Assembly: GCA_945905295.1 (NCBI GenBank)
Contig: CAMDPX010000042.1
Coordinates: forward strand, 1-40,818
Direction: 5' to 3'
Length of the DNA: 40,818 nucleotides
Origin: Planctomyces sp. SH-PL62
GTDB taxonomy: Bacteria; Planctomycetota; Planctomycetia; Planctomycetales; Planctomycetaceae
The notes beneath the pieces are model-generated. The model did no database searches. It saw nothing but the letters and a program-made list of their open reading frames with translations, and was not told where the DNA came from. Below are positions 1 to 40,818 of this stretch, one piece after another (the first letter of the stretch is position 1; each line of letters opens with the position of its first letter). The position numbers and the translations under genes are program-made.

Positions 1-37
1 GCGCCTCTGCGTGAACCCTGTGCACACGCAGAGGCGC
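1..37. repeat. 13-bp perfect inverted repeat at window edge
   Basis: The 13-base arms at 1-13 and 25-37 are perfectly complementary around an 11-base loop. The element lies about 45 bases beyond the feoB stop codon, so it could end feoB transcription, but no T-run follows. It may equally be one of the hairpin repeats found in most gaps of this window. The window edge cuts off its context. Confidence 0.6.
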
Positions 38-80
38 AAAGCTCGCAGAGAATAGCGGTGCTGACACACCGCACTCCCAT

Positions 81-2402
81 TCAGAAGCGAATCGCAACTT
101 GATACGTCACCAGCGCCGCGAAGTACGCTAGCAATGTCATGTAGGTAAACGTCACGATCGGCCAGCGCCAAGAGTTTGTTTCGCGGCGAATCGTCATCAG
201 CGTCGCGGCACATTGAGCACACAGCGAGAAAAACACCATGATCGACAACGCCACCGGCACGCCGTAGACCGGCCGGCCGTCGGGCCACTTGGCCTCGCGA
301 ATCGCCGACCACAGTTGCTGGTTGCTCTCGTCCACATCCTGGCCGAGTCCGTAGATGATCCCCAGATTCGTCACGACCAACTCACGAGCCGGGAACGACA
401 GCAGTGTGCCGACTCCGATCTTCCAATCCCAGCCGAGCGGCTTAACGACCGGCTCGATGAGATGGCCGAGCCAGCCGAGGAAGCTTTGCTCAACGAGCGA
501 AGCTCGCAAGCGGTTCACTTCCGCGCGAGCGTCGTCGAGCGACTTCAGCTCCGCGTTGAGGTCAGCGAGTCCTCCTTCGATGGTGGACAGCTTCTGTTGA
601 AACTCGCTCCGCTCTGATTCTTTGGCCGGCGGATGAACCGCCATCCGCTCGTTGAGCTTGCCGAGCGACTCTTCAAGCATCGCGCGATGCTTCAGCGGAT
701 CAGCCTGCGCGGCTTCCGTCTGTTCGACGAAGCGTTGCTGCTCGAACTCCTGCGAGTGATCTCCCGGAAAGTAACTTCCCGCCCAGACGACAATCGCTGC
801 TGCGAAGATCAACGTCCCTGCGCGAGTCACAAACGCCATCATCCGGTCCCACACGCGGCTGGCGACGATCCACGGCGACGGCCATTTGTAGGCCGGCAAC
901 TCCATGACGAACGGCGGTGTCTCGCCGTGAAAGATCGTCTTCCGCAGCACCGCTGCCACCAGCGCCGCGGCGACAATCCCCAGCGCGTACATCGAGAACA
1001 ACGTTAGCCCTTGCCGAGCACCTCGCAGTCCCAGCAACGGTTCGTCCGATACGAACAGCGAGATGAACAACGTGTAGACCGGCAACCGCGCCGAGCAACT
1101 CATCAGCGGAGCGACCAGAATCGTTGCCAGCCGAGCGTTTCGATCTTCGATGACGCGCGTGGCCATGATGCCGGGAATCGCACAGGCGTGTGAGGTCATC
1201 AGCGGCACGAACGATTTGCCGTTGAGGCCGAACTTCGACATCACCTTGTCCATCAAGAACGCAGCGCGGGCGAGATAACCACAGTCCTCCAAGAGCGCGA
1301 TGAAAAAGAACAACATCCCGATCTGCGGCAGGAAGACCAACACGCCACCGACGCCGGCGACGACTCCGTCGGTGAGCAAACTCCGAAACGTCCCTGGCGA
1401 AATGAGCGACGCGATTAAGTCCGAAACGGCCGATTGCCCCGCTCCGCACAAATCCATCAGCGGCTTGGCCCACGAAAAGATTGCTTGAAAGACGACAACC
1501 ATCAGCACCGCGAAGATCAGCAGACCGGCAAAACGATGCGTCAGCACGCGATCCACTCGATCGCTGAATGTTTCGGCTCGCGCGACTGGCACCGTCGCGA
1601 CATCGGCCAGCGTTTGCTTCGCCCAGGCGTACCGAGCCTTCGCCTCGATGGCCGGAACTCGACAGCCCGCCTCTTTCAACCGCGCACGCGACTCGATCAA
1701 CGCGGTCTTCCAGCGTTCGGCCACGGCATGGCCGGCCAGCCATTCGGTTTCGAGATACCCGCCGACATCCAGCAACGCGCGCTCCACTAAAAAACTGGGA
1801 GCGTCTGAGCGGCCCAACTCGGCGAGCTTCGTCGCGAGTTGATGGCACTCGGCATAAAAGGACTCGGGAAACGGATGCGGGCGCGGACCGGGACCGTTCG
1901 GCACAGCGGCGGCGATCGCCGCGTTGAGGGCGTCTAAACCTTCCTTGCGGTGCGCCGAAGTGGCCACCACTTGAACGCCGAGTTTTTTGGCGAGTGCCGG
2001 GATGTCGATCCGCGCTCCGCGCGATGTCGCCACATCGAACATGTTGAGCACGATCACCGTCGGCAGCCCCAGGTCGAGCACTTGGCAGGCGAGATAAAAA
2101 TTCCGCTCCAAGTTCGAGGCGTCGAGGATGCAGACCACCGCATCCACCTTGCCGATATCGGTCTGCCGGCCGAGAAGCACGTTGACCGAAACCATCTCGT
2201 CCAGCGACCGGGGCGAAAGACTGTAAGTCCCCGGCAAGTCCACGAGTTCGATTGGCTCGGCGGTCCCTTTGATCCGGCCGATCTTTTTCTCGACCGTCAC
2301 TCCCGGAAAGTTGCCGACTCGCGCCTGCAAGCCGGTCAGCGCGTTGAACAGCGTGCTCTTGCCAGTATTCGGGTTGCCAATAATCGCGACGGTGAGCGGC
2401 AT
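81..2402 (-). CDS. feoB: Ferrous iron transporter FeoB
   Basis: GTP-dependent inner-membrane permease for Fe(II) uptake, 773 aa, the usual FeoB length. The N-terminal G domain is complete: G1 is GNPNTGKST (residues 9-17), G2 includes T36, G3 is DLPG (55-58), G4 is NMFD (120-123) and G5 is near SAHR (about 149). The hydrophobic Gate/core domains follow, with the conserved cysteine stretches SHACAIPGIM and SCSARLPVY. Residues about 545-640 form a charged, heptad-like insertion, predicted to be coiled coil, between membrane segments; classical enterobacterial FeoB lacks it. The gene is last in a minus-strand operon, 30 bases after the first feoA. No iron-box operator could be identified. Confidence 0.97.
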   Translation of the reverse strand: MPLTVAIIGNPNTGKSTLFNALTGLQARVGNFPGVTVEKKIGRIKGTAEPIELVDLPGTYSLSPRSLDEMVSVNVLLGRQTDIGKVDAVVCILDASNLERNFYLACQVLDLGLPTVIVLNMFDVATSRGARIDIPALAKKLGVQVVATSAHRKEGLDALNAAIAAAVPNGPGPRPHPFPESFYAECHQLATKLAELGRSDAPSFLVERALLDVGGYLETEWLAGHAVAERWKTALIESRARLKEAGCRVPAIEAKARYAWAKQTLADVATVPVARAETFSDRVDRVLTHRFAGLLIFAVLMVVVFQAIFSWAKPLMDLCGAGQSAVSDLIASLISPGTFRSLLTDGVVAGVGGVLVFLPQIGMLFFFIALLEDCGYLARAAFLMDKVMSKFGLNGKSFVPLMTSHACAIPGIMATRVIEDRNARLATILVAPLMSCSARLPVYTLFISLFVSDEPLLGLRGARQGLTLFSMYALGIVAAALVAAVLRKTIFHGETPPFVMELPAYKWPSPWIVASRVWDRMMAFVTRAGTLIFAAAIVVWAGSYFPGDHSQEFEQQRFVEQTEAAQADPLKHRAMLEESLGKLNERMAVHPPAKESERSEFQQKLSTIEGGLADLNAELKSLDDARAEVNRLRASLVEQSFLGWLGHLIEPVVKPLGWDWKIGVGTLLSFPARELVVTNLGIIYGLGQDVDESNQQLWSAIREAKWPDGRPVYGVPVALSIMVFFSLCAQCAATLMTIRRETNSWRWPIVTFTYMTLLAYFAALVTYQVAIRF

Positions 2403-2432
2403 GGAGGCGGGATTCGGAAAGGGAAGGCGGGA

Positions 2433-2660
2433 TTAGAAACGGATCAGCACGCGGCGGGCTTCGACAATGCGGAGGGAGAGACGGTAGCCTCGGACTTCAA
2501 ATTCCAGCGGATCGCCCAGCGGGGCGGCACCGAGGAATCGGATCAACTCGCCGTCGGTCAGCCCCATCTCCAGCAATCGGACGGCGACGGCGTCGTCCCC
2601 TTCGACATCAAGGATCGTCGCGGCTTGGCCTTCGGGGAGTTGGTCGAGAGTCTGAGGCAA
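2433..2660 (-). CDS. feoA: FeoA-domain protein (copy adjacent to feoB)
   Basis: Small cytosolic SH3-like protein (75 aa) of the FeoA family, which binds or modulates FeoB. The family signature is present: an N-terminal LDQLPEGQAATI strand, RLLEMGLTDGELI in the middle and GDPLEFEVRGYRLSLR at the C-terminal strand. The start appears to be TTG, preceded at a long spacing by an AGAAGG-like sequence. The nearest upstream ATG (at 2680) is out of frame. Feo operons often carry two FeoA domains, and the other copy lies 90 bases upstream. Confidence 0.93.
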   Translation of the reverse strand: MPQTLDQLPEGQAATILDVEGDDAVAVRLLEMGLTDGELIRFLGAAPLGDPLEFEVRGYRLSLRIVEARRVLIRF

Positions 2661-2681
2661 CGGAGAACACCTTCTGTCATC

Positions 2682-2746
2682 AGCCGGAACGCGCTAGCGT
2701 CCGGTTCGCGAATTCATTGAGAACCGGACGCTAGCGCGTTCCGGCT
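2682..2746. repeat. Inverted 25-bp palindromic pair with CGCTAGCG core
   Basis: Arms at 2682-2706 and 2722-2746 are exact reverse complements. Each also folds on itself around a GCTA centre. The element fills the spacer between the two feoA genes. A diverged copy sits inside the coding sequence of the sigma-kinase fusion (26493-26553), so this is a dispersed family rather than an feo-specific attenuator. Confidence 0.85.
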
Positions 2747-2750
2747 CAGG

Positions 2751-2987
2751 TTACGGGATGACGGACAAGGCCACCAAAATCTCGGCCTCGTCGTCCATTC
2801 GCAAGCTGAGACGATGATCCCCCACGGCAACAATGCAGGGCCTGCCTGGTTGGACCATCATGACCCGAACTTGCTCTCGAAGTCCCATCTCGGCCAGCCG
2901 ATGAACGACGTCCGGCAAGCCGTCCACCTGGACCACATGGCCGACTTCGCCAGCCGCCATCAGTTCCAACGGGACGATGTTTTCCAA
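2751..2987 (-). CDS. feoA: FeoA-domain protein (promoter-proximal copy)
   Basis: A second FeoA-family protein of 78 aa and the first gene of the feo operon. It shows the pattern PLELMAAGEVGHVVQV, then HRLAEMGLREQVRVMM, then the closing GDHRLSLRMDDEAEILV. It begins with TTG, preceded by GGAG seven bases upstream. It is only moderately similar to the other copy, so the pair looks like an old duplication with divided roles, not a recent one. Both copies appear to use TTG starts, which could lower their translation relative to feoB; that is inference. Confidence 0.92.
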   Translation of the reverse strand: MENIVPLELMAAGEVGHVVQVDGLPDVVHRLAEMGLREQVRVMMVQPGRPCIVAVGDHRLSLRMDDEAEILVALSVIP

Positions 2988-3004
2988 AGGAAAGCTCCAA
3001 CGTC

Positions 3005-3055
3005 GATCAGGCGACTCGCCTGATCATCAGATGGCAGGCGGGCCGCCTGCCCTAC
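3005..3055. repeat. Two adjacent CAGGCG-type hairpins, one with GTAG foot
   Basis: The first hairpin is GATCAGGCG, loop ACT, CGCCTGATC (3005-3025). The second is GGCAGGCGG paired with CCGCCTGCC (3033-3051), followed by CTAC, so it starts with GTAG on the minus strand. Both share the inner CAGGCG/CGCCTG stem with the hairpin at 12417-12442 but differ outside it. They lie between feoA and the glycosyltransferase. Confidence 0.75.
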
Positions 3056-3079
3056 GAAACGGAGCGGGATTCTAGGCCC

Positions 3080-3775
3080 TCAACTCCGCGGAACAACCGA
3101 GTTCGGCGAGTAATACTCCGCCAGTCGATCGGGCGAAATCCCCAGCTTGAGCCCCGCCAACAGCGTCCAATTGCGAAGCGTTTGCCGAACAACTCCGTGT
3201 TTCAGCCACCGCCGGGGATCGACGTGGATCGGGCCGGGAAGGAGTTCAATTCGCCAGCGGCGGCGGCAGAATTCCCGCATCAGCAGCACATCTTCCATCA
3301 GCCGGACCTCGGCAAATCCACCCACGGCTTCGAAGGCGGATCGTCGGACAAAGATCCCCTGATCGCCGTACGCCATGTGTCGCCAGCGGACGCGAGCCGC
3401 ATTACCACGTTCGAGCCAGCGGAAGATCGGTCGATCGTGGTCGATCCGTTGGCGGAAGGCTCCACCGATGACTTGATCGTCGCGAAAGACGGTTTCGAGC
3501 TGCTCGACCGCCTGCGGTTCCAGCCAGCAATCGGCGTGGAGGAACAGCAAAACGTCACCGGTCGCCCCTCGTGCTCCGGCATTGAGTTGCTGGCCTCGGC
3601 CACGCTCCGAAGACACAACGACGGCTCCTGCCAAGCGAGCGAGCTCTCCGGTTCTGTCCTGACTCTGGCCATCGGCCACGACGACTTCGATCGGACGTAA
3701 CTCCAACGCACGTAGGACCGTGTGCTCAATTCCAGAAGCCTCGTTGAGCGTCGGGATCACGATCGACAGCCGCAT
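3080..3775 (-). CDS. TIGR04283-type family 2 glycosyltransferase
   Basis: GT-A-fold glycosyltransferase of 231 aa from the chosen start. The open frame extends 18 codons further upstream, but MRLSIVIPTLNEA is the classical family start. Visible features are the nucleotide-sugar-binding VVADGQSQDRT, the family signature RGRGQQLNAGA, the metal-binding region LFLHADCWL, and YGDQGIFVRR plus EDVLLMREF in the acceptor half. TIGR04283 proteins often accompany carotenoid or hopanoid-type pathways, and a CrtI/RetSat-like oxidoreductase lies close by on the other strand. The acceptor is unknown. Confidence 0.88.
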   Translation of the reverse strand: MRLSIVIPTLNEASGIEHTVLRALELRPIEVVVADGQSQDRTGELARLAGAVVVSSERGRGQQLNAGARGATGDVLLFLHADCWLEPQAVEQLETVFRDDQVIGGAFRQRIDHDRPIFRWLERGNAARVRWRHMAYGDQGIFVRRSAFEAVGGFAEVRLMEDVLLMREFCRRRWRIELLPGPIHVDPRRWLKHGVVRQTLRNWTLLAGLKLGISPDRLAEYYSPNSVVPRS

Positions 3776-3904
3776 GTTCAGCCTTCCGATTTTGCTCAAG
3801 TTGCTTGAAGTGACGGCGGGCGTCCGCAACGATCCGCCCCTTCGCAGGAGTGGGTCATCGTCAAAGTCTGCGCAATTTACGTGGTTTGCATGGAGTGTTG
3901 TGTT

Positions 3905-4357
3905 ATGAGTCTGATTCGGAAGTCACTGGTCCTTGCCTTGACCCTCGCTGTCACAGGAGTCGCCGTCACGGGAACTCGATCCGCCGAGATGGCGGAGCGG
4001 GTGGAGAAGAATTCGAAAAACCTCGATTGGTTGGTCGAGCACCCGACCATCCAAAAACTGCTGGAACTGCACAATCAGGAACGGGCACGAGTCGGCTTGT
4101 CCCCCTCGAAGCTCAACCCGGAAATGTGCCTCGCTGCCCAAAAGCATGCCGTCTGGATGGCCGAGACCGGATGGTTTTCGCACAGCGGCCTGCCGTACCG
4201 CGAGAACATTTTCATGGGAGTCACCACCCCCGAAGCCGCCACCAATGGCTGGATCTGGTCGCCGGCTCACCACGCCAACATGCTGAGCGGTACCGAGGTT
4301 GGTTTCGGCTACATGGTCCTCAACGGCCGTTACTGTTGGTGCTCGGTCATGCAATAG
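3905..4357 (+). CDS. Secreted CAP (SCP/PR1-like) domain protein
   Basis: 150 aa with an N-terminal hydrophobic signal (about residues 8-22) and then a short CAP domain. Family marks are LLELHNQERARVGLSP, the histidine/glutamate pair in FSHSGLPYREN (H93, E100), the SPAHHANML motif (H122/H123) and the closing VGFGYMVLNGRYCWCSVM. CAP proteins are extracytoplasmic; bacterial members have no agreed activity. The start at 3905 is preferred over 3881 because GGAG lies nine bases upstream and the signal peptide then begins cleanly with MSLIRK. A hairpin follows at 4380. Confidence 0.88.
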   Translation: MSLIRKSLVLALTLAVTGVAVTGTRSAEMAERVEKNSKNLDWLVEHPTIQKLLELHNQERARVGLSPSKLNPEMCLAAQKHAVWMAETGWFSHSGLPYRENIFMGVTTPEAATNGWIWSPAHHANMLSGTEVGFGYMVLNGRYCWCSVMQ

Positions 4358-4379
4358 TCTTCGTCAACGTGGCGGACTC

Positions 4380-4405
4380 TGCCAGCGTCCAAGCCGACGC
4401 TGGCA
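4380..4405. terminator. Hairpin downstream of CAP gene
   Basis: A 10-bp perfect stem (TGCCAGCGTC at 4380-4389, GACGCTGGCA at 4396-4405) with a 6-base loop starts 23 bases after the CAP stop codon. There is no clear T-run, so it may be a repeat-type hairpin rather than a true intrinsic terminator. Confidence 0.45.
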
Positions 4406-4440
4406 GCATCTGCCACAAACCTTAAACTGCCGCCCCTGAT

Positions 4441-4463
4441 GCAGCCCGGCTCAACCGGGCTGC
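4441..4463. repeat. GCAGCCCGG hairpin before the oxidoreductase
   Basis: Perfect 9-bp stem (4441-4449 with 4455-4463) and a CTCAA loop, ending 33 bases before the ATG at 4496. It could affect translation of the following gene or simply be one more dispersed hairpin. Confidence 0.55.
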
Positions 4464-4495
4464 GTTTGTTTCCAAGGTGGGCGGCGAGCAGAACA

Positions 4496-5923
4496 ATGGC
4501 CAAGGATTTCCTCAAAGACACGCGAGACCACTATGACGTCATCGTCATCGGCAGCGGCTTGGCGGGGCTGACCTCCGCCAACATCCTGGCTCGCGCCGGT
4601 TACTCCGTGCTGCTGCTGGAGCATCACTACCAGCTCGGCGGCATGGCCACCTGGTTCAAGCGGGCTGGCGGGCACATCTTCGATATCTCTCTGCACGGGT
4701 TTCCGATCGGCATGATCAAGTCGTGCCGCAAGTATTGGACGCAGGAGATCGCCGACAGCATCGTGCAGCTCAAGGGGATTCGTTTTGAGAACCCCCAGTT
4801 CTCGCTGACGACGACCTTCAACCGCGAAGACTTCACGAAACTGCTGATCGAAAAGTTCAATGTTCCCGGCGAGACCGTCCAAAAATTCTTTGACACCGCG
4901 CGGGGAATGAATCACTTCGATGCCGAATCCAAAACGACTCGGCAACTGTTTGAGGAATTCTTCCCCGGCCGCAGCGACGTCATTCGGCTGTTGATGGAGC
5001 CGATCACTTACGCCAACGGCAGCACGCTGGAAGACCCGGCCGTCTCCTACGGCATCGTCTTTTCCAACTTCATGAGCAAGGGTGTCTTCACCTTCGAGGG
5101 AGGCACCGACAAACTCGTGAATCAGATGAAGGACGAATTGGAAAAGAACGGCGTCGACATTCGCATTCGCTCGCTGGTCGAGAAGATCGAAGTCGATGAA
5201 CAGCGCCGCGTGACCGGAGTGGTCGTCAACGGCAAGCGAATCGGCTGCCGCTGCGTCGTGTCGAACTCGAACATCAAGTCCACAATCTTGCAGCTTGTCG
5301 GCGAGCAGTATTTCGATCCCGCTTTCGTCGAAGAAGCCAAGGCCGTGCGGCTCAACAACAGCAGTTGTCAGGTCTATATCGCGCTCAAGCCGGGGGTCGG
5401 CTTCGACTACTGCGGTGATTTGCTGTTTCATTCCGAGCACCAAGGCTTCGACATCGAAGCGATGCTCAGCAAGAAGGTCAGCAGCCGTACGTTCTCGTTC
5501 TATTACCCGTCCACTCGTCCGGGCTGCGACCGTTACGTCGTGGTCTCATCCACGAACGCGAACTTCAAAGACTGGGCGGACCTCCCGGAAACGGAGTACG
5601 AAGCAGCCAAGAAAGAGCTCTGCGAGACAACGCTCGATTGCCTCGAACAATACGTCCCCGGCATCCGCGACAAGGTCGACCACTACGAAGCCTCAACGCC
5701 ACGGACCTTCGAGCATTACACCCGACACTGGAACGGAGCCGCCTTCGGCACGAAGTGGGAGGGCCTGAAGGTCAGCAAAGAATTGCCGCAGCAAATCGCC
5801 GGGCTGTTTCATGCCGGCAGCGTCGGCATCATCATGTCCGGCTGGCTGGGAGCCGTGAATTACGGAGTGATTGTCTCCAACGATGTCGATAAATTCCTGA
5901 CATCGGCTTCGGCGGCAACCTGA
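4496..5923 (+). CDS. FAD-dependent oxidoreductase, phytoene desaturase/retinol saturase-like
   Basis: 475-aa NAD(P)/FAD-dependent oxidoreductase. The dinucleotide-binding fold opens the protein: [23 protein letters not shown], followed by [16 protein letters not shown] second conserved block, [35 protein letters not shown], is typical of the CrtI/CrtN/RetSat superfamily. The C-terminal [21 protein letters not shown] is the FAD-contacting end. The chosen start MAKDFL removes 19 upstream codons that run through a hairpin. The likely substrate is a polyene or isoprenoid, but the sequence alone does not separate a desaturase from a saturase. Confidence 0.85.
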
Positions 5924-5977
5924 TCCTTGGCGGGATCGGAAGGTTCCTGCGGCTGCCCGGCTCGCAAGGAGTTGTTT

Positions 5978-6235
5978 ATGCCTGTCACGCTGGATGAGTT
6001 AAATCGGTTCCACGGATTTGCCGTCGAGAAGATCGACGCGGGCGAGAATGATTGGACCCTTTACGACCTTCTGGAGCAGTGGGAGATTCAGAATCCCGAT
6101 CCGGCTCGCGTACAGGCGGATGTGCTGGCAGTGAAGGCCGCGTTAAAGGATCTGGAAATTGGTGATCGGGGGATGCCGTTTGAGGACCACTTGGGGGCAT
6201 TGGCGGTCCAGTTCGGTCTGGAATCGGTTCCATGA
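5978..6235 (+). CDS. Putative antitoxin of a RelE/ParE-type pair
   Basis: An acidic 85-aa protein beginning MPVTLDELNRFHGF. I do not recognise its family. The call rests on position: its TGA stop overlaps the ATG of the RelE/ParE-like toxin by four bases (ATGA), the usual layout of type II systems with antitoxin first. An AAGGAG sequence lies about seven bases before the chosen start; the frame is open 17 codons further upstream. No ribbon-helix-helix or HTH motif is obvious, so DNA binding cannot be claimed. Confidence 0.6.
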   Translation: MPVTLDELNRFHGFAVEKIDAGENDWTLYDLLEQWEIQNPDPARVQADVLAVKAALKDLEIGDRGMPFEDHLGALAVQFGLESVP

Positions 6236-6561
6236 TTTTTCGCATCCGCACGCTGTCTCGCGCGCACCGCGATGTGACGGCGATCCTGAATTGGATGGCT
6301 CGCGAACGAGGTTCCGCAGCGGGCGCGTCCAATCGGTTGAAAGCTTATGCGACCGCCGCCCGAAAGGTCGCACAGTCTCCCGACAGTTACGGTTTGGCTC
6401 CGGAAGACGTCGGCGGTGAGCGGCCGGTGCGACAATTCCTCTTCAAGACTCGTCGTGGGAATGTCTATCGCGGCCTGTTTACCATCGACGCCGACGAGGT
6501 TCTGATTCTTCGAGTTCGCGGAGCCGGGCAGCCTCCGCTCGAACCCGACGAACTGAGATAG
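6232..6561 (+). CDS. RelE/ParE-family toxin-like protein
   Basis: A 109-aa basic protein with the RelE/ParE arrangement: an N-terminal strand (IFRIRTLSRAHRD), the helical region VTAILNWMARERGSAAGASNRLKAYATAARKVA, then PVRQFLFKTRRGNVYRGLFTIDADEVLILRVRGAGQ. The last block, with its Arg-rich strands, is where family active or contact residues sit. Such proteins cut mRNA at the ribosome or inhibit gyrase, depending on subfamily; which applies here is not visible. Co-directional and coupled with the upstream antitoxin-like gene. Confidence 0.75.
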   Translation: MIFRIRTLSRAHRDVTAILNWMARERGSAAGASNRLKAYATAARKVAQSPDSYGLAPEDVGGERPVRQFLFKTRRGNVYRGLFTIDADEVLILRVRGAGQPPLEPDELR

Positions 6562-6570
6562 CGGCCGAAT

Positions 6571-6638
6571 GCCGATGGCCGTGAGCAAGAAGCCGTTATC
6601 CTTTTTCGTGGGTAAAAAACGGTCTCACGGTTGTCGGC
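6571..6638. repeat. GCCGATGGCCG-family imperfect palindrome
   Basis: Arms GCCGATGGCCGTGAG (6571-6585) and 6624-6638 pair with three mismatches. An inner stem of AAAAAACGG-type sequence is also present. The same GCCGATGGCCG block recurs in the palindrome at 37229-37310. It separates the toxin gene from the DUF1800 gene. Confidence 0.6.
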
Positions 6639-6699
6639 GAACGGCTGAAACCGATCCGCGAATTGTTCGGTATGGCTCGCATTCTCCGGAGTCAGATTC

Positions 6700-8010
6700 A
6701 TGGCAAACGAACCCAGCGAGTTGATGCAGCAGACCGAGGTCGCTTGGACGCGGCGTGAGGCGACTCACCTGCTTTGGAGAACAGGTTTCGGGGCTTCGGC
6801 CGAGGAAATCGAACGAGCTACGAAAAACGGCCTGGACCGTACATTGCTCCTGCTGCTGACTCCGATGCAACCCACGGAGGAGTTCATCAAGGCCGATCGG
6901 TTGCTGGAGCAGGCGGCGTTTGACAGTGGAAACATCGCGGACCTGAAGACGTGGTGGCTGTACCGCATGGATTCCTCACCGAATCCACTGATCGAGAAGC
7001 TGACGCTGCTGTGGCACAACCATTTCGCGACCTCGAATGCGAAGGTCGATTCCGTTCCTTTGATGGCCGCACAGAACAACCTGTTGCGGCGCGAATCGCT
7101 CGGTAGCTTTCGCCGAGTGTTGCACGGCATCGCCAAGGATGTGGCAATGCTCGTGTGGCTCGACAGCAACTCGAACCGCAAGCGGCACCCGAACGAGAAC
7201 TTCGCACGCGAGGTGATGGAACTTTTCAGCCTCGGCGTCGGGAATTATTCGGAGCAAGACATCCAGGAGGCCGCGCGAGCCTTCACCGGTTGGCACGTCC
7301 GCAACGGCGAGTTCTGGTTCAACCAGATTCAGCACGACACCGGGGAGAAAGTCATCTTCACAAAGCGTGGCAACTTCGACGGCGGCGACGTCGTCGAGTT
7401 GTGTCTCGAACATCCCGCCTGCCCGCGCTTCCTGGCGTTCAAGCTGCTGCGGCAGTTCGTTGAGCCGTCGCCGTCGAAGGATCACATCGACGCGCTGGCC
7501 GCTCGTATCCGGCAGCACAACTTTGAGTGGTTGCCGATCCTGCGCGAACTGTTCTCATCGCGACTGTTTTTCAGCGAGCCAGTTCGGCAGTCGATTATTA
7601 AGTCGCCGATCGAATTGCTGCTCGGCGCGGTGCGACAATTGAAGGCCAAGCCGAATCTGCAAAGCCTCGCGCGGTTGTCTGCGGAACTCGGCCAGGACAT
7701 CTTCGAGCCACCAACGGTCAAAGGATGGGACGGCGGCCGGCTGTGGATCAGCTCGACGACGTTGATTCAGCGAGCCAACTTTGCGACCGCGCTGTTGAAG
7801 TCGAATCAACTCGGTTCGATTTCGTTCGCGGGCTTGCGAGTCGAAGATGAGGTGAACTATTTCGTTGAATTGTTGCTGGCTCGCGACGTTGGCCCGGAAG
7901 CCGTCGCCGAGTTGCGGCAGTTCGCGAAGAATCAAACCGGTGATGCAGAGACCCGACTCCGGTCGCTGGCCCAGTTCGTGATGCAGATGTCGGAGTATCA
8001 ACTCACATGA
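6700..8010 (+). CDS. DUF1800 family protein
   Basis: A 436-aa member of DUF1800, a planctomycete-rich family of unknown function nearly always paired with DUF1501. Family motifs: AWTRREATHLLWRTGFG near the start, LWHNHFATSNAKV, the long conserved block HPNENFAREVMELFSLGVGNYSE, the EAARAFTGWHV motif, and a C-terminal region with FEPPTVKGWDGGRLWISSTT. No signal peptide is visible. GGAG lies nine bases before the ATG. The DUF1501 partner starts 145 bases downstream, with a palindrome between them. Confidence 0.93.
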   Translation: MANEPSELMQQTEVAWTRREATHLLWRTGFGASAEEIERATKNGLDRTLLLLLTPMQPTEEFIKADRLLEQAAFDSGNIADLKTWWLYRMDSSPNPLIEKLTLLWHNHFATSNAKVDSVPLMAAQNNLLRRESLGSFRRVLHGIAKDVAMLVWLDSNSNRKRHPNENFAREVMELFSLGVGNYSEQDIQEAARAFTGWHVRNGEFWFNQIQHDTGEKVIFTKRGNFDGGDVVELCLEHPACPRFLAFKLLRQFVEPSPSKDHIDALAARIRQHNFEWLPILRELFSSRLFFSEPVRQSIIKSPIELLLGAVRQLKAKPNLQSLARLSAELGQDIFEPPTVKGWDGGRLWISSTTLIQRANFATALLKSNQLGSISFAGLRVEDEVNYFVELLLARDVGPEAVAELRQFAKNQTGDAETRLRSLAQFVMQMSEYQLT

Positions 8011-8015
8011 CCCTC

Positions 8016-8143
8016 ACCCCACCGGGCTTGCCCCGGTGGCTCGTTGGCTTCTGCACTACGTCCGTCGCTGTCACCTTGAAACCCAGCGTGAAACGTAGTG
8101 CAAAAGCCCGCGAGCCACCGACGCAAGGTCGGTGGGGGGAAAG
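8016..8143. repeat. Inverted pair of CTTGC-loop palindromes
   Basis: Two related elements face each other. Each reads GTAGTGCA, then AAGCC, then a hairpin whose stem differs between copies: CCACCGG/CCGGTGG in one and CCACCGA/TCGGTGG in the other, around a shared CTTGC (GCAAG) centre. The stem changes compensate each other, so structure rather than sequence is kept. The pair fills most of the DUF1800-DUF1501 gap. Confidence 0.75.
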
Positions 8144-8154
8144 CAGATTTCGCC

Positions 8155-9384
8155 ATGACCACTCGCCGTGAATTCTTGAAGCTGTTTGGAGCCGCCAGTC
8201 TCGTGTCGTTGGGAGCGACGCCGCCGAACTTTCTCGCGCGAGCTGCCGCTGCGACGGAGGCGAAACCTGACGAACGCATTCTTGTGCTCGTGCAACTGGC
8301 CGGCGGCAACGATGGCTTGAACACCGTCGTGCCGTTTGGTCGTGCCGAGTACTACAAGGCACGGCCCGGAGTCGGTATCGGCAAAGATGCAGTCTTGAAA
8401 TTGAACGACGAACTCGGCCTGCATCCGGCGATGACCGGCTTCAAGGCGTTGTTCGATGAAGGCTGGCTGAGCGTCGTGCAGGGAGTCGGGTATCCGAACC
8501 CAGATCGGTCTCACTTCCGCTCAATGGATATCTGGCAGTCGGCCAAGCCGGAGAAGGATGACGTCAGCAGCGGGTGGCTCGGCCGAGCACTCGATTCGAC
8601 CGTTGAGCAGCATATCGGCAAGGTGCCGGGGCTGGCGTTCGGGACGGACAAGCTGCCGCTGTCGTTAGTGGCGTCGAAGATCAACGTGCCGACGGTGCGC
8701 GACGTGAAGGGCTATCAATTGCAGCTCGGTCCCGGCAACGAGTCGGCGTTGAAGGCACACAAGCAAGCGTTAGAGCGGATCGCCAGCCGCGATGCCTCGG
8801 CCGGTTCGGACCTCGACTTCTTGCGGCGCACCGCGCGCACGGCGTGGTCGAGCGCGGAGAAGCTCAAGCAAATCTCGGCCAGCTACAAGCCGGCGACGGA
8901 GTATCCCGGCAACGCGCTGGGGCAGAAGCTGCGCACCGTGGCGGAGATCATCAGCGGTGAAATGGGGACGCGGATGTTCTATGTGAATCTCGACGGCTTC
9001 GACACGCACTCACAGCAAGCGAATGCGCATCAGGCGTTGCTGACCGAGTTGTCTTCGGCGATCAGCGCGTTCGTCGGCGATCTGAAAGGGCACGGGCTTG
9101 CCGACCGCGTCCTGGTCGCGACGTTCTCCGAGTTCGGCCGCCGTGTCGCCGAGAACGGTAGCCTTGGCACCGATCACGGAGCCGCCTCGCAGATGTTCGT
9201 CGTATCGCCGAAGTGCAAAGGGGGCGTGGTTGGTGCTCATCCGAGCCTGACCGATCTCGACGACGGCGATCTGAAGTTTCACACCGATTTTCGTTCGGTG
9301 TATGCAACGCTGCTCGACCGCTGGCTGAATATCCCCAGCGAACCGGTCTTGGGGGGCGCGTTCCGCCCGGTCGAGTTCGTGTAA
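8155..9384 (+). CDS. DUF1501 family protein with Tat signal
   Basis: A 409-aa protein of the DUF1501 family, which has a sulfatase/alkaline-phosphatase-like fold and unknown substrate. It begins with a twin-arginine export signal, MTTRREFLKLFGAASLV, so it is probably exported folded. Conserved blocks are LVLVQLAGGNDGLNTVVPF, YPNPDRSHFRSMDIWQSA, YVNLDGFDTHSQQANAHQ, LVATFSEFGRRVAENGSLGTDHGAA and the C-terminal DFRSVYATLLDRWL. The start at 8155 places the Tat motif at the N-terminus; the upstream extension would be encoded by the preceding repeat. Confidence 0.94.
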   Translation: MTTRREFLKLFGAASLVSLGATPPNFLARAAAATEAKPDERILVLVQLAGGNDGLNTVVPFGRAEYYKARPGVGIGKDAVLKLNDELGLHPAMTGFKALFDEGWLSVVQGVGYPNPDRSHFRSMDIWQSAKPEKDDVSSGWLGRALDSTVEQHIGKVPGLAFGTDKLPLSLVASKINVPTVRDVKGYQLQLGPGNESALKAHKQALERIASRDASAGSDLDFLRRTARTAWSSAEKLKQISASYKPATEYPGNALGQKLRTVAEIISGEMGTRMFYVNLDGFDTHSQQANAHQALLTELSSAISAFVGDLKGHGLADRVLVATFSEFGRRVAENGSLGTDHGAASQMFVVSPKCKGGVVGAHPSLTDLDDGDLKFHTDFRSVYATLLDRWLNIPSEPVLGGAFRPVEFV

Positions 9385-9401
9385 TTCTTCGCGGCGTCAC
9401 A

Positions 9402-9477
9402 CAGGCGAGCGGGGCGGCGTCAGCCCCCCGGTGAGTTCGCCGTGAGACCGGGGGGCTGACGCCGCCCCGCTCGCCTG
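9402..9477. repeat. 31-bp perfect inverted repeat after DUF1501
   Basis: Arms 9402-9432 and 9447-9477 are perfectly complementary over 31 bases with a 14-base loop. The GC-rich stem starts 18 bases after the DUF1501 stop codon and could act as a strong terminator, although no T-run follows. Confidence 0.8.
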
Positions 9478-9500
9478 CTGCATTCAGGGTTGTAGCGATC

Positions 9501-9523
9501 GTAGCAGTCGCGCAGCGACCTGC
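9501..9523 (+). repeat. GTAG-footed hairpin
   Basis: GTAG followed by a hairpin of GCAGTCGC with GCGACCTGC (one bulge). It resembles the other GTAG-footed elements in the window. The rest of the DUF1501-kinase gap (9524-9667) shows no feature I can support. Confidence 0.5.
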
Positions 9524-9667
9524 GCGAAATGCTCAGGCGACGCCGTTTGGCGGCGGAATCATGGCCTAAGTTCTACTCGGCCTTTTCCCGTCCCATTTCT
9601 TGGGATGCGGGTGTTCGCCCCGAAGGCCGAGCAACTTCTGCCTTTCGCGAGTGAACTGGATCGCCTC

Positions 9668-12154
9668 ATGCCTGCGCTGACGACCGTCAATGAGTTTCTG
9701 GATGTCTTACAGCGTAGCCAACTGTTGAAGCCGGCGCTTTTTGAAAAGATCAACGGGCAAGTACCGACGCTGTGCGAAGGCGAACTGACGGTCAATCGTT
9801 TCGCGAGATCGTTGGTGAAGAGTCAGATCATCACGCTGAATCAAGCGCAGAAGTTGATGGGGGGGACGACCGAGGGATTTTATCTCGGCAAGTACAAGCT
9901 GCTGGATTTGCTGGGGCGTGGCGGCATGGGGAAGGTGTACCTCGCCGAGCAGATCACGATGAATCGCGTGGTCGCGTTGAAGGTGATCGGCCGGTTCGCG
10001 AAGAATCGCAGCGATACGATCGCGCGGTTCGCTCGCGAGGCGCGAGCGGTCGCGGCGCTCTCCCATCCGAACATCATCCAAGCGTTCGATTTCGACGAAG
10101 TGGACGGGGTGCCGTTCATTTGCATGGAGTACGTCGAGGGGATCGACACCGGCGAGCAGGTCGACAAATTCGGGCCGCTCGGCTGGGCGCAAGCGGCGGA
10201 CTATGGGATGCAGGCGGCACACGGACTGGAAGCGGCTCGCAAGGCGGGCTTCGTGCATCGCGACGTGAAGCCAGGCAACTTGCTGGTTGATCGCGAGGGG
10301 AACGTCAAACTGCTGGATCTCGGACTGGCGGTCGGCAAGGAAGAACGTGGCAACGGCTCGCTGACGACGGCGTTCGATCAGATCGGGACCGTGGATTACA
10401 TGGCTCCGGAACAAGCCGTGGACAGCCACAACGTCGATATTCGCGCCGACATCTATTCGTTGGGGGGCGTGTTGTACGCGTTGGTCACGGGGCGTTTGCC
10501 GTTTTCCGGAAAGACCACCGCAGAGAAGCTACTGAAGCATCAACAAACTCCGCCGCAGCCGATTCGCGAACTGGTCCCAGACATGCCAGAAGAGTTGGCG
10601 CGGGTGATTCATCAGATGCTCGAAAAGAAGCCTGAGGTTCGGCCGCAAACACCGACCGAAGTTGCTGAATTGTTGAAGCCGTTCGCTCAACGAAAGTCTC
10701 CGCCCTACGACCTCACCGCGATCAAGCACCCGCGCGAGTCATTGGCTCCGTTGCTGGGTCGCAGCCCGGAACTCAGCGAGATCAACATTCGTGGACAACT
10801 TTCTGGAATCCACTCGCCCGTGCGCGGCGGATCCAATTCGACATCGAAAGTTTCTGAGGGATCACAATCGAACGCTTCGTCGTCGAATGCCGCCACACAA
10901 GTGACGGCGAAAGGAACAGCCAGCACGATGACGGGCCTCGCTCGACCGCAGACAGGTTCCGGCACGGAGCCCGCCGTACCCGCGCAAGCAACAGTGTCGG
11001 CGGGCACGACGGTAAAGCGTCAGCCATCGGCCGTCGTCAGCAGATCGCCATCACGGGTGAAACAGAAGTCGCCGCAGTCAACCACTTTGATCATTCCCGA
11101 ACAAGAACCACCGACGAATGACGATGGCTTTTTCGCCAACCTGCCCTGCTCCCTGTCGATTCGACGACTCAAGAAAAAGAAACCGAAGCGTCAGAAATTG
11201 GACAACAAGCTGATCATCGGAGCCGGAGCGGCTGTGTTTTTAATCGGGCTGGTCGTCTGGATGATGAGTTCGGACAGCGAGACGCCGAAGTTGACCGCCA
11301 CAATCACGACCAACCCCTCGATCGACGCACCGGCAACCACGCCAGGCAAGATTCAACCAGCCACGTTGACGACCGATTCGTCTCCGCCGTCTTATGAAAA
11401 TTGGCTGGCCTTCAGCAACGAATTCAAGAACGATCCCGATTTGATTTTCTACTTCACATTCAGCGGTGCCGGCGACGGCGGCGACATCGTCCGCAGTCAG
11501 GCGGCGAAACCGAAGTACGGCTCAATGAACGCCAAGGTCTTCGGAGCCAAGTGGCAAGCGGGCCGTTTTCCCAAGAAGAAAGCTCTGCAATTCGGCGGCA
11601 ACAAATCCAATGAGTCTGTGTTGCTCGGCGATAACGATTCCAACCTGTGCAACTTCACGACGCCGTTCTCGGTTGGCGTCTGGTTCCGTGCGGATCACCT
11701 CAAGAGTGCTTATCAGGCGTTGATCACGAAGGGGGACGATTCGTGGCGACTGCAACGCAATCAAATGACCGAGAAGCTGGAGTTGGCGGCGAACAACACC
11801 TTCTGGGACGCGGCGGCCAAGAAGGCGGACCCGTCCAAAGGCAAGCAGACGACCGTCTACAGCCTGAGTTCAGTGGACGACCGCAAGTGGCATTTCGCCG
11901 TTGGGGTCTACGATCTTCAGAGCCCAAAGAAATCGCTGAATCTCTATCTGGACGGCCAGCCGGAAGGGATCGCCGAACTGGATCGCATGCAACCCTCGAA
12001 GCACGCCGTCTGCATCGGAGCGAACGCGGATCGTCTGAAAGGTTCCGATCCGCGCATCTGGAGCGGCGTGATTGATGAAGTCTTCGTGCTCAACCGCGCG
12101 TTGACCGTCAACGACGTCGCGCGGATGTACGCCGCCGGTCGGCCCGCGGAATGA
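9668..12154 (+). CDS. Membrane Ser/Thr kinase with extracytoplasmic LamG-like domain
   Basis: 828 aa from MPALTTVNEF; an ATG 21 codons upstream (9605) is also open. A short N-terminal helical segment (1-70) precedes a complete Hanks-type kinase domain (about 75-345). It has GRGGMGK (83-89), the lysine of VALKVIG (105), HRDVKPGN (D199), DLG in place of DFG (217-219) and YMAPEQ. A Ser/Thr-rich linker with many KxSP-type sites leads to one transmembrane helix (about 515-534). The C-terminal 240 residues resemble a concanavalin/LamG fold (YFTFSGAGDGG; VGVWFRADHL; GVIDEVFVLNRALTVNDV). A kinase inside with a sugar- or protein-binding sensor outside would suit signalling from the envelope. It precedes the export lipoproteins, which might be part of what it responds to; that is inference. 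Confidence 0.9.
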   Translation: MPALTTVNEFLDVLQRSQLLKPALFEKINGQVPTLCEGELTVNRFARSLVKSQIITLNQAQKLMGGTTEGFYLGKYKLLDLLGRGGMGKVYLAEQITMNRVVALKVIGRFAKNRSDTIARFAREARAVAALSHPNIIQAFDFDEVDGVPFICMEYVEGIDTGEQVDKFGPLGWAQAADYGMQAAHGLEAARKAGFVHRDVKPGNLLVDREGNVKLLDLGLAVGKEERGNGSLTTAFDQIGTVDYMAPEQAVDSHNVDIRADIYSLGGVLYALVTGRLPFSGKTTAEKLLKHQQTPPQPIRELVPDMPEELARVIHQMLEKKPEVRPQTPTEVAELLKPFAQRKSPPYDLTAIKHPRESLAPLLGRSPELSEINIRGQLSGIHSPVRGGSNSTSKVSEGSQSNASSSNAATQVTAKGTASTMTGLARPQTGSGTEPAVPAQATVSAGTTVKRQPSAVVSRSPSRVKQKSPQSTTLIIPEQEPPTNDDGFFANLPCSLSIRRLKKKKPKRQKLDNKLIIGAGAAVFLIGLVVWMMSSDSETPKLTATITTNPSIDAPATTPGKIQPATLTTDSSPPSYENWLAFSNEFKNDPDLIFYFTFSGAGDGGDIVRSQAAKPKYGSMNAKVFGAKWQAGRFPKKKALQFGGNKSNESVLLGDNDSNLCNFTTPFSVGVWFRADHLKSAYQALITKGDDSWRLQRNQMTEKLELAANNTFWDAAAKKADPSKGKQTTVYSLSSVDDRKWHFAVGVYDLQSPKKSLNLYLDGQPEGIAELDRMQPSKHAVCIGANADRLKGSDPRIWSGVIDEVFVLNRALTVNDVARMYAAGRPAE

Positions 12155-12162
12155 TCGCGCTT

Positions 12163-12234
12163 GTAGTGACCCGATTTATCGGGTCAGGATCACACGCTTG
12201 ACCCGACGCTCGACCCCATAAATGGGGTCACTAC
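12163..12234. repeat. REP pair, GTAGTGAC family (copies F and G)
   Basis: A direct element at 12163-12185 (GTAGT, stem GACCCGAT, loop TT, ATCGGGTC) faces an inverted element at 12212-12234 (stem GACCCCAT, loop TT, ATGGGGTC). GTAG lies at both outer ends, as in BIMEs. The same family flanks the transposase at 19089-19688. It starts nine bases after the kinase stop. The rest of the gap to 12416 shows no recognisable gene. Confidence 0.9.
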
Positions 12235-12416
12235 GAGCGCTGGCAGTTTTCCGCCGTTCGTGTCAGGCAATCTGGGCAAAGGCTGCGAGCGGCGCGAGGC
12301 CGGGTCGCTTCGGAATGGTTGCGAGAACCGGAAGGACCGGTCGAATCGGCAATCTCGCGTCCGATATTGGAGAGCGATGGATTGCTGCGTGAGACGGAGC
12401 TCGCGCGGTCGTTTCG

Positions 12417-12442
12417 GCCACAGGCGAGCCGCCTGTGGCTAC
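12417..12442 (-). repeat. GTAG-footed hairpin, CAGGCG stem
   Basis: A perfect 10-bp stem GCCACAGGCG/CGCCTGTGGC around AGC, followed by TAC, so on the minus strand it starts GTAG. It ends 15 bases before the GTG start of the next lipoprotein gene and could influence its translation. It is related to the hairpins at 3005-3055. Confidence 0.75.
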
Positions 12443-12457
12443 GGAAAAGGTGCGGAC

Positions 12458-13483
12458 GTGAAACTCGCAAGGATGCTGAGTGCGATCGGAGTCATGGCGG
12501 CTCTGGCGGGTTGTCGAACCTGCTGGGTCGACCGGGATGATGATCGACCGATGAAGTACGGCTCGGTCCGCGATTGCGCCAGCTACGGCTGGTTGGGCGA
12601 GTGCTTTCATCCGCACTATCACTGCGGTCCGCCCGACGGAATTCGAGATCACCTCTCCGTAAAAAAGGCGGCGGTGAAAGCGGCGAATCGGTCCCTGTCG
12701 GAACAAGACGGCGGAGGAGTCAGCCGCGACTTCAAGTACGGCTATCAGCAAGCCTACATCGACATCTCCAACGGCGGCAGCGGTGCTTTGCCGGCGATCC
12801 CTCCAGCGCGTTACTGGGCGGCTCCGTATCGCACGACCTGGGGACACAACAAAGCTCGCGACTGGTTTACCGGGTATGAAGCCGGAGCCTGCTCCGCAAA
12901 ATGTTGCATGCCTGCGAACACGCTGTCGGTGCCGACCTCGGTGTATCGCGACTGCGACAATCGGCTCGCGTCGGGCCTGGATGGCGGATCGTTCGGAGCA
13001 GCCCCGGTAATCAATGCCAACTATGGTGGGCTCGGCGGAGGTGCGGCGTATTCAACGAACCCGATGATGGCCAGTCCCTACTCGATGAACCCGTCTGGTG
13101 GCACGATGAGCGTCCCGGCAATGAATGGGCAGATGCCATTCGGCGTCTCACCCGGCGCGAGTCCCTCGCCGCAGATGATGAATCCTCCCACGATGACCGC
13201 TCCGTATTCGCAAGGCTTCCCAGGCGGCGGCTGGTCGAACGGTCCAAGTCCCACGTTGCCGAGTTACCCTGTTCCGAACACGACGATCCCCGCTCCGGCG
13301 GGTGGCGGCCATTCGATACCGATTCCCCGTAGCGAGGTCGTGAATCCGCCGGTCATTCCGATGAGCAATCAAAACCACTCGCCGCCGATGACACCGCAGC
13401 GTGGATTCTCGGCGAGCAACCCGTGGGGACGTTTCAGCGGCACAAGCGGCTTTGGATTCCAGCCGGAAGGAGCCTCACGGTGA
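12458..13483 (+). CDS. Planctomycete-type lipoprotein with Gly/Pro/Met/Asn-rich tail
   Basis: 341 aa from a GTG start at 12458, chosen because a lipoprotein signal follows at once: MKLARMLSAIG, hydrophobic core, lipobox ALAGC at Cys19. AAGG precedes it. The N-terminal half is Cys/His-rich and contains KYGYQQAYIDISNGG and PPARYWAAPYRTTWGHNKA followed by DWFTGYEAG. I associate this pattern with planctomycete hypothetical proteins encoded beside polysaccharide-export genes. The second half is low-complexity and probably disordered. Its TGA overlaps the GTG of the export gene by four bases, so the two are translationally coupled and probably work in one envelope complex. Confidence 0.72.
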   Translation: MKLARMLSAIGVMAALAGCRTCWVDRDDDRPMKYGSVRDCASYGWLGECFHPHYHCGPPDGIRDHLSVKKAAVKAANRSLSEQDGGGVSRDFKYGYQQAYIDISNGGSGALPAIPPARYWAAPYRTTWGHNKARDWFTGYEAGACSAKCCMPANTLSVPTSVYRDCDNRLASGLDGGSFGAAPVINANYGGLGGGAAYSTNPMMASPYSMNPSGGTMSVPAMNGQMPFGVSPGASPSPQMMNPPTMTAPYSQGFPGGGWSNGPSPTLPSYPVPNTTIPAPAGGGHSIPIPRSEVVNPPVIPMSNQNHSPPMTPQRGFSASNPWGRFSGTSGFGFQPEGASR

Positions 13484-15342
13484 AACCCTGCTTCTCATTT
13501 CGTAGCCAGACTCTCCGAGTCGTGAGCGATGGAAGACCCGACTCGGAGAGTCAGGCTACGTCGGACTCGTCGCTCAGACATTTCGCGCGCGCCGTTGTTT
13601 GCGGAGCGCTGACGGGAGTGCTCGGCCTTTCCGGCTGCGCGGCGTTTCGGCCGATCGACGGCGTCCCCGCGCGTTACGTGCCCGATGAAGTCAAAGCTCC
13701 GATGCGGTCGGGGAAGAAGACGATTGATCTCTCACTGCTCAGCCAAACGCAGCCGAGCGTGTATCACCTCGACGCCGGCGATGTGCTGGCGATCTCGATC
13801 GAAGGAGTCATGCCGCGCCGCGAGGGCGAACTGCCTCCGGTGAATATGTCCTTCAACGCAAACGATGAAGCCTTGCCCGCGTTGGGCTATCCGGTTCCCG
13901 TTCGAGCCGACGGCACCGTCTCGTTACCGATGCTGCATGACGCGATCTCGGTGCGCGGCATGACGATCAAGCAGGCCGAAGACGCGGTTCGCCGCGCCTA
14001 CACCGTCGACAAGAGAATTCTGCAAAGCGGCAACGAACGAGTGTGGGTCATCCTGCATCGCCCGCGGCAGTACCGAGTGCTCGTCATTCGCCAAGAGGGA
14101 GTCGAAGCCCAGACCGGGTCCGGCTTGCCGGGAGCGGTCAATCTCGGCGCGTTGAAACGAGGCACGGGCAAAGCCGTCACGCTCACGGCATACAAGAACG
14201 ACGTGCTGCACGCGCTCGCTGAAACCGGTGGCCTGCCGGGACTGGATGCCGAGAACATTATCTACGTGATTCGCAGCAAGCGACGCAGCGGCGGCGCGGC
14301 GGCGGATGGCCTGGCAACAGGCGGACCACCGAATTCCGGTTGGAGCACGACTCCTTCGCAACTCGGACTGCCTCCGCTCCCGGAGGGCGGGCACTCGTTC
14401 AGCCCGTTGCCGAATGAGTACGCTCCCAGCACGAATCCATCGCCCCTCCCCCCGACACCCGCACCGGAACCTGTGTCGCCCTCCGACTCCCAGGACGTGA
14501 CGCCCGGACCGCAGTCACGTTGGCCAGCGAGTCCCGCGAACTCCGGAGTGCAAATGGCAATACTCGGCTTTGAATCGGGCCAGTCTCCGCAGCGCGTCGT
14601 ACCGACCTCGCACTCTTCCGACGCGACACAGCATCCGAGTTACCCGATGCCGACGACAAACCTGCCCGCAGTCATGAACAACGCGCCGCAGATGGCTCCG
14701 CTGAATTCACCGGCCATGAACTGGCCGTCCGGTTTGCCGCCGATGCAAGCAACCGGCAACTGGCCGGAGATGTCCGCCGACGCTTGGATGGGTCACGCCT
14801 CAACGGGCGATCCAACTCTGGCGAACCAAGGCGTGACCAAGATTCCGGTACGCCTCGCGCCCGGTGAGCAAACACGGTTCACCGAGCGGGACATCCTGCT
14901 CGAAGATGGCGACATCGTCTTCATCGAATCGCGCGACACGGAAATCTTCTACACGGGCGGACTGCTCGGCGGCGGCCAGTACACGCTGCCCCGCGACTAC
15001 GACCTCGATGTGATGGGAGCCGTCGCCATCGCTCAAGCCGGTCGCAATAGCGGCACCGCGACTCGCGCGACGGGCGGCATCACCGCGCTCAACAACGACG
15101 TGACCATCAGCGCCAGCCAAGCCATCATCCTGCGCAAAATGCCCAACGGTTCGCAGGTGCCGATCAAGGTGGACCTGTACCGCGCTCTGCGACATCCCAA
15201 CGAGCGAGTCCTCATGCAACCCGGCGACTTCCTGCTGTTGCAGTACACGCCGTTGGAAGCGTGTGGCGCATTCTTTGAACGACATCTGCTGGAAGGTGCC
15301 CTCTTCGGAGTCGCCGCCGCTCAGTTCCAGAGCAATCGCTAA
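13480..15342 (+). CDS. Polysaccharide export lipoprotein (Wza-like, SLBB)
   Basis: 620 aa from GTG at 13480, which has a strong AAGGAG seven bases upstream and overlaps the previous stop codon. A lipoprotein signal (h-region VVCGALTGVLGL, lipobox LSGC) comes unusually late, after about 30 residues. The extra n-region is encoded by a palindromic repeat (13502-13559). The polysaccharide-export domain starts at YHLDAGDVLAISIEGV and continues through PVRADGTVSLPMLHD. An SLBB-like segment (AVTLTAYKNDVLHALAETGG) is followed by a roughly 150-residue Pro/Ser-rich insertion. A second SLBB-like segment (FYTGGLLGGGQYTLPRDYDLDVMGAVAIAQAG) ends in the family-typical PGDFLLLQYTP. It probably forms an outer-membrane exopolysaccharide channel. 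No Wzc-type partner lies in the window. Confidence 0.88.
   Translation: MKPCFSFRSQTLRVVSDGRPDSESQATSDSSLRHFARAVVCGALTGVLGLSGCAAFRPIDGVPARYVPDEVKAPMRSGKKTIDLSLLSQTQPSVYHLDAGDVLAISIEGVMPRREGELPPVNMSFNANDEALPALGYPVPVRADGTVSLPMLHDAISVRGMTIKQAEDAVRRAYTVDKRILQSGNERVWVILHRPRQYRVLVIRQEGVEAQTGSGLPGAVNLGALKRGTGKAVTLTAYKNDVLHALAETGGLPGLDAENIIYVIRSKRRSGGAAADGLATGGPPNSGWSTTPSQLGLPPLPEGGHSFSPLPNEYAPSTNPSPLPPTPAPEPVSPSDSQDVTPGPQSRWPASPANSGVQMAILGFESGQSPQRVVPTSHSSDATQHPSYPMPTTNLPAVMNNAPQMAPLNSPAMNWPSGLPPMQATGNWPEMSADAWMGHASTGDPTLANQGVTKIPVRLAPGEQTRFTERDILLEDGDIVFIESRDTEIFYTGGLLGGGQYTLPRDYDLDVMGAVAIAQAGRNSGTATRATGGITALNNDVTISASQAIILRKMPNGSQVPIKVDLYRALRHPNERVLMQPGDFLLLQYTPLEACGAFFERHLLEGALFGVAAAQFQSNR
13502..13559. 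repeat. Inverted GTAGCC/TCC-loop REP pair inside a reading frame
   Basis: GTAGCC, stem GACTC, loop TCC, GAGTC (13502 onward) faces its inverted partner ending GGCTAC at 13559. The whole element lies between the start codon and the signal-peptide core of the export lipoprotein and is translated in frame. Related elements occur at 16226-16254, 30436-30592 and 40486-40499. Confidence 0.88.
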
Positions 15343-15474
15343 CTGACCCCGCGCTGCTCAGCACGAAGCTAACCCAAACACCTGTCGAATCCGCTGCGTG
15401 ACGAGCATCTCGGCCTTCACCTTCCAGCCGGGGAGCGGGCGACTTCGCCGACGCGGGTGAGGCTGTTCTAGGGG

Positions 15475-16200
15475 TCAGTCGGCGACCGTCTCCATCGGCG
15501 TTCCGGCGGTTGTGTCTCGCCGCAGACTTGCGACAGGGCTGAGCCGCACCCAGCGGAAATGCCACAGCGTGACGAGCTTGGTTGCGGCACTCACCGTCGA
15601 AAGCAACATCAACGGCCAGCCGGTGCTCGTGCCCATCGAGATCGCGAAGGCGATCGTCGAGATGTCTTTCCAAAAGAAGAACTGGTGCAGCCGGGCCGAG
15701 ACTCCGCCGGTGCGGCCGGTCTGGCGGATCATCAACACCTGATGCAGATATCCCTGAGCCAAGATCACCGTGACGATGACGATCAGCGTTTGCGAAACCG
15801 TCCGTCCCCAATCGGTCGCGCCCGGAATCGTGACGAGTCCCAGCGGTGCTCCCACGAGCAAGATCGCGCACGCGGCAAATGCCCAACTCGCCACGCGATC
15901 TCGGCGATCTCGCACGATCTCGAACAACACGGCCAGCGTCAGCACCGACGCGGTCAGTCTCGGCCAAACGAGATAGTGGTTGAACCGTTCCAGACACATG
16001 CCGTACAGGAAGAACGAGAAGAACGCCAAAAAGCTGCTGACGAACTGATTGACCGACAACACCGCCGTCGGCCGCTCAACAGTGTCACCGTTCGCGACCG
16101 ATTGCTTCCGCTGCCAGACAAGCCCCAATTGCGCCCACAGACCACCGATGGTCAGCAGAAAGATCGCCGAACTGATCAAACCGGTGATGTGATAGCTCAT
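15475..16200 (-). CDS. Multi-pass membrane protein, possibly PQ-loop/SWEET-like
   Basis: 241 aa with about seven hydrophobic segments. The opening HITGLISSAIFLLTIGGLWAQLGLVWQRK followed by SVNQFVSSFLAFFSFFLYGM resembles PQ-loop proteins (a first helix ending in an xQ dipeptide, then a variable helix), and a second set follows from about residue 130. PQ-loop proteins move sugars, amino acids or lipids. The assignment is tentative because no exact PQ dipeptide is seen. It is the downstream partner of the nitrilase, 50 bases away on the same strand, so it might transport that enzyme's substrate or product. Confidence 0.6.
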   Translation of the reverse strand: MSYHITGLISSAIFLLTIGGLWAQLGLVWQRKQSVANGDTVERPTAVLSVNQFVSSFLAFFSFFLYGMCLERFNHYLVWPRLTASVLTLAVLFEIVRDRRDRVASWAFAACAILLVGAPLGLVTIPGATDWGRTVSQTLIVIVTVILAQGYLHQVLMIRQTGRTGGVSARLHQFFFWKDISTIAFAISMGTSTGWPLMLLSTVSAATKLVTLWHFRWVRLSPVASLRRDTTAGTPMETVAD

Positions 16201-16225
16201 GGTGTGGGTCGTCCTTGATCCCTTC

Positions 16226-16254
16226 GGCTCGTCACGCGGAGCGGTGACGGCTAC
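16226..16254 (-). repeat. GTAGCC/TCC-loop REP that supplies a stop codon
   Basis: On the minus strand: GTAGCC, then a GTCACCGC stem, TCC loop and GCG-TGAC. It has the same foot and loop as the element at 13502, with a different stem. The TAG stop of the nitrilase gene is the TAG of this GTAG foot. Confidence 0.7.
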
Positions 16255-17105
16255 GTATTCAGCGGCCTCGCGTACTCGTCACGGGCGACGGTGTCGGCAA
16301 ACAGAACCTTGGCGCAGCCGTCGGTATCGAACTTAAACATCGCTTGCGTTGCCAGGCTGATGTCGATGTCGGCGACGAGCAACTCCTCACGCTTCAATTC
16401 GGCTTGAGCATGAATGCGGCCGTCGGGAGCGACGATCATCGAACGGCAGTTTTGATGCTGCTCGTGGCACATGTTGCACGAGGCGAGCCAAACGGTGTTC
16501 TCCGCGGCGCGAGTCACCAGCATCGCGTGATGGATCGGAATCTTCCAATCGTTGGGCCGAGTCGTGTTGTTCTGCGGATGAAAGATGAGCTGAGCACCTT
16601 GGCGGACGCATTCGCGCGTGGTGTCAGCAAAGCGAAATCCCTCGAAGCAGATCACCACTCCCACACGCACGCCGCACAGGTCGAACGTCTCGAACGTCGT
16701 CCCTGGTGAGTACGCAATCGCATCCAGCGGAGTCAGCCGATTCTTGTGATGCACGCCAAGAATCTTTCCCGCCTCTGAAATCACGAGGGCCGAGTTGTAC
16801 GGCTTACCTCCGGTCGGATTCGTCTCCAGAGGTGTTTCCGTACCGAGGATGCAGGCCATGTTCAATTCGCTGCAGCGTTGCGCGATGCGACGATGCAACT
16901 CCGCCAAGCGTTGAGGCTCAACCGGCGTGTCGGGCCGAGCGATGTCTACGCGGTATCCAACGGTCTGCGTTTCTGGAAAACACACAATCCGCGCCTGGGC
17001 TTCGGCCGCTTGTTCCAGGAAACGGAAGATCGTCCGAGCATTCGTCTCGACATCATTGACCTGCCGACATTGAGCCAACGCGATTCGCAGAGATGTTTCA
17101 GCCAC
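16251..17105 (-). CDS. Carbon-nitrogen hydrolase (nitrilase superfamily)
   Basis: Cytosolic amidase/nitrilase-fold enzyme of 284 aa. The catalytic triad is visible: Glu45 in CFPETQTVGY, Lys121 in HHKNRLTP and Cys153 in VVICFEGFRF. Family members hydrolyse amides, carbamoyl groups or nitriles; the exact substrate cannot be read here. The start is GTG at 17105 with AGGTG a few bases upstream. A long GAA microsatellite lies 15 bases before the start, which is unusual. The stop codon falls in a GTAG repeat. It probably shares a transcript with the membrane protein at 15475. Confidence 0.9.
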   Translation of the reverse strand: MAETSLRIALAQCRQVNDVETNARTIFRFLEQAAEAQARIVCFPETQTVGYRVDIARPDTPVEPQRLAELHRRIAQRCSELNMACILGTETPLETNPTGGKPYNSALVISEAGKILGVHHKNRLTPLDAIAYSPGTTFETFDLCGVRVGVVICFEGFRFADTTRECVRQGAQLIFHPQNNTTRPNDWKIPIHHAMLVTRAAENTVWLASCNMCHEQHQNCRSMIVAPDGRIHAQAELKREELLVADIDISLATQAMFKFDTDGCAKVLFADTVARDEYARPLNT

Positions 17106-17120
17106 GTGGCACCTGAGCGT

Positions 17121-17158
17121 GAAGAAGAAGAAGAAGAAGAAGAAGAAGAAGAAGAAGA
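17121..17158. repeat. GAA trinucleotide microsatellite (about 12.7 units)
   Basis: An uninterrupted (GAA)n tract of 38 bases. It lies 15 bases upstream of the nitrilase GTG, so the transcript would carry (UUC)n just before its ribosome-binding site if transcription starts further upstream. Copy-number slippage could change spacing in this leader. The rest of the 17106-17341 gap shows nothing else I can support. Confidence 0.95.
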
Positions 17159-17341
17159 CCAGCGAGACTCCGCCTCAGACCAACGAACATTTCCCGCCGA
17201 TCCGCGACCGTCGCTGAATCCTCGGGGAGACCGGCTGACTTTGACACCCCGCAGATTCAGACACAGCCGCGAATGAACTGCAAGCGGGACTCTACTGAAA
17301 CACCTTTTGAGATCGAAGCAGACGATCGTCCCCAAGCGGCC

Positions 17342-17620
17342 CTAGCGACCGGTCATCAACAACGCTCGCGACGGAGCATACAGCGGCGCGGCAAAACAGT
17401 TTTCGAACCTCGTGCCGCTGGCGGCCCGCGCGTCGAGATGCGGCGTCTTGTACGCCCCGCCGTAACAGCCGATCGCCGGGACGCCCAAATCATCCGCCAG
17501 AATGAAAATGATGTTCGGCGGACGTGGTGCATCGGCCGCAGTCAACGGCCCCGCGATGAGCAGCAGAAAGACCCACCCAAACGGCGAAGATCTTTTTGCG
17601 AACATGGTGACTGACTCCAT
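17342..17620 (-). pseudogene. Truncated sulfatase remnant
   Basis: Only the first 92 residues of a secreted sulfatase remain. There is a signal peptide, then PNIIFILADDLGVPAIGCYGG with the metal-binding aspartates D43/D44, then the active-site strand APLYAPSRALLMTGR, ending in TAG. The cysteine that would become formylglycine (C-x-P-S-R) is Tyr81 here, and about 400 residues, including the other metal ligands, are missing. No continuing homology was seen below 17342. The start is supported by AGGA seven bases upstream, so the fragment might still be translated. Confidence 0.8.
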
Positions 17621-17685
17621 GAGAAATCCTGGAACGTAACAAGGATCAAGCGACTCCCTGCGTGCCAGCTCACAATGACAGCGAA

Positions 17686-17743
17686 GTGGGGCAGGGTTTC
17701 AACCTTCCAGCTCGATCACGGGAAGGTTGAAAACCTGCCCCAC
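17686..17743. repeat. GTTTTCAAC-type inverted pair
   Basis: 23-base arms at 17686-17708 and 17721-17743 pair with one mismatch. Each arm also has its own GGTT-TTC-AACC-like mini-hairpin. The same GTGGGGCA...TTTTCAAC pattern recurs, with different stem bases, inside the composite repeat at 40519-40582. The remainder of 17621-17837 contains the esterase leader and nothing else clear. Confidence 0.75.
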
Positions 17744-17837
17744 GCGACACTGCCCCACGCGACTGTGGCCGTTTGCTTGAGTGGCGAATATCGTGCTCGG
17801 CCTTCCGTTCGATTTGTCTCTTCACGAGGAGTTGGCC

Positions 17838-18965
17838 ATGCGGCGATTGATCAGCGTCTGGGGTTTGTTGTTCGTGATCTCCTTGCCGGCTCGCGCCGCC
17901 GAGCCAATGACCGAGCAACCGACACCGGGCAAGCAAGTCGGGCAGTTACTTGTCAGCCAAGCTGACCCAGAGCAGAAACTCGGATATCTGTTGTTCTTGC
18001 CAAAGGATTACGGGACCAAGAGCCGCAAGTGGCCGGTGATGTTGTTCCTGCACGGGTCGGGCGAGCGAGGCGATGATTTGAAGTTGGTCAAAGTGCATGG
18101 CCCGCCGAAGCTGGTGGATAGCCGGCCCGACTTCCCGTTCATCGTCGTGTCTCCGCAGTGTCCGAAGGAACGCTCGTGGAACGGCGAGGTGCAGCAGCAT
18201 GTGCTCGCCGAGTTGCTGGATTCCGTGCTGACTCGCTTTGCCGCAGACCCGCAACGAGTCGTCATCACGGGTTTAAGCATGGGGGGCTTCGGTTCCTGGT
18301 CGCTGACAGCTCGACATCCATTGTTGTTCGCCGCCGCGGTTCCCATCTGTGGTGGTGGCGATCCCAGTGACGCGGTCAAACTCAAAGGGGTTCCATTCTG
18401 GGCGTTTCACGGAGCCAAAGACAAAGGTGTGCCGCTCAGGCTCTCCGAGGAAATGGTCTCCACGATTCAGAATGCAGGCGGCACTGCCAAGCTCACAGTC
18501 TACCCCGAGGCGGAACACGACAGTTGGACCGAGACGTACAAGAACGAGGCGGTTTACGATTGGCTGCTGCTTCAGCGGCGCAACACGACGGGTCCGTGGC
18601 CTGCGGCCGATCCGGACATCGCGTTCGCGCGAGTCGGATTGCTGGACCTGAAACTCGGCAACCCGGATGACAAAAACACGTTCGCAGCAAGCCTCTTCTT
18701 GAGCACTTCGCCCGCATGCGCTCCCTGCTTGCGAGAGCGGATTGCTCCTCACCGCGAAAAGCTGCTGACGGACGTCGCTGCCTGGGTGAATGCTCAACCG
18801 ATCGAGCAACTCGTCGGCAACGCAGGCCGCGAACGAACCCGCGCCGCGGTCAAGGAACTTGCGAACAAGTCACTCTTCAACGGCCAACCAGAATTCGCGA
18901 CCGAAGTGGCCTTCGACCAATACTTCGTCCGGAACAGAGGTGTGCTGAAGCTGGAAGCGAAATAG
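17838..18965 (+). CDS. Secreted alpha/beta-hydrolase (esterase) with C-terminal extension
   Basis: 375 aa. The signal peptide (1-20) ends in ARA. The esterase domain (about 35-250) has the oxyanion stretch FLHGSGERGDD, the nucleophile elbow GLSMGG (Ser147), the acid in AKDKGVP (Asp195) and His227 in EAEHDSW. This resembles secreted feruloyl/acetyl-esterase or phospholipase/carboxylesterase-like enzymes that strip side groups from polysaccharides. Residues about 255-375 form an extra domain with SPACAPCLRER and AAVKELANKSL followed by FDQYFVRNRGV. Its shape faintly recalls the FliL C-terminal domain, but that is a guess. GAGGAG precedes the chosen ATG. Confidence 0.85.
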   Translation: MRRLISVWGLLFVISLPARAAEPMTEQPTPGKQVGQLLVSQADPEQKLGYLLFLPKDYGTKSRKWPVMLFLHGSGERGDDLKLVKVHGPPKLVDSRPDFPFIVVSPQCPKERSWNGEVQQHVLAELLDSVLTRFAADPQRVVITGLSMGGFGSWSLTARHPLLFAAAVPICGGGDPSDAVKLKGVPFWAFHGAKDKGVPLRLSEEMVSTIQNAGGTAKLTVYPEAEHDSWTETYKNEAVYDWLLLQRRNTTGPWPAADPDIAFARVGLLDLKLGNPDDKNTFAASLFLSTSPACAPCLRERIAPHREKLLTDVAAWVNAQPIEQLVGNAGRERTRAAVKELANKSLFNGQPEFATEVAFDQYFVRNRGVLKLEAK

Positions 18966-18970
18966 CGCTC

Positions 18971-18993
18971 GTAGTGACTCGATTCATCGAGTC
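18971..18993 (+). repeat. REP, GTAGTGAC family (copy A)
   Basis: GTAGT plus an 8-bp stem GACTCGAT/ATCGAGTC with loop TC. It is repeated exactly at 19004-19026. It starts five bases after the esterase stop codon and upstream of the REP-associated transposase. Confidence 0.92.
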
Positions 18994-19003
18994 CGTCGCG
19001 CTC

Positions 19004-19026
19004 GTAGTGACTCGATTCATCGAGTC
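19004..19026 (+). repeat. REP, GTAGTGAC family (copy B)
   Basis: Identical to the copy at 18971-18993 and 33 bases downstream in the same orientation, so the unit has been tandemly duplicated. Confidence 0.92.
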
Positions 19027-19058
19027 CGTCGTGCCATAGATATTCCATTCTCGAACTC

Positions 19059-19081
19059 GACCGCATGAATGCGGTCACTAC
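19059..19081 (-). repeat. REP, GTAGTGAC family (copy C, inverted)
   Basis: Inverted orientation: on the minus strand GTAGT, stem GACCGCAT/ATGCGGTC, loop TC. It ends eight bases before the transposase ATG at 19089, where it could act as an operator or leader structure. Confidence 0.92.
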
Positions 19082-19088
19082 AAGCGCC

Positions 19089-19688
19089 ATGTATGACTAT
19101 CGTCAACTTACTCCGGAGCAGCGTGTCGAGGTTGTCGCACATCGCGTCAGCCGAGGATTTCCATGGCATAAGCCGCCACATCCCGACTTCGGCAACGGCT
19201 GGTACTTCATCACGGGAACCTGCTACGAGCACAAACACCATTTCCGTGAACCCAACGAACTCACTGCGCTACAGAGACGCATCTTCGAAGCGATTGCCGA
19301 AAGCCATTGTGAATGTGGCGGCTGGGTGGTCATGCCCAACCATTACCACCTGCTCATCAAACTGACCGACATCAATCTCGCTGGATTTGGCCGAGCGATT
19401 GGCAAGGTTCATGGTCGATCTGGATTCTATGCCAATCGCCGAGACCAAACTCCCAAACGGGAGGTGTGGTTCAAGTTCTCTGACCGCAAGATTCGCTCGG
19501 AGCGACACTATTGGGCGTCGCTGCATTACCTCGTCATGAATCCGGTCAAACATCAGTACGTCGACGACCCGCTGGCTTGGCCTTGGTCGGCGGTCCATGA
19601 ACTCGTCGCTGAGCACGGCCCCGGTTGGTTGGACTCGCTGCGGCGAGATTACCCGCTGACGACGTTTGGTAATGGTTGGGATGATTGA
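19089..19688 (+). CDS. REP-associated tyrosine transposase (RAYT, Y1/HUH type)
   Basis: A 199-aa single-domain transposase related to IS200/IS605 TnpA. The HUH metal-binding motif is MPNHYHLLIK (H85, H87). The candidate nucleophile is Tyr114 in SGFYANRRD. The conserved C-terminal block ERHYWASLHYLVMNPVKHQYV ends the family core. RAYTs are not self-mobile elements in the usual sense; they process dispersed REP palindromes by recognising a GTAG foot. Exactly such palindromes lie on both sides (18971-19081 and 19704-19780). The start at 19089 leaves the preceding REP outside the gene; an in-frame ATG at 19065 lies inside it. Confidence 0.92.
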   Translation: MYDYRQLTPEQRVEVVAHRVSRGFPWHKPPHPDFGNGWYFITGTCYEHKHHFREPNELTALQRRIFEAIAESHCECGGWVVMPNHYHLLIKLTDINLAGFGRAIGKVHGRSGFYANRRDQTPKREVWFKFSDRKIRSERHYWASLHYLVMNPVKHQYVDDPLAWPWSAVHELVAEHGPGWLDSLRRDYPLTTFGNGWDD

Positions 19689-19703
19689 TGATGGTATGCG
19701 CTC

Positions 19704-19726
19704 GTAGTGACTCGATTTATCGAGTC
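19704..19726 (+). repeat. REP, GTAGTGAC family (copy D)
   Basis: GTAGT plus stem GACTCGAT/ATCGAGTC, with loop TT instead of the TC found upstream of the transposase. It starts 15 bases after the transposase stop. Confidence 0.92.
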
Positions 19727-19757
19727 CGTCGTGCCGTCAGATTTCGTTCTCGCATTC

Positions 19758-19780
19758 GACCGCATAAATGCGGTCACTAC
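19758..19780 (-). repeat. REP, GTAGTGAC family (copy E, inverted)
   Basis: Inverted partner of the copy at 19704: stem GACCGCAT/ATGCGGTC, loop TT. It lies eight bases from the stop codon of the PQQ-like gene, so it would also sit in that transcript's 3' end. Confidence 0.92.
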
Positions 19781-19788
19781 AAGCGCGG

Positions 19789-21054
19789 TCACTTCCGCTG
19801 TCCAATGCACCAGAGGTTCTGGTAAGTGCGGATGAAGAGCTGTCCGTCACTGGGAACGATCGAAGAGTTGGACTGCTCACCCAGCGAGTTATTCGCGACA
19901 AGCTCGAACTTGGGGCTGGCCTTGAAGACATTGCAGTCCCCCTTTTGCGTGATCGTGTAGCACAGGCCGTCGGCCAGCATCACCGAGGACCAGTTCGTAC
20001 CGCCGTCCATGCGTTGTTCCCAAACGGTTTCGCCCGTCTTCAGATCGAGGCACTCAGCGATGCCAGGGTCGTTGTGGATGTAGATGTGCCCCTCGTGGAT
20101 CACGCCCGATCCGATCCGCTGCTTGGTCTTCGGATGCCGCCAGAGACGTTGTTCCTTCGTCACGTCGCCGCTGCCGCCGGCCTTGAGCGCGATCGACATG
20201 CCGTTGTAGCCGCCCATCGCGACCACGATGCCATCCGCGTAAATCGGAGACGTGTAACACAACGCGTTCGTGCCGGTGCAGGTCCAGAATTCCTTGCCTG
20301 TCTGCGGATCGAGACCGCAGGCTCGGAATGGAAAGCTGATGAGCAGTTCGTTCCGGCCGTTGATGTCACGAAAGATCGGAGAACTCCACGAGCCGTAGTA
20401 ATCGGGGTTCCCGGACTTCGCTTCGGAAGTGCCGTCCTTGTTGTACGGCTCATCGTGATTCCAAATCGTCTCGCCCGTCTGCTTGTTGACGGCAACCAAG
20501 AACGACCGCTCGCCGGGGCCGAAGTGGAGATAGCACAGATCGCCGTGCAAAACTGGCGAGGCTCCGTATCCCCAAATGTGTTTCTGAATGCCGAGGTCTC
20601 TCTTCCAGAGCTCGTTCCCCTCGAAGTCGTAGCAGAACATTCCGGCCGAGCCGTACCAGGCGATGACTCGCTCGCCGTCGGTAACTGGCGACGACGCGCA
20701 GAACGGATTCGTGCCGTGAGTCGGTTCCTTTTCGGTCCACTCGGTCCCCTTCTGCCAGAGCAGATTTCCGTTGGCTCGATCGAAACACATCAGCGTGCGA
20801 CGGTTTTCTTTTTCGATCGCCTGCGTGACGAAGACTCGGTTGCCCCATACTGCGGGGGTCGAGTTCCCACGTTCCGGCAGCTTCACTTTCCACGCGACGT
20901 TTTCCGTTTTGCTCCAGGTGGTGGGCAATCCCTTTTCCGTGCAGGTGCCATCGCCGCGCGGTCCGCGCCACGCCGGCCAGTTCTCGGCGTTTGCCGAGCC
21001 ACTCAACGCAACAACAAGTGCAACCAACAAACAACATGTCCTGAGCTTGTTCAT
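19789..21054 (-). CDS. Secreted PQQ-like beta-propeller repeat protein
   Basis: 421 aa with a Sec signal (MNKLRTCCLLVALVVAL, cleavage near ANA-E) and then NWPAWRGPRGDGTCTEKGLPTTW, the standard opening of planctomycete PQQ-like WD repeat proteins. Propeller blades repeat the pattern of a V-x-V strand, then D-x-x-x-G-x-x-L/I-W: FDRANGNLLWQ, VNKQTGETIWN, DPQTGKEFWT, DLKTGETVWEQ. PQQ-enzyme catalytic residues are not obvious, so a structural or binding role in the periplasm is more likely than dehydrogenase activity. GGAG sits eight bases before the chosen ATG; the upstream 49-codon extension is rejected. Confidence 0.9.
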   Translation of the reverse strand: MNKLRTCCLLVALVVALSGSANAENWPAWRGPRGDGTCTEKGLPTTWSKTENVAWKVKLPERGNSTPAVWGNRVFVTQAIEKENRRTLMCFDRANGNLLWQKGTEWTEKEPTHGTNPFCASSPVTDGERVIAWYGSAGMFCYDFEGNELWKRDLGIQKHIWGYGASPVLHGDLCYLHFGPGERSFLVAVNKQTGETIWNHDEPYNKDGTSEAKSGNPDYYGSWSSPIFRDINGRNELLISFPFRACGLDPQTGKEFWTCTGTNALCYTSPIYADGIVVAMGGYNGMSIALKAGGSGDVTKEQRLWRHPKTKQRIGSGVIHEGHIYIHNDPGIAECLDLKTGETVWEQRMDGGTNWSSVMLADGLCYTITQKGDCNVFKASPKFELVANNSLGEQSNSSIVPSDGQLFIRTYQNLWCIGQRK

Positions 21055-21165
21055 GGCGAATTCTCCGTGGATCAAATGCCTGTGCCTGATGAGCCGGAAA
21101 GGTCGCGGGAACGATATCGCTTTGCGGGCAAATTTTGCGAGCCGGTGGTTCTGAGGAGGGGAAGT

Positions 21166-21231
21166 GCCCGACGAATCGAAGGAGACGACGAATGATTGCA
21201 TCCATTCGTCGTCTCCTTCGATTCGTCGGGC
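21166..21231. repeat. 29-bp perfect inverted repeat, CGACGAAT family
   Basis: Arms 21166-21194 and 21203-21231 match perfectly. The family recurs at 35336-35409 with near-identical arms and an unrelated loop. It sits in the 249-base divergent gap between the PQQ-like and PhoD-like genes, where both promoters should lie. Confidence 0.88.
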
Positions 21232-21303
21232 CCCTTTGGGTTGTCCCCATTCGCCAAACCGTCATAGTGAGCCCACGAATTCGTCCTTCAACAGGAGCCC
21301 ATA

Positions 21304-22371
21304 ATGTTGCGATGCTGGTGTGTCTGGGGATTGTTGCTGAGTATTGCTCTGCCGGTGTCCGCCCAAGAGCCACTCCAACGGATCGCGTTTGGATCGTGCG
21401 CGAAGCAGGACAAGCCGCAGCCGATTTGGGACGCGGTGGTCGAGACGAAGCCGCAACTCTTCCTCTTTATCGGCGACAACATCTACGGCGACTCCGAGGA
21501 CATGACGGTGCTCAAGCAGAAGTGGGATTTGCTGGGGGCTCAGCCGGGATATCAAAAGCTCAAACAAACCTGCCCGGTGCTGGCGACGTGGGACGATCAC
21601 GATTACGGAGCCAACGACGCCGGGGCCGAGTATCCCAAGAAACGCGAATCGCAGCAGTTGTTCCAAGACTTCTTCGACGTTCCCAAAGACAGTCCGCGCC
21701 GCAAGCAAGAGGGCGTTTATCACGCCGAACTCTTCGGCCCACCGGGCAAGCGAGTGCAAATCCTCTTACTGGATGCGAGATACTTTCGCGGTCCGTTGAA
21801 GCTCGGTTTCAAGCCGGGCGAACCGGGTGACGGTTACCGAGGCAAGTACGCGCCAAACACTGATCCCTCCGCGACAGTGCTGGGCGACGCGCAGTGGAAA
21901 TGGTTGGAGCAGCAACTCAAGACACCGGCCGACGTGCGAATCCTCTGTTGCAGCTATCAACTGCTTCCCGACGAACATGGCTCCGAGTGTTGGGGCAATT
22001 TCCCGCTGGAACGCAAGCGGCTGCTGAATCTGATCCGCGACACGAAGGCGAAAGGAGTCGTCGTGATCAGCGGCGACCGACATCTCGCTGAGATGATGCG
22101 GCTTGCACCCGACGCGGCCGGCATCGGCTACCCGATTTACGAAGTCACATCGAGCAGCCTCAACGCCCCCAGCGGCAACTTCACGAAAGCCGGAGTCCGG
22201 TTTGCCAACGAGATCAATTCGTACCGCGTCGGTCTGACCTACTTCGACACGAACTTCGGATTCATCGACATCGACTGGTCGCAGCCGTCACCGCAGCTCC
22301 GCCTACAAGTCCGCGACGAAATGGGAGGAGTCGTCTTACAACAGAAAGTGAAGCTCAGCGAGTTGCAGTAG
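21304..22371 (+). CDS. PhoD-like secreted phosphoesterase
   Basis: 355 aa; the signal peptide (1-20) ends VSA. Metallophosphatase motifs are in order: FGSCAKQDK, GDNIYGD (57-63), TWDDHDYGANDAG (95-107) and VVISGDRHLAEM (about residue 254). These match PhoD-family alkaline phosphatases/phosphodiesterases, which bind Fe and Ca ions and release phosphate from organic esters outside the cytoplasm. The gene is shorter than Bacillus PhoD and lacks its N-terminal domain. It starts after a divergent gap shared with the PQQ-like gene. Confidence 0.92.
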   Translation: MLRCWCVWGLLLSIALPVSAQEPLQRIAFGSCAKQDKPQPIWDAVVETKPQLFLFIGDNIYGDSEDMTVLKQKWDLLGAQPGYQKLKQTCPVLATWDDHDYGANDAGAEYPKKRESQQLFQDFFDVPKDSPRRKQEGVYHAELFGPPGKRVQILLLDARYFRGPLKLGFKPGEPGDGYRGKYAPNTDPSATVLGDAQWKWLEQQLKTPADVRILCCSYQLLPDEHGSECWGNFPLERKRLLNLIRDTKAKGVVVISGDRHLAEMMRLAPDAAGIGYPIYEVTSSSLNAPSGNFTKAGVRFANEINSYRVGLTYFDTNFGFIDIDWSQPSPQLRLQVRDEMGGVVLQQKVKLSELQ

Positions 22372-22399
22372 CTCAAAGGTTTTGGATTCGGTGTTCACT

Positions 22400-25300
22400 T
22401 CACTTTGGTCGCTCTTCCTCGGGGATGTGTAGGACGGTGATCGCAGCCGATTCCGTACCGCGCGGCTGGCCGCGTCGGAAGCCGTCCCAGGAAATGAAGA
22501 GCCGTTCGCCACGCTCATCCAAAGCGGAACCGAATGAGCCGTCCAAGGCATAGCCGTACTTGTCCCAAAACAGGTCGTGCAGAAACGCGAGCACCTTTCG
22601 CTTTCCCGTCCTCAGATCGAATTGCACAACCGGCGTGCCATCGCCGACTGCTCCGCCGTGAGCACCAGGGACGTAGTAGAGATAGCGTCCGCTCGGATCG
22701 ACTTCGATCGAGGCGATGTATTCCTGCTTGGCGACGGCGGCGTTTCCGAGTTGCTTCAACTCGCCAGTGCGCACGTTGAACGCCCACAGATCGGCGCGAG
22801 TCTCGGACGTGCCGTAGACGATTCCTTGCGGAGTCTCGCGCGTGGCCGAGCGGACATGCGGCACATTGGCCGGGGAGATCGTGTTCGTGTCCGGGTCGTA
22901 CATCTTCCCCTCCCAAAACACGCGGCCGGTGCTGGAAGAAAAGATGAGCGTGCGAGTTGGCCCGTCGTCCGCCACGAGCCGAACCTTCCTCGCCTTCACA
23001 TCCAGCACAAAGAACTGCACCTTCTGATTGGGCGAGTCCTTTCCCGGCGCAGTCCCGCCGTAATACAGCATCCGCTGCGGGTCGAGCACGCTGGCCGGGA
23101 GCGTGTGCTTGGCCACGGGAAACGTACTGACGACCTCGGCCTCACGCGTGCGCGGATGCGTTCGCAGCACCCATTCGCCGAGATAGCCGTGAGCATCATT
23201 GGTGACCGTCGGCGAACCGCGATCGGTCGCGTAATACAGCCAGCCGTCGCTCCCCAGATCAATGCGGCTCTGCATCTCGCCGGGGCGATAGTTCATCGTC
23301 GCGGGAAAGGCGTTGATCGACTCCAAGAACTTCGTCGTGTCGCACAACAGCCGGAATTGCTTCGCGACCGCGTCGAACTCCCATAGATGCGCGGTGCCTC
23401 GCGGAGCCAGATGATCGTTGGATGACGAATAGTATTTGTCGCCGACCACAATCCCGTCCGAACGATGCGACCACGGATTCCCTGGATAGTTTTGCTCGGG
23501 ATAAAAAGCGAAATCGACCGTCGGCGTAGTGCGTGCGATCTCGACGCCGTCACGCAGGTTCGGGCCGGGTTTGAGGAACACCGGCGATCGCTCGGTGACG
23601 ACGGTCTTCCCGTCTGGGAGTGTCGGTGGATAGGGGAGCGGATAGCGGCTGGCGGCGCGTCCTACGGAAATCGACAGCTTGTCCTTGCCGTTGGTCAGCC
23701 ACTCCAAGTTGAACCGCGCCAGCGTCAAATAGGCGTAACTCGTCGGCTTCTTCTGTTCCGCGTTCGCCTCGCGCCCCCGTTCGTAGAAGCAAAGAGCCGT
23801 TCCATCGGGCAGCACGGCCAGGTCGCTGTAAGCACTGAATCCCGGTTCCAGAATTTTGTTGATCGACCAAGTCTGGCCTTCATCGTAGGTGAGCTTGATC
23901 GACAAGTTCTTACGGTCGCGCGACTTGCCGGGCGTTTCTTGGCCGTCGGCTCGCGCGAGATTGTGCGGACTCGCGAACAGAATCCGGTTCTTGTCGCTGG
24001 CGGGCTTCTCGCTCCAGCGAATGATGCTTCCCATACAGATCGGTTCGAGCAAAGCGTCGTCGAAGCGCGGCTTCGACCAACCGGTCGCGCCGTCGGGGCT
24101 GATCGTCACGAGTCGCCGATGCGCCTTTGATTCGCTCCGCACGTTGAGCATCACTCGGCCATCGGCCAGTTGCACGACAACGGTTTCGTTGGGATTGATC
24201 CACTCGTCGGTGTTCGGAACAGCGATCTCGCCGCGCTGCCATGTCTGTCCGTTGTCATCGCTGAAGATCGTAGTTGTGACGGAGGGCCGATGAGCATGTC
24301 CGCCGGTCCCGGTCGAAAGCCACACCGGCACGACCAGCCGGCCGCTCTTCAACTGAATGCCATGCCCCGGCCCGGTCGCGAGCACTTTCCATTCGTAGTC
24401 CGAGCGGAATGCCTCAAACGTCGCGGTGATCTCGACCGGCTTGGTCCAAGTCACTCCGTCGTCGTCGCTGCGCATTGAGAAACAGCGGCAGTATTCGAGA
24501 CAGAACAGAAACTGCACCGAGCCATCTCGATTCACAAACGCCACCGGATTGTTGTAGGTCACGTCGTCCGTGTTCGCGAGCTTCTGCGCCAACGCAACGG
24601 GGTTCTTGGTCTTCGGCCCCGGCACGTCGGCGATCTTCACTCGTGGCAACCACGTCCTCCCGCCATCGGTGCTGCGGCGAAGCAGGATGTCGATCGTGTC
24701 CCAATCGCTCTTGCCCGTGCGCCGAGCCTCACAGTACGCCAAGACCGTTCCCTTCTTGGTCACGACGATGCCCGGAATGCGATACAGCGCGTAGTCGCCT
24801 TTGCCGGACTCGAAGAGGTCGATCTTTTCGAGCAGCGGCTTCGCACCACTTTGTGGCGACGCAGCCGCCAGCAAATAGCTTCGCAACGCGGGGACTTGTT
24901 CGGGCAATCGCGCTGCCACGAGCTTTGCGATCTCGCGTGCTCCTTTGTTCGAGAAGTGGGTGCGGTCACTGGCCGACGCGCTCAGGTCAGCACTCGCCTC
25001 ATCGCCGAGTTGATTGAAGAGCTCGAAGCTCGCCGCGTGCAGATCAACCAGCGGGACTTTCTTCTCGGCCGCGACCTTCTTCATCGCGTCGGCATACGGA
25101 GTCAGCGTCGTCACCGCTTTCCCGTTGTCAAAGATCCGCCGAGCCACCGGCGTCACCAGAACCGGTTGAATCCCGGCGGCTTGAGCATCGTCGATGTACT
25201 TGCGCAGGTTGTCCTGAAAGTCGCCATTCGGATCAGTGGTGCGGTCCCCTTTGCCGGGCTGATCGTTGTGCCCGAATTGGATAAAAACAAAATCCGGCTT

Positions 25301-25657
25301 CTCCCGCAGCACCGGCTCCCAGCGGCCTTCACGCAGAAAGCTCTTGGAGCTGCGTCCCGACTGTGCGTGATTGATGACTTTCACTTTGTCATTGAATGAC
25401 AGCTCAAAGACTTGGCCCCAACCCGAGAGACTCGGCCGATCTTCAGGCGGCTTCGGATACGAGGCCATCGTCGAATCCCCGATCATCGCAATCTTGATCG
25501 GCCGCAGATCCGTTGGTGTTTTCTGGATCGGGGCTTTCGATGCGGGTTCCTCCGCTTGTTGGTCTGTGTTCGGCCGTTCGGCGGCACGTGCAGAGAGAAC
25601 GGACAAGCCAGATACCACGAGACACAATGTCGCCCACCAGACTTGTTGACGTGTCAT
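22400..25657 (-). CDS. Three-part secreted enzyme: SGNH esterase, sialidase-like and propeller domains
   Basis: 1085 aa with an N-terminal signal peptide. Residues about 50-262 form an SGNH/GDSL esterase like rhamnogalacturonan acetylesterase: GDSTMAS (Ser62), the block-II glycine in AQSGRSSKSF, GHND (Asn131) and DRTHFSNKG (Asp231, His234). Residues about 275-650 resemble an exo-sialidase/BNR fold: RIPG at 293 and Asp-box repeats such as STDGGRTW, SDDDGVTW and SDDNGQTW. The C-terminal 400 residues look like another propeller (HLWEFDAV, DLGSDGWLYYATD, LWAFNVRTGELKQLG, EVDPSGRYLYYVPG, QFDLRTGKRKV). It probably removes acetyl groups and cleaves or binds complex glycans. Reading is continuous; no frameshift was seen. 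Confidence 0.88.
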   Translation of the reverse strand: MTRQQVWWATLCLVVSGLSVLSARAAERPNTDQQAEEPASKAPIQKTPTDLRPIKIAMIGDSTMASYPKPPEDRPSLSGWGQVFELSFNDKVKVINHAQSGRSSKSFLREGRWEPVLREKPDFVFIQFGHNDQPGKGDRTTDPNGDFQDNLRKYIDDAQAAGIQPVLVTPVARRIFDNGKAVTTLTPYADAMKKVAAEKKVPLVDLHAASFELFNQLGDEASADLSASASDRTHFSNKGAREIAKLVAARLPEQVPALRSYLLAAASPQSGAKPLLEKIDLFESGKGDYALYRIPGIVVTKKGTVLAYCEARRTGKSDWDTIDILLRRSTDGGRTWLPRVKIADVPGPKTKNPVALAQKLANTDDVTYNNPVAFVNRDGSVQFLFCLEYCRCFSMRSDDDGVTWTKPVEITATFEAFRSDYEWKVLATGPGHGIQLKSGRLVVPVWLSTGTGGHAHRPSVTTTIFSDDNGQTWQRGEIAVPNTDEWINPNETVVVQLADGRVMLNVRSESKAHRRLVTISPDGATGWSKPRFDDALLEPICMGSIIRWSEKPASDKNRILFASPHNLARADGQETPGKSRDRKNLSIKLTYDEGQTWSINKILEPGFSAYSDLAVLPDGTALCFYERGREANAEQKKPTSYAYLTLARFNLEWLTNGKDKLSISVGRAASRYPLPYPPTLPDGKTVVTERSPVFLKPGPNLRDGVEIARTTPTVDFAFYPEQNYPGNPWSHRSDGIVVGDKYYSSSNDHLAPRGTAHLWEFDAVAKQFRLLCDTTKFLESINAFPATMNYRPGEMQSRIDLGSDGWLYYATDRGSPTVTNDAHGYLGEWVLRTHPRTREAEVVSTFPVAKHTLPASVLDPQRMLYYGGTAPGKDSPNQKVQFFVLDVKARKVRLVADDGPTRTLIFSSSTGRVFWEGKMYDPDTNTISPANVPHVRSATRETPQGIVYGTSETRADLWAFNVRTGELKQLGNAAVAKQEYIASIEVDPSGRYLYYVPGAHGGAVGDGTPVVQFDLRTGKRKVLAFLHDLFWDKYGYALDGSFGSALDERGERLFISWDGFRRGQPRGTESAAITVLHIPEEERPK

Positions 25658-25675
25658 GATTTCTCCGATTCGGTC

Positions 25676-27199
25676 TCACCGAAATGCGTTGACCAACTCA
25701 TCCATCTCTTGGAATCGCTCACGCGGCGATTTCCTGAGGCAGCGTCGGCAGACCTCAACCCACTGAGGCGGCACGTCAGGCCGTAATTCAGTGACGCCTT
25801 CAATCTCATGCTGCGAGGTAACTTCATCCAAAACCTCTCTGACACGCGAGCCATGAACCGGAGGCCGGCCTGTCAGCAGAAAAAAGAGTACGGCACCAAC
25901 GCCATAGATATCCGTGTGCCGTCCGACTTGTCCCCAGGCATCGTCGATCTGTTCGGGAGCCATGAACGCAGGCGTCCCCGCAATGCACGCATGCCGCCCC
26001 AGTGTCTCGCGAGACTGAGCGAATCCAAAGTCCGTCACGACGACATGCTCATCCATCGAAAGGAGCAAGTTCGCCGGCTTGAGATCACAATGAATCACAC
26101 CTTCGCGGTGAGCGTAGCTGACTGCGCTGGCCACCTCACGAACCCAACCCACGGCTTGCTCGACGGGGAGCGACAAGCCCGCGTGCGCCGTCAGGTCTCC
26201 GCCGGGAAGGAGATCCATCACGATGAACCAGCCACCATTGGGTGACTCGCCATGACCGTGAATGCGCACGATGCCGGGATGATCGAGACGAGCCACGATG
26301 TCCGCCTCGGATTCAAATCGTTCACGCAATGAGCGATCGGCCAACCACGATTTGCGCAGGACTTTGACCGCCACAAGTTTTTCCTGCCGCTTGTCGAAGG
26401 CTTCATAGACACGACCGGTCAATCCGAGTCCGATCTGCCGGCGCAAGACGAACTCGTCGAGCGTGCGTCGTTCGGCTGACACTTCGTCGATGAGCCGCAG
26501 GGCGCTAGCCCCGGTTTTGTGCGGCTCCAACCGGACGCTAGCGCGTTCCGGCTGATTCGGCGAACGATCTTCGGTTTCACTTCCCGCGAGTTTTGCAAAC
26601 GTCGAGCGGATCGCCTCTAGTTGTCGCCGTACCGTGCGCGGCGAGCGGCCGACCAGTGCGGCGATCTCGTCGACGTCGTGGCCTTGCAGTCGCAATTCGA
26701 GAACGTGGCTTGTCGCTTCCGTCAGTTGCGACATCAGGTGCTCAAGCTGATCGGCGACCATCACTGCCAACTCGTGCGATGCCGTCGCATCGATCGCCTG
26801 ATCGCCCAAGTCTGCGGCGTTACCTTGTTCGCGATCTTGAGTCCGTCGAGCCGCGCTGTTCCATTCCGCCGAACGATAAAGTTTGTTGAGCGTGATCTGT
26901 GCCAACAATCGCCAAAGATCACCCGGCTCATCGACCTCGAAGCGACCAGCTCGAGCACGCACAAAAAAGCTACGGTAAGCCGACAACACCACGTCTTCGG
27001 CATCCACCCGCCGAGCCAGCTTCTTAGAGAGCCGACTTTGCACGAGCGATTCGAGCCGCGCGGCAAACCGTCGAAAAAGCTCCGTCGCCGATTGTTCGTT
27101 CCCCTCTCGGAATCGCTCCAAGAGCAGAACTGACTCGGAGAACGATCGCTCCGTAGAGACATCATTCGATGCGTCAGACGTCTGCCGTCGGTCGGTCAT
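25676..27199 (-). CDS. ECF sigma factor fused to Ser/Thr protein kinase
   Basis: 507 aa from ATG at 27199. The frame is open further upstream, but that part is antisense to the ferredoxin gene and is rejected. Residues 25-110 match sigma region 2 (LFRRFAARLESLVQSRL followed by RRVDAEDVVLSAYRSFF). Residues about 155-203 match region 4, with the helix-turn-helix VLELRLQGHDVDEIAALVGRS. A linker (about 205-245) contains a translated palindromic repeat (216-236). The kinase domain (250-507) has GLGLTG, the lysine of VAVKVL, HCDLKPANLL (HCD for HRD, Asp372), DFG (390-392) and FMAPEQ. Planctomycetes often encode ECF factors beside kinases; here both are one chain, so phosphorylation could directly control sigma activity. 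Confidence 0.88.
   Translation of the reverse strand: MTDRRQTSDASNDVSTERSFSESVLLLERFREGNEQSATELFRRFAARLESLVQSRLSKKLARRVDAEDVVLSAYRSFFVRARAGRFEVDEPGDLWRLLAQITLNKLYRSAEWNSAARRTQDREQGNAADLGDQAIDATASHELAVMVADQLEHLMSQLTEATSHVLELRLQGHDVDEIAALVGRSPRTVRRQLEAIRSTFAKLAGSETEDRSPNQPERASVRLEPHKTGASALRLIDEVSAERRTLDEFVLRRQIGLGLTGRVYEAFDKRQEKLVAVKVLRKSWLADRSLRERFESEADIVARLDHPGIVRIHGHGESPNGGWFIVMDLLPGGDLTAHAGLSLPVEQAVGWVREVASAVSYAHREGVIHCDLKPANLLLSMDEHVVVTDFGFAQSRETLGRHACIAGTPAFMAPEQIDDAWGQVGRHTDIYGVGAVLFFLLTGRPPVHGSRVREVLDEVTSQHEIEGVTELRPDVPPQWVEVCRRCLRKSPRERFQEMDELVNAFR
26493..26553. repeat. CTAGC-core palindrome inside the sigma-kinase gene
   Basis: The arm at 26529-26553 is identical to the arm at 2722-2746. 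The other arm (26493-26517) is diverged. The element is translated in frame as residues 216-236 of the fusion protein, in the linker between the sigma and kinase domains. Confidence 0.8.
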
Positions 27200-27292
27200 T
27201 GAAAATTCTTCGGATTCTGTGACCACGCTCGGAGCGAATCCGTATTCACGAGCGAACGAACCACATTTCAAGCCATTTGACGGAGAACCATC

Positions 27293-27574
27293 ATGGCATT
27301 CGTTGTGACCGAACCCTGCTTTGGCTGCAAGTACACCGACTGCGTCGTCGTTTGCCCTTGCGAATGCTTCCATGAGGGCGAGCAGATGCTGTTTATCGAC
27401 CCGGAACATTGCATCGACTGCCAAGCTTGCGCACCAGAATGCCCTGTCGAAGCCATCTTTTACGAGGAGGACGTCCCAGAAAGTCAGCGAGACTTCATCC
27501 AACTCAACCGAGAGATGTCGCAGGTCTGCCCACAGATTGTCGAACGCAAACCACCGCTCTGTCAGCAACGCTGA
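27293..27574 (+). CDS. fdxA: Seven-iron ferredoxin, FdxA type
   Basis: 93-aa cytosolic electron carrier. It begins MAFVVTEPCFGCKYTDC, and cysteine spacing matches Azotobacter ferredoxin I: C9, C17 and C50 for a [3Fe-4S] cluster, C21, C40, C43 and C46 for a [4Fe-4S] cluster, with extra C12 and C25. The C-terminal extension (SQRDFIQLNREMSQVCPQIVERK) is typical of FdxA, though shorter than in proteobacteria. It is transcribed divergently from the sigma-kinase gene across 93 bases. Confidence 0.95.
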   Translation: MAFVVTEPCFGCKYTDCVVVCPCECFHEGEQMLFIDPEHCIDCQACAPECPVEAIFYEEDVPESQRDFIQLNREMSQVCPQIVERKPPLCQQR

Positions 27575-27598
27575 TCAATTGCTGAAAACCGGAGAGGA

Positions 27599-27761
27599 CC
27601 GCACGAATGGCAAGGCCGGAGCACGGATGAAGACAAGACGTAGGACGCCGAAGCGACGGTGGTCATTCTCGAAGGAGAAGTGTCAGAGAATGGTCTTTGA
27701 TGTCGACATCAAATCTGTTGTCCCTGTCTTCGTCCGTGCTCCGGCCTTGCCATCCGTGCGG
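27599..27761. repeat. 163-bp long palindromic element with nested hairpins
   Basis: Outer arms 27599-27634 and 27726-27761 pair over 36 bases with two mismatches. Inside are a CATTCTC/GAGAATG hairpin and the perfect 18-base palindrome TTTGATGTCGACATCAAA (27696-27713). It fills the gap between convergently transcribed fdxA and the dehydratase gene and has the size of a MITE, but no transposase-type ends are recognised. Confidence 0.8.
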
Positions 27762-27778
27762 CAACACTTTCATCAGAT

Positions 27779-28996
27779 TTAGTAATCCGCGATCGAGCCG
27801 TCTTTCAGCTTGGCTCCGGGCCATTTGTAGCTCTGCGGCTTCTTGGACTCTTCGATGAGCCGCGCTTCATCCACCTCGACGCCAAGGCCCGGTCCTGGGG
27901 GCAGGCCGATGTAGCCGTCTTTGTCGTACTCGAACGCCATGCGAGTCACTCCCGGCAGATTGAAGCCGGCGTTGGTTGGATAGAACTCGTGGATTAGAAA
28001 GAGCGGGATCGACGAGACCACGTGCAGGCTGGCCGCGATGCCTAGGAACGTTGCCGTGCAGTGCGGAGCGATCGGGACGAAGTATGCCTCTGCGAGGACC
28101 GCGATCTTCTTCATCTGGCTAATGCCGCCGGTGTGGCAGCAGTCGGGTTGCAGGATGTCGATGCAGCCTTCTTGCAGGTACGGGATCACGCCCCAGATCG
28201 TGCGGTCGCGTTCGCCCGTGGCCAGCGGGATGTTGATGTGCTGCTTCAGGCGTTTGAAAGTTTCGATGTTGCCGGGGACGGCCGGCTCTTCGATGAACAA
28301 CACGTCGTAAGGTTGCAGCGCGGCCGCGAGTTGAATCAGCGTCGCGGGAGGAACGGCCGAATGGGCATCGAACATGACGGCTCCGTCGGGGCCGACTTTC
28401 TCGCGAGCGGCTTTGATCGCCTTGACCATGTTGTCGATGTCGGCAGGATTGCCGGAGTGCTCATAAATCCCGTGCGGCGGCACCTTCTGAGCTTTCGGCG
28501 TGTGATACACCCGAATGCGATCGCGCGTCGGCCCGCCGAGCATTCGATAGATCGGCACTTGCCACAGCTTGCCGGTGATGTCCCACAGTGCCATGTCGAT
28601 CGCCGCCAGCGTGTGAACCAGGAACGCTCCGCCGCGGATGTTGCGATGAGCTCGGTAGATCTTCTGCCAGAGATACTCGACGCGTGTCGGATTCTCACCA
28701 TCAAGCAATTCAAACAGCGATTCGGCCAACGGCTTCGAGACGCGCGGATCGACTCCCTTGAGGTCGCCCCAGCCGGTGATGCCGTGATTGGTCTCGATCT
28801 TCACATAGACGACTGGTCCAACCCAGTACGTCTTGAGCGCCGTGATGCGAATGGTCGAGGTGCGGTCGGCGACCTGCGTGCCCGGAGTCTTCTCGTCCGC
28901 GACCGCGTGATTGACGAATGCAATTCCAGCCGCCGCACCGATGGCTTGAACGATGTCACGGCGAGGAATCTGTCGCGAAGGAGTTTCGTCGTGCAT
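27779..28996 (-). CDS. Enolase-superfamily sugar-acid dehydratase (mandelate racemase/MLE family)
   Basis: 405 aa. The N-terminus has an RR-containing export-like signal (PRRDIVQAIGAAAGIAF), so it may be exported by Tat. The capping domain is followed by the barrel. Metal ligands read Asp210 (FDAHSA), Glu236 (IEEP) and Glu262 (TGERD), with His212 and His312 (APHC) as likely acid/base residues. This is the D-galactonate/mannonate dehydratase-like pattern, in which a sugar acid is dehydrated to a 2-keto-3-deoxy acid. That suits the neighbouring SDR and sulfatase genes. A start 17 codons further upstream (29047) is possible but would bury the signal sequence. Confidence 0.88.
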   Translation of the reverse strand: MHDETPSRQIPRRDIVQAIGAAAGIAFVNHAVADEKTPGTQVADRTSTIRITALKTYWVGPVVYVKIETNHGITGWGDLKGVDPRVSKPLAESLFELLDGENPTRVEYLWQKIYRAHRNIRGGAFLVHTLAAIDMALWDITGKLWQVPIYRMLGGPTRDRIRVYHTPKAQKVPPHGIYEHSGNPADIDNMVKAIKAAREKVGPDGAVMFDAHSAVPPATLIQLAAALQPYDVLFIEEPAVPGNIETFKRLKQHINIPLATGERDRTIWGVIPYLQEGCIDILQPDCCHTGGISQMKKIAVLAEAYFVPIAPHCTATFLGIAASLHVVSSIPLFLIHEFYPTNAGFNLPGVTRMAFEYDKDGYIGLPPGPGLGVEVDEARLIEESKKPQSYKWPGAKLKDGSIADY

Positions 28997-29071
28997 GGCT
29001 GTGTGGTCCCTTTGTTGGAGGCCGATCAACTGCCGCGTCAGTGTCATCTCCTACCGAAAGACCGACAAGGC

Positions 29072-29305
29072 TCACCCGGCACCATCGGCGATCTCAGAGT
29101 TGTTGGCTCGGCGTCCCCATTTCTTCACGAGGCACGCAGCGACTTCCAACGGGCGTGATTCGAAGGAGTCGATGTACTCGCGAAACGGGACCAGCTCCGG
29201 TGAGGACCGCAACTGCTCAAGAATTTCTGCGGGCGATCGTTCTGCCGCCAACTGTTCCAACAACGCCGCTTGGAACCGCGCCAATGCGATTTCATCCTGC
29301 GTCAT
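29072..29305 (-). CDS. 77-aa protein coupled to the DUF692 gene
   Basis: A small, mostly helical soluble protein (MTQDEIALARFQAALLEQL) ending in SFESRPLEVAACLVKKWGRR plus a short polar tail. I do not recognise its family. It overlaps the 3' end of the DUF692 gene by 14 bases in another frame, which implies tight co-translation. Known MNIO enzymes need a small partner that delivers the precursor peptide (MbnC, TglI or DUF2063 types); this protein is shorter than those but is the obvious candidate for that role here. It has one cysteine. Confidence 0.75.
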   Translation of the reverse strand: MTQDEIALARFQAALLEQLAAERSPAEILEQLRSSPELVPFREYIDSFESRPLEVAACLVKKWGRRANNSEIADGAG

Positions 29306-30164
29306 GCACCACCTGCTTCAATCTCCGAAAGTCGGCTTGAAACTGCGCGGCTTCCGATGGAGGCAAGGAACCACCGATCCGCTCCAGCACGACTGCTTGA
29401 ATCGCAGGGCAGCGCCGCAGCACTTCTGGCAACCAGTCGAACAACTCGGACGGGATCGCGCCATCGTGCGTGTCGCGGCGAATCGAGTGGGACTCGGCAT
29501 CGGAATGACTCCACGAACCGCCGGAGACGTGCAGTTCGCGAACTCGTTCCAGCGGATACTCCCGCAGCAACGTCTCCCACGGATGGCCAAAGTTCTGGGA
29601 CTGGCAATACACGTTGTGCAAATCGAGCAACAGAAAGCCATCGACCGCCGACAGTAATTCGCCCAGGAAACGACCTTGGTCAGCGACGTCCTGCGCACCA
29701 AATGCGAACGCCAAATTCTCGAGGCCGATCGGACGCTGCGCAACTTCCGCCAGCCGGCGCAACCGCTCCTGGCCAAGTCGCAACGTGGTGCCCGTCAACG
29801 GCACCGGCAAGGGCGCGGACTGATGAAAGTTGCCGCCCGCACAAAAGCCGAAATGTTCGGAGATCTGTTGGTAGCGATAGCGTTCCACTTCGCTTCCCAA
29901 CTTCGCCAGCCACCGTTCTTGGGGAGCTCGCCAATCCGCCGACAGCAGCGAATACGAGACACCATGCCCGAACAAACGACCGGCTTGACTGAATGTCTCC
30001 AGCAAACCTGCGGACCACTCCGGGAGTTTCGGCAGTGACCATCCGACGTCAAAGCTCCATTCGAGAACCTCGACCTCTTCCGCGGCGAACAACGGATACG
30101 CCGCAGCCAGAAAGTCCGCCTCCAGCATCAACGCCAGCCCGACCCACGGAGTGTTGCGTTCCAT
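29292..30164 (-). CDS. DUF692 multinuclear non-heme iron enzyme (MNIO)
   Basis: 290 aa, TIM-barrel DUF692 family. Expected iron-ligand positions are present in order: HGVSYSL, SEHFGF, GLENLAF, LLDLHNVY, RELHVSGG, RDTHDGAIP and VVLERIGG. Characterised members (MbnB, TglH and relatives) use two or three irons and oxygen to modify cysteine or other residues of ribosomal peptides. GAGG lies seven bases before the ATG. It is the middle gene of a three-gene minus-strand set: a small lipoprotein ending in a CPPC motif 44 bases upstream and a 77-aa protein overlapping downstream. The family call is firm; the substrate is inferred from position. Confidence 0.88.
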   Translation of the reverse strand: MERNTPWVGLALMLEADFLAAAYPLFAAEEVEVLEWSFDVGWSLPKLPEWSAGLLETFSQAGRLFGHGVSYSLLSADWRAPQERWLAKLGSEVERYRYQQISEHFGFCAGGNFHQSAPLPVPLTGTTLRLGQERLRRLAEVAQRPIGLENLAFAFGAQDVADQGRFLGELLSAVDGFLLLDLHNVYCQSQNFGHPWETLLREYPLERVRELHVSGGSWSHSDAESHSIRRDTHDGAIPSELFDWLPEVLRRCPAIQAVVLERIGGSLPPSEAAQFQADFRRLKQVVHDAG

Positions 30165-30208
30165 ACATCCGCCTCAAAACATGGCACGGATTGATTGTCC
30201 GCCGAACG

Positions 30209-30409
30209 TCAACCTTGGCCGCACGGAGGACAATAGTCTGGATCATGCTTTCGGGCTGGGACGGGTACCTCGCCAGGTTCCTGAATGGAAGTCGGCCCCG
30301 GCTTGCCGTCTGGCGGCAAAGAGGAGTCCGACGACGGCTGGCATCCAAGGAAACTCGTGGCCATCGCCGCAGTCGTCATCAAGCTGAGAACCGACGCCGG
30401 TATTTTCAT
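30209..30409 (-). CDS. Small lipoprotein with C-terminal CPPC motif, candidate MNIO substrate
   Basis: 66 aa. The N-terminal signal (MKIPASVLSLMTTAAMA) ends in a lipobox-like SFLGC, so Cys23 would be lipidated. The mature part is a 43-44-residue Pro/Ser/Glu-rich spacer ending HDPDYCPPCGQG. GGAG lies nine bases before the ATG, supporting translation. It stands 44 bases upstream of, and in the same direction as, the DUF692 gene. Its two cysteines at the extreme C-terminus resemble core peptides that MNIO enzymes modify, and metal binding by the CPPC pair alone is another option. The lipobox (Phe at -3, Leu at -2) is imperfect. Confidence 0.72.
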   Translation of the reverse strand: MKIPASVLSLMTTAAMATSFLGCQPSSDSSLPPDGKPGPTSIQEPGEVPVPARKHDPDYCPPCGQG

Positions 30410-30435
30410 GATCGAGAACTCCGTGGACTCCGCAA

Positions 30436-30592
30436 CCTGACTCTCCGAGGCTGTGAATTAATTGGTAGCTGAACTCGCCAGAGTTCAGTTTTCTCGGCGA
30501 ATTCTGAAGTCTGGCGACTTCAGCTACCAAAAGGTTCACAGCCTCTCCGAGTCGGACATTCTGAGAAAAACGCCCGACTCGGAGAGTCAGGC
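30436..30592. repeat. Nested composite palindrome
   Basis: Outermost is a TCC-loop REP pair (CCTGACTCTCCGAG at 30436, with GTCGG and its inverted mate to 30592). Into its first hairpin a 93-base block is inserted with ends GCTGTGAA (30450) and TTCACAGC (30542). The 9-base sequence CTCTCCGAG is present on both sides (30441-30449 and 30543-30551). Inside that block is an inverted pair of 24-base GTAG elements (30465-30488 and 30504-30527). The outer frame recurs at 40486-40608 with different contents. No gene is apparent in the 30410-30659 gap. Confidence 0.85.
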
Positions 30593-30659
30593 AACGATCA
30601 AATGCGACTTCTCGGGCAGCCCCTCAGATGCACGGACCACGGAAAAAATTCCCGGAATG

Positions 30660-31868
30660 TCACTTCGAGGGCACCGCGATCATGTCGAGTGTCAGCGATC
30701 GTCCGGCAACGCCGACCCCAACGACTTGAGCTTTCGACGCGGCCGGCGGACGAGCCGGATCATAAAACTTCGGCCGCAGTTCATTGAGCTTCGCACTCGT
30801 GTCGCTGTCGCTGACATAGTACGTCGCTTTGGCCAAATGGTTCAGATGACTGCCGCTCGCCTTGAGGATGTCTTGAAGCTGAGCGAACACATCGCTGACT
30901 TGAGCCGTTCCGTCGCCCGCCTCACGCGCGAACAATCCCGAAACAAAGATCGTGCGCGGATCGTTGACCCGCACGACTCGGCAGAAGACTGGCGACGCCG
31001 TTGTCCCTGGTGGAGTAATAAACTCGAGCGGTTCAGGCTTTCCCTCTTGTGGACGAGCGGCGGCGACGAGTTCGATCTCGATCGGCAATGTTGATTGCCA
31101 TTCGACGAACACGCACGGCGGAACTGGGTGCGGCGCGAAGAAGGTTTCAATTTCCGTTTCGACCTTCGCGACCTCTGCCATGGGTGTCAGAAAGCATTTC
31201 ACTTGTGCGACGTCGTTGAGTTCGCTGCCGAGATGCTGCAAGGTCTTCTTCAGACCCTGCAATGTTTTGGCCGTCGCGTCGGCAAGGTCCGTGCCTTTCT
31301 CTGCCTGACCGGAGACGTACACGCGTGGGCCGCGCGGAAGGATGGCCGTCTTGTTCGCGTGCCAGTTGCCGATGAGTATCGATTTGAGGCGGTGCTGATC
31401 CGGTCGATGCGCGATGGCGACGGCATCCATAGTCACCTGCACTCCGGGCCGATGGATTCGCGTCTGCACAAGACTGATCGCTGGTCGTTGACGATTTTGA
31501 AACTGCATCATCAAGGCCGGCCGCAGTTCGTTCGCCACCGCTTCATTCGGGACGTAGACATTCAGCTTGACGATTCGCGACACGTCACGCGAATCGAACC
31601 GATTGGTCAAATTCCCGATATTCGTGAGTATCATCTGTGCCTGCTCGGTGGCGTTTTCGCCAACCAGCTTGCCATCGAAATCGATCGGCAGGATCTGCGA
31701 CGTGTGAAACAGTGCGACATCATCGACGACCACCGCCAGAGCTCCGCCGAAGATCGGCTCTTTGCCGATGTGCTTCGTCCGTTTCTGTGCCGCGAGCCCC
31801 TCGTCCGCCAACGCCATGACGGCCTGAGCACACAGAATCACGACTGCAAATTGGAATGCCACTCGCAT
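30660..31868 (-). CDS. Secreted protein with three RidA/YjgF-like domains
   Basis: 402 aa with a signal peptide (MRVAFQFAVVILCAQAVMA). Three consecutive RidA-fold units follow at roughly 30-150, 160-270 and 285-400. Each shows the pattern of a strand ending in SGQ/SGLF-like sequence, an amphipathic helix with a QxxxxLxNI motif, a V-K-x-x-x-Y/F-L-x-D/P strand and a closing hydrophobic strand (VTMDAVAI, IEIELVAAA, LTLDMIAVP). Single-domain RidA hydrolyses reactive enamines; the catalytic arginine is not clear in all three units. It probably forms a pseudo-trimer. Only three bases separate its ATG from the upstream sulfatase stop, so they share an operon. Confidence 0.82.
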   Translation of the reverse strand: MRVAFQFAVVILCAQAVMALADEGLAAQKRTKHIGKEPIFGGALAVVVDDVALFHTSQILPIDFDGKLVGENATEQAQMILTNIGNLTNRFDSRDVSRIVKLNVYVPNEAVANELRPALMMQFQNRQRPAISLVQTRIHRPGVQVTMDAVAIAHRPDQHRLKSILIGNWHANKTAILPRGPRVYVSGQAEKGTDLADATAKTLQGLKKTLQHLGSELNDVAQVKCFLTPMAEVAKVETEIETFFAPHPVPPCVFVEWQSTLPIEIELVAAARPQEGKPEPLEFITPPGTTASPVFCRVVRVNDPRTIFVSGLFAREAGDGTAQVSDVFAQLQDILKASGSHLNHLAKATYYVSDSDTSAKLNELRPKFYDPARPPAASKAQVVGVGVAGRSLTLDMIAVPSK

Positions 31869-31871
31869 CTC

Positions 31872-33494
31872 TCACCCCTCCTTCTTTTTGGCCTTCGGCT
31901 GCGTCAGAGGCCCGGCCATTGGCGGCTTTTCGAAGAATTGTTGATCACCGGTGACCCGCGGGTCGTTGGTGCGAATCAGTTCGGACATCAGCTTTTGATT
32001 CAACTCGGCTCGGACTGATTCATACTTCGGATCGTCGGCGACGTTGTGGAGTTGATGCGGGTCATCGGCGATCACGAATAACTGCTCGCGCGGACGCTTG
32101 ACAAAGGCGACGTCGTAGAACGGCTTCCAATCTGGTTCGTTGCGATGCTTGATGAGCCAGGCCTTGGTCGGGCTGGAGTCCATGTCGGAAAGTGTGACAC
32201 GCGTGTTGTTGGTCAGCGTCGCCACGTCCGGTTCGTCGTTCTCGCCGAGCTTGTACGGATTGCCCATCGGCCAGCGATCCGGTTCGAAGTTGATGATGTA
32301 GAGGTAATCCTTCGTGCGGATCGCGCGTTGCGGGTACGGAAGAAATCCGTCGCGAGCATCCTCGACATGTCGCTCGCGACCGGTCAGCGCGAAGCTGCGC
32401 TGCGGATCGGCTTGACCGGATTTCTCCGATCTCAACACCGGCACAAGACTGCGAGCGGTCATCACCTCTGGCGGCTTGAGGCCGGCGAGTTCCAGAAACG
32501 TCGGAGCGAGATCCGGAAGGCCCACGAAGTCGTCGAGCACTCGGCCACCCTTCGTGCCGGCTCCGCGAATCGCCAGCGTCACGTTCGTGCCGAAGTCGTA
32601 GAGGTTGCACTTGCCGTGAGTGAAACCCGGCGGACCGTGATCACCGCTGACCGCGACCAACGTGTTGTCGAGCTCGCCGATCTCTTCCAACTTCTCCAAC
32701 AACAAACCGATCGCATGATCAAAGGCTTGAATCTCGCCGAAGTAGTCGGCGATGTCCTCGCGGACTTCAGGCACGTCGGGCAGAAACTTCGGCAGCTTGC
32801 CTTTGAGCGAGTCCGGTTCAATTCCCCATAACGCTTTGCCGGAACCGCGTTCCCACATGCGATGCACGTTGGTGGGACCGAACCAATAACAAAACGGTTG
32901 CTCCGGTTTTCGATCCGCGAGGAAGTTCTCGAAGTTGCCGGTCACATCGCGATACAGTTCGGCCTTGGCCTCTTCGAGCGGCTGGCCCTTCTTGACCATC
33001 TGCGTGCAGTTCTCGGAGAAGTTGTTGAACTTACCGCCCGATTTCTCGTAGGCAAATTTCTCGCCGCCGAACGGAGCGTCGTTCGGCGTGCCGGGACTCC
33101 AGACTTTGTACGTCTGCCCGATGTGATAGCCAGCGTCGTTGAGCAACAGCGGAAAGCTAGGAATCTTCGAGTCCCACACGGCTCCTTGCAGAATCGCCGC
33201 TCGGCCGGTGCGCCAGAAATACTGTCCCGACAGCAACGAACTGCGGCACGGAGTACACGACGGCGCGTTAACGTAGGCTCGGCGAAACAACACTCCCTCG
33301 CGCGCGATGCGGTCGATGTTCGGCGTCTTGATGGCGTCGTTGATCGAACCAGGACCGTCGGCTATCGCGAAGATGCTGGCGTAACGGCCCCAGTCGTCAG
33401 CGAACGCTAAGAGAATGTTGGGCCGCTTCGGCTCTGCGGCCCCGGCCGATCCGGTGATGACCAACAGAACCAGCAACACATCGATTTTCGGCAT
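31872..33494 (-). CDS. Secreted sulfatase (CTPCR active-site variant)
   Basis: 540 aa, signal peptide 1-19. Sulfatase fold: [15 protein letters not shown] with the metal aspartates (D33, D34), then the formylglycine site [16 protein letters not shown] with Cys80 as the residue to be oxidised. It keeps the minimal C-x-P-x-R but has Cys in place of the usual Ser. Later motifs are [10 protein letters not shown] (metal Asp/His) and [16 protein letters not shown]. This pattern resembles the N-sulfoglucosamine sulfohydrolase-like subgroup common in planctomycetes. Substrate unknown. It overlaps no neighbour and is the upstream gene of the RidA protein. Confidence 0.92.
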
Positions 33495-33524
33495 GTTTCG
33501 TTTCCTGCTTGGACTGGCGGTTCC

Positions 33525-33604
33525 ATCCGTGCGATCCGCGTCATCCGTGTTCTTTCATCATGGCGTGAAACTCAAAGAACACGGATCACGCGGATGACAC
33601 GGAT
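33525..33604. repeat. 31-bp inverted repeat built of ATCCGYG units
   Basis: Arms 33525-33555 and 33574-33604 pair with three mismatches around an 18-base centre. Each arm is itself made of repeated ATCCGTG/ATCCGCG units. It lies between two sulfatase genes, 12 bases before the stop codon of the upstream-transcribed one. Confidence 0.8.
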
Positions 33605-33615
33605 TCGTGCGGCCG

Positions 33616-35280
33616 TCACGGATTCTTCGCCCCCTTTTTCTTGGGTGCGGCTTTCGTGTCTGATTTCTGATCGAGCGGAAGATCACGCATCGCTAATTCA
33701 CGAAACTCATCGGTCGCTTTGTTCCACAGTTGTCCGAGCTCCAGGACTTTCTCCGGTTGTTTGCTGGCTAGGTCGTTCGCTTCCGCTCGATCTTTGCCGA
33801 GGTCGTACAGCTCCCAAGTTTCTTTTCCGTTCGTTGGCTGATTGGCAGCAGTGACGAGCTTCCAATCGCCAACGCGGATCGCCTTGTTGTTTTCATGCAG
33901 CCACCAGAGATATTCACGTGCGACACTGCGATCCTTTGTGAACGCGGGCATCAAACTCTTGCCCGGAGCGGATGGAACGGGTTGACCTTCCCACGTTTCA
34001 ATCCGCTTTCCGCCGACCGCTTCGAGAATCGTCGGGACGAGATCAATCAAATGCCCGGGATCGTTCCGCAGTTCACCACGAGCCGCGATCCCCTTCGGCC
34101 AATGCGCGATCAGCGAGGTCGAGATGCCCCCTTCATGCACCCACGTCTTGTTGCGGCGGAACGGAGTATTCGCCGCGTTCGACCAGCCGGGGCCGAGGCA
34201 CAGGTAAGTCGGGTCCGACCCGGCCGGGGCTGTGCGATCGTGTCCGTTGCCGCGAACCATGAGCTCCGCGCTCGCGCCGTTGTCCGAGCAAAAGAAGATC
34301 AACGTGTTGTCGAACGCCCGCATCGACCGAAGCTGTTCAACGAGCCGTCCGATCTCGCGATCCATGCGATCGACCATCGCCGCGTGAACCGCCATCTTCG
34401 CCACTTGGAAGTCGCGCTGCTCGGCGTTGAGTTCGTCCCAAGGCAACGGCCGATTGATCTCGCCGGGGCCAAGCTTCACCAACGCATCGGGAAACGCATA
34501 CGGCGGCCCAACCTCACGCTCCGGCGCAGAGAGACCGCAGCTCAGCAAGCCCATCGACTTCTGCCGCTGCCAGCGTGTGTCTCGCGCGGCGGTCCAGCCG
34601 CCACGATACTTGTCGCGATACTTCGCGATGTCCTCCGCCAACGCGTGCAGCGGGAAGTGCGGCGCCGTGAAGGCGACGTAAGAGAAGAACGGCCGATCGG
34701 CGTGCTGGTTTGTGTGCTCCTTGAGGCACTTGATCGCGTGGTCGGCGATCATCGTCGTGACGTAGCTGGGATGCTTCGGATCGACCGGCGGCAACTTCTT
34801 GTCATCCTCAAAATGATTCTGCGGAGCGAAGAAGCTGTTGTGATCCTCCAAGCTGTATGAGCGATCGAAACCGCCCGCCAATCGTGATCCATCGACATGC
34901 CACTTGCCGGAGTGATACGAGCGATAGCCCAGCGGCTTGAGCATGTCGGGCAGCAACCGCGCCCAGGCCGGCCGAGTCCCCTGCCCTCCCCCCTTCGGTC
35001 CATTTGGCAGCGCATCCCGACGCACTTGCTGAGCGTAGTAGCCGGTCAGCAACGCCGCTCGCGAAGGCCAGCAGCGAGCCGTGTTGTAGAACTGCGTGAA
35101 CCGCAACCCGTTCTTGGCCAGCCCATCGAGCACCGGCGTTTCGATCTCGCCGCCGTAGCAACCGAGGTCCGAAAAGCCGAGGTCATCGGCGAGGATGACT
35201 ACGACGTTTGGTCGAGCAGGCTCAGCAGCCGATAAAGGAATCGAAAACTGCAGAACGACGGTAAGCAACACGAGTCGCAT
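33616..35280 (-). CDS. Secreted arylsulfatase (CWPSR)
   Basis: 554 aa with signal peptide MRLVLLTVVLQFSIPLSA. Classic arylsulfatase A-like layout: NVVVILADDLGFSDLGCYGG, the canonical formylglycine site ARCWPSRAALLTG (Cys70), SYHSGKWHVDG, FFCSDNGASAELM (metal Asp/Asn), and the substrate-binding GISTSLIAHWPKGI plus HLIDLVPTILEAVGG. The C-terminal Lys/Ala tail is low complexity. It needs a formylglycine-generating enzyme that is not encoded in the window. It is the most conventional of the four full-length sulfatases here. Confidence 0.95.
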   Translation of the reverse strand: MRLVLLTVVLQFSIPLSAAEPARPNVVVILADDLGFSDLGCYGGEIETPVLDGLAKNGLRFTQFYNTARCWPSRAALLTGYYAQQVRRDALPNGPKGGGQGTRPAWARLLPDMLKPLGYRSYHSGKWHVDGSRLAGGFDRSYSLEDHNSFFAPQNHFEDDKKLPPVDPKHPSYVTTMIADHAIKCLKEHTNQHADRPFFSYVAFTAPHFPLHALAEDIAKYRDKYRGGWTAARDTRWQRQKSMGLLSCGLSAPEREVGPPYAFPDALVKLGPGEINRPLPWDELNAEQRDFQVAKMAVHAAMVDRMDREIGRLVEQLRSMRAFDNTLIFFCSDNGASAELMVRGNGHDRTAPAGSDPTYLCLGPGWSNAANTPFRRNKTWVHEGGISTSLIAHWPKGIAARGELRNDPGHLIDLVPTILEAVGGKRIETWEGQPVPSAPGKSLMPAFTKDRSVAREYLWWLHENNKAIRVGDWKLVTAANQPTNGKETWELYDLGKDRAEANDLASKQPEKVLELGQLWNKATDEFRELAMRDLPLDQKSDTKAAPKKKGAKNP

Positions 35281-35335
35281 CGTGGCACCTCTCTCGAATA
35301 TCTAACAACCGATATCAACCGGAACGCAGAAAAGG

Positions 35336-35409
35336 GCCCGACGAATGAAAGGAGACGACGAATGAGATCCGCCTTGAAGACATTCGTCGTCTCCTTTCAT
35401 TCGTCGGGC
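35336..35409. repeat. 29-bp perfect inverted repeat, CGACGAAT family
   Basis: Arms 35336-35364 and 35381-35409 match perfectly. They differ from the arms at 21166/21203 only at a position or two, while the loops are unrelated. It lies between the sulfatase start and the stop of the ABM-fold gene. Confidence 0.88.
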
Positions 35410-35438
35410 TCCTTTCCTCCGCATATCACGCCACTCGA

Positions 35439-35723
35439 TTAGTGCTTGTAAACCTTGTGCATCGGCCGGCCGGAGAGGATTTGTTCTTTGCCCCACGTCG
35501 TCACGTCGCGAAACGCCTGGCTTTGGATGAAGCTCTTGAAGGCTTCCTCGTCGGACCATTCGCTGGTGATGAGGTACGACGCCCCGTCGCTGACATCCTT
35601 CCACAACGTTGAATCGGTGTGCCCGGCCGCGGCTCGCAACGCGCCCAGCACGCCGGCAAACTTGGTCTCGAAGTCCTGCTGCTTGCCTTCGATCACATGA
35701 TAATTCATTCCGACAGTCACCAT
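35439..35723 (-). CDS. ABM-fold (antibiotic biosynthesis monooxygenase-like) protein
   Basis: 94 aa with a dimeric ferredoxin-like alpha/beta-barrel pattern. It opens MVTVGMNYHVIEGKQQDFETKF, has a helix FAGVLGALRAAAG, the strand TLWKDVSDGASYLITSEWSDEEAFKSFI, and the C-terminal FRDVTTWGKEQILSGRPMHKVY. Members include quinol monooxygenases and haem-degrading enzymes, but most are stress-related and uncharacterised. The haem-contacting Asn/Trp pattern of IsdG is not evident. No operon partner is clear. Confidence 0.82.
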   Translation of the reverse strand: MVTVGMNYHVIEGKQQDFETKFAGVLGALRAAAGHTDSTLWKDVSDGASYLITSEWSDEEAFKSFIQSQAFRDVTTWGKEQILSGRPMHKVYKH

Positions 35724-35883
35724 CTTGCACTCTCCTGTTGAAGCTTCAAACGGAATTCAAAACAGCACACCCGCGAATGACACCGCCGAACGCGGGGGGC
35801 GGATCGTACAAATCGGCCCGCTCATCCAACAGCACGACGGCAACCACTCGCTGGCGCGTCGTGCCGGTGGGGCTTGTCGGCGA

Positions 35884-37188
35884 TCAACGACTCTTGGGAC
35901 GCGACCCGGCCCACCAGGTATCCAGCTCTTTGGTCAGAGTGCTGACTCGTGCCGACTCCGATGCCGCGAGGTTTTTCGTTTCCTGCGGATCGGCCTTGAG
36001 ATCGAAGAGTTCGACGACGCTGTCAGGCTCGTTGTTCGCGTCGGGGACGATCAGCTTCCATTCGCCGCGCACGAGCCAACGCCAGCGGAGGCTCGCGGCT
36101 GGATTCTGCAAATCGCGAGAGTCGTGCGTGAAGCACTCGCCGAAGACCGTCTCGCGTTTGGCCACGGCGGCCTCGTCGAGCAGGTTGAGTCCCGGCAACT
36201 CCGCCGGGCGTTTCACGCCGACGGCCTCGAGCACCGTCGGCAGGATGTCGAGCGAACTGATCGGCGTGTCGCTCATCTTCGGAGCGACCTTGCCAGGCCA
36301 GCGGACCATGATCGGCGTGCGCAGGCCGCCGTCGTATTGCGACTGCTTCGACTTCGGAGCGTATTGCGGCTTGTCGATGCTCTGAATCCAGCCGTTGTCG
36401 GTGACATAAATCACGATCGTGTTCTCGGCCAGCTTTTGTTCTTCCAGATGATCGAGCAGTTGTCCGCAGGTCTCGTCGAAGAACTCGCACATCGCCCAAT
36501 ACCGAGCGACATGTTCCGACTTGGTCAGCGATTTGTATTTGTCGAACAGCCGCTCTGGCGGGTTGTGCGGAGTGTGCGGCAACATCGGCGCGTACCAGAC
36601 AAAGAACGGCTTGTCCTTCTTCTTCGCCTCACCGATGAAATCGTAAATCGGCTGCATCGTCTTGCGGCCGATGTCGAGTCCCGCATCGCCGTGCCGCTGA
36701 CCCTTCGTCATGCCGTGCGTGAACCCGCCGCGAGAATAATCTCCTTGCCACCACTTACCCGTTTGCAAAGTCAGATATCCCGCGCTCGTCAGTAGCCGAG
36801 GCAACGTCGGCTGCGCGTCCATGAACCGACTCATCGTTTCCCGCCCGGCGGCGAAGGTGTCTTTGTCTTTCGAGCCTCCCGGCGGATCGTTGTTGGCGAT
36901 CTTGTGCTGATGCGGATACTTCCCGGTGATGAGGCTCGCCAAACTGGGGCAGCACAGAGAACTCGTCACATACCCGCGCCGGAAGACGAGACTCTCGCGG
37001 GCCAACCGATCGAGCCTCGGCGTAAGAATGTGCGGATGCCCCATGAAACCGTAATCGGTCCAGGCTTGATCGTCGGACACGATCAACACGACGTTCGGCG
37101 GCAATGTCTTGCGTGTTTCCTGCGCGGTGGCACTACTGACTGCGAACAGCACCGCCAGTAAGCCGAGAAACAATCGTCGTCGTTGCAT
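35884..37188 (-). CDS. Sulfatase-family protein lacking the active-site arginine (CCPSL)
   Basis: 434 aa from MQRRRLFLGL (signal peptide 1-22); an upstream in-frame ATG at 37248 is less likely. The sulfatase fold is clear: PNVVLIVSDDQAWTDYGFMG, GKWWQGDYSRGGFTHG, VIYVTDNGWIQSIDK, then TPIMVRWPGKVAP and SSLDILPTVLEAVGV. The active-site segment reads SSLCCPSLASLITGKY: Cys79 is in place but the Arg of C-x-P-S-R is Leu83. That arginine normally guides formylglycine formation and stabilises it, so the enzyme may be inactive, unmodified or repurposed. Unlike the fragment at 17342 the gene is intact, which argues for a retained function. Confidence 0.88.
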   Translation of the reverse strand: MQRRRLFLGLLAVLFAVSSATAQETRKTLPPNVVLIVSDDQAWTDYGFMGHPHILTPRLDRLARESLVFRRGYVTSSLCCPSLASLITGKYPHQHKIANNDPPGGSKDKDTFAAGRETMSRFMDAQPTLPRLLTSAGYLTLQTGKWWQGDYSRGGFTHGMTKGQRHGDAGLDIGRKTMQPIYDFIGEAKKKDKPFFVWYAPMLPHTPHNPPERLFDKYKSLTKSEHVARYWAMCEFFDETCGQLLDHLEEQKLAENTIVIYVTDNGWIQSIDKPQYAPKSKQSQYDGGLRTPIMVRWPGKVAPKMSDTPISSLDILPTVLEAVGVKRPAELPGLNLLDEAAVAKRETVFGECFTHDSRDLQNPAASLRWRWLVRGEWKLIVPDANNEPDSVVELFDLKADPQETKNLAASESARVSTLTKELDTWWAGSRPKSR

Positions 37189-37228
37189 CGAATGCTCGTT
37201 TCCATGAGGAGTGCTGAGCGACTTTCGG

Positions 37229-37310
37229 AAAAACGGTATCACGGCCATCGGCTGACGGCGTTCGGCCGAAAGCCGTCAGCCGATGGCCGACAGCCGTATT
37301 ACCGTTTTTG
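37229..37310. repeat. GCCGATGGCCG-family palindrome
   Basis: The inner 18-bp perfect arms lie at 37242-37259 and 37272-37289. The outer arms AAAAACGGTA...TACCGTTTTT extend the structure. The family also occurs at 6571-6638. It separates two sulfatase genes and touches the 3' end of the one at 37299. Confidence 0.75.
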
Positions 37311-38894
37311 AATCGTTCCACGTTCGCGAAGCTGTTTGAACAACAACTGCAACTCGGCCACCTTCTCCGGGTGCTTCGCGACCAGGTTGTTTTGTTCGGC
37401 AAGGTCGTCTGCCAAGTGAAAGAGTTGTCCGGCTTGAGCCGCGTCCTTCTTGGATTGCTCGGCCTGCCGTCCTCCTCCGCCAGGTTGGATGAATTTCCAA
37501 TCGCCTTGCCGAATTGCGAACGGTCCTTGCGTGCCGCCAGTGTGTGCGACGAAATGCGGCCTCGGCGGCAAGTCGGTTTTCTCACCGAGCAGTGCGGGCA
37601 GCACGTTGAAGCTGTCGGCCGCCGCGTCCTTCGGCAACGACACGCCCGTCAGCGAGGCGAACGTCGCCGTCATGTCCAAATGCGCGATGAGCGTGTTGTT
37701 CGTCGTCGCCGGTTTGATGCGGCCCGGCCAGCGAGCGATGAACGGCACGCGATGACCTCCCTCAAACAACGTGCCCTTCGTGCCGCGCAGCGGGGCGTTC
37801 GGGTGATAGTCGAACTTGCCGACGTCCTCGTAGCCGTCGTCCATCACACCGCCGTTGTCGCTGGTGAAGATGACCAGCGTGTTGTCGCTCAGTTTCAGCC
37901 GGTCGAGAGCCGACAAGACTTGGCCGACGGTGTCATCGAGTTCGTGAATCGCATCGCCGCGTGTTCCGACCGGACTCGTCCCCTTGAATCGCGGATGCGG
38001 CACTCGCGGAACGTGGATGCCGTGCGTCGCGAGATACAAGAAGAACGGCTTCGAGGCGTCCGCCTTCGCCTGCCGTTCGACGAACGAGATCGCTTTCGCG
38101 GCAAACGTGTCGGCCATGTCTTCGTCGGTCCAGCGAGCCGCTTTCCCGCCGGTCATCCAACCGATGCGGCCGACACCCTTGATGATCGTGAAGTCGTGCC
38201 CGTGCGTGTGCTTCAACTTGAGCAGTTCCGGATTCTCTTTGCCCGTCGGTTCGCTGCCGACCTTCATCTTGTAGTTCACTTGAATCGGATCGCTGGGATC
38301 GAGTCCCGCGACGCGATGATCTTCGACATAAACACACGGCACTCGATCGCCCGTCGCCGGCATCAGGAAGGCGTAGTCGAATCCAATCTCCAGCGGCCCC
38401 GGTTTGAGTTCGCCGTTCCATTCGGGCCCGCCGGGGCCTCCCAGGCCGAGATGCCATTTGCCAACCACGCCCGTCGCATAGCCCGCTTGTTTGAGCACCG
38501 AAGCGATCGTCGTCGTCCCCGTCGGAATCAGCAGCGGCGCGTCTCCCGGAGCGATCCGCGATCCGGCTTCCTGACGCCACGCATACCGCCCGGTCAACAA
38601 CGCCGATCGTGTTGGCGTGCAGGTCGAGGCGGGTGAGTGCGCGTCGGTGAATCGACACCCTTGCGACGCCAGACGATCCAGATTCGGGGTCTTCGCGTGC
38701 TTGGCTCCGTAACACGACAAGTCGCCGTACCCGATGTCGTCCGCCATGATGAAGACGATGTTGGGACGATCGGCAGCATCGACGCGACCGACGAGAAACG
38801 CCACGACCAGCGTGAGAATGACCAGTGGTCGCAATCTCGGAGAATGAAAAATGAGAAATGGAGAATGGAAAATGGGAAATGAGAAGTAAGACAT
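37299..38894 (-). CDS. Secreted sulfatase (CTPTR) with repeat-derived N-terminus
   Basis: 531 aa from MSYFSFPIFH; an ATG seven codons upstream (38915) is possible. The first about 20 residues (Phe/Ser/Pro-rich) are encoded by an AT-rich palindromic repeat and precede the true signal core LVILTLVVAFLVGRVDA. The sulfatase motifs follow: PNIVFIMADDIGYGDLSCYG, the formylglycine site STCTPTRSALLTGRY (Cys92, Thr variant), VVGKWHLGLGG, FTSDNGGVMDDGYED, and GGHRVPFIARWPGRI followed by HLDMTATFASLTGV. Function: hydrolysis of a sulfate ester, probably on a polysaccharide. The C-terminus ends within the palindrome at 37229-37310. Confidence 0.92.
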   Translation of the reverse strand: MSYFSFPIFHSPFLIFHSPRLRPLVILTLVVAFLVGRVDAADRPNIVFIMADDIGYGDLSCYGAKHAKTPNLDRLASQGCRFTDAHSPASTCTPTRSALLTGRYAWRQEAGSRIAPGDAPLLIPTGTTTIASVLKQAGYATGVVGKWHLGLGGPGGPEWNGELKPGPLEIGFDYAFLMPATGDRVPCVYVEDHRVAGLDPSDPIQVNYKMKVGSEPTGKENPELLKLKHTHGHDFTIIKGVGRIGWMTGGKAARWTDEDMADTFAAKAISFVERQAKADASKPFFLYLATHGIHVPRVPHPRFKGTSPVGTRGDAIHELDDTVGQVLSALDRLKLSDNTLVIFTSDNGGVMDDGYEDVGKFDYHPNAPLRGTKGTLFEGGHRVPFIARWPGRIKPATTNNTLIAHLDMTATFASLTGVSLPKDAAADSFNVLPALLGEKTDLPPRPHFVAHTGGTQGPFAIRQGDWKFIQPGGGGRQAEQSKKDAAQAGQLFHLADDLAEQNNLVAKHPEKVAELQLLFKQLRERGTIQKR

Positions 38895-38934
38895 TTTGTA
38901 TTTTCCATTTCTCATTTCTCATTCTCCATTCTCG
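38837..38934. repeat. AT-rich imperfect palindrome of GAGAATGG/AAATGAG units
   Basis: A run of GAAAAATGAGAAATGGAGAATGG-like units on one side is followed by complementary CATTTCTCATTTCTCATTCTCC-like units on the other. It overlaps the 5' end of the sulfatase gene at 37299-38894 and its leader. Its base composition is far more AT-rich than its surroundings. Confidence 0.8.
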
Positions 38935-38954
38935 TGCTTGATGATTGCTTCGCG

Positions 38955-39743
38955 TCAGGAACACGCTCGGTCGAGATGCACGTAGCCGCCATCGACGTGG
39001 ATCAGTTGGCCGGTCGTGTGGCTCGAACGAGGCGACAGCAGAAACGCGACCATGTTGGCGATCTCGTCGCATGATGTCATGCGATGACCCAGCGGGATTC
39101 GCGATTCGATCTGCCGCCGGGTCTCGTCGGGAATCGGCACGGTGCTCAGCCACGAGGCGTACATCGGAGTCCAGCACTCGGCAACGATCACCGCGTTGAC
39201 GCGAATGTCGTACTTGGCCAACTCGACCGCCCACTCGCGAGTCAGAGCGTTCCGCCCACCGTTCGCTGCCGCGTAGGCCGACGTCCCCCCCTGCCCTGTC
39301 TCGGCGACCTTCGAGCCGATGTTGACGATCGCGCCGCGCGACTTCTTCAACTCCGGCAAAGCAAAGTGCGCGAGCTCGTAGTAATGGACCAGATTCTTTC
39401 GCAGCGACGCGAGGAACCGTTCGGTGTCGCCATGTTCGAGATTCACGCCATCGTTGATACCGGCATTGTTGACCAACCCGTCGATGCGTCCGAACTTCGC
39501 CAATGTGGCCTCAACCGCGCGGCGGCACTCGTCGGTCTGAGACAACTCCGCCGCGATACCGAACGCTCGACCTCCGCTGGCTGCGACCGATCGCACGACC
39601 GCGTCGTTGTCAGCAGCGTTGCGGCCAATCACAACGGGAACCGCACCCTCGGCCGCAAGCACGCGAACAACCCCTTCGCCAATCCCTTTGGCTCCACCGC
39701 TGACGAGGATCACTTTGTCTGATAGTTCCAATTGCATCTGCAT
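38955..39743 (-). CDS. SDR-family sugar dehydrogenase-like, YxxxN active site
   Basis: 262-aa short-chain dehydrogenase. The NAD-binding motif is SGGAKGIGEG (15-24), followed by LVNNAGINDG and IVNIGSKVAETGQGG. The active site reads SAYAAANGGRNALTREWAVEL: Tyr157 is present, but the lysine four residues later is Asn161. The general layout is that of L-fucose/sugar-dehydrogenase-like SDRs, matching the sulfatase-rich context, where freed sugars would be oxidised. ATG at 39743 or 39737 are both possible; AGGA suits the second better. The C-terminus ends LIHVDGGYVHLDRA. Confidence 0.85.
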   Translation of the reverse strand: MQMQLELSDKVILVSGGAKGIGEGVVRVLAAEGAVPVVIGRNAADNDAVVRSVAASGGRAFGIAAELSQTDECRRAVEATLAKFGRIDGLVNNAGINDGVNLEHGDTERFLASLRKNLVHYYELAHFALPELKKSRGAIVNIGSKVAETGQGGTSAYAAANGGRNALTREWAVELAKYDIRVNAVIVAECWTPMYASWLSTVPIPDETRRQIESRIPLGHRMTSCDEIANMVAFLLSPRSSHTTGQLIHVDGGYVHLDRACS

Positions 39744-39815
39744 GGTTCCTGAAATCTACGAAGTTGCCTCGGCCAGCGGATCATAGGCCCTGACTCCGCA
39801 TGAAACGACCTCATC

Positions 39816-39838
39816 GTAGTTGGGCATTCTTGCCCGAC
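39816..39838 (+). repeat. GTAG-footed hairpin
   Basis: GTAG, TT, stem GGGCA, loop TTCT, TGCCC. It lies in the 214-base divergent gap between the SDR and the truncated kinase, together with an otherwise featureless leader. Confidence 0.5.
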
Positions 39839-39957
39839 CAATGACGGGCCAGAGTTCCCGTCCTCGTCCGGTTCGCTGCCTTCTAACCACCGACGTTGAT
39901 ACTTTGGATGCTCGCCACGACATCGCTTTCCACCTTGCGGCACCGGGAGCATCCCCC

Positions 39958-40494
39958 ATGACTGAAAAACACCTCCTCTTCGCCGTGCTGGCCTTTGAGA
40001 GCGATCTCATCGACCTCGCGCAGCTCACCGCCGCTTGCCGAGCGTGGGTCGCCGACAAATCGAAACCGATTGCCGACTTGCTCGTCGAGCGGGGTTGGAT
40101 CACCGCCGAGGATCGCGGCTTCGTCGAGAAGCAACTCGAACGCAAGCTGGCCAAGCATCAGCACGATCCGCGAGTCACATTGAACTCGGTGGTGCGTGGC
40201 GACGTCTGCGACGCGATCAAGCAAGTCGAGGATGCCGACATCCAGCAGTCGCTCAGTTCGTGGCCGTCGAGCGGGCCGGTGCTGATCGAAACGATTGGCG
40301 AAACGCTCGGCGAGCCAGAGCAGCCCAAGTCGCGCTACACCTGGCTCAGCGAAGTCGGCAAAGGGGGACTCGGCAAAGTCTGGCTGGCGCGGGACAACGA
40401 TCTGGCTCGCGAGGTCGCGCTCAAGGAAGTGAAGCTCGGCTCGGCCTCGACGGAGGCGGTGCGGCGGCTGATCAAAGAGAAGTCCGTAGCCTGA
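39958..40494 (+). pseudogene. Ser/Thr kinase truncated after the ATP-binding lobe
   Basis: 178 residues from MTEKHLLFAVL, with GGGAG before the ATG. An N-terminal helical segment (LIDLAQLTAACRAWVADKSKPIADLLVERGWIT) is typical of planctomycete kinases. The kinase N-lobe begins YTWLSEVGKGGLGKVWLARD and includes the lysine of VALKEVKLG. The frame then ends KEKSVA-stop exactly where a GTAGCCTGACTC repeat begins (40486). The catalytic loop, DFG and C-lobe are absent, and no matching sequence is seen to the window end, so this cannot be an active kinase. The missing part may lie beyond 40818 or be deleted. Confidence 0.8.
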
Positions 40495-40640
40495 CTCTCC
40501 GAGGCTGTGAATAAATGACGTGGGGCACGTTTTCAACGTGCCCAATCAGCCTGCTTTCGAGCACGTTGAAAACGTGCTCCACAAAAACTTCACAGCCACT
40601 CCGAGCCGGGACTTTTGTAGCCACGCTCGCCAGAGCGTGG
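40486..40640. repeat. Nested composite palindrome ending the kinase fragment
   Basis: Same frame as at 30436: GTAGCCTGACTCTCCGAG then GCTGTGAA (40502 onward) and, after an insert, TTCACAGC (to 40597) followed by CACTCCGAG (one base different from CTCTCCGAG). The insert here is a different inverted pair, GTGGGGCACG-TTTTC-type arms (about 40519-40542 and 40559-40582). A GTAG element with GCCA loop follows (40617-40640), with a diverged inverted mate near 40655-40670. The rest to 40818 shows no gene I can support. Confidence 0.82.
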
Positions 40641-40818
40641 GTTTTCCGCGAATTCCCCACGCTCTTGGCCAGCCTGTTGAATTTGTACGTTTTGTTCGGT
40701 TGATTTTTGAAGTTCCCCCAAGCCCCCTGGCGCAGCGTCCCTTTACCCCTTGAATCAAGGGAGGTCACTGGCACTGCGATTGCGTGGAGGGGGCTTTGTT
40801 CATCGGACTTGTCGGCAC

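Follow-up and report, generated by a model that had tools for sequence, protein, structure and literature searches.

A putative three-gene chryseobasin-type cassette with a split MNIO enzyme and a probable lipoprotein precursor in a planctomycete

Introduction

The closest described systems belong to the ChrH/DybH subfamily of MNIO enzymes, in which Planctomycetota are named as a small cluster; precursors of this subfamily that are lipidated and carry a CPxCGxG tail have been named DAG-RiPPs, a RiPP-lipoprotein hybrid type, in a preprint of November 2025 (PMC12636315). The lipidated peptide DybA is converted by DybH into a product of −4 Da that contains a macrocycle and a hydantoin, and a DybA mutant with a CPPCGMG tail was accepted as a substrate (PMC12636315). 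In Cyanobacteriota, the C-terminal domain MelHc is encoded separately and is required for the activity of MelH (PMC12636315). The characterised products of the subfamily are macrocycle-hydantoins with a function that the authors call unclear; the split domain was reported in Cyanobacteriota, and lipidated precursors in Bacteroidota and in other MNIO families (PMC12636315).

The locus described here lies in a 40,818-nucleotide stretch of Planctomyces sp. SH-PL62 DNA, hereafter the window. Like DybA/DybH of Dyadobacter crusticola, it is a minimal cassette that combines a putative lipoprotein precursor and a CPxCGxG tail with an adjoining ChrH-family MNIO; it differs in that the C-terminal domain is fused in DybH and separate in the window, in its tail (CPPCGQG as against CPACGMG), and in its host, a member of the Planctomycetota rather than the Bacteroidota (PMC12636315). 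As in MelA1/MelH/MelHc of a melainabacterium, the barrel and the C-terminal helical domain are encoded by different genes, but MelA1 has a mass of 34 kDa and an SPI signal, and the substrate in the window is a 66-aa putative lipoprotein (PMC12636315). The Chryseobacterium pair ChrA/ChrH (PMC10214503; NF050165, NF050124) provides the best enzyme model and the same tail type, and Chryseobacterium precursors also begin with MKIP or MKVP; unlike the window locus, however, ChrA has a non-lipoprotein signal, and ChrH is fused, methylates its product and belongs to a larger cluster with ChrI, ChrE and ChrP. MbnBC and TglHI, for which structures have been solved, share the barrel fold and the iron ligands, but MbnC and TglI bind leader peptides via a β-sheet (PMC10214503), whereas the small protein of the window is modelled entirely as helix.

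From this comparison and the analyses below, we propose that the locus is very probably a three-gene chryseobasin-type DAG-RiPP cassette, with a two-gene enzyme, a −4 Da ring in the tail, and a precursor lipidated at Cys23. A preliminary description of this DNA had considered a lipidated precursor and so short a partner protein to be undescribed, but both are already present in PMC12636315; as far as the text of that paper goes, the parts are known, and what is new is that a planctomycete combines a split enzyme and a probable lipoprotein. The locus is thus ordinary in kind and well explained by PMC12636315, to which an N-terminal element, a tolerant tail and an unlinked carrier are additions. 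What the locus contributes is the placement of a probably lipidated, split-enzyme cassette of chryseobasin type in the Planctomycetota, and three testable points for the subfamily, namely the dispensable tail proline, the repeated joining and parting of barrel and helical domain, and the N-terminal element.

Results and Discussion

Organization of the locus and assignment of the MNIO enzyme

All three open reading frames that had been claimed for the locus are present on the minus strand within about 1.3 kb, and the spacing given for them is exact, with a 44-base gap between precursor and enzyme genes (30165-30208) and a 14-base overlap between the enzyme gene and the third gene (29292-29305). 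The 290-aa product of the middle gene (29292..30164, minus strand) consists of the catalytic barrel only. Its preliminary assignment to DUF692 was right, since it matches Pfam PF05114 (MbnB_TglH_ChrH) with an E-value of 9.9e-34, and the expected ligand motifs are in place: when the enzyme is aligned by profile with the TglH chain, all nine iron ligands of TglH, as named in PMC10880893, are identical in the window enzyme (H67, H104, E149, D181, N184, H212, D231, H233, and E261). The same nine residues are invariant in all 53 family rows of the barrel-only tree alignment. The AlphaFold2 model of the enzyme (pLDDT 90.0, pTM 0.90) finds TglHI as its top fold match (8hi7, E 2.2e-16) and MbnBC as the second.

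Among NCBIfam models, the enzyme is matched best by NF050165 (MNIO_ChrH), which scores 339 bits (cut-off 600) and aligns from position 2 to position 284 of its 363 positions, followed by NF050167 BufB (98.4 bits), HvfB (86.6 bits), ApyH (39 bits), and MbnB (19.6 bits). A genome scan gave 90 relatives, and the enzyme is 41-61% identical to the best 80 of these, which were the ones analyzed. The 66-aa precursor is matched over the whole length of NF050125 (ChrA_rel_RiPP; 20.8 bits, model 1-56 of 56, cut-off 40), which is its sole NCBIfam precursor match at E ≤ 1; NF050124 gave no match at this threshold. By these profile comparisons, the enzyme is a member of the ChrH/DybH (chryseobasin) subfamily of MNIOs. 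Because enzyme (339 of 600 bits) and peptide (20.8 of 40 bits) both fall under the equivalog cut-offs, we place the locus in the subfamily and not among the chryseobasins proper. Membership among the bufferins was rejected on the BufB score (98.4 of 310 bits) and on the single precursor match to ChrA_rel_RiPP, and membership among the methanobactins on the family scores (19.6 bits for MbnB against 339 for ChrH).

The third gene encodes the C-terminal domain of the enzyme

The 77-aa product of the third gene (29072..29305, minus strand) had been taken for a partner protein of the MbnC/TglI kind, which our results do not support. A profile built from the C-terminal domains of fused ChrH enzymes matches the 77-aa protein with 24.0 bits (E 4.1e-8 in a set of 19 sequences) and recognizes all 19 split proteins supplied to it. 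In the reverse test, a profile of the split proteins matches 50 of 58 fused enzymes and misses 8; of the 59 fused loci, 31 showed the domain when all six frames were searched with it at E ≤ 0.01. The Bacteroidota C-terminal domains are distant; a profile-profile alignment by hhalign, with 19 rows on the split side (two of them fused melainabacterial domains) and 23 rows of Bacteroidota C-domains, gave 96.7% with an E-value of 4.6e-10. The structural model of the 77-aa protein (pLDDT 87.8) comprises four helices and no other secondary structure, a fold search of this model against the PDB returned no match at E ≤ 0.001, and neither Pfam nor NCBIfam contains a model that matches the protein near any cut-off. 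On the evidence of the profile searches, the hhalign comparison and the all-helix model, the 77-aa protein is the C-terminal helical domain of ChrH, absent from the window enzyme and carried on a gene of its own in the manner of MelHc, an identity that accounts for the presence of this otherwise puzzling gene. The C-domain matches, the helical model and the fold search without a PDB match likewise led us to reject a leader-binding partner as the identity of the gene product.

Among the best 80 of the 90 relatives, the helical domain is fused to the barrel in 59 and unfused in 21, the fused class being made up of 58 enzymes longer than 355 aa, three overlong frames having been excluded, and L105. 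All 21 loci without the fused domain have, overlapping or directly adjoining the end of the enzyme gene, a homologue of the 77-aa protein, and no homologue was found elsewhere in the loci. Trees were calculated for the window and 52 of the 80 loci, after 28 Chryseobacterium rows had been dropped as near-duplicates. On the barrel-only tree (53 rows), the fused or split state requires at least four changes; a tree that includes the fused-domain columns, and hence the very trait that is counted, also gives four. The fused Bacteroidota enzymes form one clade with a support of 97/98, and the window is placed among the remaining rows, 22 of them split and three fused. In these trees, barrel and helical domain have been joined or separated several times.

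The precursor and its C-terminal tail

The first gene (30209..30409, minus strand) encodes a 66-aa putative lipoprotein of the ChrA/DybA precursor type, with the N-terminal sequence MKIPASVLSLMTTAAMATSFLGC, the C-terminal sequence HDPDYCPPCGQG, and cysteines at positions 23, 60, and 63. Residues 1-22 (30344..30409) were read as a lipoprotein signal peptide that ends in SFLG-C, making Cys23 (30341..30343) the predicted diacylglyceryl anchor. The lipobox is loose in this reading (SFLGC, with F at −3 and L at −2), and the signal peptide is weakly hydrophobic, no segment exceeding the cut-off in a 12-mer scan. The Omnitrophota relative L031 reads VMGC and likewise has its cysteine at residue 23, and genes for both Lgt and LspA are present in the genome of the window. 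The 66-aa precursor is probably a lipoprotein anchored at Cys23. The predicted site of the macrocycle and hydantoin is the CPPCGQG tail, residues 60-66 (30212..30232, minus strand; pattern match 30209-30232), for which the chemistry is assigned by homology to the systems in PMC12636315. The earlier proposal that the lipoprotein is the substrate, that its two C-terminal cysteines are the site, and that modification precedes export agrees with what is described for DybA/DybH, MelA1/MelH/MelHc, and ChrA/ChrH (PMC12636315, PMC10214503), and we adopt it by homology.

That proposal had also named conservation of the tail beside homologous enzymes as a point to check, and a tail of the CxxCGxG type indeed adjoins 78 of the best 80 of the 90 relatives. 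At 69 of the 80 loci, an open reading frame has CPxC[GA] close to its end, and with variant tails allowed, a C..[CY]G.G tail ends within 900 bases upstream of the enzyme at 75. The total of 78 is reached with L102, L105, and L110, whose CPxCGxG tails had been missed because the enzyme frames were called too early, and it includes L043, where the tail lies only within a 26-residue open stretch, and L070, which has lost the second cysteine. L053 has no tail of this type, and neither has L084, which is close to the end of a contig. Duplicate loci were recognized (L113 of L061, L111 of L038), and L113 was excluded from the counts.

The variant tails include CRACGMG (in L031), CLACGMG, CIACGMG, CLKCGRG, CEECGRG, CYGCGRG, and CGPCGMG. 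Among the relatives, then, the tail proline is not universal and is dispensable in nature. The CPPC form of the window occurs naturally in two other tails, CPPCGKG in L092 and CPPCGRG in L158. At the sixth position, the window has Gln where Met is usual, and one of 84 tailed frames shares this residue (CPACGQG, L050). In Chryseobacterium phosphatilyticum (L070:3770-3997), the precursor tail reads CPAYGMG, with the second cysteine of the ring replaced by Tyr, which may reflect decay of this copy or an error in the sequence. In L037, L054, L058, L072, L095, and L103, a single enzyme is preceded by two or three precursors with a tail, and some of the tails differ.

Proposed modification and alternative readings

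By analogy with these systems, the 290-aa MNIO would bind two or three irons and would need the 77-aa helical protein to form an active enzyme. In the cytoplasm, the enzyme complex would draw the CPPCGQG end of the 66-aa peptide into the active site, where a four-electron oxidation (−4 Da) would link the Cys60 thiol to the β-carbon of Cys63, and from that residue on the backbone would be turned into a hydantoin, leaving one thiol free. Export, lipidation by Lgt at Cys23, and cleavage by LspA would follow, and a ringed peptide of 44 residues would be displayed on the membrane. We infer complex formation, product structure, the order of steps, and lipidation; that the product is free of S-methylation is a guess from MelH and the least certain part of the proposal. 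Points against the proposal are the Gln in the tail, the loose lipobox with its weakly hydrophobic signal, and the scores under the equivalog cut-offs. The same cassette might instead have an enzyme that, like ChrH, also uses SAM to S-methylate the product (+10 Da); besides the +10 Da product of ChrH, the myxococcal ArlAH yielded unmethylated as well as S-methylated products (PMC12636315), and the window sequence holds nothing against such a step. We regard methylation as unlikely, however, since the Chryseobacterium enzymes belong to the fused Bacteroidota clade (97/98 in the barrel-only tree), of which the window is not a member, and since split MelH with MelHc yielded a product of −4 Da (PMC12636315).

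A further alternative is that the cassette is a decaying or silent copy that is no longer expressed. Upstream of the precursor start, at a distance of 36 bases, is a near-perfect 103-base palindrome (30446-30548; RNA fold z-score −10.6) that is present in at least 42 copies in the genome, this one included, the others being 93-97% identical; the count derives from 84 matches in which each copy appears on both strands, with 40 of 181 candidates scored. It resembles a MITE- or REP-like repeat, and its position makes expression of the cassette uncertain. A ChrH-type enzyme at E ≤ 1e-30 was moreover found in just three of 170 genomes of the family, which also speaks for a silent copy. Nevertheless, none of the three frames is interrupted, all nine iron ligands and the two tail cysteines have been retained, and relatives at 41-61% identity have the same layout, so that we consider a decaying or silent copy quite improbable. 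Between the upstream gene and the repeat, a terminator-like hairpin with a T-run was seen on the minus strand (30571-30593), in a scan that found four such sites where 2.4 were expected. With this hairpin before the repeat, the promoter of the cassette may lie at or just after the repeat; a promoter scan found no site, a result of little weight because 0.3 sites were expected by chance.

The four neighbors tested comprise, by Pfam, an L-PSP (RidA-like) protein, an enolase-superfamily protein and a sulfatase, together with a ferredoxin-like 4Fe-4S frame 1.5 kb away, and none of them hints at a role for the cassette. CxxC motifs generally bind metals. The earlier suggestion that the tail serves as a copper or iron ligand, considered here for a modified as well as an unmodified tail, could also appeal to the copper-binding products of other MNIOs (methanobactins, bufferins, and oxazolins; PMC12636315), but it is very unlikely, given that nothing we found points to a metal, that the enzyme scores far higher with ChrH than with bufferin and methanobactin models, that DybAH is reported without the UV feature of those heterocycles (PMC12636315), that no metal transporter occurs among the four neighbors, and that the characterised subfamily products are macrocycle-hydantoins.

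Enzymes of the ChrH type scoring above 300 bits were found in three of the 392 genomes sampled from the phylum. No protein family is shared by ten flanking proteins taken from seven loci of the eight listed. In the Omnitrophota locus (L031:2198-3732), genes for an ECF-type sigma factor and a zf-HC2 (anti-sigma-like) protein end 62 bases before the precursor gene, and this pair possibly regulates the cassette. A scan of viral contigs for relatives gave 27 stretches that matched the pattern and no confirmed case; one plasmid-borne record was found, in Hymenobacter volaticus.

A conserved N-terminal element in the precursors

The window peptide begins with MKIPASVLSLM (residues 1-11, within the signal peptide; 30377..30409, minus strand), and most small precursors share this element in the form M-[KNHE]-[IL]-[PS]-x-x-[LIV]-[LI]-x-x-[LMI]. 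The 11-residue form is present in 69 of the 84 tailed frames of the relatives, as against two of 839 control frames, and is missing from the other 15. The motif was defined after the CPxCG set had been viewed; its 8-residue form occurs in 64 of the 73 precursors of that set (window included): in all 55 from Bacteroidota, all four from Myxococcota, and four of seven from Planctomycetota (window included), and more sparsely in Melainabacteria (one of three), other Cyanobacteriota (none of three), and Verrucomicrobiota (none of one). None of 466 control frames and none of the 107 with a signal-like stretch contain the 8-mer, whereas the 4-residue core M.[ILV][PS] by itself occurs in 14 and four of these, respectively; one stray frame of 40 residues in L051 also matched the 8-mer. 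Outside the defining set, five of eight variant-tail loci match the 8-mer (L031, whose peptide begins MKIPASVL like that of the window, and L051, L070, L087, and L107), L054 and L064 start with MKIP and match the 11-mer only, and L033 matches neither. The precursor of the plasmid locus L189 matches the 11-mer. Taking the groups of the CPxCG set together with the Omnitrophota (L031), the element spans five phyla.

A lipobox-like cysteine is present at 23 of the 64 loci that have an 11-mer precursor, and Chryseobacterium precursors have a signal of a different kind. Most occurrences of the element are equally consistent with an ordinary signal peptide. More telling are some precursors in which polar or charged residues stand between the element and the hydrophobic stretch, 23 of them in L108 and nine in L058, with further examples in L088, L064, and L054; the second L058 precursor has RRRGPRG after the element, and in L088 no more than MKIP and position 11 is retained. 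Neither the four Cyanobacteriota peptides L032-L035 nor the large carriers L036, L062, and L110 have the element, and L038 lacks it too. We tentatively raise the possibility, which we hold to be less probable than not, that ChrH-type precursors have two conserved ends, the N-terminal one being an amphipathic element that is independent of the export route (Sec/SPI, lipoprotein, or membrane anchor) and that would act as a second docking or escort signal holding the peptide for the enzyme before export; where the element is absent, the tail would be a mobile tag borne by other carriers, among them a Tat-like lipoprotein whose gene is distant from that of the enzyme. Reading of the element by the helical domain was considered as well and is weakened, because the cyanobacterial and large carriers have the domain and not the element. 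DybH modifies GFP that carries the tail alone (PMC12636315), which means that catalysis in E. coli does not require the element, and its conservation fits poorly with the published view that selection on the N-terminus is relaxed because the tail is enough by itself. The text of PMC12636315, searched by terms, makes no mention of an N-terminal element to the extent that it was available; in L061 and L102, however, the N-terminal part is already covered by the ChrA-related NCBIfam model, and conservation of the element is therefore implicit in that model.

Unlinked substrates and large carriers

A ChrH-type enzyme was found in three of 59 related genomes, which are also the three among the 170 of the family. 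When these genomes were scanned for CPxCGxG followed by a stop, a strict pattern that proline-free variants would escape in this and the other substrate scans, five proteins of at least 60 residues were obtained. Among them are the window peptide, an 84-aa membrane-anchored peptide that adjoins the enzyme (genome G011), and, as the only CPxCGxG-tailed protein found in genome G017, a lipoprotein-like protein of 273 aa that starts with a Tat-like RR and ends in CPPCGRG. The remaining two (L157 and L162) read as zinc ribbons and come from genomes that have no enzyme. In the genome of the window, the pattern gave three matches, two of them in frames of 30 and 17 residues, so that only the window peptide is convincing. 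Nine genomes without a CPxCG neighbor gave four matches and no convincing unlinked substrate: one was not followed by a stop, and the others were in frames of 24, 14, and 68 residues with no signal seen.

In G017, the enzyme is encoded on contig C16 and the 273-aa protein on C179, and the 10 kb around the enzyme contain no frame that ends in CxxCGxG. The 273-aa protein is related to the enzyme-adjacent carriers of L062 (275 aa, E 3.5e-10) and L036 (267 aa, E 2.7e-7), as judged from three sequences compared with their common tail included. This relatedness, together with the unlinked gene, suggests that in this branch the tail is probably a tag on a larger exported protein, and we infer that the tail of the 273-aa lipoprotein would be modified in trans in G017. 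Planctomycete carriers of about 270 aa (L158:1504-2322, L036:3181-3981, and L062:2664-3488), with Tat-like and lipobox-like starts and a CPxCGxG tail, are rare; no Pfam family covers them above its cut-off, and a search with the 275-aa carrier of L062 in 392 genomes of the phylum gave one weak match that lacks the tail. A weak homologue of the carriers (L180:1252-2175, genome G365; E 8.7e-4) is without the Cys tail and has the C-terminal repeats TTLALGEEG and TTLAIGEEGG. These repeats have no NCBIfam match, and we found no paper on repeats of the TTLALGEEG type; in sequence, they look like the core of another modified peptide.
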